A stretch of 64,000 nt of DNA. Origin: a virus. The stretch spans positions 1-64,000 of IMG/VR virus record IMGVR_UViG_3300042463_001065, one strand, 5' to 3'. Of the stretch, positions 1 to 64,000 are shown in pieces (position 1 is the first letter of the stretch; the number at the start of each line of letters is the position of its first letter). The position numbers were made by a program, and so were the translations under genes. The notes below the pieces were generated by a model. It ran no database searches and had not been told where the DNA came from. It worked only from the letters and a program-made list of their open reading frames with translations.

Positions 1-2291
1 ATAGAATTTATGGTAGTTTTAACGATAACAAAGTAGGTTCTTATTTTTATAATAATAAGGTATACCGAGATTTTAATGATAATTCACTTGGTAATAATTT
101 TAATACTAATACTATTTATTCTAATTTTTATAGTAATGAAATATTAAATAACTTTAATAATATTACAATCGGAGACTCTGGTAATACAAGTAATTTTGAA
201 TTTTACGAAAATAAAATTGGAAATAATTTTAATAATAACACTATTAGACAAAATTTTTCAAATAATCAAATTGGTAATGATTTTGAAAGTAACACACTTA
301 ATGGTAATTTTTATGAAAATGTTATAGGTAACAATTTTTATAATAATCCAAACATAGGGTATAATTTTTATGGTAACCATATAGGTAATGATTTTGAAAG
401 TAATGAATTAATTGGTGATTATTTCCAAAATAACCAAATTGGTAACTATTTTCGTGACAATGGTATTTCTTATTTTTTTGAAAGCAACCAAATTGGTAAT
501 ACCTTTGAAAGAAACACGTTAGGAGATACTCAATATTTTAATTGGGATAATACAAATATTGAAAATTTAACGGGAAGAACTTACGACACATTTTTTAATT
601 CATTATACGGCAATGAAGGATATAACATTGGTAATGTTATTTTGGGCAAGGAACTTATAATGAGATTTTTACGTAATTCAGGTACAACAATAACTAGCGG
701 TGATTTAGTAATTGATGAAACATATGAAATTACAAATTATCAAGGTAGTGACGATTTTAGTAATGTTGCATATGTAATAAGTGGTGTTATAAATACAAAC
801 GGATGTATTTTTATAGCAACAGGAACTACACCTACTGAATGGATCTCAAATTCAGAATTAACTGAATTAACATCTTATGATGAATATTATAGAGTTAAAT
901 TTACACAATGGACGCAAGGTGGTAATGGTGGAGGATTTTCATATGAAAGAACAAAAGTTTATCCAACGTCTGAACCAACAGTTTATTTTACAAAAACAAA
1001 TTATGAAAATGTGGTTGATATTATTATTCCTGGTCGTCTTGAAATAAAAAGAAATAATGGTGGAGCAATTTATAATGATGTTTTGGAAAACTCGTGGGAT
1101 GAAAATGTTTCACCTGAAGGAACAGAATGGAACTCAATCTACACACAAAATAATAACGGTAGTGAATTTGCGGATAATACTATTTTTAATGAATTTAAAG
1201 GAAATTATATTCGTGGATACTTTCAAGAAAATAATATTAATTCCTATGTAGGTGGAAATGAATTTTCTGGAGACACCTATAACAATGACATTGGTGTTTA
1301 CACTTTTGGTAACGACTTTTTAGGTGGTGTTTATAGAAATAATTGGAAGGGTGGTTTTTATCAAAATATTATTGGTGACACTTTTGAAAATAATTCTTTT
1401 GGTGACAGCGTTTATAATAATATCATAGGTCAAAATTTTTATAGTAATAATATTAAAAATAATTTTTATGATAATACGATAGATGATGATTTTTACAGTA
1501 ATAATATCGGTAACTTATTTATTAATAACACCATTGGATTAAACTTTCAAAATAACACAATTGCTGATAATTTTGGAAATGACGGTACCGGATCTCCAGG
1601 GTTAACAAATCAAATTTTTGATGACTTTAAATCAAATGTTATTGGAAACAATTTTGGTAATTATTTGGGTGTTGATGGTGGTAACTTAATTAATACCGGT
1701 TTTTCAGGAAACGTTATCGGTGATAATTTCTTTTTTAATGTAACAGATACAAATACAACCAATAACAAAATAGGTAATGAATTTATATTTAACCTTTTAA
1801 GTCCAAACTTTGTTGATAACAATGTATCAAACGTATGTGTGGGTAACACAATTAGTTCTGATTTTGTTTCTAATAAGATCGGTAATTACATGGCGTTTAA
1901 TACAATAAATAATACATTTGAAAATAACGATATTGGTGATTATTTTGGTAATGGTGGATCAGGAACTGAAAACGTAATAGATGGTACCTTTACAAATAAC
2001 AAAATTGGAAATTACTTTGGAAATGACACAACAAATAATGTTGGAGGTAACTCAATCAGTAATGATTTTACAAATAACGTAATTAGAGATACCTTTTATG
2101 GTAATAGGATTAACGGAACTTTTCAAAAAAATAATATCACAGATAATATAAATAGTAATGATTTTAGTTCATCCACTTATGTTTATGATACGAGTATGGA
2201 TAAAAACATATTTAACATACAAGGTGGAAGTGCTAAATTATCGTATTATGATTCATCATCAGTATTAAATATTGTAAATATAACAGATTAA
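1..2291 (+). CDS. Asn-rich beta-solenoid tail fibre (5' end missing)
   Basis: The reading frame is open from the first bases of the window (codons begin at base 3), so the true start lies upstream. Most of the protein is a nine-residue repeat with consensus [IL]-G-N-x-F-x-x-N-x, for example IGNDFESNT. It forms two arrays, about bases 1-560 and 1230-2190. Regular short repeats with a hydrophobic and an Asn ladder are typical of beta-solenoids in phage fibres and adhesins. A non-repetitive insert (about 640-1060) separates the arrays and contains a module with the motif NGCIFIATG and a following PTEW, which recurs in the gene at 4031. Likely a virion surface fibre, by inference from architecture and from the neighbouring small structural-type genes. 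An internal TTG at 642 is not the start because the repeat continues unbroken upstream of it. Confidence 0.75.
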   Translation, partial: RIYGSFNDNKVGSYFYNNKVYRDFNDNSLGNNFNTNTIYSNFYSNEILNNFNNITIGDSGNTSNFEFYENKIGNNFNNNTIRQNFSNNQIGNDFESNTLNGNFYENVIGNNFYNNPNIGYNFYGNHIGNDFESNELIGDYFQNNQIGNYFRDNGISYFFESNQIGNTFERNTLGDTQYFNWDNTNIENLTGRTYDTFFNSLYGNEGYNIGNVILGKELIMRFLRNSGTTITSGDLVIDETYEITNYQGSDDFSNVAYVISGVINTNGCIFIATGTTPTEWISNSELTELTSYDEYYRVKFTQWTQGGNGGGFSYERTKVYPTSEPTVYFTKTNYENVVDIIIPGRLEIKRNNGGAIYNDVLENSWDENVSPEGTEWNSIYTQNNNGSEFADNTIFNEFKGNYIRGYFQENNINSYVGGNEFSGDTYNNDIGVYTFGNDFLGGVYRNNWKGGFYQNIIGDTFENNSFGDSVYNNIIGQNFYSNNIKNNFYDNTIDDDFYSNNIGNLFINNTIGLNFQNNTIADNFGNDGTGSPGLTNQIFDDFKSNVIGNNFGNYLGVDGGNLINTGFSGNVIGDNFFFNVTDTNTTNNKIGNEFIFNLLSPNFVDNNVSNVCVGNTISSDFVSNKIGNYMAFNTINNTFENNDIGDYFGNGGSGTENVIDGTFTNNKIGNYFGNDTTNNVGGNSISNDFTNNVIRDTFYGNRINGTFQKNNITDNINSNDFSSSTYVYDTSMDKNIFNIQGGSAKLSYYDSSSVLNIVNITD

Positions 2292-2304
2292 AAAAAAAGA
2301 AATT

Positions 2305-3120
2305 ATGGCAAATTGGATATCAGTAAATTGTATAGACCCTTCAGATATTAGAGTATCTGAAGATAAAAAAGGACAACTAAGAGCCGGAGTCATTTTTCCG
2401 ACAGAGTTTGGCTGTTTTCAAGCACAATCAGAAACACTTAATCTTTCGGTTATGCAAACAACAGGAGAAAATACTGTGAGTTGTTTAAGTTGTTTATCAA
2501 GTGTTAATTTTAAATTAATTTTTAATAATTGTTCAAATAATATCAATTATTACATATCTCCACAATCACTTCAATCATCTTTACCTAATCTTAATAGTGT
2601 TTATTCAGCAACAATTGATGATATTGAGGGTTGTTTTACATTTTCTGGAGTCACTAACTCTGACGTAAATTTATCCACAATATCTACTCTTACAGAATTT
2701 AAAGATTGTATAGAATGCCAATCACAAGGAGGATTCTCAGTGTCTTTTGAACAAGAGATATTAATTAATAATAAATACGACTTAAATAATATAGATATTT
2801 TAAGTAAGTCTGGTGATTTCTTAGAACCTTTTACCTATTATATTTCAGATCAAAACAATGTTAAAAATGTGACGATAAGTAAAGAGACCAGTTTAATAGT
2901 CGGTGATAGTATTGGTACTTTAGGTATTATGGTTGTTGACTCAAATAATTTTAGCGCAACAACAACAACAGAAGTTTTAAAAAGAGTTTCTTTTAATACT
3001 AATAAAGATGAAATTTTAAATAACAAAAATTTTACCGACTTTAAAAAAGGGGTACAAGATAACTACAACTTGTTAATACAAAATAGAATAAATCCACAAT
3101 CACAAGATCAAACAAAATGA
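2305..3120 (+). CDS. Putative virion protein with two CxxC pairs
   Basis: 271 residues, not assigned to a family. It starts 13 bases after the fibre stop, behind an A-rich leader, and its stop overlaps the next start as ATGA. The sequence is Ser/Asn/Thr-rich and beta-like, with many aromatic residues, as in tail-associated proteins. Two CxxC pairs (C60/C63 in SCLSC and C135/C138 in DCIEC) could bind a metal or form disulfides. The C-terminal quarter (after about residue 225) is more helical and charged. Its position between a fibre and small genes suggests a fibre-associated or assembly role, but no function is established. Confidence 0.6.
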   Translation: MANWISVNCIDPSDIRVSEDKKGQLRAGVIFPTEFGCFQAQSETLNLSVMQTTGENTVSCLSCLSSVNFKLIFNNCSNNINYYISPQSLQSSLPNLNSVYSATIDDIEGCFTFSGVTNSDVNLSTISTLTEFKDCIECQSQGGFSVSFEQEILINNKYDLNNIDILSKSGDFLEPFTYYISDQNNVKNVTISKETSLIVGDSIGTLGIMVVDSNNFSATTTTEVLKRVSFNTNKDEILNNKNFTDFKKGVQDNYNLLIQNRINPQSQDQTK

Positions 3121-3377
3121 GAATATGTATATTATGTGAAGAAAGTAAAGTTTCACAAGCAAGAGAAAAAATGAAAAATGATAATATATTAAAAATGGAT
3201 TTATCACCAACAGGAGAATTACCGGCAACACATAAATTATGTGTTATGGCAGTTACCGAAGAAAAAGCAAAACAACTTATGGCTTCTGCGGAATTAACAA
3301 TAATTGAGGCAATGAGCCCAAGAGAATTTTTAGAAAAACACAACTTAAAAAAAATTGGAAAATACGGAAACATATAA
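3117..3377 (+). CDS. Small conserved-looking hypothetical protein
   Basis: 86 residues starting on an ATGA overlap with the upstream gene, so probably translationally coupled to it. The N-terminus reads MRICILCEESK, with a CxxC pair at residues 4-7 and no second pair, so a full zinc finger is not evident. The rest has a mixed alpha/beta appearance with the stretch HKLCVMAVTEEKAKQL, reminiscent of a small ferredoxin-like fold, and a C-terminal helix. It overlaps the next gene by 23 bases. No family is recognised. Confidence 0.55.
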   Translation: MRICILCEESKVSQAREKMKNDNILKMDLSPTGELPATHKLCVMAVTEEKAKQLMASAELTIIEAMSPREFLEKHNLKKIGKYGNI

Positions 3378-3984
3378 GACAATAAAAAAATTCATCACAA
3401 AAGATGAAGTAAACCAAATAGTAAATTGGATCGATTCTGTTAATCACAATGGTAATGATAGTAACCATCACCTTACAGAATTGTCTAAAACACTTAATGG
3501 TAAATCTTATATGTTTGATATTTCTAAAACACCTTTAACAAATTACATTACAAAATTTCAATCAATATCTGACGTTTCAAACGATATCTTACCTGAATTT
3601 ATTCACAATATAATTGATAGAATATCTGAGGAGTTTAACTTTCCAAAAGACAATATTTTCCTACAATCGGTTGATATGAATAAAGGTGGAAAAATAAATC
3701 CCCATTATGATGCATCAATTGATGGTTATATTAATTACAAATGTAACATAAGTGTATTATCAGAAGACTATAATTTTTTTATTGATAAAGAATCAATCAA
3801 CATAGAAGAAACCGATTTATACGGATTTGAAGCATCACTATATAAACATTGGACAAATGAATTTAATTCAAGAAGGGTATTTTTGAGTTTTGGTTTTATT
3901 TTACCTTATGAGATTTTAAATAGAACTGAAAATGATCCAAGAGTTAGATTAAGTAAAAGAATTGCGAAATACTTTCAACAATAA
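3355..3984 (+). CDS. 2-oxoglutarate/Fe(II)-dependent oxygenase (P4H-like)
   Basis: 209 residues. The iron-binding facial triad of the 2OG-Fe(II) dioxygenase superfamily is visible: H117-Y-D119 in the stretch NPHYDAS, a distal His at H165 in YKHWTNEF, and an Arg (R173 or R174) nine residues on in RRVFLSFGF, which usually binds the 2-oxoglutarate carboxylate. Such enzymes hydroxylate proteins or nucleic acids; phage members of this prolyl-4-hydroxylase-like group are often found beside tail or fibre genes. The substrate here is unknown. The start is the only Met before residue 53 and overlaps the upstream gene by 23 bases. Placement between fibre-region genes is consistent with modification of a virion protein, but that is inference. 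Confidence 0.72.
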   Translation: MENTETYKTIKKFITKDEVNQIVNWIDSVNHNGNDSNHHLTELSKTLNGKSYMFDISKTPLTNYITKFQSISDVSNDILPEFIHNIIDRISEEFNFPKDNIFLQSVDMNKGGKINPHYDASIDGYINYKCNISVLSEDYNFFIDKESINIEETDLYGFEASLYKHWTNEFNSRRVFLSFGFILPYEILNRTENDPRVRLSKRIAKYFQQ

Positions 3985-3986
3985 AA

Positions 3987-3994
3987 TATTTATT
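3987..3994 (+). promoter_or_regulatory. TATTTATT box before the gene at 4031
   Basis: Exact TATTTATT, 36 bases before the start codon, followed by an A-rich leader. One of the recurrent boxes described in the findings; late promoter is a hypothesis. Confidence 0.4.
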
Positions 3995-4030
3995 AAATAA
4001 AACAAAATAAAAACTATAAAAAAACATTAA

Positions 4031-4882
4031 ATGGCAAGTGCACCAATTAAATACGTAACAAATCAATACCCATTCAAAACCTATAAGGCGTTGTTAACAC
4101 AAACACCTCCGTTGAGTGGTACAGAAATCTTAGATTTTGACAATAAATTAATTATTGGAGAATCGTATGAGATAATTAATTATGCGGGGGGATATGTTGA
4201 TAATGGTAACATGACTAATGATGGAACAAATTATCCTGATGGTGTTACTACTTATACCACAACAGGAGGTAACGGTTCAGGTTTACAATTAGATGTAGAA
4301 TTTTCATCAGGAGTAGTGGTTAACGTAAGTGTTAGTAGTTCAGGCTCAGATTATTTAGTTGATGATGAAGTTACGCTGGTTGGTGGAGATGATAACGCAA
4401 CTTATCAAATAACAAGTGTACTCGGAGATGATTTTTCAAATATTGCTGATGTTACAAGCGGTACTATAAATCAAAACGGTTGTATTTTTATTGCAACAGG
4501 ATTCATCCCTACCGAATGGACAAATGGTACTGAATTAAATTCATCTGGAGATTTTGTTGTTACAGAATTAGAAAACACATTAGGGTTTAATGTAGGTTGG
4601 TCTGAACCAATTCCTGGTGTGTATTTTGCACAAAACGATGAGGGACCTTCTGAAAATTCATTTCCTAGAGAATCAACCCAAACTTATATAAATCAAAATG
4701 GTGGGTTAAGTGTGATAAACCCAAATTTACTTTTTCAATCACAAGTTGTAACAGACACAGAAATTGACGACTCCGTTCTTCTTACTGTTTTTGATTTCGG
4801 ACCTGGCGATTATGTTTCAGAAGAATTATACTACACACCAGTAGAAATAAACGTTTTATATACATTACCATTACCATCATGA
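4031..4882 (+). CDS. Putative fibre/appendage protein sharing a module with the first gene
   Basis: 283 residues, Gly/Thr/Asn-rich, no enzymatic motifs. It contains the same module seen in the truncated fibre gene at the window start: ESYEIINY followed later by DDFSNIADV, NGCIFIATG and PTEW. Here the module is split by an insert of about 80 residues (roughly bases 4187-4423) rich in Gly and Thr that looks like a separate small beta domain. The C-terminus ends in hydrophobic beta-like sequence. The start is preceded by a long A-rich run, and the stop overlaps the next start (ATGA). Likely a virion appendage component; the binding target is unknown. Confidence 0.6.
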   Translation: MASAPIKYVTNQYPFKTYKALLTQTPPLSGTEILDFDNKLIIGESYEIINYAGGYVDNGNMTNDGTNYPDGVTTYTTTGGNGSGLQLDVEFSSGVVVNVSVSSSGSDYLVDDEVTLVGGDDNATYQITSVLGDDFSNIADVTSGTINQNGCIFIATGFIPTEWTNGTELNSSGDFVVTELENTLGFNVGWSEPIPGVYFAQNDEGPSENSFPRESTQTYINQNGGLSVINPNLLFQSQVVTDTEIDDSVLLTVFDFGPGDYVSEELYYTPVEINVLYTLPLPS

Positions 4883-5160
4883 TAAAACAAATTCAAAAAA
4901 AATCAGATAAAACCTTTTTAGTATCAGCAGATGAAGATACTTGGTTAGAAAATAATAAAGACGCAGCACATTTGACCCCGTCTAAATATAACGAAGAAAA
5001 AGGTAAACTTTTAAACAATTACTCAGAAAATGATTTAAAAACCAGATTGAGTGATAAAAGAAATTTAAAATTAACTGAGGAAGATATTCAAATCAGACTG
5101 CAAGAAATTCAAGCAATAAGAGGTACTAATAAATTTGCTAGAATTATTAAAAAACAATAA
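4879..5160 (+). CDS. Small charged hypothetical protein
   Basis: 93 residues on an ATGA overlap with the upstream fibre-type gene. Highly charged, Lys/Glu/Asp/Asn-rich and predicted helical in its second half (NDLKTRLSDKRNLKL, EDIQIRLQEIQ). No catalytic motif or membrane segment is visible. Size and coupling to a fibre-like gene would fit an assembly chaperone, but nothing in the sequence proves this. Confidence 0.5.
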   Translation: MIKQIQKKSDKTFLVSADEDTWLENNKDAAHLTPSKYNEEKGKLLNNYSENDLKTRLSDKRNLKLTEEDIQIRLQEIQAIRGTNKFARIIKKQ

Positions 5161-5174
5161 CCATAAAAATTAAA

Positions 5175-5528
5175 ATGGAGTTTTTTATAAAACAAAATAG
5201 TAATCTACCCATTTTAAAAATGGATGTCGTAAGAGATGGTAGAACCGACTCTTGGAAAAACTTTTATGAGGTTTTGGATAATGCGAACATCCGATTCTCA
5301 ATGAAGAGTGAGGATAACGGGATTCAAAAAATATTTATGCAACCGGCATACCTTACAGAAAAAGAAAGAAGAAATCCCGACTCACCAAGAGAATATTATA
5401 TTTACTACAAGTGGAGAGGAAAAGACACCTCAAAAAAAGGTAGATTCATCGGAGAATTTTTAATTGAGTTATCAAACGGAGAACTAATAGGACCAATTAG
5501 AGAAAATTTATATATCAACATTATTTGA
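5175..5528 (+). CDS. Putative small virion/baseplate protein
   Basis: 117 residues starting with MEFFIKQNSNLPILKMDV and ending in LIGPIRENLYINII. The overall pattern (short beta strands, a central EYYIYYKWRGKDT segment, a terminal LYINI strand) resembles small Ig-fold-like baseplate or fibre-attachment domains found in tailed phages. That is a resemblance, not a family assignment. It is the last gene before the DNA polymerase and is followed by a hairpin. Confidence 0.5.
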   Translation: MEFFIKQNSNLPILKMDVVRDGRTDSWKNFYEVLDNANIRFSMKSEDNGIQKIFMQPAYLTEKERRNPDSPREYYIYYKWRGKDTSKKGRFIGEFLIELSNGELIGPIRENLYINII

Positions 5529-5529
5529 C

Positions 5530-5548
5530 AAGAGTAAGGTTTACTCTT
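5530..5548 (+). terminator. Hairpin after the small virion gene
   Basis: Perfect 8-bp stem AAGAGTAA/TTACTCTT with a GGT loop, starting 2 bases after the stop at 5528. No strong T-run follows, so it may be a weak terminator or an RNA-stabilising hairpin. Confidence 0.4.
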
Positions 5549-5616
5549 ATATTTAAGACGAAGGTAAATGTTACCCATGTGTAACAGCTAATACACCAAA
5601 CTTAAAAAAAACAAAT

Positions 5617-8517
5617 ATGGTTCCACAAGAAGAAATTGAACGCTTTTTACATGGCGAAGACGACGAGAAATACATTGTCGCAATTGAATACGATTACAAA
5701 TCAGATAAAATATTTAAAGTAATTCAAGACCCAATTAAAGGTAAACTTTTAAGAATGGATACATTTATTCCATTTGCTTGGGTTGGTGACCTTAGAAGTA
5801 AAAACTTTTATAAAGGTAATAAAGACTTTCAAAAAAAGGCGATGTCTGAAAACGGCATTATAATAGAAAAATTAGAAGATCACGGGGATGAAAGATTAAA
5901 GAATGGTTTGACGTTCTTGGTAAAAACAACAAAATCATATTCAAACCTTGTAAACTTTTTTAAAGGTGGTGGTCTTGATCCATGGGGAAGAGATAATTCA
6001 GATTGTATAACAATACTATCACCGGTAGAACAATACCTCATCCAAAAAAGTAAAAGACTATTTAAAGGTTTTGATGAGTATGACGAAATCCACAGGTTTG
6101 TATTTGATATTGAGACCACAGGTTTAGATCCCAAGACAAGTAAAATGTTCTTGATTGGAATGAAAGACAATCGTGGTTTTCTAAAATTATTATCGGCACA
6201 AAATGAAGATGAAGAAAGACAAATGATTATTGAGTTTTTCAAAACAATTGACGAATTAAAACCTTCTCTTATTGGTGGTTACAACTCAGCCTTCTTTGAC
6301 TTCCCGTTTATTTTAAAACGGGCCGAAATATTAAATCTAAACATTAAAAAAATATCCAAAACTTTAAATCCCGATTATTCATTAAAACAAAAAGACGGAA
6401 TTTTAAAATTGGCAAATGAGATGGAACCTTATGTTCAGACTCAAATGTGGGGTTATAACATTGTGGACATTGCACATGCAGTTCGTAGAGCACAAGCGAT
6501 TAACTCAGATATTAAAAGTTGGTCATTGAAATACATTACCAAGTTTATTGAGGCAGAAAAAGAAAATCGTGTTTATGTTGAGGGTGATAAAATTGGTAAA
6601 ATATATTTTGACAATGAAGACTATTGGATGAATATAGAAAATGGTAATTATAAAAAAGTAGGTATTAATGAAAAAATAGATGAGGTTTGTTCAAGAAGAA
6701 CTGATGTCTATAAACTAACATCAGGTTCAAAAATTATTGAAGACTACCTTGACGATGACCTTTATGAAACGATGGTTGTTGACGAACAGTTCAACCAAGC
6801 AAACTTCTTACTTTCTAAACTGGTACCAACAACTTATGAAAGACTTTCAACAATGGGTACCGCAACATTATGGAAAATGATTATGTGTGCATGGTCATAT
6901 AAAAACAATTTGGCTTTACCTAAGAAAAAAGAGAAAAGAAAGTTTACGGGTGGACTTTCAAGGTTAGTTCAGGTTGGTTATTCAAGAAAGGTATTAAAAC
7001 TTGACTACTCATCACTATACCCCTCTATTCAGTTAGTTCACGACGTATTCCCCACTTGTGATGTAACAGGAGCGATGAAGAGTATGTTAAAGTACTTTAG
7101 AGATACTCGTATAAAATATAAAAACTTAGCAAGTGAATTTAAAAAAACGGATCCGAAACTTTCTGTCTCATACGACAGAAAACAGTTACCAATCAAAATC
7201 TTTATCAACGCATTCTTTGGATCACTATCTGCACCACACGTATTCCCGTGGGGTGACATCGACATGGGAGAACAAATTACGTGTACCGGTAGACAGTACC
7301 TTAGACAGATGATTATGTATTTTATGAAACGGGGTTACGTTCCTTTGGTAATGGATACCGATGGTGTAAACTTTGAAACTCCTGTTGATAGAGAAAATTA
7401 TACATATGTGGGTAAAGGCCTTAACGGATTAGTGAATGAGGGTGAGGTTTATGTTGGTGCAGAGGCCGATGTTGCAGAATACAATGACTTATTTATGAGA
7501 AATGAAATGGGTCTTGATATTGATGGTGTATGGCCAGCAACAATTAACGTGGCTCGTAAAAACTACGCACTTCTTACAGATAAGGGTAAAGTTAAACTTA
7601 CAGGTAACTCAATTAAATCTAAAAAACTTCAAACATACGTTGCTGAATTTTTGGATAAAGGTCTTAGAATGTTACTTGATGGTAAGGGTGGTGAGTTTTT
7701 AGATTTCTATTATGAGTACGTAAGTAAAATTTATAATAGAGAAATACCATTGGCGAAGATTGCAAACAAGTCTCGTGTTAAACAATCAATAGATGATTAT
7801 AAAGTACATATTACAAAAACAACAAAGGCGGGAAGTTTAATGTCGAGACAGGCACATATGGAACTTTTAATGAACGCAGGAAAAAAACCAGGTTTAGGTG
7901 ACACAATATATTATGTTAATAATGGTGAAAAAAAGTCACATGGTGATGTTCAGAAAAAAACTACAAAAATGACTAAAAAACAAATAGAGGATTATACAAA
8001 AATTCATGGATCAATACCACCTGAAATGTTATCTAAAAGTGAGGTTATTTTAAATTGTTATTTAATTGATGAAAAGGAAATTGAAAATAACCCCGACTTA
8101 TTAGGTGAGTACAACGTTCCAAGATATTTGGCGGCGTTTAATAAAAGAATTGAACCATTACTTGTTGTTTATAGTCCTGATATTAGAAAAGACATTTTAA
8201 TTGAGGATCCAAAAGACCAACCAATTTTTACCAAATCACAAACTGAATTAGGTAGAGGTTACCCAATGAAAGAAAAAGATCAAGATAATTTAGATGAGGT
8301 TTTAACATTATCTGATATGGAAATATCATTTTGGCAATCAACAGGTATTAACCCTTATTATATGTATATTGACGACACAATTAATTTAGTTAATACTGAT
8401 TATGTTAATAGTAATATGGAGTTAATGAAAACTAGAGTGTCTAAAAGTAAGGTTGATGATGAGGAGATATATGAATTTGATGAAGACGGGGATTTAATGT
8501 CTTTAGTTTTTGACTAA
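5617..8517 (+). CDS. Family B DNA polymerase with 3'-5' exonuclease
   Basis: 966 residues, close to the usual size of T4-type replicative polymerases (about 900). The proofreading domain shows Exo I as DIETTGLD (D164, E166) and Exo II as GGYNSAFFDFP (N223, D228). The polymerase domain shows motif A as DYSSLYPS near residue 462, motif B around INAFFGS, and motif C as MDTDG near residue 579, where most family members have DTDS. The N-terminal 100 residues and the Lys-rich region after residue 760 are less recognisable. It copies the phage genome with the helicase, SSB and exonuclease encoded at 37-44 kb. It sits among structural genes, away from those partners, and ends tail-to-tail with a minus-strand gene, overlapping by 4 bases. 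Confidence 0.95.
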   Translation: MVPQEEIERFLHGEDDEKYIVAIEYDYKSDKIFKVIQDPIKGKLLRMDTFIPFAWVGDLRSKNFYKGNKDFQKKAMSENGIIIEKLEDHGDERLKNGLTFLVKTTKSYSNLVNFFKGGGLDPWGRDNSDCITILSPVEQYLIQKSKRLFKGFDEYDEIHRFVFDIETTGLDPKTSKMFLIGMKDNRGFLKLLSAQNEDEERQMIIEFFKTIDELKPSLIGGYNSAFFDFPFILKRAEILNLNIKKISKTLNPDYSLKQKDGILKLANEMEPYVQTQMWGYNIVDIAHAVRRAQAINSDIKSWSLKYITKFIEAEKENRVYVEGDKIGKIYFDNEDYWMNIENGNYKKVGINEKIDEVCSRRTDVYKLTSGSKIIEDYLDDDLYETMVVDEQFNQANFLLSKLVPTTYERLSTMGTATLWKMIMCAWSYKNNLALPKKKEKRKFTGGLSRLVQVGYSRKVLKLDYSSLYPSIQLVHDVFPTCDVTGAMKSMLKYFRDTRIKYKNLASEFKKTDPKLSVSYDRKQLPIKIFINAFFGSLSAPHVFPWGDIDMGEQITCTGRQYLRQMIMYFMKRGYVPLVMDTDGVNFETPVDRENYTYVGKGLNGLVNEGEVYVGAEADVAEYNDLFMRNEMGLDIDGVWPATINVARKNYALLTDKGKVKLTGNSIKSKKLQTYVAEFLDKGLRMLLDGKGGEFLDFYYEYVSKIYNREIPLAKIANKSRVKQSIDDYKVHITKTTKAGSLMSRQAHMELLMNAGKKPGLGDTIYYVNNGEKKSHGDVQKKTTKMTKKQIEDYTKIHGSIPPEMLSKSEVILNCYLIDEKEIENNPDLLGEYNVPRYLAAFNKRIEPLLVVYSPDIRKDILIEDPKDQPIFTKSQTELGRGYPMKEKDQDNLDEVLTLSDMEISFWQSTGINPYYMYIDDTINLVNTDYVNSNMELMKTRVSKSKVDDEEIYEFDEDGDLMSLVFD

Positions 8518-8846
8518 GACCCCTTTAGTCCGTCAGAAGAGAGTATGTACCAACCACCATTAACGTATTTAAATTCAACACAAGAACCTTTACCTAATTC
8601 AATCTCGTTAAATTCATCGTCTATTAATTTACTTGATTTTACTAACGTATTTGTCAATGACTTTATAACTACATGGTCACTTGTGTTTTCATTTAATATA
8701 ACAACACAATCTTGAATCCCTTTTGTAATTATTACGTACTCCCCATTTACTTCGTATGATGGGTTTGAGACTATTGCAGAATCTGAAGTTTCAATTAAAT
8801 TACCATTGATTATTCTTTGTGATGATACGGATCTAAAAACTGCCAT
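8514..8846 (-). CDS. Small putative virion protein
   Basis: 110 residues, first minus-strand gene of a four-gene block and convergent with the DNA polymerase (ends overlap by 4 bases). The sequence is mostly beta: VNGEYVIITKGIQDCVVIL, then GSCVEFKYVNGGWYILSS. A pattern of regular strands ending in a Trp-Tyr strand is common in tail-tip and fibre-tip modules of phages. No catalytic residues. It lies 6 bases from the upstream neck-like gene, so it is probably co-transcribed with it. Confidence 0.55.
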   Translation of the reverse strand: MAVFRSVSSQRIINGNLIETSDSAIVSNPSYEVNGEYVIITKGIQDCVVILNENTSDHVVIKSLTNTLVKSSKLIDDEFNEIELGKGSCVEFKYVNGGWYILSSDGLKGS

Positions 8847-8852
8847 AAAAAA

Positions 8853-9971
8853 TTATATAACATTATATGGGCTTGTAAATGGTCTATATTTTAACGCTTT
8901 ATTCATATTTTCAGCCATAGCTCCTTTTATCTCCCATTGTTTTTCAGGTCTAAGTCTTTCTAATCTAGTTTTAAGTTCTTCCCACAAAATAGTTTTTTCG
9001 TCTTTAGCTTCAGTGTTTAAACTTTGCCACTCTAAAGTTACTTCACTATCCGGCGTTTTTAAGTTACCACTATACTTACCTCTAACTTTTGCTAAAGTTT
9101 CTTTACAATAAGCAGTAAACCATCTTCTAACCCATGTCTGTGCGGGTGAATTTAATTCATCCCACCTCATTTCATCAATTGGAACATCTGAAGGTAATTT
9201 TACAATATCTGGATTTTTTTTCAAACAATCTTCTCTATCGTTTGTTTCATAATACCAATACCAAACTTTATATTTCTGATACTTTATATTCCCAAAATCA
9301 AATTTACCACCAGGAACATTCATTAAGTGTATCGCCTTTTTACCTTCAGGTAATGCGGTTACTCTATATGTTAATTCCCCTGATATGATTCTTCTTTTCA
9401 TACTTATATCTTGCATTCTTAAAAGAATATCAAATGCTGGTGTTATAAAATAATTTCCTGTTGTCCCCATTTGAGAAAATCCGGCACCACCACCTAAACC
9501 AATACCACCAAATCCACCAAATCCACCCATAAACGGATCAAAATATGCTGCATCCAATTCAGATCTTGTAAACCAAAGTAATTCATTTAATTCTCTTCCT
9601 GCGGGTATTTCATATATTTGTTGGTTTGGAATTAAATCTATATAATCTTTTTTCAAAACATAATCTCCTCCCGCTTGTAATCCAACAATTTTTGAATACG
9701 AATATGTGTATTGTGTTTCCCAATCTAAACTTCTAGTTGTGAACGCTCTTGTCACAGATTGTTCATCCAAGTTTAAACCATATAAAGACGACCACTGAGA
9801 TTCAATCAACCAATCATTTACATGTTGAGCATAATCCTGAATTGATAGTTCCAATAACGAATCCATCATTTCGTCTTCCAACTCTACACTACGTAAAGGT
9901 GCTCCTAAAAGATTTCTAATTCTTTTATAAAGTTTACTTCTGTCCGGTTCGGTGATAATTGCAGTATTCAT
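8853..9971 (-). CDS. Putative neck / head-tail connector protein
   Basis: 372 residues. The N-terminal helical segment (YKRIRNLLGAPLRSVELEDEM, then LLELSIQDYAQHV) resembles the start of neck or head-tail completion proteins of T4-type marine phages, where a short hairpin of helices is followed by a beta region. A Gly/Phe-rich insert, about residues 143-168, interrupts the middle and looks like a disordered loop. The C-terminal third is helical and rich in Arg, Lys and Trp. Assignment is by resemblance and is not certain; a generic structural protein is the fallback. Confidence 0.5.
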   Translation of the reverse strand: MNTAIITEPDRSKLYKRIRNLLGAPLRSVELEDEMMDSLLELSIQDYAQHVNDWLIESQWSSLYGLNLDEQSVTRAFTTRSLDWETQYTYSYSKIVGLQAGGDYVLKKDYIDLIPNQQIYEIPAGRELNELLWFTRSELDAAYFDPFMGGFGGFGGIGLGGGAGFSQMGTTGNYFITPAFDILLRMQDISMKRRIISGELTYRVTALPEGKKAIHLMNVPGGKFDFGNIKYQKYKVWYWYYETNDREDCLKKNPDIVKLPSDVPIDEMRWDELNSPAQTWVRRWFTAYCKETLAKVRGKYSGNLKTPDSEVTLEWQSLNTEAKDEKTILWEELKTRLERLRPEKQWEIKGAMAENMNKALKYRPFTSPYNVI

Positions 9972-9985
9972 AAGATATATTTTTA

Positions 9986-9993
9986 TATAAATA
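9986..9993 (-). promoter_or_regulatory. TATTTATA box before the neck-like gene
   Basis: Read on the minus strand, TATTTATA lies 14 bases before the start codon at 9971. It sits inside a short inverted repeat, AAGATAT...ATATCTT, at 9972-9997. Confidence 0.4.
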
Positions 9994-9998
9994 TCTTA

Positions 9999-11084
9999 TC
10001 ACTTAACTTTATTTCTTTCTAATTGCGTTGTGTATTGATCATTAACAAATCCCCAATTCACAACTTTCCAAAAGTTTTTAACGTATTTGTCTCTTTGATT
10101 TTTATATTTTAGATAATATGCGTGTTCCCACACATCTAAACCAAGTAATGGGTACCCTTGTATTTTTTCAGTATTCATTAAAGGATTGTCTTGATTTGAA
10201 GTGGATACAATTTTTAAATTGTTTGTTTTAGTTAAAATTAACCACACCCATCCTGAACCAAATCTTGATTTTGATTCTTCTTCAAACTTTTCTTTAAAAA
10301 TTTCGTAAGAACCAAAAGTTTTTTCTATTTTTGATTTTATTGGGTCTTTAATTTCTTGTTTTTTTGGGGATAACATTTTCCAAAAAAGTGCGTGATTAAA
10401 TGCTCCGCCACCATTGTTTTTTATGACTGTGTTATACTTACTTATTTTTTTAATTATCTGTTCAATATCTAAATCAGGACCTTTAACTTTTTCTAATTCC
10501 ACATTTAATTTTTCAACATATCCTTTGTAATGTTTATTATAGTGGGTTTTCATTGTTTCAGAATCAATGAAAGTTTCTAAATCGTTAAAGTCATATTGTA
10601 ATTTTTCTATGGATATTTTTTTTATTTCTGAAATAATATTTTTTTGTGAAACTAAATCTTCATTTAATTTTAATTCTACCTCTTCAATTTTTTTTAAAAA
10701 TGGTTTATATATTTTTTTTTCATTTTCTTTGTTTTTAGCAAAATATTTTAAAATTTCACCCGACTTAGCGTTAGCCTCATTTTCATTTTTTCCACCAATA
10801 CTCTTACCTCTATCTCTATTAAGTGTGTTTCTTTGGTATTCGTGAATCCATTCATGACCTAAAGTTCTCAACACATCACTAATAATTCTATCCTTAACAA
10901 AAATTTTTAATCTACCTTTATTTGTTCTACTCCCTGTGGTCATAGTTCCCGTTCTTTTTTCTAAAAAATCAATAGTTATTTGATTATCTAATGGATATTT
11001 TTTTTGTAGTTTTTTTATAAAACTGTCAATTATTTCTTTATTAATTTTATTTGTATTTTTTGGATAATTAATTATATTACTCAT
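9999..11084 (-). CDS. HExxH metalloprotease fused to Fe/Mn superoxide dismutase
   Basis: 361 residues in one uninterrupted frame. N-terminal domain (about 1-120): H77-E-W-I-H81 zinc motif and a likely third ligand, E103, in ENEANAKSG, as in small phage HExxH proteins. Residues 121-160 form a charged helical linker. C-terminal domain (about 160-361) is a full superoxide dismutase: HYNKHYKGYV, NGGGAFNHALFW, FGSGWVWL and DVWEHAYYLKYKNQR. All four metal ligands are present (H181, H231, D317, H321). Gly at the residue four before H231 and Gln298 in SNQDNPL favour the Mn-type over the Fe-type arrangement. Expected reaction: superoxide to oxygen and hydrogen peroxide. The protease substrate is unknown. 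It lies between a neck-like gene and a helicase, and a TATTTATA box is 4 bases upstream. Confidence 0.9.
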   Translation of the reverse strand: MSNIINYPKNTNKINKEIIDSFIKKLQKKYPLDNQITIDFLEKRTGTMTTGSRTNKGRLKIFVKDRIISDVLRTLGHEWIHEYQRNTLNRDRGKSIGGKNENEANAKSGEILKYFAKNKENEKKIYKPFLKKIEEVELKLNEDLVSQKNIISEIKKISIEKLQYDFNDLETFIDSETMKTHYNKHYKGYVEKLNVELEKVKGPDLDIEQIIKKISKYNTVIKNNGGGAFNHALFWKMLSPKKQEIKDPIKSKIEKTFGSYEIFKEKFEEESKSRFGSGWVWLILTKTNNLKIVSTSNQDNPLMNTEKIQGYPLLGLDVWEHAYYLKYKNQRDKYVKNFWKVVNWGFVNDQYTTQLERNKVK

Positions 11085-11088
11085 GTAA

Positions 11089-11096
11089 TATAAATA
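11089..11096 (-). promoter_or_regulatory. TATTTATA box before the protease-SOD gene
   Basis: Minus-strand TATTTATA ending 4 bases before the start at 11084 and lying just after the helicase stop. Confidence 0.35.
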
Positions 11097-12860
11097 TCAC
11101 CTCTTATGAGAAATTAAATTTAACATTTCTTCAATTGTTGATGCGTCTTCCATCATGTTGTCACCCATAACAGTTGATATGATTTTTTTCTTCCTATTGA
11201 GGATGTCATATATCACTCCCTCTATTGTATTTTCAAAAAGAGGATAATATACCGATGTTGAATTTTTTTGACCAATTCTATGTGATCTATCTTCTGCTTG
11301 TGCGTGTTCTGCGGGGACAAAAGATAAATCATTCATGATTACGGCTTCTGCAGATGTTAAAGTAATACCGACACCTGCGGCCTTTAAATTACCAACAAAA
11401 ACTTTTATTTTGTCGTTTTCTTGAAAATCATCCACCGCCTTTTGTCTATGAGGTTTTGAACAAGACCCGTCTAAATAAACTGCTTGTTTTCCAAAATGGT
11501 CATAAATGGTTCGTAAAGTGTCAGTAAAGTTTGTAAATATGATTACTTTTTTACCTTGTTCAATAATGTTTTCAGCCAATTCAATTGTGTTTTTAACTTT
11601 TTCTTCGGCAATTACCTTTCTTACTTTCATTAACTTACCAAACTGAATTGTAAGTGATGATGACTCCTCTGAATTATTATCATACCAATTAAAGTATTCA
11701 CCCATTAATTCTTCGTAATCTTTTGATTTTAATCTTAAATAAACAGGAGTAATAATTTTATCTGGTAAATCTAAAACATCTTCTTTTAATCTTCTTAAAA
11801 TGTGAGTTTGTGTTCTTTCTCTTAACTCATCTAAATTAGACGCACCTGTTACATTCCAAACTTTTCTTTTACCTACGCTAAATTGAAAACCATTACAATA
11901 TCTTTTGGCGTATGCCATCCAATTTGCGGCAACAGGACTTTCAACTAAACTCAAAAGATTATAATAATTCATAGGTCTTGAGGTCATCGGTGTTCCCGTT
12001 AATAACCAAACCCTTTCAACGTTACCACATAAATCATTTACTATTTTTGTTCTTTGTGCTTGTGGATTTGAAATCATATGTGCTTCGTCCATTATAACCA
12101 AATCAAAATTAGTGTTTAGAATTATTGATTCATCTTTCTTTTTTGGGTCGTGAAAGTTTTTTAATATGTCGTAATTAATTATAACAAAATCAGATTCAGT
12201 TGAAAACTTCTTACCTTCCGAAATATAAACAGACCTATCTGAATAATTTTCAATTTCACGTTGCCAATTTATCTTTAATGAGGCTGGACAAACAATTAAT
12301 ATTTTTTTTGCTCCCGTCTCTAATGCCGAAATAATTGTTGAGGTTGTTTTACCAAGTCCCATATCATCAGCCAAAATAAACTTTTTGTTTCTAACAAGTT
12401 TTTCAATTGCTTCTTTTTGGTGATCCATCGGAGCCCTGTGATTATATTTAGAATATTCAATAACAACATTCTTTACCTCATTATCTTTTATAAGTGCGGT
12501 TTTTGGAATCCAAAAATCATGTATTGTTTCACCACTAAATATTTTACCCCAAATATGATACGACTTATCTTTTTCAACCAAAAGTTTTTCAACATATATT
12601 TCCGTTGGTTCTTTAGTGTACATTTTATCTTCCATCATTTTTTTTCCAAAATATGAATCAAGTTTGACCCATTTTTTTGCCACCTTTGGTGTTCGTCCGT
12701 GAAAGTTAATTATGTATTCAGCTTGAGATCTTGTGGGGGTAAAAGACTTACTATTTTGTTTTTTGTTTTTTAACGACAAGATATAGTTATTTGACCCAAC
12801 ATAATCATCTAACATTTGAAGGGCCCTTGTTTCAGGCGTTTTTGAAATTAATTCTTCCAT
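11097..12860 (-). CDS. SNF2-family DNA helicase/ATPase
   Basis: 587 residues with the superfamily 2 set in order: motif I ADDMGLGKT (residues 164-172), motif Ia near CPASLKINW, motif II DEAH (258-261), motif III LLTGTPM (286-292), and the C-terminal half with VFVGNLKAAGVGITLTSA and motif VI DRSHRIGQK. This is the SNF2/SMARCAL1-like group, DNA translocases that remodel or anneal DNA junctions, rather than the UvsW type of T4. A likely role is recombination-dependent replication or fork repair alongside UvsX. The N-terminal 140 residues carry a beta-rich region (YHIWGKIFSGETIHDFWIPK) that may contact DNA. It is divergent from the gene at 12959, with a 98-base AT-rich region between that holds two TATTTATW boxes. 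Confidence 0.9.
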   Translation of the reverse strand: MEELISKTPETRALQMLDDYVGSNNYILSLKNKKQNSKSFTPTRSQAEYIINFHGRTPKVAKKWVKLDSYFGKKMMEDKMYTKEPTEIYVEKLLVEKDKSYHIWGKIFSGETIHDFWIPKTALIKDNEVKNVVIEYSKYNHRAPMDHQKEAIEKLVRNKKFILADDMGLGKTTSTIISALETGAKKILIVCPASLKINWQREIENYSDRSVYISEGKKFSTESDFVIINYDILKNFHDPKKKDESIILNTNFDLVIMDEAHMISNPQAQRTKIVNDLCGNVERVWLLTGTPMTSRPMNYYNLLSLVESPVAANWMAYAKRYCNGFQFSVGKRKVWNVTGASNLDELRERTQTHILRRLKEDVLDLPDKIITPVYLRLKSKDYEELMGEYFNWYDNNSEESSSLTIQFGKLMKVRKVIAEEKVKNTIELAENIIEQGKKVIIFTNFTDTLRTIYDHFGKQAVYLDGSCSKPHRQKAVDDFQENDKIKVFVGNLKAAGVGITLTSAEAVIMNDLSFVPAEHAQAEDRSHRIGQKNSTSVYYPLFENTIEGVIYDILNRKKKIISTVMGDNMMEDASTIEEMLNLISHKR

Positions 12861-12865
12861 TATAT

Positions 12866-12873
12866 TATAAATA
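12866..12873 (-). promoter_or_regulatory. TATTTATA box before the helicase
   Basis: Minus-strand TATTTATA, 5 bases before the helicase start, in the divergent 98-base region 12861-12958. Confidence 0.35.
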
Positions 12874-12919
12874 ATAATAGTAAATAATATAAAAAAAACA
12901 ACTTTTTATTTGTGTGTGA

Positions 12920-12927
12920 TATTTATT
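12920..12927 (+). promoter_or_regulatory. TATTTATT box before the acidic repeat protein
   Basis: TATTTATT 31 bases before the start at 12959, the same spacing as at the sheath and tube genes. It shares the divergent region with the helicase box. Confidence 0.45.
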
Positions 12928-12958
12928 TTAATAAATTAATTAAAAAAAAAATTGTGTT

Positions 12959-13324
12959 ATGAAAAAAATAATAAGACTTAACGAAAGAGAACTTTCTAGA
13001 CTTGTTAGAAGAGCGATACGTGAACAAGAAGAAAAAGATATGGATGATGAGGATATGGATGATGAGGATATGGATGATGAGGATATGGATGATGAGGATA
13101 TGGATGATGAGGATATAGATGATAATGAAAAAATAGAAAAGGCTCAAGAAACATGTAATGACTTAATTGAAATGTTAGAAGACGTATTAGAAGATTTAAA
13201 AGATATATGTGACTCAGATGATATTCTTGAACTTTTACCGACAAAAGTTGCATCAATAGAAGAACTTTCAGAATCTTTAACTGAATTTATAGACGGAGTT
13301 GAATCAAACGCTATTGGATTATAG
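12959..13324 (+). CDS. Acidic repeat protein with capsid-targeting-like N-terminus
   Basis: 121 residues in three parts. Residues 1-22 are basic and amphipathic (IIRLNERELSRLVRRAIRE) and end at I20-R21-E22, a match to the [LI]-x-E cleavage signal of T4-type prohead proteases. Residues 27-51 are five copies of DMDDE, encoded by a perfect 15-base tandem repeat, giving a very acidic low-complexity tract. The rest is an acidic helical region with two Cys (ETCNDLIEML, DLKDICDS). The N-terminal phrase I-x-L-N-E-x-E-L-x-R-L is related to one in the tiny gene at 18717. It could be a packaged internal protein or scaffold-type protein; no enzymatic function is seen. It is followed by a strong terminator. 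Confidence 0.7.
   Translation: MKKIIRLNERELSRLVRRAIREQEEKDMDDEDMDDEDMDDEDMDDEDMDDEDIDDNEKIEKAQETCNDLIEMLEDVLEDLKDICDSDDILELLPTKVASIEELSESLTEFIDGVESNAIGL
13037..13126 (+). repeat. 15-bp tandem repeat, five perfect copies plus one decayed
   Basis: The unit GATATGGATGATGAG repeats perfectly from 13037 to 13111; a sixth copy (13112-13126) has three changes. It is in frame and encodes DMDDE. Copy number may vary between isolates by slippage. Confidence 0.95.
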
Positions 13325-13350
13325 TAATTTAAAATTTTTAAAATAACATA

Positions 13351-13375
13351 AAGCCCTACTATTGTGGGGTTTTTT
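13351..13375 (+). terminator. Rho-independent terminator
   Basis: Stem AAGCCCTAC/GTGGGGTTT (two G-T pairs) with loop TATT, followed by a T-run to 13375. It ends the unit of the acidic repeat protein. Confidence 0.8.
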
Positions 13376-13386
13376 GTGCTTAATGA

Positions 13387-13394
13387 TATTTATT
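13387..13394 (+). promoter_or_regulatory. TATTTATT box at the start of the gene at 13398
   Basis: TATTTATT ends 3 bases before the start codon and follows a terminator, so some promoter is needed here. The very short gap would give a leaderless or nearly leaderless transcript if this is a -10 element. Confidence 0.35.
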
Positions 13395-13397
13395 AAT

Positions 13398-13913
13398 ATG
13401 TCACAAAATAAAGTTCCAATTACAAGATTAAATAAGTTTTTTTCTGAAGAAGATTTTAATTTAGAGATTGAAATGGGCATGGAATGGCAGATGGGTGATA
13501 TGAATTTTACCGTTGTTTTATATCGTGTTGACAGACAAAGGACAAATAATGATGATGTTTATGGTGAGGCGTTAAGCGATGGAATACAGTTTTTAGCACC
13601 AATAGAAGTTAAAGGTTTAGTAAAAATTGATGCACCAACTAACTCAGATTATGGGTCATCAAAACTTTCACAACTTGAACCAGGTAACATGACATTTAGT
13701 GTTTATCAATCACATTTAGATCAATTAGCTATTGAGATATCTTTGGGGGATTATTTAGCGTATTATGAAACAGAAGATAGGGTTAGATATTATTCAGTGG
13801 TAAATGATGGTAGAGTTACTTCAGATATGAAACATACTTATGGTGGTTATAAAAAATATTATAGAACAATAATCGCATCACCTGTAACTAACGACGAATT
13901 TAACGGTTTATAA
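13398..13913 (+). CDS. Putative neck/tail-completion structural protein
   Basis: 171 residues starting MSQNKVPITRLNKFF. An upstream ATG at 13362 is rejected because it lies within the terminator hairpin. The middle is beta-rich (NFTVVLYRVDRQRT, QFLAPIEVKG, GNMTFSVYQ) and the C-terminus contains YYSVVNDGRVTSD and KKYYRTIIASPV. This composition is typical of tail-completion or connector proteins in large myophages, and it sits two genes before the sheath. No specific T4 homologue can be named from sequence alone. The stop is 2 bases before the next start. Confidence 0.55.
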   Translation: MSQNKVPITRLNKFFSEEDFNLEIEMGMEWQMGDMNFTVVLYRVDRQRTNNDDVYGEALSDGIQFLAPIEVKGLVKIDAPTNSDYGSSKLSQLEPGNMTFSVYQSHLDQLAIEISLGDYLAYYETEDRVRYYSVVNDGRVTSDMKHTYGGYKKYYRTIIASPVTNDEFNGL

Positions 13914-13915
13914 AA

Positions 13916-15145
13916 ATGGCATTACCAAAACAAAACAAAAAACACCTTCCTTTAATACCAACCAAAGTTGGAAAAGAAAGAAGACAACAAATGTTGGATG
14001 ATATTACGGATGGTGGAACTTTTCTACCAAAAGGTGTATTACATGCCGACATGGATAGAGGTGTGTTAGATTTTGTTAAAAATGATTTGAAATTAGTTGT
14101 TGACGGTAAAACGGTCCCTACTGTTGATAAAATCATAACAACACAAAGTTGGACACAATTTACAGAGACATGGAAATTTCAAGATTTAGATAAAAATGTA
14201 TCCTTACCATTTATTATTACGGTAAGACAACCTGAAGTTAAATATGGAAAAATTAATAATGGAGCTTACAATATACCCGAAAGGTTACGATTTTTTTATT
14301 ATACCGTACCTACTTGGGATGGGCAAAGAAAAGGGGCTGACGTATATAAAATACCTCAACCTGTTCCTGTTGATATTACCTACACAGTTAAGATTTTTTG
14401 TAATAGAATGAGAGAAGTTAATGAATTTAACAAAATCATGATGCAAAAATTTACCTCTAAACAAGCATACACACAAATAAAAGGTCATTATATGCAAATG
14501 ACTTTGGAAGACCCGACAGATGAATCGGTAAAAGAAATAGAAAAGAGAAAGTATTATATCCAAAGTTATAAAATAACATTAAAGGGTATGTTAATAGATG
14601 AAGAAGAATTTCAAGTGTCACCAGCAATTACAAGACAAGTTACACTATTTGAGTTTGATACTAAAAAAAGAGGTCGTAAAGTTGAAATAGAACCAGCAAG
14701 ACCCGACAGTTTTGACTTAGATTTATTATTTGTTTCGGGAGTTACTCAATTGAATGAAGTTTTTAGGTATACCGCAGACATAACAATTAACGAAACAACT
14801 AATTTAATCAATTGTTATGAAACCACTTATTCGTCAATAACAAATAATACCTTGACCTATATTAACTGTAGTGGAGCAACAACCACAATATCTACAAATA
14901 TTGGTGACTCAGGTAATATTTGCGTTAAATCCTCAACCTTACCATCTTTTAGTAATACGACTGGAGGTACATTTAATGAGGGAGTATCTTGTGCTTCAAG
15001 TTATTCTGTTTTTATTAATAATAATTATTTAGGTGACAACGTACCATTAATACAAATTAACAATGGGGATACTTTAAAAATTATAGTTTATAAAGATGAC
15101 GTAACTCAGAATTCAATTATAAAGACTAATGCCGTTTTAGTTTAG
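13916..15145 (+). CDS. Putative tail terminator/completion protein
   Basis: 409 residues. The first 260 form a conserved-looking structural domain with the phrases SWTQFTETWKFQDLD, VPTWDGQRKGADVYKIPQP and VKIFCNRMREVNEFNK, seen by me as typical of large-myophage proteins encoded just before the sheath. A tail-terminator role fits that position but is inference. From about residue 280 a Thr/Ser/Asn-rich extension with several Cys ends in a beta domain (YSVFINNNYLGDNVPLIQI), which looks like an added Ig-like decoration. It is coupled to the upstream gene with a 2-base gap. Confidence 0.5.
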   Translation: MALPKQNKKHLPLIPTKVGKERRQQMLDDITDGGTFLPKGVLHADMDRGVLDFVKNDLKLVVDGKTVPTVDKIITTQSWTQFTETWKFQDLDKNVSLPFIITVRQPEVKYGKINNGAYNIPERLRFFYYTVPTWDGQRKGADVYKIPQPVPVDITYTVKIFCNRMREVNEFNKIMMQKFTSKQAYTQIKGHYMQMTLEDPTDESVKEIEKRKYYIQSYKITLKGMLIDEEEFQVSPAITRQVTLFEFDTKKRGRKVEIEPARPDSFDLDLLFVSGVTQLNEVFRYTADITINETTNLINCYETTYSSITNNTLTYINCSGATTTISTNIGDSGNICVKSSTLPSFSNTTGGTFNEGVSCASSYSVFINNNYLGDNVPLIQINNGDTLKIIVYKDDVTQNSIIKTNAVLV

Positions 15146-15295
15146 TTATTCACCATAAATGTCTTTTTCTTTAGTACAAGTTTTAATTATTAAATTTTCT
15201 AAAAATTTATAAAGTTTTAAACCATTTTCTTCACAGTATTTTTTTAATAATAAATGTGTTTCTTCAGAAATCTTTATATTTTTAATTTTTTTCAT
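15146..15295 (-). CDS. Small ribbon-helix-helix-like protein, antisense within the tail operon
   Basis: 49 residues, found by reading the minus strand of the gap before the sheath. It begins MKKIKNIKISEETHLLLKKY and ends KTCTKEKDIYGE. A short basic strand (KIKNIKIS), then a helix (EETHLLLKKYCEEN), a GLKL turn and a second helix (YKFLENLIIK) match the Arc/MetJ/CopG ribbon-helix-helix plan, which binds DNA as a dimer. Its stop directly abuts the stop of the upstream tail gene with no spacer, and it faces the sheath gene's upstream region, so it could regulate that region. Its small size makes a random frame possible, but codon use and fold pattern argue for a real gene. Confidence 0.6.
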   Translation of the reverse strand: MKKIKNIKISEETHLLLKKYCEENGLKLYKFLENLIIKTCTKEKDIYGE

Positions 15296-15392
15296 ATTAA
15301 TAAATATTTTAATAGGTAGAAAAAAGGTAGAATTTTTTCATACTACTATCTATTTATTATTTTTTAGGTCTGTTTTTTGCTTAGAATTAATG

Positions 15393-15400
15393 TATTTATA
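15393..15400 (+). promoter_or_regulatory. TATTTATA box before the sheath gene
   Basis: TATTTATA 31 bases before the sheath start, with a T-rich stretch upstream. The upstream gap also carries the antisense regulator-like gene. Confidence 0.5.
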
Positions 15401-15431
15401 TATAAAAATAAATCTTTAATTAACTAAAAAA

Positions 15432-18400
15432 ATGGCATCTAGTACAAAAGTATTCGTTTCTCCAGGTGTTTATACCTCAGAAAGAGACTTAACTTTCGTC
15501 GCTCAAAGTGTTGGTGTAACAACATTAGGTTTAGTTGGTGAGACCTTACAGGGACCAGCATTTGAACCTATATTTATCACTAACTTTGACGAGTATCAAG
15601 TTTATTTCGGTGGAACAAGTCCAGAGAAATTCGTAAACACACAAATCCCTAAATATGAAACTTCTTATATTGCAAAATCATATTTACAACAATCAAATCA
15701 ATTATTTGTTACAAGAATATTAGGTCTTTCAGGTTATGACGCTGGACCGTCTTGGTCAATTGTTACTATCGGTAATATTGATAGTTCAACTATTGGTGTA
15801 TCAGGTTCATCACCAACACCGGTAGGTTATGTATATTTTACAGGAACAACAGGGGCTAGTACAAATATTACAATATTACCTTCACTACCATCATTAATAT
15901 CTGCCGATTTTTATAATCAATATACAACAGCAAATGGGGGTAGTTCAAGTCTTTATTTAGATTTCCAAAATTATATTTCAGCACAAGTTGGTTTATTTTC
16001 AATCGCATCACCATTGTCTGGTAAAACCTCTTATTTTTGGGGGTCTGTTAATGATGCAACATTTAATGCGGTTACAGGAGCACCGTACAACACAACCGCA
16101 TATACTGAAACGTTTGGTGTTGATGATGTTATTTTTGCAAATAACAATTTAAGTTCTTATTTAAATGATCCTTGGTACTACGCATTATTTGATTATTCTA
16201 AATCATCAAGTATCGGTAGTTATAATGGTTATGGTTTTGGGGCATCATTAAATTCAATCTCAACAGTGACTTCAGGATACTCAGGGTCTGTTGCAATTTA
16301 CGGTACTGTTTATTCAGGTACTCCTTATAGTGAATACGATGATTTAGTTGTTGCAACATTGAGATCTAGAGGTGTTACAAATTACTCTAGTACACAACAC
16401 GGTCCTGATTTTGAGGTTAGTGCAACAACAGGAGTTAATATTATCACAACAGGAGCATACTCAGGAGTTGCTCTTAATCCATTTGAAACTTTTGTAATTT
16501 CTGGTATTACTAGTGATGCTGAAACGTTCACCTTTGAAACCTCGCTTTCAACAACAGATTCACAATATATTTCCAAAGTATTCGGTAGAAGTAATTTTGG
16601 TAAAGATAGAAACGAAGTGCCTTTATTTATTGAAGAGGTTTATTCAAGTTTATTATTAAATGGTTATAGAAACGGAAAAATTAGAGGTATCTACAATTCA
16701 TTAATTGCGCTACCTGGTGTTACCGACGATTCTAATATTCAAGACTATAGCGATTCAATAGCGTTCTATTTAGAACAATATCAAACACCTGAAACTCCAT
16801 ATATTGTTTCAGAATTAAGAGGTAATAAAGTTTATAAATTATTTAAATTCAAACTTATTTCTGATGGTAACGCGGCAAATAGATTAGTTAAAATGTCTAT
16901 TGGAAACATTTCTTTCTCAAATAGAACTTTTGATGTGTTCATTAGAGATTTCTATGATAATGATCAAAATGTAAGAGTAGTTGAAAGTTTTACTAATTGT
17001 TCAATGGATCCTAGTCAAAACAACTACGTAGCAAATAAAATTGGTACATCTAACGGTGAGTATGAAGTGAGGTCTAAATATGTAATGTTAGATATGAGTG
17101 AGGAGGCACCGACAGACGCAGTCGCTTGTGGTTTTGAAGGTTATATTTCTAGAGAATATGCACAATCAACACCACCATTTGTTATTTATAAAACAAAATA
17201 TTTACAAGCTGGTGAAGTTATTTACAACCCACCTTTTGGATCTTCATCGGGTGGTGATAACCCAGTTATCTCAAATGGAGAAAACCCAAGAAAGGCTTAC
17301 TTAGGTATTTCAAATATCACTGGAATTGATTACGATTTCTTTGAATACAAAGGTAAACAAATTCCTGCTAACTTAGCGACTGATACTGAAGGTATTGATT
17401 GGGGTTATATTACTAAAGGTTTCCATATGGATAGTGGAGCGACGGTAGTTACAATATACAATCCAGCAACCTCAGCATACACACAAGCGTTTGAAGTGGG
17501 TGCCGGTTCATTTAATAGTGAACCTGAAGATTCAGATAATCCATATTTTAGATTGAATACTCGTAAATTTACAGTATTGGCTTATGGTGGTTTTGATGGA
17601 TGGGACATTTATAGAGAATATAGAACAAATGGTGATACATTCGCATTAGGTCAATCAGGATTTAAATACGGAGCAGCATCTTCAGTAACTTTCCCAACCG
17701 CATCAGGATGGGGAGCATTCAAACAAATTTCAGGACCTAACCAAGAGACTTGGGCAAATACTGACTACTACGCATACAAATGGGGTCAAGCAACTTTTGC
17801 AAATCCTGAATCTGTTAATATTAACATATTTGTAACACCGGGTATTGATTATTACTACAACTCAAATTTAGTTGAAGATGCGATTGATATGGTTGAAACA
17901 GATAGAGCAGACTCAATCTATATTTGTACAACACCTGACTTTAACTTATTATTACCATCTTATCAAGATATTGAAGAGGGATTAGTTTATCCACAAGAGA
18001 TTGTTGATAGACTAGAAAACACAGGTATAGATTCTAACTACACTGCAACATACTATCCATGGGTATTAACGAGAGACACGGTAAATAATACACAGATTTA
18101 TATCCCACCAACAGCTGAGGTTACTAAAAACTTGGCGTTAACTGATAACATTGCATTCCCTTGGTTTGCATCTGCAGGTTACACAAGAGGTTTAGTTAAC
18201 GCGATTAGAGCACGTAAAAAATTAACTCAAGAAGATAGAGACACTCTTTATAAAGGTAGAGTTAACCCAATCGCAACATTCTCAGACGTTGGTACAGTAA
18301 TTTGGGGTAATAAAACATTACAAGTTAGAGAATCTGCACTTGATAGAATCAACGTAAGGAGATTGTTATTACAAGCACGTAAATTGATTTCAGCTGTAGC

Positions 18401-18653
18401 CGTTAGATTATTGTTTGAACAAAACGATGATAAAGTAAGACAACAGTTCCTAGACTCAGTCAACCCAATTTTAGATTCAATAAGAAGAGATAGAGGTTTG
18501 ATTGACTTTAGAGTTACCGTTTCAAACACTCCTGAAGATTTAGATTCTAATACGTTAACAGGTAAAATTTTCTTGAAACCTACAAGGGCGTTAGAATACA
18601 TTGATATTGAATTTGTAATTACACCAACAGGAGCGTCTTTTGACGATGTATAA
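15432..18653 (+). CDS. Contractile tail sheath protein
   Basis: 1073 residues, well beyond the roughly 660 of the T4 sheath. The N-terminus (SPGVYTSERDLTFVAQSVGVTTLGLVGETLQGPAFEP) and C-terminal quarter (NTQIYIPPTAEV, FPWFASAGYTRG, INVRRLLLQARKLISAVAVRLLFEQ) are the classic sheath framework that polymerises around the tube and contracts. The C-terminal domain holds the strands that link neighbouring subunits. The extra length is a Gly/Ser/Thr-rich middle region, about residues 100-380, which probably forms surface domains. It begins a late unit with a TATTTATA box, and a terminator follows. The tube gene is 1.2 kb downstream instead of adjacent, with a tiny gene and a HAD gene inserted between. 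Confidence 0.93.
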   Translation: MASSTKVFVSPGVYTSERDLTFVAQSVGVTTLGLVGETLQGPAFEPIFITNFDEYQVYFGGTSPEKFVNTQIPKYETSYIAKSYLQQSNQLFVTRILGLSGYDAGPSWSIVTIGNIDSSTIGVSGSSPTPVGYVYFTGTTGASTNITILPSLPSLISADFYNQYTTANGGSSSLYLDFQNYISAQVGLFSIASPLSGKTSYFWGSVNDATFNAVTGAPYNTTAYTETFGVDDVIFANNNLSSYLNDPWYYALFDYSKSSSIGSYNGYGFGASLNSISTVTSGYSGSVAIYGTVYSGTPYSEYDDLVVATLRSRGVTNYSSTQHGPDFEVSATTGVNIITTGAYSGVALNPFETFVISGITSDAETFTFETSLSTTDSQYISKVFGRSNFGKDRNEVPLFIEEVYSSLLLNGYRNGKIRGIYNSLIALPGVTDDSNIQDYSDSIAFYLEQYQTPETPYIVSELRGNKVYKLFKFKLISDGNAANRLVKMSIGNISFSNRTFDVFIRDFYDNDQNVRVVESFTNCSMDPSQNNYVANKIGTSNGEYEVRSKYVMLDMSEEAPTDAVACGFEGYISREYAQSTPPFVIYKTKYLQAGEVIYNPPFGSSSGGDNPVISNGENPRKAYLGISNITGIDYDFFEYKGKQIPANLATDTEGIDWGYITKGFHMDSGATVVTIYNPATSAYTQAFEVGAGSFNSEPEDSDNPYFRLNTRKFTVLAYGGFDGWDIYREYRTNGDTFALGQSGFKYGAASSVTFPTASGWGAFKQISGPNQETWANTDYYAYKWGQATFANPESVNINIFVTPGIDYYYNSNLVEDAIDMVETDRADSIYICTTPDFNLLLPSYQDIEEGLVYPQEIVDRLENTGIDSNYTATYYPWVLTRDTVNNTQIYIPPTAEVTKNLALTDNIAFPWFASAGYTRGLVNAIRARKKLTQEDRDTLYKGRVNPIATFSDVGTVIWGNKTLQVRESALDRINVRRLLLQARKLISAVAVRLLFEQNDDKVRQQFLDSVNPILDSIRRDRGLIDFRVTVSNTPEDLDSNTLTGKIFLKPTRALEYIDIEFVITPTGASFDDV

Positions 18654-18666
18654 TAAAAAATAAAAT

Positions 18667-18694
18667 TAATGGGGAGTAGAAATATTCCCCATTA
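18667..18694 (+). terminator. Terminator-like hairpin after the sheath gene
   Basis: Stem TAATGGGGA/TCCCCATTA (9 bp) with a 10-base loop, 13 bases after the sheath stop. The following sequence is TA-rich without a long T-run. Confidence 0.65.
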
Positions 18695-18696
18695 TA

Positions 18697-18704
18697 TATT
18701 TATT
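18697..18704 (+). promoter_or_regulatory. TATTTATT box before the tiny gene at 18717
   Basis: TATTTATT immediately after the hairpin and 12 bases before the start codon. Confidence 0.4.
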
Positions 18705-18716
18705 AAAAAAAAAGTT

Positions 18717-18857
18717 ATGAAAATTAAAAAAAAATTAATTAAAGAAACTGTGGGTGATATTAGTAGAAATCATACAACATACTCACAAAAAAAACAAAAC
18801 ATAATCATAACTGAAAGCCAGTTAGAAAAAATTTTAGAGTTCATCAATAAAAAATGA
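18717..18857 (+). CDS. 46-residue protein with capsid-targeting-like N-terminus
   Basis: The start ATG at 18717 follows an A-rich run; an upstream ATG at 18669 is inside the terminator and is rejected. The first ten residues (MKIKKKLIKE) are strongly basic and end in I8-K9-E10, a match to the prohead protease signal. The C-terminal half contains IIITESQLEKILEFIN, similar to IIRLNERELSRLV in the acidic repeat protein at 12959. The stop overlaps the HAD start (ATGA), so the two are coupled. No function can be assigned; a packaged peptide or a leader for the HAD gene are both possible. Confidence 0.55.
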   Translation: MKIKKKLIKETVGDISRNHTTYSQKKQNIIITESQLEKILEFINKK

Positions 18858-19732
18858 ATATAAAAAAACACGTATATAATTATTTAAACAAACGTAGAAT
18901 ACACGAGGGTTTTGATGAAGAAGGAAATCCTGACACAAAATACTATGCGTTTGATTGGGACGACAATATTGTTTTTATGCCAACACAAATTATGGTGATG
19001 ACTGAAAACGAAGAAGAGATTGGAATGTCCACTGAAGATTTTGCTGAACACAGACACGAATTGGGGGTTGAACCTTTTAATTATAAAGGAACTACCGTTG
19101 TTGGTTACGCACCTAATCCATTTAGAAACTTCAGATTAGAAGGAGATAAAAGATTTATTATAGACTCAATGGTTGCATCACCGGGTCCATCATGGAACGA
19201 TTTTGTGGAATGTATTAATGGAGGGTCAATATTTGCAATTATTACAGCGAGAGGTCACAATCCTGAAACATTAAAAGAAGCGACGTATAATTATATTGTT
19301 TCTAATCATAACGGTATAAATAAAAATACATTAGTACAGAATTTAAAAAAATATAGAAATTTTAGTGCTGAAGAAAATTTAGAAGAGGGGTTTGAATTAA
19401 ATTTCACAGATAAAGATTTAATTGACGAATATTTAGATATGTGTAGATTTCATCCTGTTACTTTTGGGGAGGGTAGTGCTGCAAATCCTGAAGAAGGAAA
19501 AATTAAAGCTATGAGAACTTTTATTAGTTATTGTAAAGATTTGGCAAAAGAAATAGGTGAAAAGGCATTTTTTAAAAATGATATGAATAATCAAGAAATA
19601 ATACCTTCTATTGGTTTTTCAGATGATGATTTAAAAAACGTAGAAAAAATGAAAGAATTTTTATCTAGTGAATATGAAGAAAATCCAGTAAAAACATATT
19701 TAACTAAAGGAAATATTAAAAAAGAATATTAA
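18854..19732 (+). CDS. HAD-superfamily phosphatase
   Basis: 292 residues. HAD motif I is FDWDDN (D34 nucleophile, D36 acid), motif II is T130 in AIITARG, a Lys near 217 (EGKIKA) may be motif III, and motif IV is the acidic GFSDDD (256-258). The enzyme therefore should hydrolyse a phosphate ester through an aspartyl-phosphate; the substrate is unknown and could be a nucleotide, a nucleic-acid end or a small metabolite. The first 18 residues (MNIKKHVYNYLNKRRIHE) are basic and end in I16-H17-E18, like the other proteins with a possible capsid-targeting signal. It lies between sheath and tube and is coupled by overlap to the tiny upstream gene. Confidence 0.8.
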   Translation: MNIKKHVYNYLNKRRIHEGFDEEGNPDTKYYAFDWDDNIVFMPTQIMVMTENEEEIGMSTEDFAEHRHELGVEPFNYKGTTVVGYAPNPFRNFRLEGDKRFIIDSMVASPGPSWNDFVECINGGSIFAIITARGHNPETLKEATYNYIVSNHNGINKNTLVQNLKKYRNFSAEENLEEGFELNFTDKDLIDEYLDMCRFHPVTFGEGSAANPEEGKIKAMRTFISYCKDLAKEIGEKAFFKNDMNNQEIIPSIGFSDDDLKNVEKMKEFLSSEYEENPVKTYLTKGNIKKEY

Positions 19733-19799
19733 AACCGGATTCTATATAAGAATATTTTTTAAATAGAAAAAGTAAATAGAAAAAAAATAAACAACACAA

Positions 19800-19807
19800 T
19801 ATTTATA
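19800..19807 (+). promoter_or_regulatory. TATTTATA box before the tail tube gene
   Basis: TATTTATA 31 bases before the tube start, the same spacing as at the sheath gene. Confidence 0.5.
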
Positions 19808-19838
19808 TAATAAATAAAACAATTAAAAAAGAGAAAAC

Positions 19839-20327
19839 ATGGCTGATTTATTAATGAAAATGCCTTTTCAGTATGAACCTAAAAGAAAAAATAGGTTTAT
19901 TATGACATTTCCTTCTTCTTTGGGTATCAATTCATGGTATGTTGAAAGTGCGTCAAGACCATCAATAGATATTGGAAAAAAAGAAATTAAATTCTTAAAC
20001 ACTGAAACATACGTATCAGGATCATTCAAATGGGGTGAGATTACTGTAAAATTAAGAGACCCAATCGGACCTTCTGCATCTCAAGCAGTTATGGAATGGG
20101 TTCGTTTACATGCAGAATCAGTAACAGGTCGTATGGGTTATGCTGCGGGGTACAAAAAAGATGTTGATTTAGAAATGTTAGACCCAACGGGAGTTGCAGT
20201 TGAAAAATGGATTCTACAAGGATGTTTAATAACTAAAGCGTCATTTGGAGATTTAGGTTACGGTGGTGATGATTTAGCTATGGTTGATATGACCTTACAA
20301 CCTGATAGATGTATATTAGTTTACTAA
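19839..20327 (+). CDS. Tail tube protein (gp19 family)
   Basis: 162 residues, the usual length of T4 gp19 (163). Family phrases are present: KRKNRFIMTFPSSLGINSWYV, SASRPSID, IKFLNTETYVSG, ITVKLRDPIGPSASQAVMEW and the terminal MVDMTLQPDRCILVY. Hexamer rings of this protein form the inner tail tube through which DNA passes, surrounded by the sheath encoded upstream. It has its own TATTTATA box and a strong terminator after it, so it is probably made at high level as a single-gene transcript. Confidence 0.93.
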   Translation: MADLLMKMPFQYEPKRKNRFIMTFPSSLGINSWYVESASRPSIDIGKKEIKFLNTETYVSGSFKWGEITVKLRDPIGPSASQAVMEWVRLHAESVTGRMGYAAGYKKDVDLEMLDPTGVAVEKWILQGCLITKASFGDLGYGGDDLAMVDMTLQPDRCILVY

Positions 20328-20348
20328 AAAATTAATTTTATAATATTG

Positions 20349-20376
20349 AACCCATCTTTAATAGGTGGGTTTTTTT
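20349..20376 (+). terminator. Rho-independent terminator after the tube gene
   Basis: Stem AACCCATC/GGTGGGTT (one T-G pair) with loop TTTAATA, followed by seven Ts. Confidence 0.85.
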
Positions 20377-20421
20377 ATTTACATAAAGTAATAGTTAATT
20401 ATTTTTAAAGAAAAAAATATT

Positions 20422-21174
20422 ATGGATAACGCTGCAGAATATGGTCAAATGAATTTTAATCTACCACATGACGTGGTAAAATTACCTTCTAAAGGAATTT
20501 TTTATACACCAAAAAAAGAATCAGTTAAAGTAGGATATTTAACGGCAAGTGATGAAAACTTATTAATGTCACAAAATAGTTCTAAAGATGGTATTGTTAA
20601 TACTCTATTAAAAAATAAAATTTATGAACCTGGATTTAACATTGATCAGTTAATAACCGTTGATGTTCAAGCAATACTTTTATTTTTAAGAAATACCGCA
20701 TTTGGTCCTGAATATAATATAAGTGTAAGAGACCCAAGAACAGATAAATTTTTTGATGTGACAGTCATTTTAGATGAGGTATCTTATATACCTATGGAAA
20801 ATACTCCGGATAGTGAAGGTTTATTTACTTATACTTTACCCAAATCACAAAAGATTGTAAAATTCAAATTAATGAATCTTGGAGAAGAGAAAAAAATTGA
20901 TTCATTATTAGAGAATTACCCTAAAGGTATGATTGTACCTGTTATAACAAAAAGATTGGAAACACAAATTGTTGAATTAGATGGAAGTAGAGATAAAGGA
21001 GTTATTGCTACATTCATCAATAATATGCCTATTTCAGATTCTAAAGAACTTAGAAAATTCATAAACATATGTGAACCTAAAATGGATTTACAAAGAAAAG
21101 TTATCGCCCCGTCTGGAGAAGAAGTAATAGTTGATATTGCTTTTGGGGTGGAATTTTTTCGCCCTTTCTTCTAA
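20422..21174 (+). CDS. Baseplate hub/tail assembly protein (T4 gp26-like)
   Basis: 250 residues. The opening VVKLPSKGIFYTP, then VGYLTASDENLLM, DVQAILLFLRNTAFGPEY and the C-terminal VDIAFGVEFFRPFF fit the T4 gp26-like baseplate assembly family, whose members begin with a LPSKG motif. Such proteins assist tail assembly and are encoded next to the tape measure. The following reading frame overlaps it and has no good start codon, so a fraction of ribosomes probably shift frame near the end to make a longer product, as in other tail chaperones. Confidence 0.75.
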   Translation: MDNAAEYGQMNFNLPHDVVKLPSKGIFYTPKKESVKVGYLTASDENLLMSQNSSKDGIVNTLLKNKIYEPGFNIDQLITVDVQAILLFLRNTAFGPEYNISVRDPRTDKFFDVTVILDEVSYIPMENTPDSEGLFTYTLPKSQKIVKFKLMNLGEEKKIDSLLENYPKGMIVPVITKRLETQIVELDGSRDKGVIATFINNMPISDSKELRKFINICEPKMDLQRKVIAPSGEEVIVDIAFGVEFFRPFF

Positions 21175-21319
21175 TTTCAAACTTTATTTATTAGACGAAA
21201 TATATTATTTAGTAAAATACGGAAATTTTTCTTATTCCGATTTAATGTCAATGCCTGTTTATGAAAGAAAATTCTTTATTGACAAACTATATAAAGAATA
21301 CGAAAAAAATGACGACTAA
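21131..21319 (+). CDS. Frameshift extension of the tail assembly protein
   Basis: The open frame from 21131 to 21319 (+1, or equivalently -2, relative to the upstream gene) encodes SNFKLYLLDEIYYLVKYGNF and MPVYERKFFIDKLYKEY. The MP-x-x-x-R-K-F pattern recurs in small proteins beside gp26-like genes. No ATG precedes the conserved part; the first is internal, at SDLMSMP, and only TTG is available upstream. A T6 run at 21154-21159 and a TTCTTCTAA stop context at 21166-21174 are candidate slip sites. A separate TTG-initiated protein is the alternative. Confidence 0.55.
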   Translation: MILLLGWNFFALSSNFKLYLLDEIYYLVKYGNFSYSDLMSMPVYERKFFIDKLYKEYEKNDD

Positions 21320-21320
21320 C

Positions 21321-21328
21321 TATTTATA
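21321..21328 (+). promoter_or_regulatory. TATTTATA box before the tape measure gene
   Basis: TATTTATA immediately after the preceding stop and 12 bases before the tape measure start. Confidence 0.45.
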
Positions 21329-21340
21329 TAATAAAAAATT

Positions 21341-23341
21341 ATGATGTGGTTGTTATCAACAGGACCTAATACTGAGTGGGATGCTAAGGGACAGACAATT
21401 AAAGAAATTTTTGACACCATAGGTGGTGCCTTAGACAAACTACAAGATCCTGCTACCACAATGAGGGGCTTAACCGAAATGGAGGACAAGGCAAGGTCTT
21501 TACAAAGAACTATGTCCAGTGGGATGGTTTTTGAATCATCAAACTTCAGAGAACAACTTTTCAAATCATATAATGAAGTCCTAAAAATGGGAGGAACTTT
21601 TGAAGACATTACTAATTCAGTACAAGGGTTTTCAAAAGGAATGGAAAAAATTGTCTTCATGACTTCTGATACTACACAATTTGGTGAAACATTTGCCGAA
21701 AGTTTAGTTGGCATGTCTAAAACGACAGGACTCGCATCTGAAAGTTTGGGTGGTATGGTTGCTGAATTTATGAGACTTGAAGGATCTCAAATAAAAAGTA
21801 TTGAAACTATGCAAAAATTAGCAAAAACTGCTCGTATGTCTGGGGTTGATAGTGGAAAACTTTTGGAAGAAATTAAAGGATCTATAACTAAAATTGATAG
21901 TTATGGTTTTAAAAGTGGACTTGAGGGACTAACTAAAATGGCAATTCAAGCTAAACAACTTAGAACAAGTGTTGATGAAATTGGTGCACTTTCTAAATCT
22001 GTTGATTTGTGGGATCCTGAAAAGGCGATAGAAACCGCAGCCAATATGCAAATGTTAGGAGGATCAATTGGATCTTTAGGGGATCCTTTTAAACTAATGA
22101 ACATGGGTATGAATGATGTTGAGGCTTTACAGAATCAAATGATTGATTTGGCCGCAAGTGCATACAAAGTAAATGAAAAAACTGGCGAAATTGAAATTGA
22201 TCCTTTATCTAGACAGAGATTAAAAGCTCAAGCAGAGGCCATGGGAACCACTTTAGATAAAATGACTAAAATAGGTAGAGAGGCGTTTAAGGCTAAACAA
22301 GTGATGAGTGAAATGTCAGGTACTGGACTTGCCGACATACCAAAAGACCAAAAAGATTTATTAGCGTCACTTACCGAATTTAAAGGTGGAAAAATGTCAA
22401 TAGATATTCCTGGTTTGAAAACGGATGATTTGGCAACTGAAATGGAAAAAAGTCCCGCTAAAATTCAGGCGGCTCTTGAAGATTATCAAAAAAAGGCGGC
22501 TCTTTCTGATAAAGATTTGGCGGTACAAGGTTTAACTCTTCAAGAACAACTTAATGCAGACGCTCGTGTAATACGAGACACTCTTTTAACACAACTTGGA
22601 GACAAACAAAGACAAACAATTATAGATCAATTTCGTAGTGGTATTGATATTGTAGGAGGAAACGTTAAAGAAGGTGTAAATCAAGCTGCGGATATTGCTC
22701 GTGAAGGTGTAAAAAATGTTACTGAAAGATTTAAAGAGGGGTCTAAAGATGGTGGAAAAATATCGGCTCAAGAAGAGGGAGAAAAAAAAACAGAAGAAAG
22801 AAATATAGGAAAAGATAAAATAAACAGAGGTGTGTCTTCATCTTCTAATAGCGGATCAAGCGGAGGAAGCGGAGGAAGCGGAGGTTCAAACTCCGGTAAA
22901 GGTTCGGCACAAGGGGGTGCTCAAAAAGAAGATGATGCTGCTTTTTCAACAGGAAATAAAGTTTTAAGTTTAGGTAAAGGTGAAATGTTTAATTTTATTA
23001 AAGAAGATGAGGCAGTATTTGCACCAAACTTATTAAAAAACTTAGACATCCTCAAAAAAACATATGAGGATTCATTTAAAATTAAAAATAATTTTGAGGG
23101 TAATAGAAGTTTAGATAATATTAAACAAATGTCATCCGCACCTTCAAGTATTAAAACTGAGTCAACTCAAAAAATTGAAGCATCAGGAGACATAAATATA
23201 AACATTAATGTCAATACTAGTGGAACCTTATCCGATGCTCTTATGAAAGATAGGGCATTTACTCAAGAATTAAAAAATAGAGTCATGACAATTATCAAAG
23301 ATAAGTCAAAAATCTCAGTAGAAAAAGGTCAAGTAAGATAA
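21341..23341 (+). CDS. Tail tape measure protein
   Basis: 666 residues, largely alpha-helical and coiled-coil-like (AAALEDYQKK-type regions, EKKTEERNIGKDKIN), with a Ser/Gly-rich linker around residues 508-530. It follows the assembly chaperone and precedes the hub genes, the standard tape measure position. Unlike many tape measures it has no clear transmembrane segment. By the rule of about 0.15 nm per residue it would set a tail near 100 nm, in the T4 range; this is an estimate. The C-terminus (SGDINININVNTSGTLSDAL) is a beta-rich tail also seen in structural proteins. Confidence 0.75.
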   Translation: MMWLLSTGPNTEWDAKGQTIKEIFDTIGGALDKLQDPATTMRGLTEMEDKARSLQRTMSSGMVFESSNFREQLFKSYNEVLKMGGTFEDITNSVQGFSKGMEKIVFMTSDTTQFGETFAESLVGMSKTTGLASESLGGMVAEFMRLEGSQIKSIETMQKLAKTARMSGVDSGKLLEEIKGSITKIDSYGFKSGLEGLTKMAIQAKQLRTSVDEIGALSKSVDLWDPEKAIETAANMQMLGGSIGSLGDPFKLMNMGMNDVEALQNQMIDLAASAYKVNEKTGEIEIDPLSRQRLKAQAEAMGTTLDKMTKIGREAFKAKQVMSEMSGTGLADIPKDQKDLLASLTEFKGGKMSIDIPGLKTDDLATEMEKSPAKIQAALEDYQKKAALSDKDLAVQGLTLQEQLNADARVIRDTLLTQLGDKQRQTIIDQFRSGIDIVGGNVKEGVNQAADIAREGVKNVTERFKEGSKDGGKISAQEEGEKKTEERNIGKDKINRGVSSSSNSGSSGGSGGSGGSNSGKGSAQGGAQKEDDAAFSTGNKVLSLGKGEMFNFIKEDEAVFAPNLLKNLDILKKTYEDSFKIKNNFEGNRSLDNIKQMSSAPSSIKTESTQKIEASGDINININVNTSGTLSDALMKDRAFTQELKNRVMTIIKDKSKISVEKGQVR

Positions 23342-23358
23342 AAAAAATACCCATCATC

Positions 23359-23366
23359 TATTTATA
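23359..23366 (+). promoter_or_regulatory. TATTTATA box before the first giant hub gene
   Basis: TATTTATA running into AATAAAAC, 13 bases before the start. The combined sequence also contains TATAAATA, the T4 late promoter box, in the sense direction. Confidence 0.5.
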
Positions 23367-23379
23367 AATAAAACATTAG

Positions 23380-26300
23380 ATGGAAAGTCCACTATCATTT
23401 GATTCTACGGAAAACTTTAGAAAAAAATTATTACTAAAAAACTTGAAACCTTATAAAGTTGATGGTTTTTATAGTCCCGCAGAAAAAGTAACAAGTAGAG
23501 AATTTTCAGTAAACGATTATTCGGTTATTGATTCAATACCATTAGACATAACTTCAAAATTAATTGAACCTAATTTAATAGGTCAAAATAAATACACACC
23601 ACAAGCCGGTAGTTTTGGTGATATTGTTAATATTAATGTAAATAAAACAACACAAACAAATTTAGGATTTTACGGATATCCTAAAACTGAAAAGTCGTTT
23701 TTAGAAGTTTTTGGTAAAACAAAAGAAAAGGAGTTAGTTGTACAAAATCAGTACGGACCTGAAGGACAACAAAGTAAAACTACAGTAACACCTAACGTAA
23801 ATTTTCAAACAAAGGCAAATGAAGGTAATTATGGATATCCCGATTCTATTAATAGTGATTTAGAAAAAAAAGGAAATGAATTAGAAAGGTTTTTAAGAGT
23901 ATTAAATAAATACGGTCCGGAAAAAGGAGGAGGTCAATATGGTGATAGTGTTGTTTTTGAATTAAAAACATTTGGTATTAATACTGGTGAATATAGAAAT
24001 CAAAAAGATGCTGAAGGTAGTGAATTGGAGACCGTTGGACAAAGACAAGAAATTTTTCAATACATTAAAAATAAGTATGGTCCGGCAACTAAAGGTGGTC
24101 GTTCTTATGGTAGTACTGTTGATATTAATAAAGACCAACAAACACAAACAAATTTTGGAGAATATCTTCCAACCGAAAGTTCGGGAGATAATAGTCCTTT
24201 AGAAATATTTGGAGAACAAAGTCTGACAATTTTATTAAATAATACATACCAACCATTCAATCCCGTAGAAGCGACACCTAATGATAATGTTGAACAAAAA
24301 CCAAATAAAGGTGAATATTTATACGGTTCTTTTGTTGGAAAAACAACTGAAGAATCACAATCATTTTATTATGCAAAAAATAAATACAATAGTGGTGAAG
24401 GTACTTTTACAACACCAGAAGAAGTAACATATATTAATGAAACAATTAATAGCCCTTATAGATTAAGTGACAGTACATTTGCGTTCATACCTTCAGATTA
24501 TTTACCTGTAACAATCTTAACAACAGACAATGTTGAAAATATTAATGGTAGTGATGGAAAACTAAGTCAAGATTCCGCATTGGCTCAAATGGGTGCAAAA
24601 CAACTTCAAAAAGAATTTAAGGCGAGAGTTGCATTTGAATTATTACAACAAACATTAGGTAGATCAACACTTAGTAATTCATCTATATCGCCTGATAGTG
24701 GAGGTATTTCAGTAAAACCAAATTTAAATCCTTTTGATGCTTTAGGTGTATTATCAAATAATCTTCCTATAATACAAAGAGATTTTAAAATTACACAACC
24801 ACTTGTTGATAATCCCGGCACTTTAGGTTTTGTGGGTAGACTTTCAGGTTTATACTCACCATATTCTATTATTCCTGGAGAATATTTTGATTATCCTAAT
24901 AGGAACTTTATTAGTCAAATACAAGAAAATCCTGTAGGAGCAACTAACAATCTACTTAATAATTTAGTAAACAGGATAGCGACACCATTGATTGATACTT
25001 CATCTGAATTATTTTTAGCAAATACTTCAGATGCGGTTAGAGGATTGTTGTTTGATCAATTATTTTACAACTATTATAGACCAAACTATCTATTAACTTC
25101 ATTAAGAAACCCCAACCTTTTAGCACCACAAGGTAACTATTATATTGGTAATAATAAAAACTTTATAAGAGATGCTGTAAGTCCAAAAACGGATTTGGCT
25201 AAGTGGAAAAATGGTAAGGCAAATATAGGTCCTGTTTTTAGTTATAGTGAAATTTCTAAAGAATATGAAGGTCAAAAAGTTACTGATATTCCTTTTGGTA
25301 CTTATGCCAAACCTTTCTACGATAGCGTCGGTATACAAGGAGGATTTACTTGGGTTGCAAATAATAACATATACCAACCAGGTAAATTTGTAGGACCCGG
25401 TAACCTTCAAATCAATAGTGCAGGTACTGACACGGTTTTTGAACAATCATCTTTTGGTCCCGAATATAACAAAACAAAATCATCTGATTTTGATTTAACA
25501 GAAGGTTCTTTACTGGATGTTACTCAAAAATTAGTACAAGCGGCTAATAACTCATCAAGAAGATCTGAACATGTTGGTAACGCAATAAATCAAGTGTCAA
25601 AAGTTTTCAAAGACGGACTTTTGGAAATGACCAAAGGATCAAAAGTAATAAGATATACTACACCAAATTCAGTAAATAAGACACCAACAATAAAGGGGTA
25701 TGAATATTGTAGATTGTTTACAAAAGATAGACCTTACTATACATATAACGAATTACAAAAGTCTGACGGACTTTTAAGAAGTGGAGGTAAAAATTCATAT
25801 TCAGTTTTAGATAACACATATAACTTGAACATCGCACCAATGAAATCCGTTGGTAATGCTGGATCAACTAACATAGACATTAACGGAAAAGTTAAAAAGT
25901 ACATGTTATCAATAGAAAACTTAGCTTGGAGAAGTTCTAGTAGGGCTGGTTACAGAATTGATGATTTACCGGCATGTGAAGTCGGACCGAATGGTGGTAG
26001 AATAATGTGGTTTCCACCATATGATTTAACTTTTAATGATACCTCAACTGCACAATGGGAAGGAATTAGATTTTTAGGTAGACCTGAACCTCTATACGTT
26101 TATAAAAGTACCGAGAGAGGAGGATCACTATCATTTAAAATAGTTGTTGATCACCCATCAATAATGAATATTATAGTTAATAAAGAATTAGAAAAAGAAA
26201 ATAATAGTGAAACTACTAAGATTATTGATTCATTTTTTGCAGGTTGTTTAAAATATGACCCTATTGATTTATTAAAAAAGTATAGACAATTTAGTTTGAG

Positions 26301-29253
26301 TGACATTTACGAAACGACAACCACACTTAGAACGATAAGAGAACTTGAATTAGTAAAAAATGAATTACCCAACGAAAAAGTAACAGGAGAAAAAACAATA
26401 GAAACAAATACAGAATTACCTAAAGCAGAAGAAAAATCAAATGAAACAAATAAAATTGTTGATGAATTAAATAAAGAATCGGAAAAAGGAGGTAAATTTG
26501 AAGAGGTTATTTTATTATTTGACCAATCAATACCAAAGGAAAAAACAAATTTAGATCCAGATATAGAAAAAAGTAAAACTCTAAGTGATGCTAACTATGA
26601 AACACTTTATAGTACATTTATTAATAATGAGCAAACATATAAAAATAAGATAGAAAATATAGATGGTTACCCTGATGGGTACTATATGAGATTTTCAGAC
26701 TTTAAAAAATTTAAAACAAAAGAAGAAATAATTGCAAGTAACAATACTGTTACAGACACTAATTTAGGTACCGACTATATTATTTTTAGAAAAAATGAAT
26801 TAAACAGTTTATTTTCTAATATAAAAGAACAAAAAAATAATTTTGATGATTTATTAAAAAAAATCGCATCGGCTTTAGATTCCGAATCCACAGTTTCTTT
26901 CAACATAGTTGCATCTGCAAATGCTAATGGTAGTGTTTCTTATAATGATTTATTATCTAAAAGAAGATATGACGCGGTACTACAAACAATTTTAAGTTTC
27001 CCAACATCAAATGGGACCTTAAAAAAATATTATGACTCAAAGAAATTAACAATAACACCGGTATTTGAAGGAAAAACCTCTTTATTAAAAAATAAAAATT
27101 ACTCAGATATTAGATGTGATAAGCCATTTAAAAACACTAATGAAGATGGATACTCATCAATACAAGCTATGTTATGTAGAAGAACAACCATAACAGAATT
27201 AAAAGTGAGTCCACCTAATATTACAACAACACCTGAAGACTCCTCATCAACTCCTGATAAATTAAAAGAAAATTTAGAGGGTAGTGGTCCTAATTTATTA
27301 GCCGCTGACAACAAAACTACAGAAAACCCAACACCACAATATAAAACGGTTGAAAGGCAAATCACTGTTAATTCAGCAAACCCAAATTTAAAGGGATTGA
27401 CCAAAAAATTATTGAGAAGGTTGTTAAGTGAATGTGATTATTTTGAAATGGTCAAACAACAACAACCAATGATCTATGACGGGATAAAAAGTAAGATTAA
27501 AAACTTCCAACCCGTTTTTCATTCAATCACTCCTGAAGGATTAAACTCAAGATTAACCTTTTTACATCAATGTACAAGACCTGGAGATACAATACCTACG
27601 GCTACTTCAACAGGGACGGGGTTAGATTATAATGACGTATTTAATAGTGCTTTTGGTACTCCACCTGTAGTTATAATCAGAGTAGGAGATTTTTATCACA
27701 CTAAGGCAGTTATTGATTCTGTACAATTTAAATATGACGATGCTAAATTTGATCTGAACCCTGAAGGGATAGGACTTCAACCAATGATTGCAGATGTGAC
27801 GCTAAGTCTTAAATTTATTGGTGGTCACGGTTTAGCAAAACCAATTGCACAAATACAAAACGCACTTACATTTAATTATTATGCTAATACTGAAATTTAC
27901 GATGAAAGAGCCGAAGTGACAGAACCTGTTTTTGATGAAACAAACGCGGAAATTTTAGACGATATTGAAAACGAATACGGGGTATTAGATGTTAAAGACA
28001 ATCAAGGAAGTGGTGCTGGAAACACAATAGGTACTGTTTTATCTAATTTCTTAGATGTGACCACAAGTGCAGTTACAGGAAGTGTTCAGTACGAAACAAA
28101 AATGACAGAATTGGTTCAAAAAACCAAAGACTATTTTGATTCAGTGTTTAATAATATAGAAAAAATTAATAATGAAGCATTAATTGGTGGTATTATTTTA
28201 TATAATAATAATAAAAAATATACTGATGGATATTTTAATTGGTTAAGTGGTAGTACGAATAATCTTGTTAAAATTTTTGGTAAACCCGTTGCAACCGCAT
28301 TAACAATAAAACAAGTTATAGACCAAGCAAAACTGGATGTAGATAACGAAGACTCACCAATACTTGGAGGTTTACAAAATACTAATTTTAATAAAGAGGA
28401 AAAACGAAAAATTAAAAGAAAGTTAAAAGAAATAATTGATACACAATTCGGATTTCTAATTGGAGTAACTTCTAACGCTCAAGGTAATATAATAGATAAT
28501 GAGTTAAAATTAATACAAATTACAGATGAGTTAAATTTTATTTGTGATAAGACTGACGGTTATTTAAATAAAAGAGGTGGGGCTGTAATTTATAATTTGT
28601 CTGGAACTACAGGTGAAGACGACCCATTATCAAACACTTATGATGAATTTGTAAATGATTTTTTAAAAGTGGGTAACGATTTAAACTATTTCAACCAAAA
28701 ACTTGATGAGTATAAAATAGTCCCTTCAGGATCTCCTTACACTTTTAATTCGGAATATCTTTTTGAGATGTACTTAACACCTGATTTAGAAGAAGGTAAG
28801 GGTTATGAAAATGTACCTAAAGCCGTAAATGTGTTTTTTATTGTTCTTGGTAAACAAATTTTGGATGGATACGAAAAATTTGTAGACAATATTGTAACAG
28901 TTATAGAAGACACAACTAATCAAGACCTTTGGAAAACTTATTTATTATCCAACTTAGGATTTAATTATTTTGCAAATGAAAATAAAATAGTGAAAAGACA
29001 GACAGGTCTATATCAAGATTTTGAAAGATCTAAAACGGAAAGTACAAAATTATTTCAAAAATTTAAAGATGAAGTACTAACGAGTTTATTACCTAATAAT
29101 ATTTATAAACCATTTAATGGACAAAAGAAAAGAATTATGGATTATGAAAAACAAAATCCAGCACAACAACAAAACGAACAAAATTTAAGAAATGTTTGGT
29201 CACAAATAGACATACCAAGCGAATACTTTAACCTTAAAAAAACATTAAATTAG
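23380..29253 (+). CDS. Giant baseplate hub protein with repeats and an OmpA-like segment
   Basis: 1957 residues. N-terminal region (about 66-350) holds roughly five imperfect repeats of about 65 residues keyed by NKYGPE, a later YG and a GxYGYP phrase. A central region (LENLAWRSSSRAG, GRIMWFPPYDLTF) and RPEPLYVYKSTERGGSLSFKIVVDHPS look like a hub or virion core domain. Near residues 1167-1210, ASANANGSVSYNDLLSKRRY resembles the OmpA/MotB peptidoglycan-binding loop. A C-terminal part contains FLHQCTRPGDTI and VVIIRVGDFYHTKAVIDSVQF, phrases I associate with baseplate proteins of Bacteroidota phages. Role in the central baseplate is inferred from order: tape measure, this gene, then gp53-like. 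Confidence 0.65.
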   Translation: MESPLSFDSTENFRKKLLLKNLKPYKVDGFYSPAEKVTSREFSVNDYSVIDSIPLDITSKLIEPNLIGQNKYTPQAGSFGDIVNINVNKTTQTNLGFYGYPKTEKSFLEVFGKTKEKELVVQNQYGPEGQQSKTTVTPNVNFQTKANEGNYGYPDSINSDLEKKGNELERFLRVLNKYGPEKGGGQYGDSVVFELKTFGINTGEYRNQKDAEGSELETVGQRQEIFQYIKNKYGPATKGGRSYGSTVDINKDQQTQTNFGEYLPTESSGDNSPLEIFGEQSLTILLNNTYQPFNPVEATPNDNVEQKPNKGEYLYGSFVGKTTEESQSFYYAKNKYNSGEGTFTTPEEVTYINETINSPYRLSDSTFAFIPSDYLPVTILTTDNVENINGSDGKLSQDSALAQMGAKQLQKEFKARVAFELLQQTLGRSTLSNSSISPDSGGISVKPNLNPFDALGVLSNNLPIIQRDFKITQPLVDNPGTLGFVGRLSGLYSPYSIIPGEYFDYPNRNFISQIQENPVGATNNLLNNLVNRIATPLIDTSSELFLANTSDAVRGLLFDQLFYNYYRPNYLLTSLRNPNLLAPQGNYYIGNNKNFIRDAVSPKTDLAKWKNGKANIGPVFSYSEISKEYEGQKVTDIPFGTYAKPFYDSVGIQGGFTWVANNNIYQPGKFVGPGNLQINSAGTDTVFEQSSFGPEYNKTKSSDFDLTEGSLLDVTQKLVQAANNSSRRSEHVGNAINQVSKVFKDGLLEMTKGSKVIRYTTPNSVNKTPTIKGYEYCRLFTKDRPYYTYNELQKSDGLLRSGGKNSYSVLDNTYNLNIAPMKSVGNAGSTNIDINGKVKKYMLSIENLAWRSSSRAGYRIDDLPACEVGPNGGRIMWFPPYDLTFNDTSTAQWEGIRFLGRPEPLYVYKSTERGGSLSFKIVVDHPSIMNIIVNKELEKENNSETTKIIDSFFAGCLKYDPIDLLKKYRQFSLSDIYETTTTLRTIRELELVKNELPNEKVTGEKTIETNTELPKAEEKSNETNKIVDELNKESEKGGKFEEVILLFDQSIPKEKTNLDPDIEKSKTLSDANYETLYSTFINNEQTYKNKIENIDGYPDGYYMRFSDFKKFKTKEEIIASNNTVTDTNLGTDYIIFRKNELNSLFSNIKEQKNNFDDLLKKIASALDSESTVSFNIVASANANGSVSYNDLLSKRRYDAVLQTILSFPTSNGTLKKYYDSKKLTITPVFEGKTSLLKNKNYSDIRCDKPFKNTNEDGYSSIQAMLCRRTTITELKVSPPNITTTPEDSSSTPDKLKENLEGSGPNLLAADNKTTENPTPQYKTVERQITVNSANPNLKGLTKKLLRRLLSECDYFEMVKQQQPMIYDGIKSKIKNFQPVFHSITPEGLNSRLTFLHQCTRPGDTIPTATSTGTGLDYNDVFNSAFGTPPVVIIRVGDFYHTKAVIDSVQFKYDDAKFDLNPEGIGLQPMIADVTLSLKFIGGHGLAKPIAQIQNALTFNYYANTEIYDERAEVTEPVFDETNAEILDDIENEYGVLDVKDNQGSGAGNTIGTVLSNFLDVTTSAVTGSVQYETKMTELVQKTKDYFDSVFNNIEKINNEALIGGIILYNNNKKYTDGYFNWLSGSTNNLVKIFGKPVATALTIKQVIDQAKLDVDNEDSPILGGLQNTNFNKEEKRKIKRKLKEIIDTQFGFLIGVTSNAQGNIIDNELKLIQITDELNFICDKTDGYLNKRGGAVIYNLSGTTGEDDPLSNTYDEFVNDFLKVGNDLNYFNQKLDEYKIVPSGSPYTFNSEYLFEMYLTPDLEEGKGYENVPKAVNVFFIVLGKQILDGYEKFVDNIVTVIEDTTNQDLWKTYLLSNLGFNYFANENKIVKRQTGLYQDFERSKTESTKLFQKFKDEVLTSLLPNNIYKPFNGQKKRIMDYEKQNPAQQQNEQNLRNVWSQIDIPSEYFNLKKTLN

Positions 29254-29254
29254 T

Positions 29255-29572
29255 ATGGATTTTTATAGAAGATACAGCAAATTTACACTTAATGGAACCT
29301 CATTAGTGGTACCATTCATAAACATAGGTAATAGACCTTCCGATCAAAAATATATTTACAGATCGGGACAATCAAGGTTAGATAAAATTAGTTATGAAAA
29401 ATACGGATCACCATATTTTGGTTGGTTAATACAAATAGCGAACCCGATTTATGGTGGTCTTGAAAGTAATATACCAGATGGTACAATATTGATCATACCA
29501 TTTCCATTAATAAGTGCATTACAAGACTACAAAAGTGCGATAGATAGTTATATTTTTTATTATGGCAGATAA
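29255..29572 (+). CDS. Baseplate wedge protein (T4 gp53-like)
   Basis: 105 residues. The phrase RLDKISYEKYGSPYFGWLIQIANP, then DGTILIIPFPL, matches the LysM-like pattern of T4 gp53-type wedge proteins: a Tyr-rich helix followed by a strand ending in PFPL. Such proteins clamp the wedges around the hub. It is separated by 1 base from the upstream giant gene and overlaps the next by 11 bases, so all three are likely co-translated. Confidence 0.7.
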   Translation: MDFYRRYSKFTLNGTSLVVPFINIGNRPSDQKYIYRSGQSRLDKISYEKYGSPYFGWLIQIANPIYGGLESNIPDGTILIIPFPLISALQDYKSAIDSYIFYYGR

Positions 29573-32500
29573 TTTAAATCAAAAAACAATTTATGTAGAA
29601 ACTGACTACGATAATATAATTTTAATAGACCCTAATAAAATTGTAGTTGATGGAGAAGTTAAAGATCGTTTAGTTGACCACGAAGATTTAGTCTTTTATG
29701 CAAATTTAGAAACTAAAGTTGTACCAAGAACAAAATTAGCGGTTGGGTTAGATTTGGATAGTGATGTTATCAACACACAAATTGCAAGTTTGGAAGGAAG
29801 AAAAACCGGAGACCCGAATAAAAAAGGAGATGATATTAACTTTTTAAGACCTAAAGGTAAAGATTCATATGATACAAGTTGGTCAGATCAAGTAACCGGT
29901 ATGGGGTCAAGAGAAGGTCAAGGATTAAATCAAACAAACGAGAGGCAAATAAACAATAAAGACGGTACCATAAGATACGCTAGATCGGTTTCTAACTATC
30001 AAGATACACAAATGTTAGGTATTGAAAGTATTAGGGTAGATATAACTGGTGGAAAGGCGGGAGGTATGTTTACCCCAACAGTAGACATACAACTTATTGA
30101 TATACAAGGAAGAACTTTGTTTGAACAAGGGGAAAACTCACTTTATTCTGTATTTTTTAATCTACCATATCCCATATTTTATTTAACATTAAAAGGTTAT
30201 TACGGTAAAGCGATAAGATATAGTTTAAATTTAGTTAGTTTTAATGCGAGTTTTGATAACAGCTTGGGAAATTTTAAAATAGACCTTAAATTGATTGGTA
30301 AAAATTCAGGATTACTAAGCGACAGCTTATTAGACTATTCAAGGACTGCACCAAAAATGTTTCCACAAATAGTTGAAACAAAAGACCCATCACCAACAAA
30401 TAGTGTAAATACTACAGTAAAATCAGAACAATCATCATTAGGTAGACAAAAATTAGATGAAGTTTATAAAATATATAAATCAAAAGGATTAATTGATGAA
30501 AGTTTCCCACATCTAACAATAGATGAGTTTATTGAAGACGCAGATAGCTTTACAACCTTCATGAACCAAAGTATAGAACAAGGAGATTTTGTGGTTTTAA
30601 GTGACATTGACCAATTTAGAAATGACCTTTTAGAGATTAAAGATAGGGCATATAAAGTAGTTTTGAATAACTATTTAGACACATCAAATTATATAATTTA
30701 TGATGGGCAAATTTTTTATTCATTTAAAAACACTTTAGATTTTCAGAAAAGACAAGACATAATATCGGCAATTAAGGCTGAAATAAATAATTCCTTAGAT
30801 AACATGAGAAGAAACGCCTCTTTTGGTGAGGATGCTCAAGGGGAAAATCAAATACCTGTCACTATAACTGATGAAGAAATTTTTGAGGATTTTGATTATA
30901 ATAAGTTAACTTTTGAAGATTATAAAAAAACAATGGCCGCAAGAATTGGGTCAATACCTACTGACGAACAAGTAAATCTTTTTATTACTCAAATAAATCA
31001 AGATTTTTTAGCTAAAGAAATTATAAAAGATATTAATGGTAATGATATTGAAACATTCCCTACACTTATAAAATATGGAGAAATAAATTTTGGTGGTAAT
31101 AAATACGTCACAAATAGTTTTTTGGATAAAATAAACGTTCTTAAAACTAGAATAGATGAAAGGGAAGTAGAGATAGAAACAGAAATATCAAACAGCCTAG
31201 CGGTAAGATTCTTTTCTAAAGATGGTGGTTTAGGGTATGAACCTACTTTAAGAAATGTAATGGCAATACTAATTGCTGGTTTAGATACTTTCTATCGTCT
31301 AATGGATAAGACACATACAGACGCTAATAATTTAAGAGATAATCCAAGAAGAGTATCTACAATTTTACCTCCTGATAAAAATAATAGTATTGATGGAAAA
31401 AATTCCACACAAGGAGTATCTGAAGAAATTAAAAACATTAATATTGTTTATCCTTGGCCGACATATTTTGTTGAAGAAAAAGACGAAGAAGGTAATAATA
31501 AGTATAATATTCATTATGTTGGCGAACCAAAATATGCCGATCAAACAGAAGGTTTTGATGAAAATGTTTGGCCTGAAGTAAAATTTTTAGAAAGTTACTT
31601 AAACGCTTCAATTGAAAAGTCAGTTCAAGCTAAAAGAAATGTCTATAACAACCCAAAAGAATTGGCAAAATACGGTTCTTGTAATACTTTGTATTTTCCA
31701 TTTGAGGTTGCACCATATTTTAACACATCAGAAGTACAATTTATGTATGAAATGTATGAAAGAATTTATGCGTTGAGTCATTATACAAAACTCAAAAAAA
31801 GCACATTTAACACTAAACAGATAAATAAATTTTTAGCAGAATTAGAGGCTAAAAATATAATAAGTTCTGCACTACAAAACCCACAGTTAGTAGAGAAATT
31901 AAAAACAAAAAAATATAATTTACGAACATTAAGAGATGAGCTACAGGCGATATCAAATTATAACGGTGCTGGTACATCATGGAATGATTTCATAAGAGAT
32001 AAATACGTAACAGAAGAAATAAGAAACGTTATTCAAAAAGATTATGGTTTATATGATTTAAGCACTTTGAGTACAAGATCTATAAGTTTAGATAACACCA
32101 CACCATTTATTAAAAATTTTGAAGATTATTTAAGAAGTACAGAAGTAGAAGAAATTTCATTTTTGGATACTTTACCATATACTGACGAATATTTTGTGAC
32201 AGGTTCTACGGTATATACTACGCCTAATAATTATAATCTAACTGTTGAAACGTATATTTTTTTAGATGATAAAAAAACAATTGCAAGATTGAACGAGACT
32301 GAAAGCATTAAAAAAATAAAATGTTATAAATACTACGCTAAAAAACAATTTGAAAATTTTACAACACCAATATTGGTTAGTAAAAGTAGTTCAAAAACTG
32401 TTAATAATAGACTAACACTTAAAGAATTTTTTATTGATAATGATTTTGTTGATAGATATGTTACAGTAGATAAACTTGAATTAGACCCAACATTTTATTC

Positions 32501-35500
32501 AGGAAATGTTGAAACAAACATACAAAGTTGTTCATTATTAAATACACCATACTTTATAAATGCATTATTAAAAGGTGTTGAATTAGAAAAAAATTCAAAC
32601 GAAAACCCATATGTTGCGCTTGGATATATTTATTTGAACTCATTACCTCTTTCAGAATTATCTGACCCACTTATTGACTACGATACTGATAGATATTTAG
32701 ATTCTTTTGGTGGAACACTCAAGAATTTTTCATCAATACATCAAATACCATATGCTACAGTATTAAAATTTGGTTCTGTTTGGCATAGGTATAAAAATTA
32801 TGTAGAAACCCAAAAAGATATACTAGATGATGTATGGGAAAATTTTAATTATCAAAAATATTATGACCCATTTTTAAACAATTTACAAACACAGTTTAAA
32901 ATTAAAAATTATACAGGAGGATCTATAGACTTTAAAGCATTAGATTTAAAGGTAGAACCATTTACTGGATACATGGATATATTAAACACAGGATTTTACC
33001 CAAAACTTATAAACGATTTTTATTGGTTCTTTACTAAAAAAGATTTATTCACAACATATAACCAAACTGAATTTGATAATTTATATAATGAAGGCAAATT
33101 AAAAATTGGATCAAACACTAATGCCTCTTATTTTATGAATTTTAGTGGAGACCCAAACGATAACGCAAGAGCTATTATTATTAAACCATATTTTCAATAC
33201 GTCACATTTGATAAAGACCCACTGATTGATAAAAGTTACAAAACACATTTACTTATACCTTCAAATGGAGGTATAAAAATCAACCAAACAGTATTTGAGT
33301 GTTTTGATGTTAACGACAAACTAAAAATTGAAGTGATTAATAATCCGGCAATGTATAATGGTTCTGTAAGGTCTTTTTGGGGAGCACCACAATTTGGGTA
33401 TTATGATAACGATTTAATTAAAAAACCTGAGTATTATGAATATTTAAATTTTGGGAAAGAACTGATGTCCAAAACAGTGGAAGATATGTTTTCAATATTT
33501 AAACCTGAAATCTTAGACTTTTTTGAAAAGGTGTTTTTAGGTTTTTGTGAACCAAACCCAACCGCAAACGATATTCTTTTTTTAGAAAAAGAACAAACAA
33601 GCCCAACATATACAAGTACAAATAAAATAAAAAATATAAAAGAAAGAAGATTATTTGATCAAATTAAAAACATTTTTTTAGTTAGAGATAATGACGTTGA
33701 ATTAGTTAACCAAGAAAACCAAGATGCCTATGAATTGGCAAAAAGACAATTAGCCAACATGTCGTTAGGTATTAAAAAATTTATGGAGTTTGATTGTGTT
33801 TTTAAAATGGGAAATGCTGGAAATTTTGATAGAAGGTTATTTAACAGTATATTGAATGAACCAGGAAATCCTGTTGACCCATTTGTTTTTGAACCATATG
33901 AGATAAACACATTACCTGGTGCCGGACAAACAATATCATTAACCCAAAGTAGGGTAAGCTATAATAATGAATGGAAAACTATGTTAAAATATGTTGGTTT
34001 TTCAACTATCAGTGGTTGCAACTACACTAATACGGGTTCCACGTTTACTGATTTTTTTATAGATATGAATATTAAATTCTCAGAAGATAATATAAAAACA
34101 TTATATCCACTCATCAGAATATACGCAACACAAAAACAACAAAAATTAAAACAAAATTTACCATACAATGGTCAAACTTTTACAAAACAACTTAAAGCAT
34201 TTTTAGATGACCTAAGTTTGGTTGACGATAATATAATTTCAGAAGTATCATTGTATTTAAATAAAAACTTACCTAACAAAAAAACAAAAACCAATTCAAA
34301 TGCAACAGTAGAAGGTGAAACAACCAAATTGTCTTTGTATAATGTATTTCAAACATTAAATGATAAGTGGATTTCAGGTACTGACTTTCAAACCAAAACA
34401 CTATTTGAAGATTTTTTATTTCATGATACCGCAAATAATGATATTGGAGATAAGATACAAATAAATTTAGAAGACGTAAGAGATCTTTTTAAAAGTGACG
34501 GAGGAACCGATATATATTCAATAATTGGTTACTTGTTGGAGTTATGTAGTAACATGATCTTTTTTTCTTTACCGGCTTACATTAATTTTTATGGTATACA
34601 AAACCCATCAAAAAATCCTCAAGCGGTAGACATTGATCCGGCTAATAGTTTATTTGGTACTTGGACAAACGTAGATTATATAAATTCAACAGCAAAGTTT
34701 TTATGTGTTTACACAGGTAAAGAATCGGAAAAACCAAGACAAAATGATAACAGTTTTGTATTATACGGAGATGATAGTTACGATTTTAGAAATCCAACAA
34801 CAAACCCAAACAGAAAACAAGACGGTAAACAAAATAAATCTTTATCAAATAAAGTGGTAGGGTTTAATGTTGACTTTGGTATAAGAAATCAAAATATATT
34901 TAAAAATATAAGTGTTGGGATGCAAGACAAAAAAAACACAGCGGCAACATTTATGGTTAGAGATAATTTGGCTAATAGTGCTAGTGGTGATAGAATAAAT
35001 CAACAAACCGCTTCATTATATTCGTTTTACAAATCATTATCATATACATGTACTGTGAATAGTATGTCTAATGCAATGATACAACCTATGATGTATTTTA
35101 ATTTAAGACATGTACCTTTATTTTATGGACCATATCTAATATTTAAGGTAAGTCATCAGTTAAGTAGTGGTGGTGAATTTACGACTGATTTTACAGGTTC
35201 AAGAATGCCTAAATACGCATTACCACAACCTGAAAGTTTAGGAACATATGTTAAGGCAAATTACTTACAAAAATATAAAGCAAAAATATTAGAAAGAAAA
35301 AACACAGAGGGACAACCTGAAAATTATGAATCAATATTAGATCCAGAACAACAAAAACTAGAAAAAGAAGGTTTATTGTCAGATCAAAGTGCTTGTGAAC
35401 AAATAGTAAATGCTGATTATAAAACATTCCCATTTGTTCAAGTAGATAAAAAAACTTTAACTTTTGAAGATTTAAAGGTTTTGATAAATGATACATTAGG

Positions 35501-36032
35501 ACCAACAAATAATCAAAATGATAGAAATTTAAAAATAACATTATTTACGATTGCATTGACAAGACCTTTAAACCAATCTGAAAGTTCAGGAACAATTGAG
35601 CCATTAAATAATAACTATTTTGAAATAAATGCGGTAAATAAAAATAATGGAAATAGACCTGAATTTTCAGAATTAATTTGTGTTAATAACTCAGACGTGC
35701 CGACACCATTATTTTCGTTTAGTGCCGAAACCGATTCTATAAAAATTGCATCTTCATATTTGACCCAACCAATATTAGTACTACCAAGATTGATTGAGTT
35801 AAATGGTAATGATCAAAACGCGTTTTATAGTGGTATTTCAGAATTTGTAATAACAATATGGGAGGCAGGAATATTAATTGCGGATGATCCGGCAACCCCT
35901 AATGTTATTGAACAGTTAAACGCGGAATACATCAAAAACTACATAGATTTAAATTTAAGTAAGGGAACAATTACACAAGACTCATTTGATTCCTATATTA
36001 ACGTGGTTAAGATTGCTGAAAATTATTTTTAA
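29562..36032 (+). CDS. Giant baseplate/virion structural protein
   Basis: 2156 residues, the longest gene in the window. The N-terminal domain (residues about 150-270) has LGIESIRVDITGG, FTPTVDIQLIDIQGRTLFE and NLPYPIFYLTLKGYYGKAIRYSLNLV, a pattern I recall from large hub-associated proteins of gut and aquatic Bacteroidota phages. The middle is long, charged and aromatic without recognisable motifs. Near residues 1790-1870, VNSMSNAMIQPMMYFNLRHVPLFYGPYLIFKVSH looks like a second structural domain. No lytic or proteolytic motif is evident. It starts inside the gp53-like gene. Role assigned by order and size. Confidence 0.6.
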   Translation: MADNLNQKTIYVETDYDNIILIDPNKIVVDGEVKDRLVDHEDLVFYANLETKVVPRTKLAVGLDLDSDVINTQIASLEGRKTGDPNKKGDDINFLRPKGKDSYDTSWSDQVTGMGSREGQGLNQTNERQINNKDGTIRYARSVSNYQDTQMLGIESIRVDITGGKAGGMFTPTVDIQLIDIQGRTLFEQGENSLYSVFFNLPYPIFYLTLKGYYGKAIRYSLNLVSFNASFDNSLGNFKIDLKLIGKNSGLLSDSLLDYSRTAPKMFPQIVETKDPSPTNSVNTTVKSEQSSLGRQKLDEVYKIYKSKGLIDESFPHLTIDEFIEDADSFTTFMNQSIEQGDFVVLSDIDQFRNDLLEIKDRAYKVVLNNYLDTSNYIIYDGQIFYSFKNTLDFQKRQDIISAIKAEINNSLDNMRRNASFGEDAQGENQIPVTITDEEIFEDFDYNKLTFEDYKKTMAARIGSIPTDEQVNLFITQINQDFLAKEIIKDINGNDIETFPTLIKYGEINFGGNKYVTNSFLDKINVLKTRIDEREVEIETEISNSLAVRFFSKDGGLGYEPTLRNVMAILIAGLDTFYRLMDKTHTDANNLRDNPRRVSTILPPDKNNSIDGKNSTQGVSEEIKNINIVYPWPTYFVEEKDEEGNNKYNIHYVGEPKYADQTEGFDENVWPEVKFLESYLNASIEKSVQAKRNVYNNPKELAKYGSCNTLYFPFEVAPYFNTSEVQFMYEMYERIYALSHYTKLKKSTFNTKQINKFLAELEAKNIISSALQNPQLVEKLKTKKYNLRTLRDELQAISNYNGAGTSWNDFIRDKYVTEEIRNVIQKDYGLYDLSTLSTRSISLDNTTPFIKNFEDYLRSTEVEEISFLDTLPYTDEYFVTGSTVYTTPNNYNLTVETYIFLDDKKTIARLNETESIKKIKCYKYYAKKQFENFTTPILVSKSSSKTVNNRLTLKEFFIDNDFVDRYVTVDKLELDPTFYSGNVETNIQSCSLLNTPYFINALLKGVELEKNSNENPYVALGYIYLNSLPLSELSDPLIDYDTDRYLDSFGGTLKNFSSIHQIPYATVLKFGSVWHRYKNYVETQKDILDDVWENFNYQKYYDPFLNNLQTQFKIKNYTGGSIDFKALDLKVEPFTGYMDILNTGFYPKLINDFYWFFTKKDLFTTYNQTEFDNLYNEGKLKIGSNTNASYFMNFSGDPNDNARAIIIKPYFQYVTFDKDPLIDKSYKTHLLIPSNGGIKINQTVFECFDVNDKLKIEVINNPAMYNGSVRSFWGAPQFGYYDNDLIKKPEYYEYLNFGKELMSKTVEDMFSIFKPEILDFFEKVFLGFCEPNPTANDILFLEKEQTSPTYTSTNKIKNIKERRLFDQIKNIFLVRDNDVELVNQENQDAYELAKRQLANMSLGIKKFMEFDCVFKMGNAGNFDRRLFNSILNEPGNPVDPFVFEPYEINTLPGAGQTISLTQSRVSYNNEWKTMLKYVGFSTISGCNYTNTGSTFTDFFIDMNIKFSEDNIKTLYPLIRIYATQKQQKLKQNLPYNGQTFTKQLKAFLDDLSLVDDNIISEVSLYLNKNLPNKKTKTNSNATVEGETTKLSLYNVFQTLNDKWISGTDFQTKTLFEDFLFHDTANNDIGDKIQINLEDVRDLFKSDGGTDIYSIIGYLLELCSNMIFFSLPAYINFYGIQNPSKNPQAVDIDPANSLFGTWTNVDYINSTAKFLCVYTGKESEKPRQNDNSFVLYGDDSYDFRNPTTNPNRKQDGKQNKSLSNKVVGFNVDFGIRNQNIFKNISVGMQDKKNTAATFMVRDNLANSASGDRINQQTASLYSFYKSLSYTCTVNSMSNAMIQPMMYFNLRHVPLFYGPYLIFKVSHQLSSGGEFTTDFTGSRMPKYALPQPESLGTYVKANYLQKYKAKILERKNTEGQPENYESILDPEQQKLEKEGLLSDQSACEQIVNADYKTFPFVQVDKKTLTFEDLKVLINDTLGPTNNQNDRNLKITLFTIALTRPLNQSESSGTIEPLNNNYFEINAVNKNNGNRPEFSELICVNNSDVPTPLFSFSAETDSIKIASSYLTQPILVLPRLIELNGNDQNAFYSGISEFVITIWEAGILIADDPATPNVIEQLNAEYIKNYIDLNLSKGTITQDSFDSYINVVKIAENYF

Positions 36033-36050
36033 ATTTTACAAATAAGCATA

Positions 36051-36058
36051 TATTTATA
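36051..36058 (+). promoter_or_regulatory. TATTTATA box before the small gene at 36075
   Basis: TATTTATA 16 bases before the start codon. Confidence 0.45.
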
Positions 36059-36074
36059 TATAAAATTAAACACT

Positions 36075-36299
36075 ATGAACGTAAAAAGAATTTTAGACGA
36101 ATATCTTAGAAAAGATACTCGTATAACAGAAAGACAAACAGAAAATGGATATAAAGAAGTTTGTGATTTAGATACTGGTGATTGTTATACAATTAGAATG
36201 AAAGATGGGCTTATTGAAAGATACGACAATACCGTAAAAACAAACAGAACATTAAAAGTTGAGACACCTACGGGAGTTAAAACATTATTGAATGGTTAA
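36075..36299 (+). CDS. Small protein with capsid-targeting-like N-terminus
   Basis: 74 residues. The first 19 (MNVKRILDEYLRKDTRITE) are basic and amphipathic and end in I17-T18-E19, a candidate prohead protease site. After the site comes a compact beta domain (YKEVCDLDTGDCYTIRMKDGLIERYDN) with two Cys eight residues apart. It is preceded by its own TATTTATA box and followed after 14 bases by another gene with the same kind of N-terminus. A packaged internal protein is the working idea; no known family is recognised. Confidence 0.6.
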   Translation: MNVKRILDEYLRKDTRITERQTENGYKEVCDLDTGDCYTIRMKDGLIERYDNTVKTNRTLKVETPTGVKTLLNG

Positions 36300-36313
36300 A
36301 ACTTTTTAACAAA

Positions 36314-37054
36314 ATGAATTTAGAATCAAAAATACTAGCAGAGATCAGAAGATTTAATCAAATTAATAATTACATAATCAAAGAACAAGGTGATGTACCA
36401 CCACCACCTGAAGACCCTGCAGCCGCAGGTGCGCCACCTGCCGAAGATCCTGCAGCCGCAGGAGTGCCGCCAGCTGGAGATCCCGCAGCGGGAGCACCAC
36501 CGGCGGGAGGAGACGCAGGTGCACCACCAGCAGGCGGAGAAGAAATACCGGAACCTGTTGACGTACCAAATGATCCTGACGTTGAAGAAGTTGGAGGAGA
36601 AGATAAAGGAGAAGGTGAGGACGAAACCGAAGAAATTGACATTACTGATTTAGTAACTGCACAACAAGAAATTAAATCTAAACAAGAAGAATTTATGGAT
36701 AGTATTTTTTCAAAATTAGATGATTTAACATCTAAGTTGGAAAACATGGATAAACTTTTAAATAAAATAGATAGTTTAGAAAATAAATTTGATAAATATA
36801 GAGAAAAAACACCTGAAGAAAAGTTAGAGTTAAGATCTTTAGATTCTTACCCATACAATCAAAAATTAACAGATTTTTTTGATGATAAAAAAATGGACAT
36901 GGAAAAGTCAGGTAAAAATGAATATGTTTTAACTTCCGATGATGTAGAAAGTTTTTCACCTAATGAAATTAAAAAAACTTTTAATATTTATGATTCAGAA
37001 GAAGATGAAGAAAATATAAAAGAAAATTACAAAAGAAGACGTAGATTTTTATAA
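36314..37054 (+). CDS. Pro/Ala-rich acidic coiled-coil protein
   Basis: 246 residues in four parts. Residues 1-24 are an amphipathic helix (ILAEIRRFNQINNYIIKE) ending in I22-K23-E24. Residues 28-80 are a low-complexity Pro/Ala/Gly/Asp tract built on DPAAAGxPPA units, with a GC content far above its surroundings. Residues 85-115 are acidic. Residues 115-165 form a coiled coil (FSKLDDLTSKLENMDKLLNKIDSLENKFDKYRE), and the C-terminus ends in a basic KRRRRFL. The design suits a scaffold-like or internal capsid protein, or a linker protein. Terminator follows directly. Confidence 0.6.
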   Translation: MNLESKILAEIRRFNQINNYIIKEQGDVPPPPEDPAAAGAPPAEDPAAAGVPPAGDPAAGAPPAGGDAGAPPAGGEEIPEPVDVPNDPDVEEVGGEDKGEGEDETEEIDITDLVTAQQEIKSKQEEFMDSIFSKLDDLTSKLENMDKLLNKIDSLENKFDKYREKTPEEKLELRSLDSYPYNQKLTDFFDDKKMDMEKSGKNEYVLTSDDVESFSPNEIKKTFNIYDSEEDEENIKENYKRRRRFL

Positions 37055-37060
37055 AAATAT

Positions 37061-37085
37061 AAGGGACCAACAAGGTCCCTTTTTT
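37061..37085 (+). terminator. Rho-independent terminator before the replication block
   Basis: Perfect stem AAGGGACC/GGTCCCTT with loop AACAA, followed by a T-run. It separates the structural unit from the SSB unit. Confidence 0.9.
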
Positions 37086-37086
37086 A

Positions 37087-37117
37087 TTTGACATTCTACC
37101 AAATTCACTTATAATTG
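37087..37117 (+). promoter_or_regulatory. Host-type promoter for the SSB unit
   Basis: TTTG at 37087-37090 and TATAATTG at 37110-37117, 19 bases apart, fit the Bacteroidota -33/-7 consensus (TTTG, TAnnTTTG) with one mismatch. The same stretch also reads TTGACA (37088) and TATAAT (37110) with a 16-base spacer. It lies directly after a terminator and 38 bases before the SSB start. Confidence 0.6.
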
Positions 37118-37155
37118 TTATAGATAAAAGAGTTAAAAATTAAAAACAAAAATCT

Positions 37156-38007
37156 ATGGCAAATTCAATTGACGCAGTACTTGCACAGTACGAAAAGAAC
37201 TCACAACCAAGTGGTTCACCGAGACAAAACATCTCACAAGAAGACAGAATGAAAAAGTATTTTTCAGCAATTCTTCAAAAAAATGAAAAATCTGCACAAA
37301 AAAGAATCAGAGTTTTACCTACAAAAGACGGCTCATCACCATTTGTTGAAGTTTGGTATCACGAAATTCAAGTAAATGGGCAGTGGGTTAAGTTGTACGA
37401 CCCTGAAAAAAATGACAACGAAAGATCACCACTTACTGAAGTTTATAACGAATTAATTTCTACAGGTAAAAAAGAAGATAAAGAATTGGCATCTCAATAC
37501 CGTTCACGTTTATTTTACATTGTAAAGGTTATTGATAGAGATAACGAACAAGACGGAGTTAAATTTTGGAGATTTAAACACAATTACAAACAAGAAGGTG
37601 TGTTAGATAAAATCCTCCCTATTTGGAAAGCAAAAGGAGATGTTACAGATTCAGAAAAAGGAAGAGACCTTATTATTGAATTAACAAAAGCAAAAACACC
37701 ACAAGGAAAAGAATATACAGTTGTTCAAACAATTATGTATGATGATCCAGCACCTGTACACACAGATAAAGAAATCATGGAAGGTTGGTTACAAGATGAG
37801 TTAACTTGGAAAGATGTTTATTCTAAAAAACCTGTTGAGTATTTAGAGGCCGTAGCCGTAGGAGAAACACCAATGTGGAGTTCCGAACTTAAAAAATATG
37901 TTTACGGAGATGAGGCTGAGATTTCTTTAGGTGGAGCAAAAAAAGAAGATACACCAATCGTTGACCCACAAGCAGATGATGAACCATCAGAAGAATTACC
38001 ATTTTAA
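37156..38007 (+). CDS. Single-stranded DNA-binding protein (gp32-like)
   Basis: 283 residues. The central part contains KRIRVLPTKDGSSPFVEVWYHEI and FYIVKVIDRDNEQDGVKFWRFKHN, typical of T4 gp32-like OB-fold proteins, and the tail is acidic (ADDEPSEELPF), as in proteins that recruit partners through a flexible C-terminus. There is no Cys in the whole protein, so the zinc finger of T4 gp32 is absent, as in several other phage lineages. It should coat single strands during replication and recombination with UvsX, the helicase and the polymerase. It is first in its unit and follows a host-like promoter. Confidence 0.8.
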   Translation: MANSIDAVLAQYEKNSQPSGSPRQNISQEDRMKKYFSAILQKNEKSAQKRIRVLPTKDGSSPFVEVWYHEIQVNGQWVKLYDPEKNDNERSPLTEVYNELISTGKKEDKELASQYRSRLFYIVKVIDRDNEQDGVKFWRFKHNYKQEGVLDKILPIWKAKGDVTDSEKGRDLIIELTKAKTPQGKEYTVVQTIMYDDPAPVHTDKEIMEGWLQDELTWKDVYSKKPVEYLEAVAVGETPMWSSELKKYVYGDEAEISLGGAKKEDTPIVDPQADDEPSEELPF

Positions 38008-38017
38008 TATTTAAGTA

Positions 38018-38314
38018 ATGAATAAGATATCACAAAAAATGTATGAAGCCCTGACCTTGAAATATAGGTCAGAAATGGCTGAAGCCGAAGCAACACTTTT
38101 AATTTATTTCAATAACCCTGTTGGTATTGGTGAACACCCACAACATTTAGAAGAAATGGATAAGTTTGTTGAAAAGATGACAAACGCAAAAGATAAACTT
38201 GAAATGTTGGAAACAATTTACAAGTATAATGTTAAAAGAGATGAGAAATTTGAAATCACTGAAGACATGTTAAAAGTTTTAAATGAACAAAAAGGAGAAG
38301 AAAATGGCAATTAA
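38018..38314 (+). CDS. Small helical protein between SSB and UvsX
   Basis: 98 residues, almost all helix (SQKMYEALTLKYRSEMAEAEATL, VEKMTNAKDKLEMLETIYKYN). No catalytic motif. Its position between SSB and recombinase genes suggests a replication or recombination accessory such as a loader or regulator, but nothing in the sequence shows which. The end overlaps the UvsX start by 11 bases. Confidence 0.6.
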   Translation: MNKISQKMYEALTLKYRSEMAEAEATLLIYFNNPVGIGEHPQHLEEMDKFVEKMTNAKDKLEMLETIYKYNVKRDEKFEITEDMLKVLNEQKGEENGN

Positions 38315-39311
38315 AAAGAATGATTTTAGTTCATTAAAGAAGAAGTTTTCCACATCAGCAAAATATAAACCACAAAGGTTTTTTGATTTGGGTGAACCAT
38401 TCTTAGATGCTGTTGGATTACCGGGACCAGCAATGGGACACATCAATATGTTTTTAGGACATAGTGATACAGGTAAGACAACTGCATTAGTAAAGACTGC
38501 GGTTGATGCTCAAAAGAAAGGAGTCCTTCCTGTATTCATTATTACTGAACAAAAATGGTCCTTTGAACACGCAAAACTAATGGGGTTTGAATGTGATGAA
38601 GTTGTTGATACAGAAACAGGTGAGTTAGAATGGGATGGTTTTTATATCTTTAATAATAACTTTGATTACATTGAACAAATTACAGATTACATTAATGATT
38701 TGTTAGATGCACAAGAAAAAGGTGATTTAGATTATTCATTATGTATCATGTGGGATTCAGTTGGTTCTGTTCCTTGTAAGATGACTTATGAAGGTAAAGG
38801 AGGTAAACAACACAATGCAAGTGTTTTAGCCGACAAGATTGGAATGGGAATCAACCAACGCATTTCAGGGTCTCGTAAAGCAGATTCTAAATATGAAAAC
38901 ACTTTGATTATTGTTAATCAGCCTTGGGTAGAATTACCTGATAATCCATTTGGACAACCAAAGATTAAAGCAAAAGGCGGAGAAGCGATTTGGTTAAATT
39001 CATCTTTAGTTTTCTTATTTGGAAACCAAAAAGGGGCAGGAACAACAAAGATTACCGCAACTAAAGACAAACGTACAGTAAAGTTTGCTTCAAGAACAAA
39101 GGTGTCTGTAATGAAAAACCACATCAATGGACTTGGATTTGAAGACGGTAAAATTATTGTAACACCACATGGATTTTTACCAGGTAAAGAAGCGTCTGAA
39201 GAAAAGGCATCCATTGAACAATACAAAAAAGATTATGCTGAGTATTGGAAAGAAATCATCGGTGTTGATGGTGACTTTGATTTAAAGGCAGAAAAAGAAG
39301 AAGTTGAGTAA
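38304..39311 (+). CDS. uvsX: RecA-like recombinase (UvsX)
   Basis: 335 residues. Walker A is GHSDTGKT (52-59), preceded by GHINMFL, and Walker B lies in LCIMWDSVG. A DNA-binding loop region follows (ISGSRKADSKYENT). It should form filaments on single-stranded DNA, promoting strand exchange and recombination-dependent replication. The start at 38304 is preferred over ATG 38283 because AGGAG at 38293-38297 lies six bases before it; this is one of the few Shine-Dalgarno-like sites in the window. It sits between the small helical gene and the FEN nuclease. Confidence 0.88.
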   Translation: MAIKKNDFSSLKKKFSTSAKYKPQRFFDLGEPFLDAVGLPGPAMGHINMFLGHSDTGKTTALVKTAVDAQKKGVLPVFIITEQKWSFEHAKLMGFECDEVVDTETGELEWDGFYIFNNNFDYIEQITDYINDLLDAQEKGDLDYSLCIMWDSVGSVPCKMTYEGKGGKQHNASVLADKIGMGINQRISGSRKADSKYENTLIIVNQPWVELPDNPFGQPKIKAKGGEAIWLNSSLVFLFGNQKGAGTTKITATKDKRTVKFASRTKVSVMKNHINGLGFEDGKIIVTPHGFLPGKEASEEKASIEQYKKDYAEYWKEIIGVDGDFDLKAEKEEVE

Positions 39312-39331
39312 GAACCCTGTAATTTACAGAA

Positions 39332-40339
39332 ATGACAAAAACCCTATTAGTAGACGGGAATAATTTATTAAAAATTGGATTTCACGGAGTTAAAGATTAC
39401 TTTAACGGTACGGAACACGTAGGAGGTATTTGGCATTTCCTTAACACATTACGTAGGTTCATAGAAGACGAAAACTTCAACAAGGTTGTTGTATTTTGGG
39501 ATGGAGAAACAAGTACTTCACAAAGAAGGTTAATCTACCCAAAATACAAACTTAACCGAAAAGGGGTTACAGAAGATTTTAAAGAACAATCATTTAACAA
39601 ACAAAAACAAAGAGTAAAAGAATACTTGGAAGAAATGTTTGTTAGACAAGTTGAATTTGAAAACTCTGAAGCCGATGACCTCATCGCATATTATTGCAAA
39701 ATTTCAAAAGACGAAGATAAAACCATTTTTAGTGGAGATAGAGACCTCACACAGCTTATCTCTGAAGATGTTACAATCTATTCACCTAATACCAAAAAGT
39801 ATTATAAGAACGGAGATAAGATTAAACTACACGAAATAGAAATCCCACACTATAACGTAAAAACATTCAAGATAATATCTGGTGATAAATCGGATAATAT
39901 AGATGGAATCTATTACTTAGGTGAGAAGACTATTGTTAAATTATTTCCTGAGCTACTTGAAAGAGAAGTTTCTTTTACCGATATTTTAACGAGAGGTGAA
40001 GAACTTCTAAAAGAACAAAAAGATAATACCGCACTTAAAAATTTACTGACGGGTAAAACAAAAGAAGGTATTTTTGGTGACGAGTTTTTTGAAATCAATA
40101 AAAAGATTGTGGATTTATCGGAACCACTAATTAGTGAAGAAGGAAAAGAATTGGTACACTCTTATTACTCTGAGTCATTGGATCCTGACGGAAGAGGTTA
40201 TAAGAATCTAATTCGGATGATGATGGACGACGGATTATTTAAATACCTACCGAAAGGTGACGATCAGTGGGTATATTTTTTAAAACCATTTTTAAAGTTA
40301 ACAAGAAAAGAAAAAACAAAGTTTAAAACAAAAAAGTAA
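39332..40339 (+). CDS. FEN-type 5'-3' exonuclease (RNase H-like)
   Basis: 335 residues with the conserved acidic residues of the family: LLVDGNNLL at the N-terminus, VVFWDG, ENSEADDLIAY, FSGDRDLTQL and the helix-hairpin-helix entry SGDKSDNIDG. This family includes T4 RNase H and T5 exonuclease, which remove RNA primers and flaps during lagging-strand synthesis. The C-terminus (KTKFKTKK) is basic. It is adjacent to UvsX and upstream of the helicase gene. Confidence 0.9.
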   Translation: MTKTLLVDGNNLLKIGFHGVKDYFNGTEHVGGIWHFLNTLRRFIEDENFNKVVVFWDGETSTSQRRLIYPKYKLNRKGVTEDFKEQSFNKQKQRVKEYLEEMFVRQVEFENSEADDLIAYYCKISKDEDKTIFSGDRDLTQLISEDVTIYSPNTKKYYKNGDKIKLHEIEIPHYNVKTFKIISGDKSDNIDGIYYLGEKTIVKLFPELLEREVSFTDILTRGEELLKEQKDNTALKNLLTGKTKEGIFGDEFFEINKKIVDLSEPLISEEGKELVHSYYSESLDPDGRGYKNLIRMMMDDGLFKYLPKGDDQWVYFLKPFLKLTRKEKTKFKTKK

Positions 40340-40343
40340 AATT

Positions 40344-40796
40344 ATGAAAGAGCAGAATGATGTAACAAAGGTTGAGTTTCTGATTACACTTAACAACAAT
40401 TTTGTGGTACAAAGATTCTTTAATGTAAAAGGTTATCATGAAAAGGCTGAAAATTCAGTTGAATTATATGAGTACATTAAGTATCTATCTGAGTCACTTC
40501 AAACAAAATTGAGAAACAAGTGTATGGTATATATGTTAGACAATAGATACCAGATTGAAGAGGATCCAAGCGTTTTAGAAACATCAAACACAGATGGACC
40601 TGAGATATTTAACATAATCTTAAAGGTCGGAAATAAGACAATTTGTCATAGAATTATTGATGCGAAACTATACCCACCAAAGGTGAGATATACACTGGAT
40701 ATACGCCCAGACATAAAAAACATTTTAAGAGAATTAACTGACATTTTATCAGAGAAAAATTTATCTTATCAGTACCTTAATTATTCGTTCGCTTAA
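40344..40796 (+). CDS. Hypothetical protein in the replication block
   Basis: 150 residues, no recognised family. It starts 4 bases after the exonuclease stop. The sequence is alternating strands and helices (KVEFLITLNNNFVVQRFF, SVELYEYIKYLSESLQTKL, FNIILKVGNKTICHRIID), compact and without membrane segments. Position between a nuclease and a helicase suggests a replisome accessory role; unproven. Confidence 0.6.
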   Translation: MKEQNDVTKVEFLITLNNNFVVQRFFNVKGYHEKAENSVELYEYIKYLSESLQTKLRNKCMVYMLDNRYQIEEDPSVLETSNTDGPEIFNIILKVGNKTICHRIIDAKLYPPKVRYTLDIRPDIKNILRELTDILSEKNLSYQYLNYSFA

Positions 40797-40799
40797 CTA

Positions 40800-40807
40800 T
40801 ATTTATC
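40800..40807 (+). promoter_or_regulatory. TATTTATC box before the helicase gene
   Basis: TATTTATC (last base differs from the consensus) 27 bases before the helicase start. Confidence 0.3.
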
Positions 40808-40834
40808 TAAAACAAGGAACAAAACTTATAAAAT

Positions 40835-42217
40835 ATGTCAGACAAAAAGAACTTCGGATACTTAGGAAATACTTTTCAAATTCAATTACTAAATAACATA
40901 ATTACATACAAAGATTTCTCTAATTCCATAATTGAAGTTATTGATCCTCATTATTTTGATAACCAATATTTCAAGATTATTTGTCAAATGATCAAAGAAT
41001 ATTATTCAAAATATGAGCATACACCTACATTTGACACCATAGAACAATTAAGTAAATCTGAAATCAGTTCACCTATGGCTCAAAAGAGCATTTTAGACAC
41101 ATTAGAACAGGTTAAGAACGTTTCAGATGAAGGATCTATATTTGTTCAAGAGAAGTCCCTTAAATTCTGTAAACAACAGGAGCTCCAAAAAGTAATGACA
41201 AAAGCGCAATCAATCATCGACAAAGGTGATTTTGAAAGTTACGATAAGTTAGAAGAAATGGTAAGGGGAGCACTACAAGTTGGAGAAGTGGATAAGGGTA
41301 CGACAGATGTGTTTTTTAACCTTGACGAGGTATTAGATGATGATTACAGACACCCAATTCCTATTGGGGTCCCCGGTATTGATAATTTATTAAAAGGAGG
41401 ATTAGCCAAAGGAGAAATTGGCGTTATTTTAGCCCCTACCGGTGTTGGTAAATCAACATTCACAACCAAGATTGCAAACCACGCATTTAATTTGGGTTAC
41501 AACGTTCTTCAAATATTTTTTGAGGACAACCCAAAAATTATCCAAAGAAAACACATTACACTTTGGACTGGAATTCACCCTGACGATTTAACTGAAAATA
41601 AGGGAGAGGTAATGGAAAAAGTTAAACAGATTCAAACAACAAGAAAAAATAAGTTGATTATGAAAAAGTTGGCATCCGATACTGTAACCATGAATCAGAT
41701 TAAAAATCAAGTTAGAAAAATGATTGCCGAAGGAACAAAAGTTGATATGATTATTTTAGATTATATTGATTGTGTTGTACCGGACAAGAACTTAGGTGAT
41801 GAATGGAAATCTGAAGGTTCAGTAATGAGAGGGTTTGAAGCGATGTGTCACGAATTAGACATCGCAGGGTGGACAGCAACTCAAGGTAATAGAAACTCAA
41901 TATCATCAGAGGTTGTAACAACAGATCAAATGGGTGGATCAATTAAAAAAGCGCAAGTTGGCCACGTTATTATTACGGTAGCAAAATCATTACAACAAAA
42001 AGAAATGAATTTAGCAACCATCGCAATAACCAAATCAAGAATTGGTAAAGATGGAATTATCTTTGAAAATTGTAAGTTTGATAACGGTATGTTAGATATA
42101 GATACTGAACAAAGTGTTACATTCCTTGGCCACGAGGAACAAAAAGAAGAAAAGAATAGGAACAGAATTAAGGAACTGTTAGAAAGAAAAAAACAAAAAG
42201 AACAACAAGAATCTTAA
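40835..42217 (+). CDS. Replicative DNA helicase (DnaB-like, T4 gp41-type)
   Basis: 460 residues. The RecA-like motor has Walker A as APTGVGKST (about residues 199-207), Walker B in MIILDYIDCV, and the DnaB-like phrase ATQGNRNSIS. The N-terminal 150 residues form the helical collar (FGYLGNTFQIQLLNN, SQSIIDKGD-type helices). It should act as a hexameric helicase at the fork with the family B polymerase. No primase domain or motif is visible in this or the neighbouring genes; the primase must be elsewhere. The basic C-terminus (ELLERKKQKEQQES) may contact partners. Confidence 0.9.
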   Translation: MSDKKNFGYLGNTFQIQLLNNIITYKDFSNSIIEVIDPHYFDNQYFKIICQMIKEYYSKYEHTPTFDTIEQLSKSEISSPMAQKSILDTLEQVKNVSDEGSIFVQEKSLKFCKQQELQKVMTKAQSIIDKGDFESYDKLEEMVRGALQVGEVDKGTTDVFFNLDEVLDDDYRHPIPIGVPGIDNLLKGGLAKGEIGVILAPTGVGKSTFTTKIANHAFNLGYNVLQIFFEDNPKIIQRKHITLWTGIHPDDLTENKGEVMEKVKQIQTTRKNKLIMKKLASDTVTMNQIKNQVRKMIAEGTKVDMIILDYIDCVVPDKNLGDEWKSEGSVMRGFEAMCHELDIAGWTATQGNRNSISSEVVTTDQMGGSIKKAQVGHVIITVAKSLQQKEMNLATIAITKSRIGKDGIIFENCKFDNGMLDIDTEQSVTFLGHEEQKEEKNRNRIKELLERKKQKEQQES

Positions 42218-42241
42218 AATAAATTATTAAATTAAAATAAA

Positions 42242-44101
42242 ATGGATATTTCGCAAAAAATATTAAGTGACATTACTGTCTTTATGAAATACGCTAAGTT
42301 TCAACCTGAATTGAACAGGAGAGAGACTTGGGAAGAGTTGGTAACACGTAACAAAGAAATGCATCAACGTAAGTACCCCCACATCAAAGATGAGATAGAG
42401 GAGGTATATAAAATGGTATACGACAAGAAAGTATTACCATCAATGAGATCATTACAATTCGGTGGTAAACCAATTGAGATTTCACCAAACAGAGTCTACA
42501 ACTGTGCATATATGCCAATTGACCATGTAGACGCATTTTCTGAAACGATGTTTTTACTTTTAGGTGGAACGGGAGTTGGATACTCAGTTCAAAAACACCA
42601 TGTTGAAAAACTACCAGAAATAAAAAAACCAAACCCTGAAAGAACAAGACGTTACCTAATCGGTGACTCTATTGAAGGATGGGCAGATGCCATTAAAGTG
42701 TTAATGGAATCATATTTAGGTTACAAATCATCAACACCTGTCTTTGATTTTTCAGATATTAGACAAAAAGGTGCGATGCTTGTAACGTCAGGAGGTAAGG
42801 CGCCAGGACCTCAACCACTTAAAGATTGTATCCACCACATAACAAAAGTGTTGGATAACAAAAAAGATGGAGAAAGATTATCACCAATTGAAACTCACGA
42901 TATTGTTTGTCATATTGCAGATGCAGTATTAGCAGGAGGTATTAGAAGAGCAGCACTTATCTCATTATTTTCAGCTGATGATGAAGAAATGATTTCTTGT
43001 AAGTCAGGAAGTTGGTGGGAACAAAATGCACAAAGAGGTAGAGCAAATAACTCGGCAGTACTTCTTCGTCACAAAATCACAAAAGAATTCTTTATGGATT
43101 TGTGGAAACGTATTGAGTTATCAGGAGCAGGTGAACCTGGAATCTATTTATCTAACGATAAAGATTGGGGAACTAACCCATGTTGTGAAATCGCACTTCG
43201 TCCATTCCAATTCTGTAACTTATGTGAGGTAAACGCTTCCGATATTGAATCACAAGAAGACTTTGATAAAAGAGTTAGAGCTGCAGCATTTATTGGAACA
43301 TTACAGGCAGGGTACACAGACTTCCATTACCTAAGAGATATTTGGAAAAGAACAACCGAAAAAGACGCACTTATTGGTGTTGGTATGACGGGTATCGGTT
43401 CAGGTGTTGTATTGGGTTATGATATGAAAAAGGCGGCTAAGGCTGTTAAAGAAGAAAACGAAAGAGTTGCATCATTAATTAAAATTAACAAATCTGCAAG
43501 AACAACAACAGTTAAACCATCAGGAACATCATCTTTAGTATTAGGAACATCATCAGGTATTCACGCTTGGCATAATGACTACTACCTAAGAAGAATCCGT
43601 GTAGGAAAAAATGAATCAATCTATTCATACTTGGCAATTAACCACCCTGAATTGATTGAAGACGAATACTTTAGACCACATGACACCGCGGTAATTACTA
43701 TTCCACAAAGAGCACCTGAAGGATCAATTGTTAGACACGAATCAGTATTCCAAATGTTAGAAAGAGTTAAAAAAGTTTCACAAGAATGGATTAAACCTGG
43801 ACATAGAAACGGACAAAATACTCACAACGTATCGGCAACCGTTTCAATTAAAGAAGATGAGTGGGAATTAGTTGGTGATTGGATGTGGAATAATAGAGAC
43901 TTCTATAATGGACTTTCAGTATTACCATACAACGGAGGAACATACACACAAGCACCTTTTGAAGATTGTACAAAAGAAGACTTTGAAAGATTAGTTAAAT
44001 CATTAACAGATGTTGATCTTACAAAAGTTATTGAGTTACAAGATAACACTGACCTACGAGGAGAAGCTGCGTGTGCGGGTGGAGCTTGTGAAATCGTATA
44101 A
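42242..44101 (+). CDS. nrdJ: Class II (B12-dependent) ribonucleotide reductase
   Basis: 619 residues. Class II features: MFLLLGGTGVGYSVQ near residues 103-117 and the C-terminal redox tail CAGGACEIV (C611/C616). Active-site residues: N312-x-C314-x-E316 around the thiyl radical site, C325 eleven residues on, and C88 in YNCAY, which pair to reduce the substrate. The usual NPCGE reads NPCCE here, so an extra Cys sits next to the radical site. The enzyme makes deoxynucleotides using adenosylcobalamin from the host and needs no oxygen, so it fits both aerobic and anaerobic infection. It is immediately downstream of the helicase gene. Confidence 0.92.
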   Translation: MDISQKILSDITVFMKYAKFQPELNRRETWEELVTRNKEMHQRKYPHIKDEIEEVYKMVYDKKVLPSMRSLQFGGKPIEISPNRVYNCAYMPIDHVDAFSETMFLLLGGTGVGYSVQKHHVEKLPEIKKPNPERTRRYLIGDSIEGWADAIKVLMESYLGYKSSTPVFDFSDIRQKGAMLVTSGGKAPGPQPLKDCIHHITKVLDNKKDGERLSPIETHDIVCHIADAVLAGGIRRAALISLFSADDEEMISCKSGSWWEQNAQRGRANNSAVLLRHKITKEFFMDLWKRIELSGAGEPGIYLSNDKDWGTNPCCEIALRPFQFCNLCEVNASDIESQEDFDKRVRAAAFIGTLQAGYTDFHYLRDIWKRTTEKDALIGVGMTGIGSGVVLGYDMKKAAKAVKEENERVASLIKINKSARTTTVKPSGTSSLVLGTSSGIHAWHNDYYLRRIRVGKNESIYSYLAINHPELIEDEYFRPHDTAVITIPQRAPEGSIVRHESVFQMLERVKKVSQEWIKPGHRNGQNTHNVSATVSIKEDEWELVGDWMWNNRDFYNGLSVLPYNGGTYTQAPFEDCTKEDFERLVKSLTDVDLTKVIELQDNTDLRGEAACAGGACEIV

Positions 44102-44103
44102 GT

Positions 44104-44184
44104 CATGAAAGCACAATGGGGAAATGATATGACGCTAACATACCAAGTTATGTTGGCGTTTTATAATCTTAGAAAGAATAATTA
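44104..44184 (+). CDS. Possible 26-residue ORF between nrdJ and the DUF5522-like gene
   Basis: ATG 2 bases after the nrdJ stop, TAA 2 bases before the next start, encoding MKAQWGNDMTLTYQVMLAFY and a basic end. The tight fit on both sides suggests it may be translated, but it contains a 10-bp hairpin that looks like a terminator, which makes a non-coding role equally likely. Confidence 0.3.
44132..44162 (+). terminator. Terminator-like hairpin after nrdJ
   Basis: Stem ACGCTAACAT/ATGTTGGCGT (one T-G pair) with an 8-base loop, followed by TTTT. It overlaps the possible 26-residue ORF. Confidence 0.55.
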
Positions 44185-44186
44185 AA

Positions 44187-44411
44187 ATGAATGTAGGAGC
44201 ATCAAAAGATTGGATACAACAACAATACGTTAGAGAGTTTGGACCAAAACTCCAACCAACTGAATTTTATTATGATAGTCAAGGTAGAATGGTCATGACA
44301 GAAGAATACCACAAAAGACGAGGTAGATGTTGTGGTAATGGATGTTTACATTGTCCATACGAACCAAGACACGAAAGAGGAAATAAAGTTTTACAAGAAT
44401 CCCGACATTAA
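44187..44411 (+). CDS. Small Cys-rich DUF5522-like protein
   Basis: 74 residues with a C-terminal cluster RGRCCGNGCLHCPYEP, matching the CC-x2-GC-x2-CPY signature of small bacterial proteins called DUF5522 as I recall. Four cysteines in this spacing suggest a zinc or iron-sulfur site. The N-terminal half is a short helical and aromatic region (DWIQQQYVREFGPKLQPTEFYYD). Function unknown in bacteria. In this context it follows ribonucleotide reductase and could take part in redox or metal handling; that is speculation. A strong terminator overlaps its stop. Confidence 0.65.
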   Translation: MNVGASKDWIQQQYVREFGPKLQPTEFYYDSQGRMVMTEEYHKRRGRCCGNGCLHCPYEPRHERGNKVLQESRH

Positions 44412-44427
44412 GTTGGGATTTTTTTTA
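44398..44427 (+). terminator. Rho-independent terminator ending the replication block
   Basis: Stem AATCCCGAC/GTTGGGATT with loop ATTAA that contains the upstream stop codon, followed by eight or more Ts. Confidence 0.85.
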
Positions 44428-44433
44428 TTTATA
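44426..44433 (+). promoter_or_regulatory. TATTTATA box before the gp25 gene (distal)
   Basis: TATTTATA 30 bases before the gp25 start, overlapping the terminator T-run. Confidence 0.45.
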
Positions 44434-44451
44434 TAAAATTATATCAGGTTA

Positions 44452-44459
44452 TATTTATT
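44452..44459 (+). promoter_or_regulatory. TATTTATT box before the gp25 gene (proximal)
   Basis: TATTTATT 4 bases before the start codon; a second box in the same leader. Confidence 0.35.
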
Positions 44460-44463
44460 TGAT

Positions 44464-44925
44464 ATGGCTAATGGTATTACATATGGTATTATATTTCCCT
44501 TTAGACAAAGTGTTGATGGTAAATTTTTATTATTATCTGAAGAAACAAACGACGAAATAAGAAGTAACTTAATCCATTTGTTATTAACAAGAAAAGGAAG
44601 TCGTTATTTTTTACCGGATTTTGGAACAAGACTATATGATTTTATTTTTGAACCATTAGATGGATTAACTTTTGATAGTATTAGAACCGAGATTGAGGAT
44701 TCTGTTAGTAAATACATACCTAATCTAATAATACAAAACATTTCAATAGAACCATATATAAATACGGAACCTTCTTTAGGTGAATTACCATCAGAACAAT
44801 TTGACATACCTGTTTATAGAGTGCCAGGTGCAAATACAGAAGAATACACTGCGAAAGTTAAAATAGAATACATAGACAACTCAAACGCCTTTGGAACTAG
44901 AGAATTTGTAATAATCAATATTTAA
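44464..44925 (+). CDS. Baseplate wedge protein (gp25/gpW-like)
   Basis: 153 residues. The phrase LIHLLLTRKGSRYFLPDFGTRLYDFIFEP is the classic gp25 core, a lysozyme-like fold that has no lysozyme activity in T4. It starts sheath assembly from the baseplate. It is followed after 6 bases by the gp6-like gene, the usual pairing in contractile-tailed phages and related systems. It opens the second late block after the terminator and two TATTTATW boxes. Confidence 0.88.
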   Translation: MANGITYGIIFPFRQSVDGKFLLLSEETNDEIRSNLIHLLLTRKGSRYFLPDFGTRLYDFIFEPLDGLTFDSIRTEIEDSVSKYIPNLIIQNISIEPYINTEPSLGELPSEQFDIPVYRVPGANTEEYTAKVKIEYIDNSNAFGTREFVIINI

Positions 44926-44931
44926 TTATAT

Positions 44932-46770
44932 ATGGCAAACAGAAAAATATCATATACCGAAAGAGATTTTGAAGGGATAAGAAGAGAGTTAATAAACTAC
45001 ACCCAACAGTACTATCCTGAATTAATACAGAACTTTAACGACGCGTCAGTTTTTTCAGTTTTGATGGACTTAAATGCCGCGGTGACCGACAACTTACATT
45101 TCCATATAGATAGAAGTATTCAAGAAACTGTATTACAGTATGCACAACAAAGATCTTCTGTTTTTAACATTGCTAGAACTTATGGACTCAAAATACCTGG
45201 CTTCAGACCTTCAGTCACAATAGCCGACATATCTATAACTGTACCAGCTGCGGGCGATTCAGAAAATACCACATATTTGGGGGTATTAAGAGCAGGATCT
45301 CAATTTGCGGGGGCTGGAACAATATTTGAAAATCTTTATGATATTGATTTTTCTTCAGATTACAATATTGAAGGATTTGTTAATAGAACTAAAATACCAA
45401 CATTTGATCAAAATAATAACATAGTTAATTATGTTATAACAAAAAGAGAAGTAATTGTTAACGGATCTACAAAAATTTTCAAAATAGTCGTAAATTCAAA
45501 TAACGTAGTACCTTTTTATAGTTTTTTCCTACCTGAAAAAAACGTGTTAGGAGTTACTTCAATTATTCAAAAAGATGGAACTTCTTATCAAAACACGCCA
45601 ACATACTCCGAGTTTAACTCCTCTAATGGTAGATGGTATGAGGTTGATGCATTGGTTGAAGATACTGTATTTATTGAAGACAACACAAAACCTGTTGATT
45701 CTGCGGGTGTTAAAGTTGGTAAATATATTAAAACCGACAATAGATTTATTACGGAATACACACCGGAAGGGTTTTTAAAAATACAATTTGGGGCTGGAAC
45801 AACAACACCAAATCAACAACTTCAACAGTTTACACAAACAGGTATTCCACTCAAATTACAAAATTATCAAAACAACATAGGGTTAGGTTTAACCGTTCAA
45901 CCAAACACAACGATTTTTGTTCAATATAGAGTTGGTGGTGGTTTAGTATCTAATATTGGGGTCGGTGCTATTACTCAAGTAGTAACCGCTGATTTTTATG
46001 TGAATGGTCCTTCTGATAGTATTAATAGGAGTGTTACACAATCTTTAAGTGTTAATAATATAACTGCAGCAATTGGGGGTTCAAACCAACCTTCAATAGA
46101 GGAAGTAAGAAACATGGTGACTTTTAATTTTGCTGCACAAAAAAGAGCGGTAACCATTAATGATTATAAGTCATTGATAGATACAATGCCAGGAAAATTT
46201 GGAGCACCTGCAAAAGTATCCATCACAGAATTAGATAATAAAATATTGATAAAAATACTATCTTATGATAATACTGGGGTTTTAACACAGACAGTCTCCA
46301 ATAACCTGAAAACCAATTTGGCAACTTATCTATCAAAGTATAGAATGATAAATGATTATATATCAATAGAGGTTGCTAAAGTTATTGATTTAGAATTAGA
46401 ATTTTTAGTAATATTGGACAACGCCGGATCACAATCTGAAGTAATAACACAAATAATAAATCAGGTTAGCACATATATGAATCCAAATAATAGAGAACTT
46501 GGCCAAAACCTAAACGTATCGGATTTAAGAAGGTTAGTTCAAGATATCGGAGGAGTTAACACGTTAGCGGAAATAAGGGTTTATAATAAAGTTGGGGGAC
46601 AATACTCATCGTCTGAAACATCACAAAGATATATTGATACAACAACAAAACAAATTGAATTAGTTGATGATACCATATTTGCTGAACCCGACCAAATTTA
46701 TCAAATTAGATTCCCTAAAAAAGACATCAAAGTCAGGGTTAAAAACTTATCAACCGTAGACTTCATATAA
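44932..46770 (+). CDS. Baseplate wedge protein (gp6/J-like)
   Basis: 612 residues. The N-terminus (YTERDFEGIRRELINYTQQYYPE, then NDASVFSVLMDLNAAVTDNLHFHIDRSI) is the Baseplate_J/gp6 pattern, and the C-terminal half has LSVNNITAAIGGSNQPSIEEV and TINDYKSLIDTMPG, common in this family. In T4 the gp6 dimers form the inner ring that joins wedges and controls baseplate switching. It is coupled to the gp25 gene. Confidence 0.88.
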   Translation: MANRKISYTERDFEGIRRELINYTQQYYPELIQNFNDASVFSVLMDLNAAVTDNLHFHIDRSIQETVLQYAQQRSSVFNIARTYGLKIPGFRPSVTIADISITVPAAGDSENTTYLGVLRAGSQFAGAGTIFENLYDIDFSSDYNIEGFVNRTKIPTFDQNNNIVNYVITKREVIVNGSTKIFKIVVNSNNVVPFYSFFLPEKNVLGVTSIIQKDGTSYQNTPTYSEFNSSNGRWYEVDALVEDTVFIEDNTKPVDSAGVKVGKYIKTDNRFITEYTPEGFLKIQFGAGTTTPNQQLQQFTQTGIPLKLQNYQNNIGLGLTVQPNTTIFVQYRVGGGLVSNIGVGAITQVVTADFYVNGPSDSINRSVTQSLSVNNITAAIGGSNQPSIEEVRNMVTFNFAAQKRAVTINDYKSLIDTMPGKFGAPAKVSITELDNKILIKILSYDNTGVLTQTVSNNLKTNLATYLSKYRMINDYISIEVAKVIDLELEFLVILDNAGSQSEVITQIINQVSTYMNPNNRELGQNLNVSDLRRLVQDIGGVNTLAEIRVYNKVGGQYSSSETSQRYIDTTTKQIELVDDTIFAEPDQIYQIRFPKKDIKVRVKNLSTVDFI

Positions 46771-46773
46771 GAT

Positions 46774-46781
46774 TATTTATT
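46774..46781 (+). promoter_or_regulatory. TATTTATT box before the gene at 46843 (distal)
   Basis: TATTTATT 61 bases before the start, directly after the gp6 stop. Confidence 0.3.
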
Positions 46782-46821
46782 TTGGTAATACTCTTGTTAT
46801 TTTTAAAATAACTAACATAAC

Positions 46822-46829
46822 TATTTATC
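46822..46829 (+). promoter_or_regulatory. TATTTATC box before the gene at 46843 (proximal)
   Basis: TATTTATC (last base off consensus) 13 bases before the start codon. Confidence 0.3.
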
Positions 46830-46842
46830 AACAAAGAGCATT

Positions 46843-49800
46843 ATGTCTAAAAATTATAGATTAAGAACCACACCAGGTATAGATAAAAACATAAGAATTA
46901 AAGTAGATCAAGATTTTGATTTTATTGAAATATTATCATTAAAATTAAAACAATCTGACGTTTATACGAGATTTTGTGCCGATTATGGTGTAGTTGCCGG
47001 AAGAGTTATTGCAAATGGTGGGTATGGGGTACCAAACGTTACTGTATCAGTATTTGTTCCTCTTTCTATAGAAGACTCTGAAGATCCTGTCATCTCAACA
47101 TTATATCCATATAAAACTTTAACAGACAAAAATGAAGAAGGATATAGATATAATTTATTACCATATGTTCAAGAATATGGAGGACACAACCCAACAGGCA
47201 CATTTCCTGATAGAGAAGATGTTGTAAGTGACAGTACAGTTTTAGAAGTTTATGAAAAATATTATAAATACACCGTAAGAACAAATGATAGTGGTGATTT
47301 TATGATTGTTGGGGTTCCATTAGGACAACAAATCGTTGTAATGGATATGGATGTATCAAACATTGGTTGTTTCTCTTTAAGGCCTTCTGATTTAATTAGA
47401 ATGGGTATGGGGAGTGAAGGTCAGTTTGAGGGGTCTTCATTTAAATCATCACCTGATTTAGATTCTTTACCACAAATTGTAAATGAAAAGAAAGAAGTTG
47501 AAGTAACTTCGTTTTGGGGAGATGATGAGTTATGTAATATTGGAATTACAAGAGTGGATTTTGATTTGAGGGATTTGGGAATTCAAATTGAACCTCAAGC
47601 AATATTCATGGGATCAATGTTTTCAACAACAGACGAAGATGCATTACAAACTAATTGTAAACCAAAATTTGACACAGGAAATCTATGTGATTTGGTTACG
47701 GCTCCTGGTACCATTTTAGCAATCAGACAAACAATATATACCGATGCGGGAGGATATCCAATATTAGAACAGTATAAATTACCTGAAGGTGGAAATATTA
47801 TTGATAGTGACGGTACTTGGTTAATTGAGATGCCGATGAATTTGGATTATATTACAACAAATGAATTTGGTGAACAAGTAATATCAAATGACCCTAAAGT
47901 GGGTATTCCAACAAAGGCAAAATACAGATTTAAAATCCAATACCAAAATGAAGGGTTTGCGGCATCAACACAAAGAGCCGATTATTTGGTTCCTAATATT
48001 AGAGAATACGGTTGGAACTCAACAATAAGTGCAAACGGACCTGCGGACGATACATTACAAAGACAATCATATGCATTTAGTTTAGATTGGACTGATTATG
48101 GTGATACTGGAACAACGATTGGTCAAAAAATGATTGCTGACGCAATTAACTGTGAAGACAAGTTTTTTGAATTTAATTATAATAGAGTTTATACTGTTTC
48201 AAGTTTTATTGATAGGTGGAAGTGGGGGTTTAATAGGTCAAGACATTTAGGGATAAAAGAAATTACAAATAGGGAATGTAGTACAACTACAAATAGGATG
48301 CCTGTAAATGACGGTGTTAGAAATTTTGATTTAATATTTTTCTTAGCAAACATTGTAATAACATTATTTTCTTTGTTAGCGGTTGTGTTAATACCATTAT
48401 TACATTTAATTGCAAAATTTTGGCCAGTTGCTAGATGGGCATTAAGTATTGGTGTACCATTATTTTTAGGTTATTTAACAGTAAACTTTACTTTAGCTGC
48501 AATTGCTGCATTTCCGGCTATTGGTTTAATGATTTTGAGTGCGGGTACTGCATTAATTTTTGGGTTAGCTACCGCTTTTTATATTTTAAAAGTGAGCCCA
48601 CTAATTAACGCAACATCAAATCTGAGAGGAATTACATTGCCCTCCATGACATATCCAGACTGTGAAGCTTGTTCATGTGATCCACAATCACTTAATGTTG
48701 AAGAAATAGTTGGAGATGGAACAAACGGTAATTTAACTGTTATTTCAGTAAGAAATAATCAAATATATACTAGAAAAAATTCATCATTTTTATCTGATTT
48801 AAATTCTAATAATTTTTGGGCAAATACACCGAATGAAGAAAATTGTTCTGCCGGTGGTGACGATAATAATGATTGTTCAGACAGTCCTGCATTTTGTAAT
48901 TTGAGGACAGAAGCATTTAATGGAGGTGCGTTGTTGGAGAGACAAAAATATACATTAAACTCATACGGAATAAAATACTCATTAGCTGGTTACCCAAATG
49001 GAACAGTACAAGGAACACCAATAAACAGATTATTCTTTCCTCAAGGAAGAATATTCTTTCAAACCGGTATAACGTACTCACAAAGAATAAATTTGGCAAA
49101 TATAAGACAAAGATATTTTGATACACAAACACCATCTATCCAAAATATAATAACAACAACAATTGAAAATGATGGGTACACTTCCCAACCGTTCACCGAT
49201 AATGTTATGGTTTTATTGTGTGATACTGGTACAATTGATAGTTTACCTTCAGGTTCACTTTTAACATTTACCAACCCTGATAATGTTGACGATAAAAATA
49301 AAGATGGGTATAACGTAAGTGGCGTTACAGAAAATCAATTTGGGGGTAAAGGAATAACAGGAACATCACAAACTGCAACAACCGTTACTTTAACATACAT
49401 TAAATCAGATTCCTCAGTAGGGACTGCAAATTTATATTTAACTGGATCAACAACACAAAGAGAATATAAATTTAAAGGAGGATTAGAATACTTTCAAGTA
49501 ATTACCGGAATGACAGCACTCAAAGCCGCACAATTAGTTAATGGATCTGTACCATCAGGACAATATCCTTTTAATTTCATAGGAACTTTTTTCACAAGGG
49601 CAACCACTTGGATATATTATAGACAAAGTTGTGGCGGAGAACCAACGGTAAAGTCATTAATAAATCCACTAACAATTAATGGAAATTCATGGGAAAATTT
49701 GAATGTTTTAATTTTAGTAAGAGGGGTGGACCCTTTTAGTGAAAAACAAGTAATTAAATATGATTTGTCTAAATTATTCGGATATGCTAATAACTCACAA

Positions 49801-52092
49801 ACAGTAAAAGGTAAATTTTATTTAAACATACCTATACAACCAAATAGTGGAGGACCTGGTGCTGATTGGTGGATAAATGCCAAAACACCTGAATCACACG
49901 AAGTTGATTTTCCATTTGATAGTGGATTGTCTACATTATATCACAAACCATTTAATTTTAGACCCGACCCAAATTTATTTTCGGCATTTACTACAACATC
50001 AATAAAATACTATTCGGCATTAGACAAAAAAAGAATATTATATACACCATACAAAGTTTATTCTACTGATGATTATGATTTAAGTAATTGCCTTGTAGTT
50101 GCAAATAATAATTTTGGTGGTTTATACATTGATAACGGACTAACTGATTGGTCTTTTTATGGGACGCAACAAACATACAAAATGCAAGTTAGGAACGCAC
50201 AAAATCAAGACGAACAGGTATTTCAAGGAAACGTTGAAGGGGGGTCGTTTTTATACACTAATATTAATTTTGTAAATAATAATGGAGATTATATTGCCGA
50301 TATGGATTTTTTAAATGAACAAACTGTTACAAATTATGTAAATTCGGCAAGTGGTGCAAATAATGGTGGAAGTAATGGTTTTGGAAATGGACACAGAAAA
50401 CCAAGACTTTTTGCCCCGGCATATTTTAAAGAAACACCTAACTTATCTAAAACAATGACATTTGATACGAATGTTGATAATGCTAGAATAATTATAAGGT
50501 CAGATAGACTCCCAACATCTGACACAACACAAACAAATGGTAACAATGGTTACGCATTGTATCAAAACGATAATTTTACAATATATAGAATTTTAGATAG
50601 TGGGGATGTTGTACAATTGGGAGGGATACAAACTGATTATACAGGAAACTCTGATGATTATGCTGAAGACGCTATTTCAGGAACAACATCAGTACTTTCA
50701 ACATTTAGTTGTGAAGGGATGGTTCCATTACCTTGTTATAGCGGATCAGGAGATAATTTTGGTGTAAAATCACCATGTCCCGAAAATGAAAATCCAACAA
50801 GAATAACAAAAGGGTGTTATAAGTTAATTCAAGAACCATATTTAAATAATGGTGCTATTTTAAGAGATTATAATAATTTCTTTGAGTGGAAATCAAGATT
50901 TAGATTATTATTTGGGGCATGTAGAGGTGTGATAAGTCACGTATTTCAAAATAATTGGGTAAATGGTACTTTATATTCTTATGCGTTTAAAAAGAAAACT
51001 ATATTTGATGCACAAAATAATCCTAAAAAATACGTCTTTTGTGGGTCAAAAGATTTTGACTTAGTACCAGGAAGACAAAATCAAGGACCAATTTATTTAG
51101 ATGATCAAACAAATACTTTTTATTATAGATCCACACCATACGTTTTACAACAAAACGGAACAAACGTGATAGGTTATTTTATTGGTCAAGAACCAAAATA
51201 TAATGGAAACCACATTAAAAATATTTATGGAAAAGGAGTCAACCAAAGAAATTTACATTTTCCTACGACTATTATGGATTTGGGACCAAGAGACCAATTT
51301 GCAAAAGAAATTTGCTTGAACCCACAATTAGAAAATTATCTAGTAGAAACAATACAATCAACATCGTTTAATGATACAAGTGATCTACTTTTATTATTTA
51401 TAGTGTCAAGATTAGTTAATACAGGTTTTTGGGAGTTGGCACTTAGTAGAGGTGACGCATCAATTAACCAACTTTTTTCAAGATCAGATGATAGAATTGA
51501 TGGTGATGTGGCTCAAATGTTTAGTATTAATTCAGAATATGGAATCATACCATTTAATGAACAATTCTACGGAAATGATGATATAGTTTTAGGAACACCT
51601 AATGAGATATTTTATGGTGTGTTGTTCTCAGCTATCACACAAAATAGAGTCGCTTTAACTCCAGGATTCGCCACTTTTGGGAACATCCAACAACTTGTAG
51701 GGTACCCTAAAACACAAGTAGTCCCTATGTATAATTGGGAAATAAGAAATGATCAAGGTCAGGCAACTACAACCCCAAGTACTATATTTGGAACCGAAAA
51801 AAATGATTGGTTAACCGACATTCCATTAAATACTAATCAAATGTATTCTGTACCTTATCAAAACATGTCGTTTACAGGTGCCGATTATTTTAAAGCGACT
51901 AACGGTCCTAGTACTGGGTATATTTTTAATTACAACAATTTGGGAGAAAGAGATTATGTATGGTCAAACCCAAGTAATCAAAATAAACCAAATTTTGTTG
52001 TAGGTGCACCATATCATTTTTATTTTGGTCTTGGTAAAGGAAAAACCGCATTAAACAGATTTATAACTAAGTATATTATAGGTACTGAATAG
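46843..52092 (+). CDS. Giant baseplate protein with membrane segments
   Basis: 1749 residues. N-terminal region (about 40-160) includes VAGRVIANGGYGVPNVTVSVFVPL, resembling carboxypeptidase-regulatory-like domains. Around residues 495-585 there are about four hydrophobic segments (NIVITLFSLLAVVLIPLLHL, then IGVPLFLGYLTV, FPAIGLMILSAGTALIFGLA), unusual in a virion protein. A Cys-rich segment follows (YPDCEACSCDP). The remainder has Asn/Gly/Thr-rich beta-like regions. Membrane segments could insert into host membranes during DNA entry or could be buried in the particle; neither is shown. The position after gp25/gp6 makes it a baseplate or penetration component. Confidence 0.65.
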   Translation: MSKNYRLRTTPGIDKNIRIKVDQDFDFIEILSLKLKQSDVYTRFCADYGVVAGRVIANGGYGVPNVTVSVFVPLSIEDSEDPVISTLYPYKTLTDKNEEGYRYNLLPYVQEYGGHNPTGTFPDREDVVSDSTVLEVYEKYYKYTVRTNDSGDFMIVGVPLGQQIVVMDMDVSNIGCFSLRPSDLIRMGMGSEGQFEGSSFKSSPDLDSLPQIVNEKKEVEVTSFWGDDELCNIGITRVDFDLRDLGIQIEPQAIFMGSMFSTTDEDALQTNCKPKFDTGNLCDLVTAPGTILAIRQTIYTDAGGYPILEQYKLPEGGNIIDSDGTWLIEMPMNLDYITTNEFGEQVISNDPKVGIPTKAKYRFKIQYQNEGFAASTQRADYLVPNIREYGWNSTISANGPADDTLQRQSYAFSLDWTDYGDTGTTIGQKMIADAINCEDKFFEFNYNRVYTVSSFIDRWKWGFNRSRHLGIKEITNRECSTTTNRMPVNDGVRNFDLIFFLANIVITLFSLLAVVLIPLLHLIAKFWPVARWALSIGVPLFLGYLTVNFTLAAIAAFPAIGLMILSAGTALIFGLATAFYILKVSPLINATSNLRGITLPSMTYPDCEACSCDPQSLNVEEIVGDGTNGNLTVISVRNNQIYTRKNSSFLSDLNSNNFWANTPNEENCSAGGDDNNDCSDSPAFCNLRTEAFNGGALLERQKYTLNSYGIKYSLAGYPNGTVQGTPINRLFFPQGRIFFQTGITYSQRINLANIRQRYFDTQTPSIQNIITTTIENDGYTSQPFTDNVMVLLCDTGTIDSLPSGSLLTFTNPDNVDDKNKDGYNVSGVTENQFGGKGITGTSQTATTVTLTYIKSDSSVGTANLYLTGSTTQREYKFKGGLEYFQVITGMTALKAAQLVNGSVPSGQYPFNFIGTFFTRATTWIYYRQSCGGEPTVKSLINPLTINGNSWENLNVLILVRGVDPFSEKQVIKYDLSKLFGYANNSQTVKGKFYLNIPIQPNSGGPGADWWINAKTPESHEVDFPFDSGLSTLYHKPFNFRPDPNLFSAFTTTSIKYYSALDKKRILYTPYKVYSTDDYDLSNCLVVANNNFGGLYIDNGLTDWSFYGTQQTYKMQVRNAQNQDEQVFQGNVEGGSFLYTNINFVNNNGDYIADMDFLNEQTVTNYVNSASGANNGGSNGFGNGHRKPRLFAPAYFKETPNLSKTMTFDTNVDNARIIIRSDRLPTSDTTQTNGNNGYALYQNDNFTIYRILDSGDVVQLGGIQTDYTGNSDDYAEDAISGTTSVLSTFSCEGMVPLPCYSGSGDNFGVKSPCPENENPTRITKGCYKLIQEPYLNNGAILRDYNNFFEWKSRFRLLFGACRGVISHVFQNNWVNGTLYSYAFKKKTIFDAQNNPKKYVFCGSKDFDLVPGRQNQGPIYLDDQTNTFYYRSTPYVLQQNGTNVIGYFIGQEPKYNGNHIKNIYGKGVNQRNLHFPTTIMDLGPRDQFAKEICLNPQLENYLVETIQSTSFNDTSDLLLLFIVSRLVNTGFWELALSRGDASINQLFSRSDDRIDGDVAQMFSINSEYGIIPFNEQFYGNDDIVLGTPNEIFYGVLFSAITQNRVALTPGFATFGNIQQLVGYPKTQVVPMYNWEIRNDQGQATTTPSTIFGTEKNDWLTDIPLNTNQMYSVPYQNMSFTGADYFKATNGPSTGYIFNYNNLGERDYVWSNPSNQNKPNFVVGAPYHFYFGLGKGKTALNRFITKYIIGTE

Positions 52093-52093
52093 A

Positions 52094-53851
52094 ATGAGAA
52101 AGCAAGATGAAATAAGAATAGTTTTAGGTAACAAGCGTTTTGCTGGTTCGTCTAATCAACCTGTGCAAATACAATTACCCCTTATTGGTGAAAGACGTGA
52201 AATGGTACAAGGCGACCGAGCCACTTTAATAAACCTTAGAGAAATATTTGATAGTGAAAGACAAAACTCAAGTATTTTTAGATTGAATGGTAAAATTGTA
52301 AATATTTTTGATAATGTAACTTCAGGAAAAACAGATTATACACCATTTAAAAACTATCTTTATTATTTAGATCCTGTTAATTCTATTAATACTGGAGTAT
52401 GGAAAGGATATCCACAATACGATGAATTTTCAATCATAAGAGATAGCGCAATACCTGGACATGTTAGTTTTGTTCCAAAAAGTGCAACAACATATAATTG
52501 GATGACATACGTGTCATATGCTTTTAGTAGTACAACCGCACAAACAATGTCATTTGTTGATGAAGATTTTAATGTAACAAATGCTAATTTTAATGTTGCG
52601 GATGGAATACCATTTGTTATAAAAAACAAAACTCAAAATGGAAAAAATTTAGTTTATTTTTATTGTGCAACAAACCATAATTTAACTGTAGGACAGTACG
52701 TAAAATTAAATATAACAATAGACGGTAAAGACACATTTCAAGTTTATAGTTTGGGCGATGACACATATAGGTCTGAACTTAGGGTTTTTGCGATATATAA
52801 TTTAAAGTTTCCTGATAACGATATTATTGACGGAACTTATGGAAATTTTAAAAGAATAGTAGATTTAAATAATACTGGAGATACGACTTCTAGATACTAT
52901 GTTAGGTTACATAAAATTTTAACATCAAATAATGAGACATTTTTAACAAAAATGGCCTTTGAAAATAACGCATTTCCTATTAAAAGAAAATTGGAGTATT
53001 CCGCATTGACACCAAATAACCAACAAAGAATTTCAGTTAAAGATGGCACGCAAAGTTATGGGTTTACAGTTAATAAAGATATTGACACATTTAATTTATT
53101 AGATAATAACGGAAAACCCATTACCGAACTTTTTGTTACAATAGTGAATAGAGGTTACATGGGATGGTTTAATAAACCACCACAATCTTTACAAAGATCA
53201 ATTGACATAGGGTGGGAGTTTAACTTTTTACAAAATACAACAGACCCCTGGTGGAATCATACATCAACAGATAACAAAGAAAACATAACAGTAAGTTCGT
53301 ATCAAATGGCCGGATTCACTTTTTATTATAATAATTTTTTGAACGTTGATGATGTTATTAAAGGGGATTTTTGCGAATACAATGATATTGAACAAAAAGA
53401 ATACGTGTTATCACCAATATACCATAAGTACTCATACAATCCTGATGTTTTTAATATATCACAACCAATACCTGCTAATTTTGGTCAGGCAATTGCCGTT
53501 GCTGTTTCAAATTATACAAACACAGTGTTATACCCTCCTGGGTATCTTTATAAACCACATTATTCAATACCTATAAGAACCTTTAGTGATTATATTGAAA
53601 ATGCGGCACTTGAAGATATAGATAACGTACCTTTTCACTCTTATTATTCTAACACTAATGGACAATTTTATTGGAGAGATATATATAACTATGGATTTGT
53701 TGATAGTGAGGGTATTGGTTTAGATATGCCCTTTATGAACGGAGCTCACTATCCGTTCAAAACAATAAATTTTATACATTTTCCAACCAAAAGAAATACA
53801 TCTTTTATTTATAATGAAATAAATCTTCCAACAAACGATACTTGTGAATAA
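52094..53851 (+). CDS. Putative baseplate structural protein
   Basis: 585 residues, no recognised family. It starts 1 base after the upstream stop. Asn/Tyr/Phe-rich with many beta-strand patterns, including VSFVPKSATTYNWMTYVSYAF and KNLVYFYCATNHNLTVGQYV. The latter suggests a small repeated domain that may bind ligands. The GTG of the next gene lies inside its end (8-base overlap). Part of a coupled chain of structural genes from 46.8 to 62.5 kb. Confidence 0.55.
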   Translation: MRKQDEIRIVLGNKRFAGSSNQPVQIQLPLIGERREMVQGDRATLINLREIFDSERQNSSIFRLNGKIVNIFDNVTSGKTDYTPFKNYLYYLDPVNSINTGVWKGYPQYDEFSIIRDSAIPGHVSFVPKSATTYNWMTYVSYAFSSTTAQTMSFVDEDFNVTNANFNVADGIPFVIKNKTQNGKNLVYFYCATNHNLTVGQYVKLNITIDGKDTFQVYSLGDDTYRSELRVFAIYNLKFPDNDIIDGTYGNFKRIVDLNNTGDTTSRYYVRLHKILTSNNETFLTKMAFENNAFPIKRKLEYSALTPNNQQRISVKDGTQSYGFTVNKDIDTFNLLDNNGKPITELFVTIVNRGYMGWFNKPPQSLQRSIDIGWEFNFLQNTTDPWWNHTSTDNKENITVSSYQMAGFTFYYNNFLNVDDVIKGDFCEYNDIEQKEYVLSPIYHKYSYNPDVFNISQPIPANFGQAIAVAVSNYTNTVLYPPGYLYKPHYSIPIRTFSDYIENAALEDIDNVPFHSYYSNTNGQFYWRDIYNYGFVDSEGIGLDMPFMNGAHYPFKTINFIHFPTKRNTSFIYNEINLPTNDTCE

Positions 53852-54761
53852 TAAATATTTTAGAAAAACAATCACAGCTCAGGATCAATATTTAGATATT
53901 CCTTTGGAAATTAATTTTGATATGCTTGGAAGAGAAGACGGTGTTGCAAGTTTTGAAAATGAAGTAATTTCTGAAATATTAAATCCAATCTCTGATTTTG
54001 AAATAACAAAGTTTGCACACTCAGAATACGATGAAGTAATAACAACAACAACACAAGTTGTAATAATAAATCCAAATACAGGACAACAAAGTGTAGTTAA
54101 TTTACCAATTAATATTACAAATGTACAAAAAACCTCCACAAATTACGAGTTTTATTTTTTTGATTATTTAACTGGGGTTACAGCATCAACAACAACAAAT
54201 TGGGCGACAGATTATGAAAACGCAACATTTACCGACAGCGAAATTTATTATTTTGCAAATTCATTCAAAGGAAGTTTTTTTAAATTAGATTTTTATGACT
54301 CACCACAAAATGAAAATCAAACTTTATTATTAAGTGTTATTTTACCAACACAACAAGGACTTAAAGAACCGGGAACAATAGGACCACCATTAAACCAAAC
54401 CGCGGTACAAGTAAAAAAACCTAAATTTGTTTTGGACTACACAGGGGCAGATAAAGAAGGGTTTTATATATATTGGTTAAAAGATAAAAATTATTTAAAC
54501 ATTACAGAATTTTACGTTGGTGCGAAATTCTTTAATGCAAAAACAGGTCAATTTGTTAGAATGATGAATAGACCACAGTCAACATTCATTGGTCAAAACA
54601 TGTTTAATTTAGACAAACCATTATATTTTTATTACAAATATGTTATTGATTATAACACAAACGAATATAAAGTTTACACTTACAATAATAACTTTCAAAA
54701 CGCACAAAGAGTCGGAACAGGTATTTTACCTATAAAATGGTATGAATATGTTAACCCATAA
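53844..54761 (+). CDS. Putative baseplate/tail structural protein (GTG start)
   Basis: 305 residues, translated from a GTG that overlaps the previous gene; no closer ATG exists before residue 28. Beta-rich, with repeated NATYTD-like phrases and FRMMNRPQSTFIGQNMFNLDKPLYFYYKY. The stop and next start overlap as TAATG. No family is recognised. Confidence 0.55.
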   Translation: MNNKYFRKTITAQDQYLDIPLEINFDMLGREDGVASFENEVISEILNPISDFEITKFAHSEYDEVITTTTQVVIINPNTGQQSVVNLPINITNVQKTSTNYEFYFFDYLTGVTASTTTNWATDYENATFTDSEIYYFANSFKGSFFKLDFYDSPQNENQTLLLSVILPTQQGLKEPGTIGPPLNQTAVQVKKPKFVLDYTGADKEGFYIYWLKDKNYLNITEFYVGAKFFNAKTGQFVRMMNRPQSTFIGQNMFNLDKPLYFYYKYVIDYNTNEYKVYTYNNNFQNAQRVGTGILPIKWYEYVNP

Positions 54762-55843
54762 TGGAATCAGAAAGAATTAATATAATAATATCACCTGAAG
54801 TATTAAATCGTGACATATTTAATATTACTTATAACGGAATAACTTTTGGGTCTTATTCGGGATTGTCTCAAGTTTTAAGTGGAGGAACAAATGGAGAATC
54901 ATTATTAACTGGATTAACTATACCTATTTTATTTACACAATCATATAATGATTTAGGTTATTATAGTACGTTTGACGGACTATCCAACCAATTAGATGTT
55001 GTCACAAACTTTGTCATATCAGGTAACCCAACTTCACAATATAATGTCAGACTTTATAATAGTGCAGGTTATACGTATAATAGTTTTTTGGAATTGTCAA
55101 ATTACAAAGTAGATTGGGGAGATGGTTTAGTTAGTCAATATTTGAGTGTTAATCAAAGTAGTTTAGATCACACGTATTCACCAACACCACAAAATTATAC
55201 AATTAAAATGGTTCAGAGTAACCCCTGGGGGATAACTGAAATACAAAAAACAATAACATTACCTTTTACAGGTGTTACCGTTGATAATGAACCAGGTAAT
55301 ATAACATTCACACAACAAGGAGGAAATTGGTCCGGAATACCAATTAGTTACGATTACATATTTACAGGAGATAGTGAAAATAATATTCCCTCACAAATAT
55401 CAAGTTCATATTTACAAGTACCTTTTGTGGTTTCAGGGTATACTAATTCAAGATTGGCACTCCTTAGAAGATGGGGACCTAACCCATATACGGTTGGATA
55501 CATATTAACCCCAATAAAAGGAGTGATTGGATATGTTACTGAAATTAACCCAACGTACACAGCATATACGGTTAATGATATTAATTATGTTGATTTCAAT
55601 AATGGTAAAACTTTGTTCTTGGTTAATTCATCAGGTTTAACTGCTAATGATTTAGTTGTATCCGCAATAACTAAAGATGAAATACTTTTAGATTTTGTAA
55701 TGGATCCTGAAATACAATCTGACGTATTTGTTGAAAGAGGTAAATACAGTGCTGTTGAGGGATTACAAAGATTAGGTGAGGTTGATAATTTGGGTGATTT
55801 AATAAGATATGGATATGGTTATTTTAAAATTAATAATACATAA
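54761..55843 (+). CDS. Structural protein with a PKD-like domain
   Basis: 360 residues. The region YKVDWGDGLVSQYLSVNQSSLDHTYSP has the PKD signature (DWGDG followed by HTY), an Ig-like fold used in surface proteins. Regions before and after are further beta domains. The TAATG overlap couples it to the upstream gene. Likely exposed on the baseplate or fibres. A TATTTATA box follows the gene. Confidence 0.6.
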   Translation: MESERINIIISPEVLNRDIFNITYNGITFGSYSGLSQVLSGGTNGESLLTGLTIPILFTQSYNDLGYYSTFDGLSNQLDVVTNFVISGNPTSQYNVRLYNSAGYTYNSFLELSNYKVDWGDGLVSQYLSVNQSSLDHTYSPTPQNYTIKMVQSNPWGITEIQKTITLPFTGVTVDNEPGNITFTQQGGNWSGIPISYDYIFTGDSENNIPSQISSSYLQVPFVVSGYTNSRLALLRRWGPNPYTVGYILTPIKGVIGYVTEINPTYTAYTVNDINYVDFNNGKTLFLVNSSGLTANDLVVSAITKDEILLDFVMDPEIQSDVFVERGKYSAVEGLQRLGEVDNLGDLIRYGYGYFKINNT

Positions 55844-55859
55844 AAAACAATATAAACTC

Positions 55860-55867
55860 TATTTATA
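55860..55867 (+). promoter_or_regulatory. TATTTATA box before the gene at 55875
   Basis: TATTTATA followed by AATAAAA, 7 bases before the start; the junction also reads TATAAATA in the sense direction. Confidence 0.45.
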
Positions 55868-55874
55868 AATAAAA

Positions 55875-56783
55875 ATGGCATTAGGAGCATACGGTACAGT
55901 TAGACCCGCAGATGTGTCACCACAAGATGTTGACATTATTCTGAATTACACACCATCAAGGGATGTAACAAATAATTTTGTGTTAAAAAAATTAAATAGT
56001 ACAAATATTCTTACACCATATTTTCACAATTCACAAACAGGTGGTGTTAATGGTAAAGAAATATTAGGTGGGTTGTATAATTTAAGATTACCCGCAAACG
56101 AATTTAATCAAATAGGTATCTATACTTTATATATAAGACCTGCAGAGATTAGAACAACAATTACTGATTGTGGAGTTCTATCTGCGTTACCTAATGTAAA
56201 AGGAATAATTGTTGATTTAAATGATGTCCCTGCAGAATTCAGAAATAAATTTACAGCACAAGGTTTAGTTGGGTTTAGAGTTGAATATTTAAATTCTGAT
56301 GGTACAAAAATACCTAATTTTTATAGAATAATCACATCTTCATTTTTTTGTGAACCTGTGGTTACTGATCAAACAAACACATCACAAAAATCTATTAGAT
56401 ATAGGTATTTAGACACGGGAAGTGATTTATTATTTTGCACTTTATCGCCATCCGCATCACCAACAAATAAACCTAACGCAACACCATTTATTGGTCAACC
56501 AAACCAAGAAATTATAATTAGTAATACGTATTTTAATCCATTTACTGTTGATATACAAATTGCTGAACACGATATTGATACATTGGCAATCGCTCTTTAT
56601 GGTAATCAAACTAAGAGTATTGAGGATGGAATATACACTCTTTATGATACTGCTGGAAATATTTACAAACAATATAACTTGTTTGAGGTTAGAGACACAT
56701 TTAACGAATTACTTTATGAAGTAAGACAAGATAGAGGTTTGAATATTGATTTTAGTAAAAACTTTACAAATATTATTAGTTAA
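55875..56783 (+). CDS. Putative tail structural protein
   Basis: 302 residues, Asn/Thr-rich, no recognised family. Contains GVLSALPNVKGIIVDLNDVPAEFRNK and YRYLDTGSDLLFCTLSPSASPTNKP, and has a short disordered Ser/Pro segment. The stop overlaps the next start as TAATG, indicating coupling to the wedge-like gene. Function unclear beyond virion component. Confidence 0.55.
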   Translation: MALGAYGTVRPADVSPQDVDIILNYTPSRDVTNNFVLKKLNSTNILTPYFHNSQTGGVNGKEILGGLYNLRLPANEFNQIGIYTLYIRPAEIRTTITDCGVLSALPNVKGIIVDLNDVPAEFRNKFTAQGLVGFRVEYLNSDGTKIPNFYRIITSSFFCEPVVTDQTNTSQKSIRYRYLDTGSDLLFCTLSPSASPTNKPNATPFIGQPNQEIIISNTYFNPFTVDIQIAEHDIDTLAIALYGNQTKSIEDGIYTLYDTAGNIYKQYNLFEVRDTFNELLYEVRQDRGLNIDFSKNFTNIIS

Positions 56784-59700
56784 TGGCTAAAACTAAATTC
56801 ATATGTCCAACACCACCACCTGTAGGTTCGGGTACTTTTTCTGATGATTTGGTCGGAGTACAATTAGTATCGGGAGGAGGTCTGACTCTTGGGAATTTTC
56901 AGTTCACAAGATCGGTTTACGAAAAAGTTAGTAGAACTTTTAGTACTGGAATATTTTCTGACCCATTCAACTTAGAAAATTTAAATATACAAAGTTTAGA
57001 AGAATCAAAAAAAATTATAGAAAAAAACTTTAAAGTTTACCCAAATTTTGATTTATCACAAATAACTAGTTTTTCTCTATATGGTTCTTTAAGTAAAAGA
57101 ATTTCATCATCTATAAATAAAATTATTAATTATTTTCCTGCAGCAATTGAGGTAAACTTTACTAATTTAATTCTACAAACAGGTAACACCGCATTTAATA
57201 TATCATATGATGTTATTGACAATGAAACAACATTTAATATTGACTCAAACTTTTTTAGAAATCCTTTTGACATTGATTTTTCAATTAATGCAAACTCTAA
57301 TGTTAAAAACAGACCTATAAAAGTTTCTAAATATAGAGACCTCACAAGTAATTACCAAGACTTTGCTGTTTTTGTAGGAGAAACAAATAACGAATACAAA
57401 ATAGTAGATTTAATACCAACAAGTTCAGTAACCGGGGGTACCGTAACAATTACAGTACAAGGAAACCCGTTTTCCTCAACCACCACTACAGAAACAATTT
57501 TATTAAAACCTAACAAATTAATAACGGAAAAAATATTTCAAGATGATTTTGATGAAGTTGAAGATTATTTGTTAAATAGATATGCATATCCGCAATATAC
57601 TACTAAGTTTAGTTATCCGGATTATGATGATAATGGAAATTATATTATCATAAATAAAATTTTAACATGGTCACTAGATGGTTTATGGAATTTGGATATA
57701 AGAACAAGTCAGTTTGATGAATATTTAACAAATTTGCAATATATAACAGAAAGATTAGACGAATACAAAACAAATTTAGTAAGTAGATTTTTAATTTCAG
57801 GATCATTAAAAGAATTTGATACAAATGATCAGAAAATAGAAAAAACTTTACAAATTTACGGTAGAAGTTTTGACGAGACTAAAAAATTTATAGATGCTTT
57901 GGCTAACATAATATCTGTAAATTATGTTGTAAAAAATGATATACCATCCGCTCTATTAGCAAACTTAGCTGCGACTTTAGGGATTGACCCAAACATATCA
58001 CCAATAACTAATGACTCATTACTACAATCAGTTTTTTCAACGACAAACGATATAATATATCCTGGACAAGGTAAAGAAGATACCCCCGCAGAACTAAATT
58101 ATCAATACTATAGGAATTTAATTCTTAATTCTGGTTTTTTATTTAGATCAAAAGGAACTAGAACCTCAATTGAATATATTATGAGAATGATTGGTGCACC
58201 TGATGCCCTAATAGAATTTAATGAGTATGTGTATTTAGCCGATCAAAAGATTTCTTTAGACGATTTTTATGAAAAATATGCAAAAATATCAGGAGGTACT
58301 ACTTACATAGAATCACCAACACTAGATTCAACTAATGTGTTTTCAATTTTAGGAACACAATATACCGGATTTACAACATCAGGAGTCATAAAATCAACAT
58401 TACCTGATTTAAATAATTACCCAATTAATATAGATACCGGATACCCCGAAATGCCAACTGAAAGTGATTCATTTTTCTTTCAAAAAGGTGCGGGTTGGTT
58501 TGAAACCACTCCCGATCATAGATCAACAGAAGAAATAGATTTTACATTATCAAATTTTACCGTATCACCATCCATAATAGTTACAAAATTGAAGCCTTTT
58601 ACCTATGGGCAGGACTATTTAAATAGATATGAAAAATTTCCAACAATGGATATTGGATACGGATTAACAAAAACTATAGATAATAAAAAATCATGGAAAA
58701 AAGATGAGGTCGGACTTAGAAAAAATACACAAAGTTCGGCACCAACAAATTACCTCTTAGAAAATGAAGGACAGGTTATAAACGTAAAAAACATGGAATT
58801 ATATCTTAACATGGGACAAGGTATAACTTATGATATTTGGGAAATGTCTTCAAGATATGGATACCCAATCCCAAATTCGGGATTAACTGCACCATACCCA
58901 TCACCAGGTCTTAATGATTGGACAATAATAGACCCCAAACCAAATAAAAAAACGTTTTTTGAGTTTGCTCAAACTTTTTACAACAATTTAATTAATGTAA
59001 GAAATAGGCAAACAATATCAGATGGAAAAACGGGAGGTTATCCTGCGTTACAGTCAATATTTTGGAAATATTTACAAACTGACCAAGTTTTGAATATACC
59101 AAACAATAAGTTTACCTATCAAAAAATGATAGATTTTACTTTGGGGTTAGGTGATTATTGGATACGACTTGTTGAACAATTTGTACCGGCAACAACTATT
59201 TGGAATACAGGGCAGAAATTAGATAATTCAGTATTTCATAGACAAAAATTTGTTTGGAGAAGACAAAGAGGTTGTACTTTTATATTAGGCGATTTAAAAA
59301 ATACCGATTGTTTGCCTTGTGAATATAATGGAGAACCCTATACTTATGATTGTATTGATCAAACAACACAATGTTCTTTACCCACTTTTGACCCAATTGC
59401 TGTTTTAAATGAAAAAATAAATCAGTTATATACAAGTAGTGGATTTACAAGTGCTAATTGTGATTCTTCCTCTATGGTATCAACTTGGTATATTGAATTA
59501 ACATTAAAAGATACTATAACAAATATTGAAGATACTTTGGTTTTTGAACCTTTTTATGTTGGTTACGGTCAGAATGCGGTTGACATAACAACAGGATTAC
59601 CGATTGATTATTTTCAAGTAATAAATGCTATTGATTCTAAACTTCAGTATTTATATCAGTACGGATTAAATTATTATTTTTCAGGTGGGGTATTAACGAT

Positions 59701-59785
59701 TAGTAATTCTAGTTGTTATGATAATTTTACAAATAAACTTCTAAACCTATATGTTGGTTTAGATTTACAAATTAATTGTGGATAA
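56783..59785 (+). CDS. Baseplate protein with a gpI-like domain
   Basis: 1000 residues. The segment FIDALANIISVNYVVKNDIPSALLANLAATLGID and then RNLILNSGFLFRSKGTRTSIEYIMRMIGAPDALIEFNEYVY resemble the P2 gpI-type tail proteins, which connect baseplate wedges to tail fibres. The N-terminal 250 and C-terminal 300 residues are beta-rich and carry several Cys (LPCEYNGEPYTYDC). Position before the adhesin gene fits a role as fibre connector. The start overlaps the upstream stop; the next gene overlaps by the TAATG. Confidence 0.65.
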   Translation: MAKTKFICPTPPPVGSGTFSDDLVGVQLVSGGGLTLGNFQFTRSVYEKVSRTFSTGIFSDPFNLENLNIQSLEESKKIIEKNFKVYPNFDLSQITSFSLYGSLSKRISSSINKIINYFPAAIEVNFTNLILQTGNTAFNISYDVIDNETTFNIDSNFFRNPFDIDFSINANSNVKNRPIKVSKYRDLTSNYQDFAVFVGETNNEYKIVDLIPTSSVTGGTVTITVQGNPFSSTTTTETILLKPNKLITEKIFQDDFDEVEDYLLNRYAYPQYTTKFSYPDYDDNGNYIIINKILTWSLDGLWNLDIRTSQFDEYLTNLQYITERLDEYKTNLVSRFLISGSLKEFDTNDQKIEKTLQIYGRSFDETKKFIDALANIISVNYVVKNDIPSALLANLAATLGIDPNISPITNDSLLQSVFSTTNDIIYPGQGKEDTPAELNYQYYRNLILNSGFLFRSKGTRTSIEYIMRMIGAPDALIEFNEYVYLADQKISLDDFYEKYAKISGGTTYIESPTLDSTNVFSILGTQYTGFTTSGVIKSTLPDLNNYPINIDTGYPEMPTESDSFFFQKGAGWFETTPDHRSTEEIDFTLSNFTVSPSIIVTKLKPFTYGQDYLNRYEKFPTMDIGYGLTKTIDNKKSWKKDEVGLRKNTQSSAPTNYLLENEGQVINVKNMELYLNMGQGITYDIWEMSSRYGYPIPNSGLTAPYPSPGLNDWTIIDPKPNKKTFFEFAQTFYNNLINVRNRQTISDGKTGGYPALQSIFWKYLQTDQVLNIPNNKFTYQKMIDFTLGLGDYWIRLVEQFVPATTIWNTGQKLDNSVFHRQKFVWRRQRGCTFILGDLKNTDCLPCEYNGEPYTYDCIDQTTQCSLPTFDPIAVLNEKINQLYTSSGFTSANCDSSSMVSTWYIELTLKDTITNIEDTLVFEPFYVGYGQNAVDITTGLPIDYFQVINAIDSKLQYLYQYGLNYYFSGGVLTISNSSCYDNFTNKLLNLYVGLDLQINCG

Positions 59786-62541
59786 TGGCTTGTATTACTG
59801 GATTTACTACTGGTGGTTATTATAGTTATACCGATTGTTGTGGTGTATTACAAGTTGGTTTTGCCGGTGGATTGGATACGGTATGTGTTGATACGGCATT
59901 TTCAGGATCATCTATTGGACTTATTTTAGATCCTATAAGTGTTTGTGTTCAAGACTGTAGTACGGGACCACTAAGTTATACTTTTTCAGTAACAGGTGTT
60001 TGTGATAACCCCACGGGTGCGGTTACATTTTCATCATTTGGAGGTGTATCACCTTATACTATAGATAATATCACACCTTTAGGTAGCGGTTTAAGTGCCC
60101 AAACAAGTTCAGGTCAAATAACATTCACAGGTCTGACTGGTGGTACATATGTGTTTAGATTGAATGACTCATTAGGTCTTCAAAATAACGAACTTTTTAT
60201 AAATTTATTAGTTTCTGATTGTTTTTCTGCAAATATTTTAAATACAACAGGAACTTTATGTGGAGAAAATAATGGTAGTTTTGAGGTTAGTGGTACATCG
60301 GTAAATGCACCATACACCATACTTGTTTATAGTGGTGTATCTGATTATGTTGGAAGTTTTAATGCAATAACATTCCCATACCAAATTAACGGTTTACCAC
60401 CATCAATATATCATGCGGTTGTATATGATTATGGTTTGGCTACTGCGATAACTGAAAATGTTGTTATAAGTGCTAGCACAAATATTGATTATGGTTTTTG
60501 GGTTGTTGATGCCGGAACTTGTGTTATTAATACTGGTAAAGTTGCGGTTACAGGGGTAACTGGAACAGGACCTTATACGTATTTGTGGTCAGATGGTCAA
60601 ACCACACAGTTGGCTACAGGTTTAACTGCCGGTAACTACTCAGTAACTGTTACCGATTTTTATGGATGTCAAGTCACAAAACAAGCGACAGTTGGGATTG
60701 CACAACCACTTGGAGTACTTTCTATAACCCCAACAGAACCAAATTGTTTTACGTCAAATGGATCATTACAAATAACAATGTCAGGTGGTACCGGACCTTA
60801 TTTTTATTCGGCAAATACTGGACAAGTTGGTTACACATTATCAAATACTTTTACTATAAGTTCATTACCTGCGGGTAGTTACTCTATTTTAGTAAGAGAC
60901 GCAAATTACTGCCCAATTATTGTTAATACTTCATTAAATACTGTTGGAGGATTTAACGTTGTTGGAAACAATATAACAAATTCAAGTTGTAATCAAAGTA
61001 GCGGATCAATAACAACAACAATAAGTGGATTAATTGGATTTTATTTATACACATTAACCGGTTTATCTACAAATCAAGTTTACACTTTTTACACACAAAG
61101 TCAAAATGTTACATTTCCAAATCTACAAAATGATACTTATGTTTTAACAATATCAGGAGAAAGTTCGGGTTGTGGTTATGCTGAAACTTTGGTTGTTAAT
61201 TCAGATGAAAAATTTAGTGTTGATGTTTCCGTTACTAATGCGACTTGCGAATTGAGTAATGGTTTAATTACTGTAAATGTTGGAACGGGATACACTAATT
61301 GGCAAACAGGAGGACAATTAGATTATATTTTAACAGGAACACCACCAATTATTGATACAACTCTTAGCTCAATGACTTTTAGTAATTTGGCTCCCGGTAT
61401 ATACACAATACAAGTAAGGGACGAAGATGATTGTATTGTTTCAGATACATTTACAATAGGAACAACACCACAACTTGACAGTGCAGTTTTTGTGAATAAT
61501 TGTGTATTTGGTAATGATGGAACCGCAAATGTGTCTATTTTTGATGGTACACCACCATTTACATACGATTGGTCAGATAATGTACCACCACTACAAACGG
61601 GTAGTACTGTAACTGGTTTATCGGGTGGATCGTATACTGTTACGGTTACTGATAATAGTGGATGTACAAACTACCTTTCTTTTGTTATTGACTGTACTTT
61701 CACACAAATAACAGGTTTTACAAGGTACAGTATTTGTTCAGATAATAATTTTACAACAACTTCAGGTACAAAAAGAGGTATTACCGAAATGGTGTCTGAA
61801 GGGTTTTTGGATTTAACGTCAGGTTATACTAATTGTTTATTAAATAGTTACATTTTAGAATGTGAAATCAATTTGAATGGAAGTGCGTTTACTCAAACTA
61901 TTATTGTTGAAAACGATGCTGGATGGCAATCGGCAATTGAGACAATATTATCATCAATACCCGAAGTTGGTGAATATAGTGTGAATCTATTGAATAACAC
62001 AATACAAATAAAATCTAATTGTCAAGGAGGTGTTGACCCATTAGGTAACGCAGGGTTTAACCTATCTTTAAATATTGATTACGATATTTCTTGTCAAGAT
62101 GTTATACCAACACCAACTCCGAGCCCAACTCCTACCGCAACACCAACACCAACTCCGAGTCCAACACCAACTCCGAGTCCAACACCAACTCCGAGTCCAA
62201 CTCCGAGCCCAACACCTGCACCAACAACGGTCAATTATGCTTGGTTTACTAATGGACCATTTAACTACCCATCTTCATCAACCGTACCTTGTAGTGCATA
62301 CGCCGCAGCGGGATGTAGTTCACAAACTTTTTACACGGCAACACCAACAATTACAGTGGGTACTATAATTTATGTTGATCAAAATCTTACAATACCTGCA
62401 ACAGGATGGGTATATAATTTAGGATCGTCTGGTGGTGGTTGGGGTAGAAATTACTTATCAAATGACTGTCCTGTGGTTGGACTTAGATACGTTGTTCAAG
62501 TAGGTGCTAGTGCTAATGTTTTAAACGTTTATCAGTGTTAA
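59785..62541 (+). CDS. Tail adhesin with SprB-type repeats
   Basis: 918 residues. The start is the TAATG ATG at 59785; an in-frame TTG nine bases upstream is less likely. About six tandem Ig-like repeats resemble the SprB repeat of the Flavobacterium gliding adhesin: [13 protein letters not shown] followed by [14 protein letters not shown] and a later Cys, and [13 protein letters not shown] followed by [18 protein letters not shown]. Then comes a Pro/Thr/Ser linker (about residues 773-815) and a C-terminal domain (816-918) that may bind the receptor. In phages such proteins act as host adhesins. The match to a host gliding-adhesin repeat suggests either acquisition from the host or convergence. 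Confidence 0.7.
62107..62208 (+). repeat. 18-bp tandem repeat encoding the Pro/Thr/Ser linker
   Basis: The unit CCAACACCAACTCCGAGT occurs perfectly at 62143, 62161 and 62179, with a one-mismatch copy at 62107 and a truncated unit after. It encodes the PTPTPS linker of the adhesin. Length may vary among isolates. Confidence 0.9.
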
Positions 62542-62542
62542 T

Positions 62543-62830
62543 ATGCCGTATTCAATAGACATAACAGGAGTTTCAGGGGGGACCGCACCAATAGCGTTCT
62601 ATGCTTGTGATGAATATGGGAATAATTGCACACTTTTAGGTTACGCACCCGGAATATATGTTTTACCAACATTATTACAGACCGCAACTACCATTATGGT
62701 TAAATCGGTTGATAGTACGGGTTGTATTTACTTCAAAATTATTTCTTGTGCTCCTGAAGATGATTATTTTATCCTTACAGAATTAGGTGATTTTTTAACA
62801 ACAGAAGGTGGGGACGCGTTAGTTTGGTAG
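62543..62830 (+). CDS. Small beta protein, possible adhesin accessory (paralogue 1)
   Basis: 95 residues, one base after the adhesin stop. Opening IDITGVSGGTAPIAFYACDE is related to INITGDTGGVEPYDVYLCDP in the gene at 62849, and both have a central TGC followed by a hydrophobic strand. The end LTELGDFLTTEGGDALVW is a pattern often seen at the end of phage fibre proteins. Likely a small structural or tip protein; no function is demonstrated. Confidence 0.6.
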   Translation: MPYSIDITGVSGGTAPIAFYACDEYGNNCTLLGYAPGIYVLPTLLQTATTIMVKSVDSTGCIYFKIISCAPEDDYFILTELGDFLTTEGGDALVW

Positions 62831-62837
62831 TTATACA

Positions 62838-62845
62838 TATTTATT
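62838..62845 (+). promoter_or_regulatory. TATTTATT box before the gene at 62849
   Basis: TATTTATT 3 bases before the start codon. Confidence 0.3.
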
Positions 62846-62848
62846 ATT

Positions 62849-63136
62849 ATGATAATTAATATAACAGGAGATACTGGTGGAGTTGAACCATATGACGTTT
62901 ATTTATGCGACCCAACAAATACAGGTTGTTTTTATATATCAGGGCTAACTTCAATACCGGCAACAATTGTGATTGACACACAATCATATTTTCCTTACGA
63001 AACTTTTTTATATTTAAAAATTATTGACACTATCGGATGCATAAAATTATATCCAATAGATTGTGTTAATTTCAAGGCTTTCCAAGATGGAATATTCTTT
63101 GATTTTATGGACGGAATACCATTTTCGTTTCAATAA
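62849..63136 (+). CDS. Small beta protein, possible adhesin accessory (paralogue 2)
   Basis: 95 residues, the same length as its upstream paralogue. It shares the opening INITGDTGGVEPYDVYLCDP and a similar Cys pattern, while its end (FQDGIFFDFMDGIPFSFQ) has diverged. Tandem duplication is the simplest explanation. It has its own TATTTATT box. Confidence 0.6.
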   Translation: MIINITGDTGGVEPYDVYLCDPTNTGCFYISGLTSIPATIVIDTQSYFPYETFLYLKIIDTIGCIKLYPIDCVNFKAFQDGIFFDFMDGIPFSFQ

Positions 63137-63151
63137 AAAATATTAATAATA

Positions 63152-63159
63152 TATTTATA
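63152..63159 (+). promoter_or_regulatory. TATTTATA box before the final fibre gene
   Basis: TATTTATA 9 bases before the start codon, followed by an A-rich leader. Confidence 0.45.
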
Positions 63160-63168
63160 AAATAAAAT

Positions 63169-64000
63169 ATGCCAACATATCAATTACTTACTGATAGAAC
63201 ATTAGCACAAACATCGGCAATAACACCGACAACACTAATACATATTGTATACACCGGAGACCCTTCACAAAATCCTGCAGGATCTTCTTATAAGGCGGAA
63301 CTACAACAATTGTTAACAATATTTAAAGATACTTTTGTTACCGGAGGAACTTATAGTTCGGGCACAGCAACATTTACAAATAGTACTGGAGGTACGTTTA
63401 ACGTTACAGGCTTTTTTACGGGAAGTACGGATGTTAGAGTAACAGGGGCAACATATTCAAATAACAGTTTTACGTATATAAATAATACGGGAGGAACATT
63501 TTCAGTATTATTCAATACCGTAACAGGACTAACAACCAATGGAAATTTAACAGTTACCGGCACGACTTCATCAAACACAATATCTGCAACAACATACCAA
63601 AATTTACCAACAGACATTAGAGTAACAGGAGCAACATACTCTAATAACGCATTTACATACACAAATAACACTGGTGGAACATATAGTGTATTATTTAATA
63701 CTGTGACAGGGTTAACGGTGAATGGACAACTATCGGTAACAGGTAATACAGGATTAGGAACGTCTTCACCAAGTACAAGATTAGATATAACATCATCAAA
63801 TACCTCCTCTGCGGTGAATAATACTTTAAGATTTACCGACACGGATACTATATCCGCGAATAACCAATTTAAAGGAAAAATAGAATTTTATAGTAACGAT
63901 ACTGGTGGTGTCGGAGTTAAAAGTTATATAGGAGGTGTCACAAACACAGCATCTGAAGGGAGTTTAATATTTGGAACAACAGGAGCAACCGGTTCACTAA
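63169..64000 (+). CDS. Tail fibre protein, 3' end missing
   Basis: The frame opens at ATG 63169 (MPTYQLLTDRTLAQTS) and stays open to the window edge, 277 codons. A duplicated unit of about 60 residues (VTGATYSNN, then NNTGGT and FNTVTGLT) is followed by LGTSSPSTRLDITSS, a phrase typical of phage fibre trunks of this kind. Gly/Thr/Ser-rich throughout. The missing 3' part should contain the receptor-binding tip and perhaps a chaperone or a self-cleaving domain. Expressed from a TATTTATA box. Confidence 0.8.
   Translation, partial: MPTYQLLTDRTLAQTSAITPTTLIHIVYTGDPSQNPAGSSYKAELQQLLTIFKDTFVTGGTYSSGTATFTNSTGGTFNVTGFFTGSTDVRVTGATYSNNSFTYINNTGGTFSVLFNTVTGLTTNGNLTVTGTTSSNTISATTYQNLPTDIRVTGATYSNNAFTYTNNTGGTYSVLFNTVTGLTVNGQLSVTGNTGLGTSSPSTRLDITSSNTSSAVNNTLRFTDTDTISANNQFKGKIEFYSNDTGGVGVKSYIGGVTNTASEGSLIFGTTGATGSL

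Follow-up and report, generated by a model that had tools for sequence, protein, structure and literature searches.

A phage gene that appears to join an HExxH metalloprotease domain to a superoxide dismutase (SOD) raises three questions: whether the fusion is real, whether both halves are enzymes, and where in the phage life cycle the product acts. The gene, here termed M-SOD, was studied in a 64,000-nucleotide stretch of viral DNA (positions 1 to 64,000 of IMG/VR record IMGVR_UViG_3300042463_001065; 'the window'), which belongs to a 112 kb contig that is itself a fragment. Its features and neighbours are as follows.

5617..8517, plus strand: family B DNA polymerase, convergent neighbour
8514..8846, minus strand: small conserved gene following the neck gene
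8853..9971, minus strand: gp13-like neck protein (head-tail adaptor), conserved on the downstream side (PHROG 211, E 1.6e-10)
9999..11084, minus strand: M-SOD, HExxH-SOD fusion gene, 361 aa (open reading frame; SOD matches; at least 583 relatives)
10035..10610, minus strand: Fe/Mn superoxide dismutase, residues 159-350, Mn-type signature (Pfam, MnSOD matches, ligands)
10611..10730, minus strand: linker, residues 119-158, mostly of low confidence in the model and variable except for [LI]xE
10626..10634, minus strand: I151-S152-E153, candidate [L/I]-x-E site for a prohead protease, directly N-terminal of the SOD (114/114)
10731..11084, minus strand: N-terminal HExxH domain, residues 1-118, predicted gluzincin fold (AlphaFold and Foldseek)
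10782..10784, minus strand: E101, likely third zinc ligand, in N100-E101-x-x-A104-N105 (invariant, 114/114)
10842..10856, minus strand: zinc-binding motif H77-E78-W79-I80-H81 (H77, E78 and H81 invariant, 114/114)
11097..12860, minus strand: SNF2/UvsW-like helicase, conserved on the upstream side (adjacent to M-SOD in all loci L001-L080)

The initial annotation described a 361-residue frame combining an HExxH domain with a complete Fe/Mn SOD, and this description holds. The frame runs from an ATG at 11084 to a stop ending at 9999 with no internal stops, contains both SOD Pfam domains, matches MnSODs, and carries each residue named earlier (H77-E78-W79-I80-H81, H181, H231, Q298, D317, H321). A sequencing or assembly artefact, the error that the annotation had asked to have checked, is ruled out as the origin of the fusion, because 50 of the first 52 distinct members carry it on independent contigs and dN/dS is low in both halves. 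For the pairs compared, dN/dS is at most 0.33 in either domain and usually below 0.13, synonymous changes far exceeding non-synonymous ones in both halves of most pairs; both halves are under purifying selection. Between the window and one relative (L001), dS is 0.02 in the HExxH part, 0.10 in the linker and 0.51 in the SOD part, a mosaic that looks as if a recombination breakpoint lay near the linker.

Scanning IMG/VR with M-SOD yielded at least 583 relatives, and a second scan with a distant member as query at least 600. The HExxH motif, E101 and every SOD ligand are kept in 114 of the 116 distinct family members; since these share descent, motif counts such as 114/114 represent far fewer independent events. 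SOD forms lacking the HExxH core occur at L060 (ORF 3938-4747) and L062/L063 (ORF 3974-4699); the first shows an apparent in-frame internal deletion and retains the first residues of the HExxH domain.

The claim that no phage fusion of this kind had been described is supported: no record in the phage collection covers 80% of M-SOD, no cultured phage there carries the fusion, and a literature search found no paper on an HExxH-SOD fusion or on SOD in Far-T4 phages. The Far-T4 paper itself does not mention SOD (PMC4360716). Occurrence of the fusion in cellular genomes was considered and is unsupported. When GTDB species genomes were scanned with patterns based on the SOD part, 11 loci had SOD alone and none had the fusion, and an HExxH profile that matches 9/9 phage controls had zero matches in 296 Bacteroidota genomes.

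For the SOD half, Pfam domains Sod_Fe_N (4e-21, residues 159-239) and Sod_Fe_C (6e-40, residues 248-349) both exceed their gathering scores (135.8 bits against 20.9 for one, 75.7 against 27 for the other), and residues 161-353 match solved MnSODs with E around 1e-56. The ligands H181, H231, D317 and H321 are invariant wherever the column is present (114/116 distinct members), as are the second-shell residues H185, Y189, Q298 and E320 in the family alignment. Gln298, proposed earlier as a mark of the Mn type, is thus present and invariant, and the equally invariant G227 adds to the Mn-type signature; FeSODs carry Gln at the equivalent position. The SOD half is very likely a working dismutase, probably Mn-using or metal-flexible. 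It is up to ~47% identical to enterobacterial SOD sequences within the phage collection. In a tree sampled mostly from Bacteroidota, the phage SODs form a single clade (support 100/100) beside Bacteroidota-type SODs. The earlier view that SOD genes are rare in phages is weakened, as they are known from Vibrio phage 2.275.O, PA5oct-type jumbo phages and freshwater phages (PMC6802176).

The N-terminal half is likely a small zinc peptidase of gluzincin fold, resembling Wss1, SprT and IrrE. Residues 1-118 are modelled with confidence (AlphaFold pLDDT 88, pTM 0.84), and the best Foldseek match in the PDB is yeast Wss1 (5xbv; probability 1.00, E 0.014, TM 0.57); M61 and M4 peptidases rank next, along with IrrE (3dti), a weaker match. 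Thermolysin-type gluzincins carry the third-ligand motif NExxSD, with which N-E-x-x-A-N was compared; alignment and predicted fold give M-SOD the two features that define a gluzincin, HExxH and a Glu ligand further downstream within NExx(S/A)(D/N). That ligand is probably not E103, as first proposed: within N-E-x-E-A-N it is E101 that is invariant (114/114), while position 103 varies (105 E, 9 D, 1 V). Sequence comparison placed the domain in no established family. The window's HExxH domain has no significant Pfam or PHROG match, its profile has zero matches among PDB sequences, and the window protein does not reach the gathering score of SprT (PF10263) or IrrE (PF06114), the SprT-like score in one relative (L064) being 13.9 bits against 25.6. 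There are no paralogous HExxH domains elsewhere in the fetched phage loci. In a viral structure library the domain matches IrrE-like and SprT-like phage proteins, and because some matches are far longer proteins annotated as amidoligase, AAA or cytidyltransferase, it may have been paired repeatedly with other enzymes.

Gene order is nearly constant across the family: UvsW-like helicase, M-SOD, gp13-like neck protein. Where the contig extends far enough, a small conserved gene follows the gp13-like gene and a family B DNA polymerase approaches from the opposite side. The neck-like neighbour noted initially is confirmed by its match to the PHROG head-tail adaptor Ad2 (1.6e-10); it is found in 77 of loci L001-L080, and the exceptions (L053, L078, L080) are fragments ending near M-SOD. 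No gp13-like protein was found in cultured phages at 1e-5.

The window's 112 kb contig contains no head genes; four larger relatives encode both Peptidase_S77 and gp23. The gp23 of one relative is closest to those of an uncultured phage, Microcystis phage Mel-JY01, Flavobacterium phage immuto and Rhodothermus phage RM378. These affinities fit the Far-T4 phages, an uncultured group known from lakes (PMC4360716; PMC7198788), so the host probably belongs to Bacteroidota. M-SOD is conserved across a large Far-T4-like group of uncultured freshwater and marine phages.

The linker offers a clue to where the protein acts. T4-type prohead proteases cleave at the consensus [L/I]-x-E, in agreement with the T4 sequences compared here, and this motif occupies residues 151-153 in 114/114 members, its middle position x taking seven different residues. 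Every other [L/I]-x-E column of M-SOD reaches at most 66%, the next two highest also lying within the linker. As a control, conserved [L/I]-x-E columns number three in the helicase and two in the gp13-like protein, with x fixed in all; the flanking helicase, gp13-like and 13362 families have no such column with free x. The least confident stretch of the model (residues 139-154, pLDDT <50) contains the site. Linker examples (LINE|IKK, FINE|MKK, IISE|IKK) may be set beside the gp23 N-terminus of the lineage (SHLINE|AAS, or SFLINE|ATS in G002) and that of T4 gp23 (SFLTE|AEI), and the scaffold protein of the lineage has several sites of this type. The prohead proteases of T4, phiKZ and SPN3US all cleave after Glu in a short motif (PMC5694885). 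Residues 151-153 thus form a candidate cut site for an S77 (gp21-type) prohead protease; alternatively, an amphipathic linker helix could account for the conserved I..E spacing. The HExxH-less variants L060 and L062/L063 retain the site, which therefore does not serve the HExxH domain in cis. This, with the Glu-P1 form suited to S77-type proteases, makes the earlier proposal that the HExxH domain processes the SOD unlikely.

Sites of the same form recur downstream of the SOD. Among 52 long relatives all have [L/I]-x-E after the SOD and 46 have two or more, where shuffles average 28/52; the next residue is S, N, A, Q or G in 47/52. These sites precede at least three unrelated C-terminal modules, none with a significant match in Pfam, PHROGs or the PDB. 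One module, in 26 long relatives (alignment A3, L099-L131), has invariant E, D and SCK spaced like those of PD-(D/E)XK nucleases and has no database match. Two further unrelated modules of ~350-390 aa (alignments A4, L064-L080, and A5, L133-L177) belong to no known family, and L078/L174 and L160 have yet other, shorter ones.

Our best explanation, held with slightly less than even confidence, is that an active SOD and its zinc-peptidase partner enter the head as a single precursor, are separated there by the prohead protease and leave with the DNA on ejection. M-SOD would be expressed late, along with the genes for head and neck, and would be incorporated into the prohead core like the T4 internal proteins. 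The phage S77 (gp21-type) protease would then cut the flexible linker after E153, so that the mature head would carry SOD and peptidase as two unlinked proteins, both to be ejected with the DNA. The SOD would clear superoxide around the entering genome ahead of phage gene expression, and the peptidase would target host or DNA-bound proteins. The sequences show the fusion, the conserved catalytic residues, purifying selection, synteny and the linker site, together with an S77 protease and a matching gp23 site in relatives; late expression, packaging, cleavage, ejection, benefit and the enzyme activities we infer. An extension, possible though rather doubtful, is that Far-T4 phages pack into the head a modular polyprotein (zinc peptidase, SOD and, in many, one of several unrelated modules) which the prohead protease cuts at [L/I]-x-E linkers, the separate enzymes being ejected with the DNA and shielding the incoming genome from superoxide at once.

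Virion location, suggested initially from the neck-like neighbour, is plausible on different grounds: the linker's resemblance to a head-protease cut site hints that the phage carries the SOD inside the particle. T4 can package and eject foreign enzymes by means of a capsid targeting signal, and in its IPIII residues 4 and 7 govern targeting and residues 8 and 10 processing (PMC9026906). M-SOD starts MSNIINYPKNTNKINKEI, without the N-terminal Y-x-x-F-[IL]-x-E of T4 IPII and IPIII. This absence counts against packaging; the signal-like stretch of M-SOD is internal, whereas T4 signals are N-terminal. In Synechococcus phage B23 and relatives the HExxH domain stands alone behind the start M-x-YKQFL-x-ES, which resembles the capsid-targeting start of T4 IPII and IPIII (MKTYQEFIAEA).

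Some other proteins of these phages have noteworthy starts. One encoded in the window (12959-13324) and three beyond it on the same contig (G000, 74104-74505, 108117-108467 and 111602-112069) are small and share a start peptide, e.g. MKRIIRLTESDLTRIVRRVISEQ, with variants ending IREQ, IQEE or INEM, which resembles a signal shared by head-packaged proteins for targeting or cleavage; in the window protein, tandem DMDDE repeats follow it. Flavobacterium phage immuto encodes a cob(I)alamin adenosyltransferase (L201:2632-3633) with a capsid-targeting-like start (FLTENKLTKNAQLLKEG), perhaps another head-delivered enzyme.

The main rival to head-loading is a plain intracellular auxiliary enzyme: the fusion would remain uncut, lower superoxide during infection and never enter the particle, its HExxH domain working beside the SOD, for example in clearing oxidised or DNA-crosslinked proteins as Wss1 and SprT do. 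We regard this as a real possibility of less than even probability. Other phage SODs (Vibrio 2.275.O, PA5oct-type) are plain standalone enzymes, freshwater phages have been reported with oxidative-stress genes (PMC6802176), and Wss1 is the nearest solved fold to the N-terminal domain; this reading leaves unexplained an invariant [L/I]-x-E whose x varies freely, the post-SOD sites and the match to the gp23 site.

Two other roles appear improbable. M-SOD adjoins the gp13-like neck gene in a conserved order, as might a structural component bound in the particle, in neck or head, with enzyme folds serving mainly as scaffold, yet a purely structural role would not need the invariant SOD metal ligands and second shell, and L060 and L062/L063 lack HExxH. 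The structural matches to IrrE (3dti, weak) and to IrrE-like phage proteins would suit a regulator protease of IrrE/ImmA type cleaving a host repressor, the SOD being its redox partner or sensor. This has a similarly small chance of being right: we see no DNA-binding or sensor domain, PF06114 is unmatched, and among solved folds Wss1 is closer than IrrE.

Phage SODs are usually read as accessory metabolic genes. With its peptidase fusion, fixed site by a neck gene and conservation across a large group, M-SOD resembles a core gene more than transient cargo. Should the linker indeed be cut by the prohead protease, the phage would deliver an antioxidant enzyme along with its genome, and it would become testable whether superoxide at entry holds back infection in sunlit, oxygenated water. 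Searching for such linkers could help to list further head-delivered enzymes of uncultured T4-like phages. The polyprotein reading, if true, would be a natural multi-enzyme use of a head-delivery route so far exploited artificially in T4.

Several known systems resemble M-SOD in part, and standalone SODs were already known in jumbo phages. With SodA-type Mn/Fe SODs (PF00081/PF02777) M-SOD shares both full-length domains, all ligands, Gln298 and Gly227, and differs in that its dismutase sits behind a peptidase domain and a linker. The jumbo-phage SODs (Vibrio phage 2.275.O, Pseudomonas PA5oct/Callisto) are likewise phage-encoded Fe/Mn SODs, but they are only 25-28% identical, standalone, without an HExxH domain and among other neighbours. 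A 501 aa protein of an uncultured Caudovirales phage (A0A6J5L953), found by fold search, is 60% identical over ~208 aligned columns; the likeness covers the SOD part, and the protein carries only the name 'superoxide dismutase'. Wss1/SprT and IrrE-like zinc peptidases (WLM, PF10263, PF06114) have in common with M-SOD the HExxH, the downstream NExxAN and the general fold, whereas M-SOD has no significant Pfam match to them and no DNA-binding or regulatory extension was seen. The gp21-cut T4 proteins IPI-IPIII and Alt have [L/I]-x-E sites as M-SOD does, and M-SOD relatives encode an S77 protease and a matching gp23; the candidate site of M-SOD lies between two folded domains and not at the N-terminus. 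The T4 capsid-targeting start has its counterpart on the standalone cyanophage HExxH protein.
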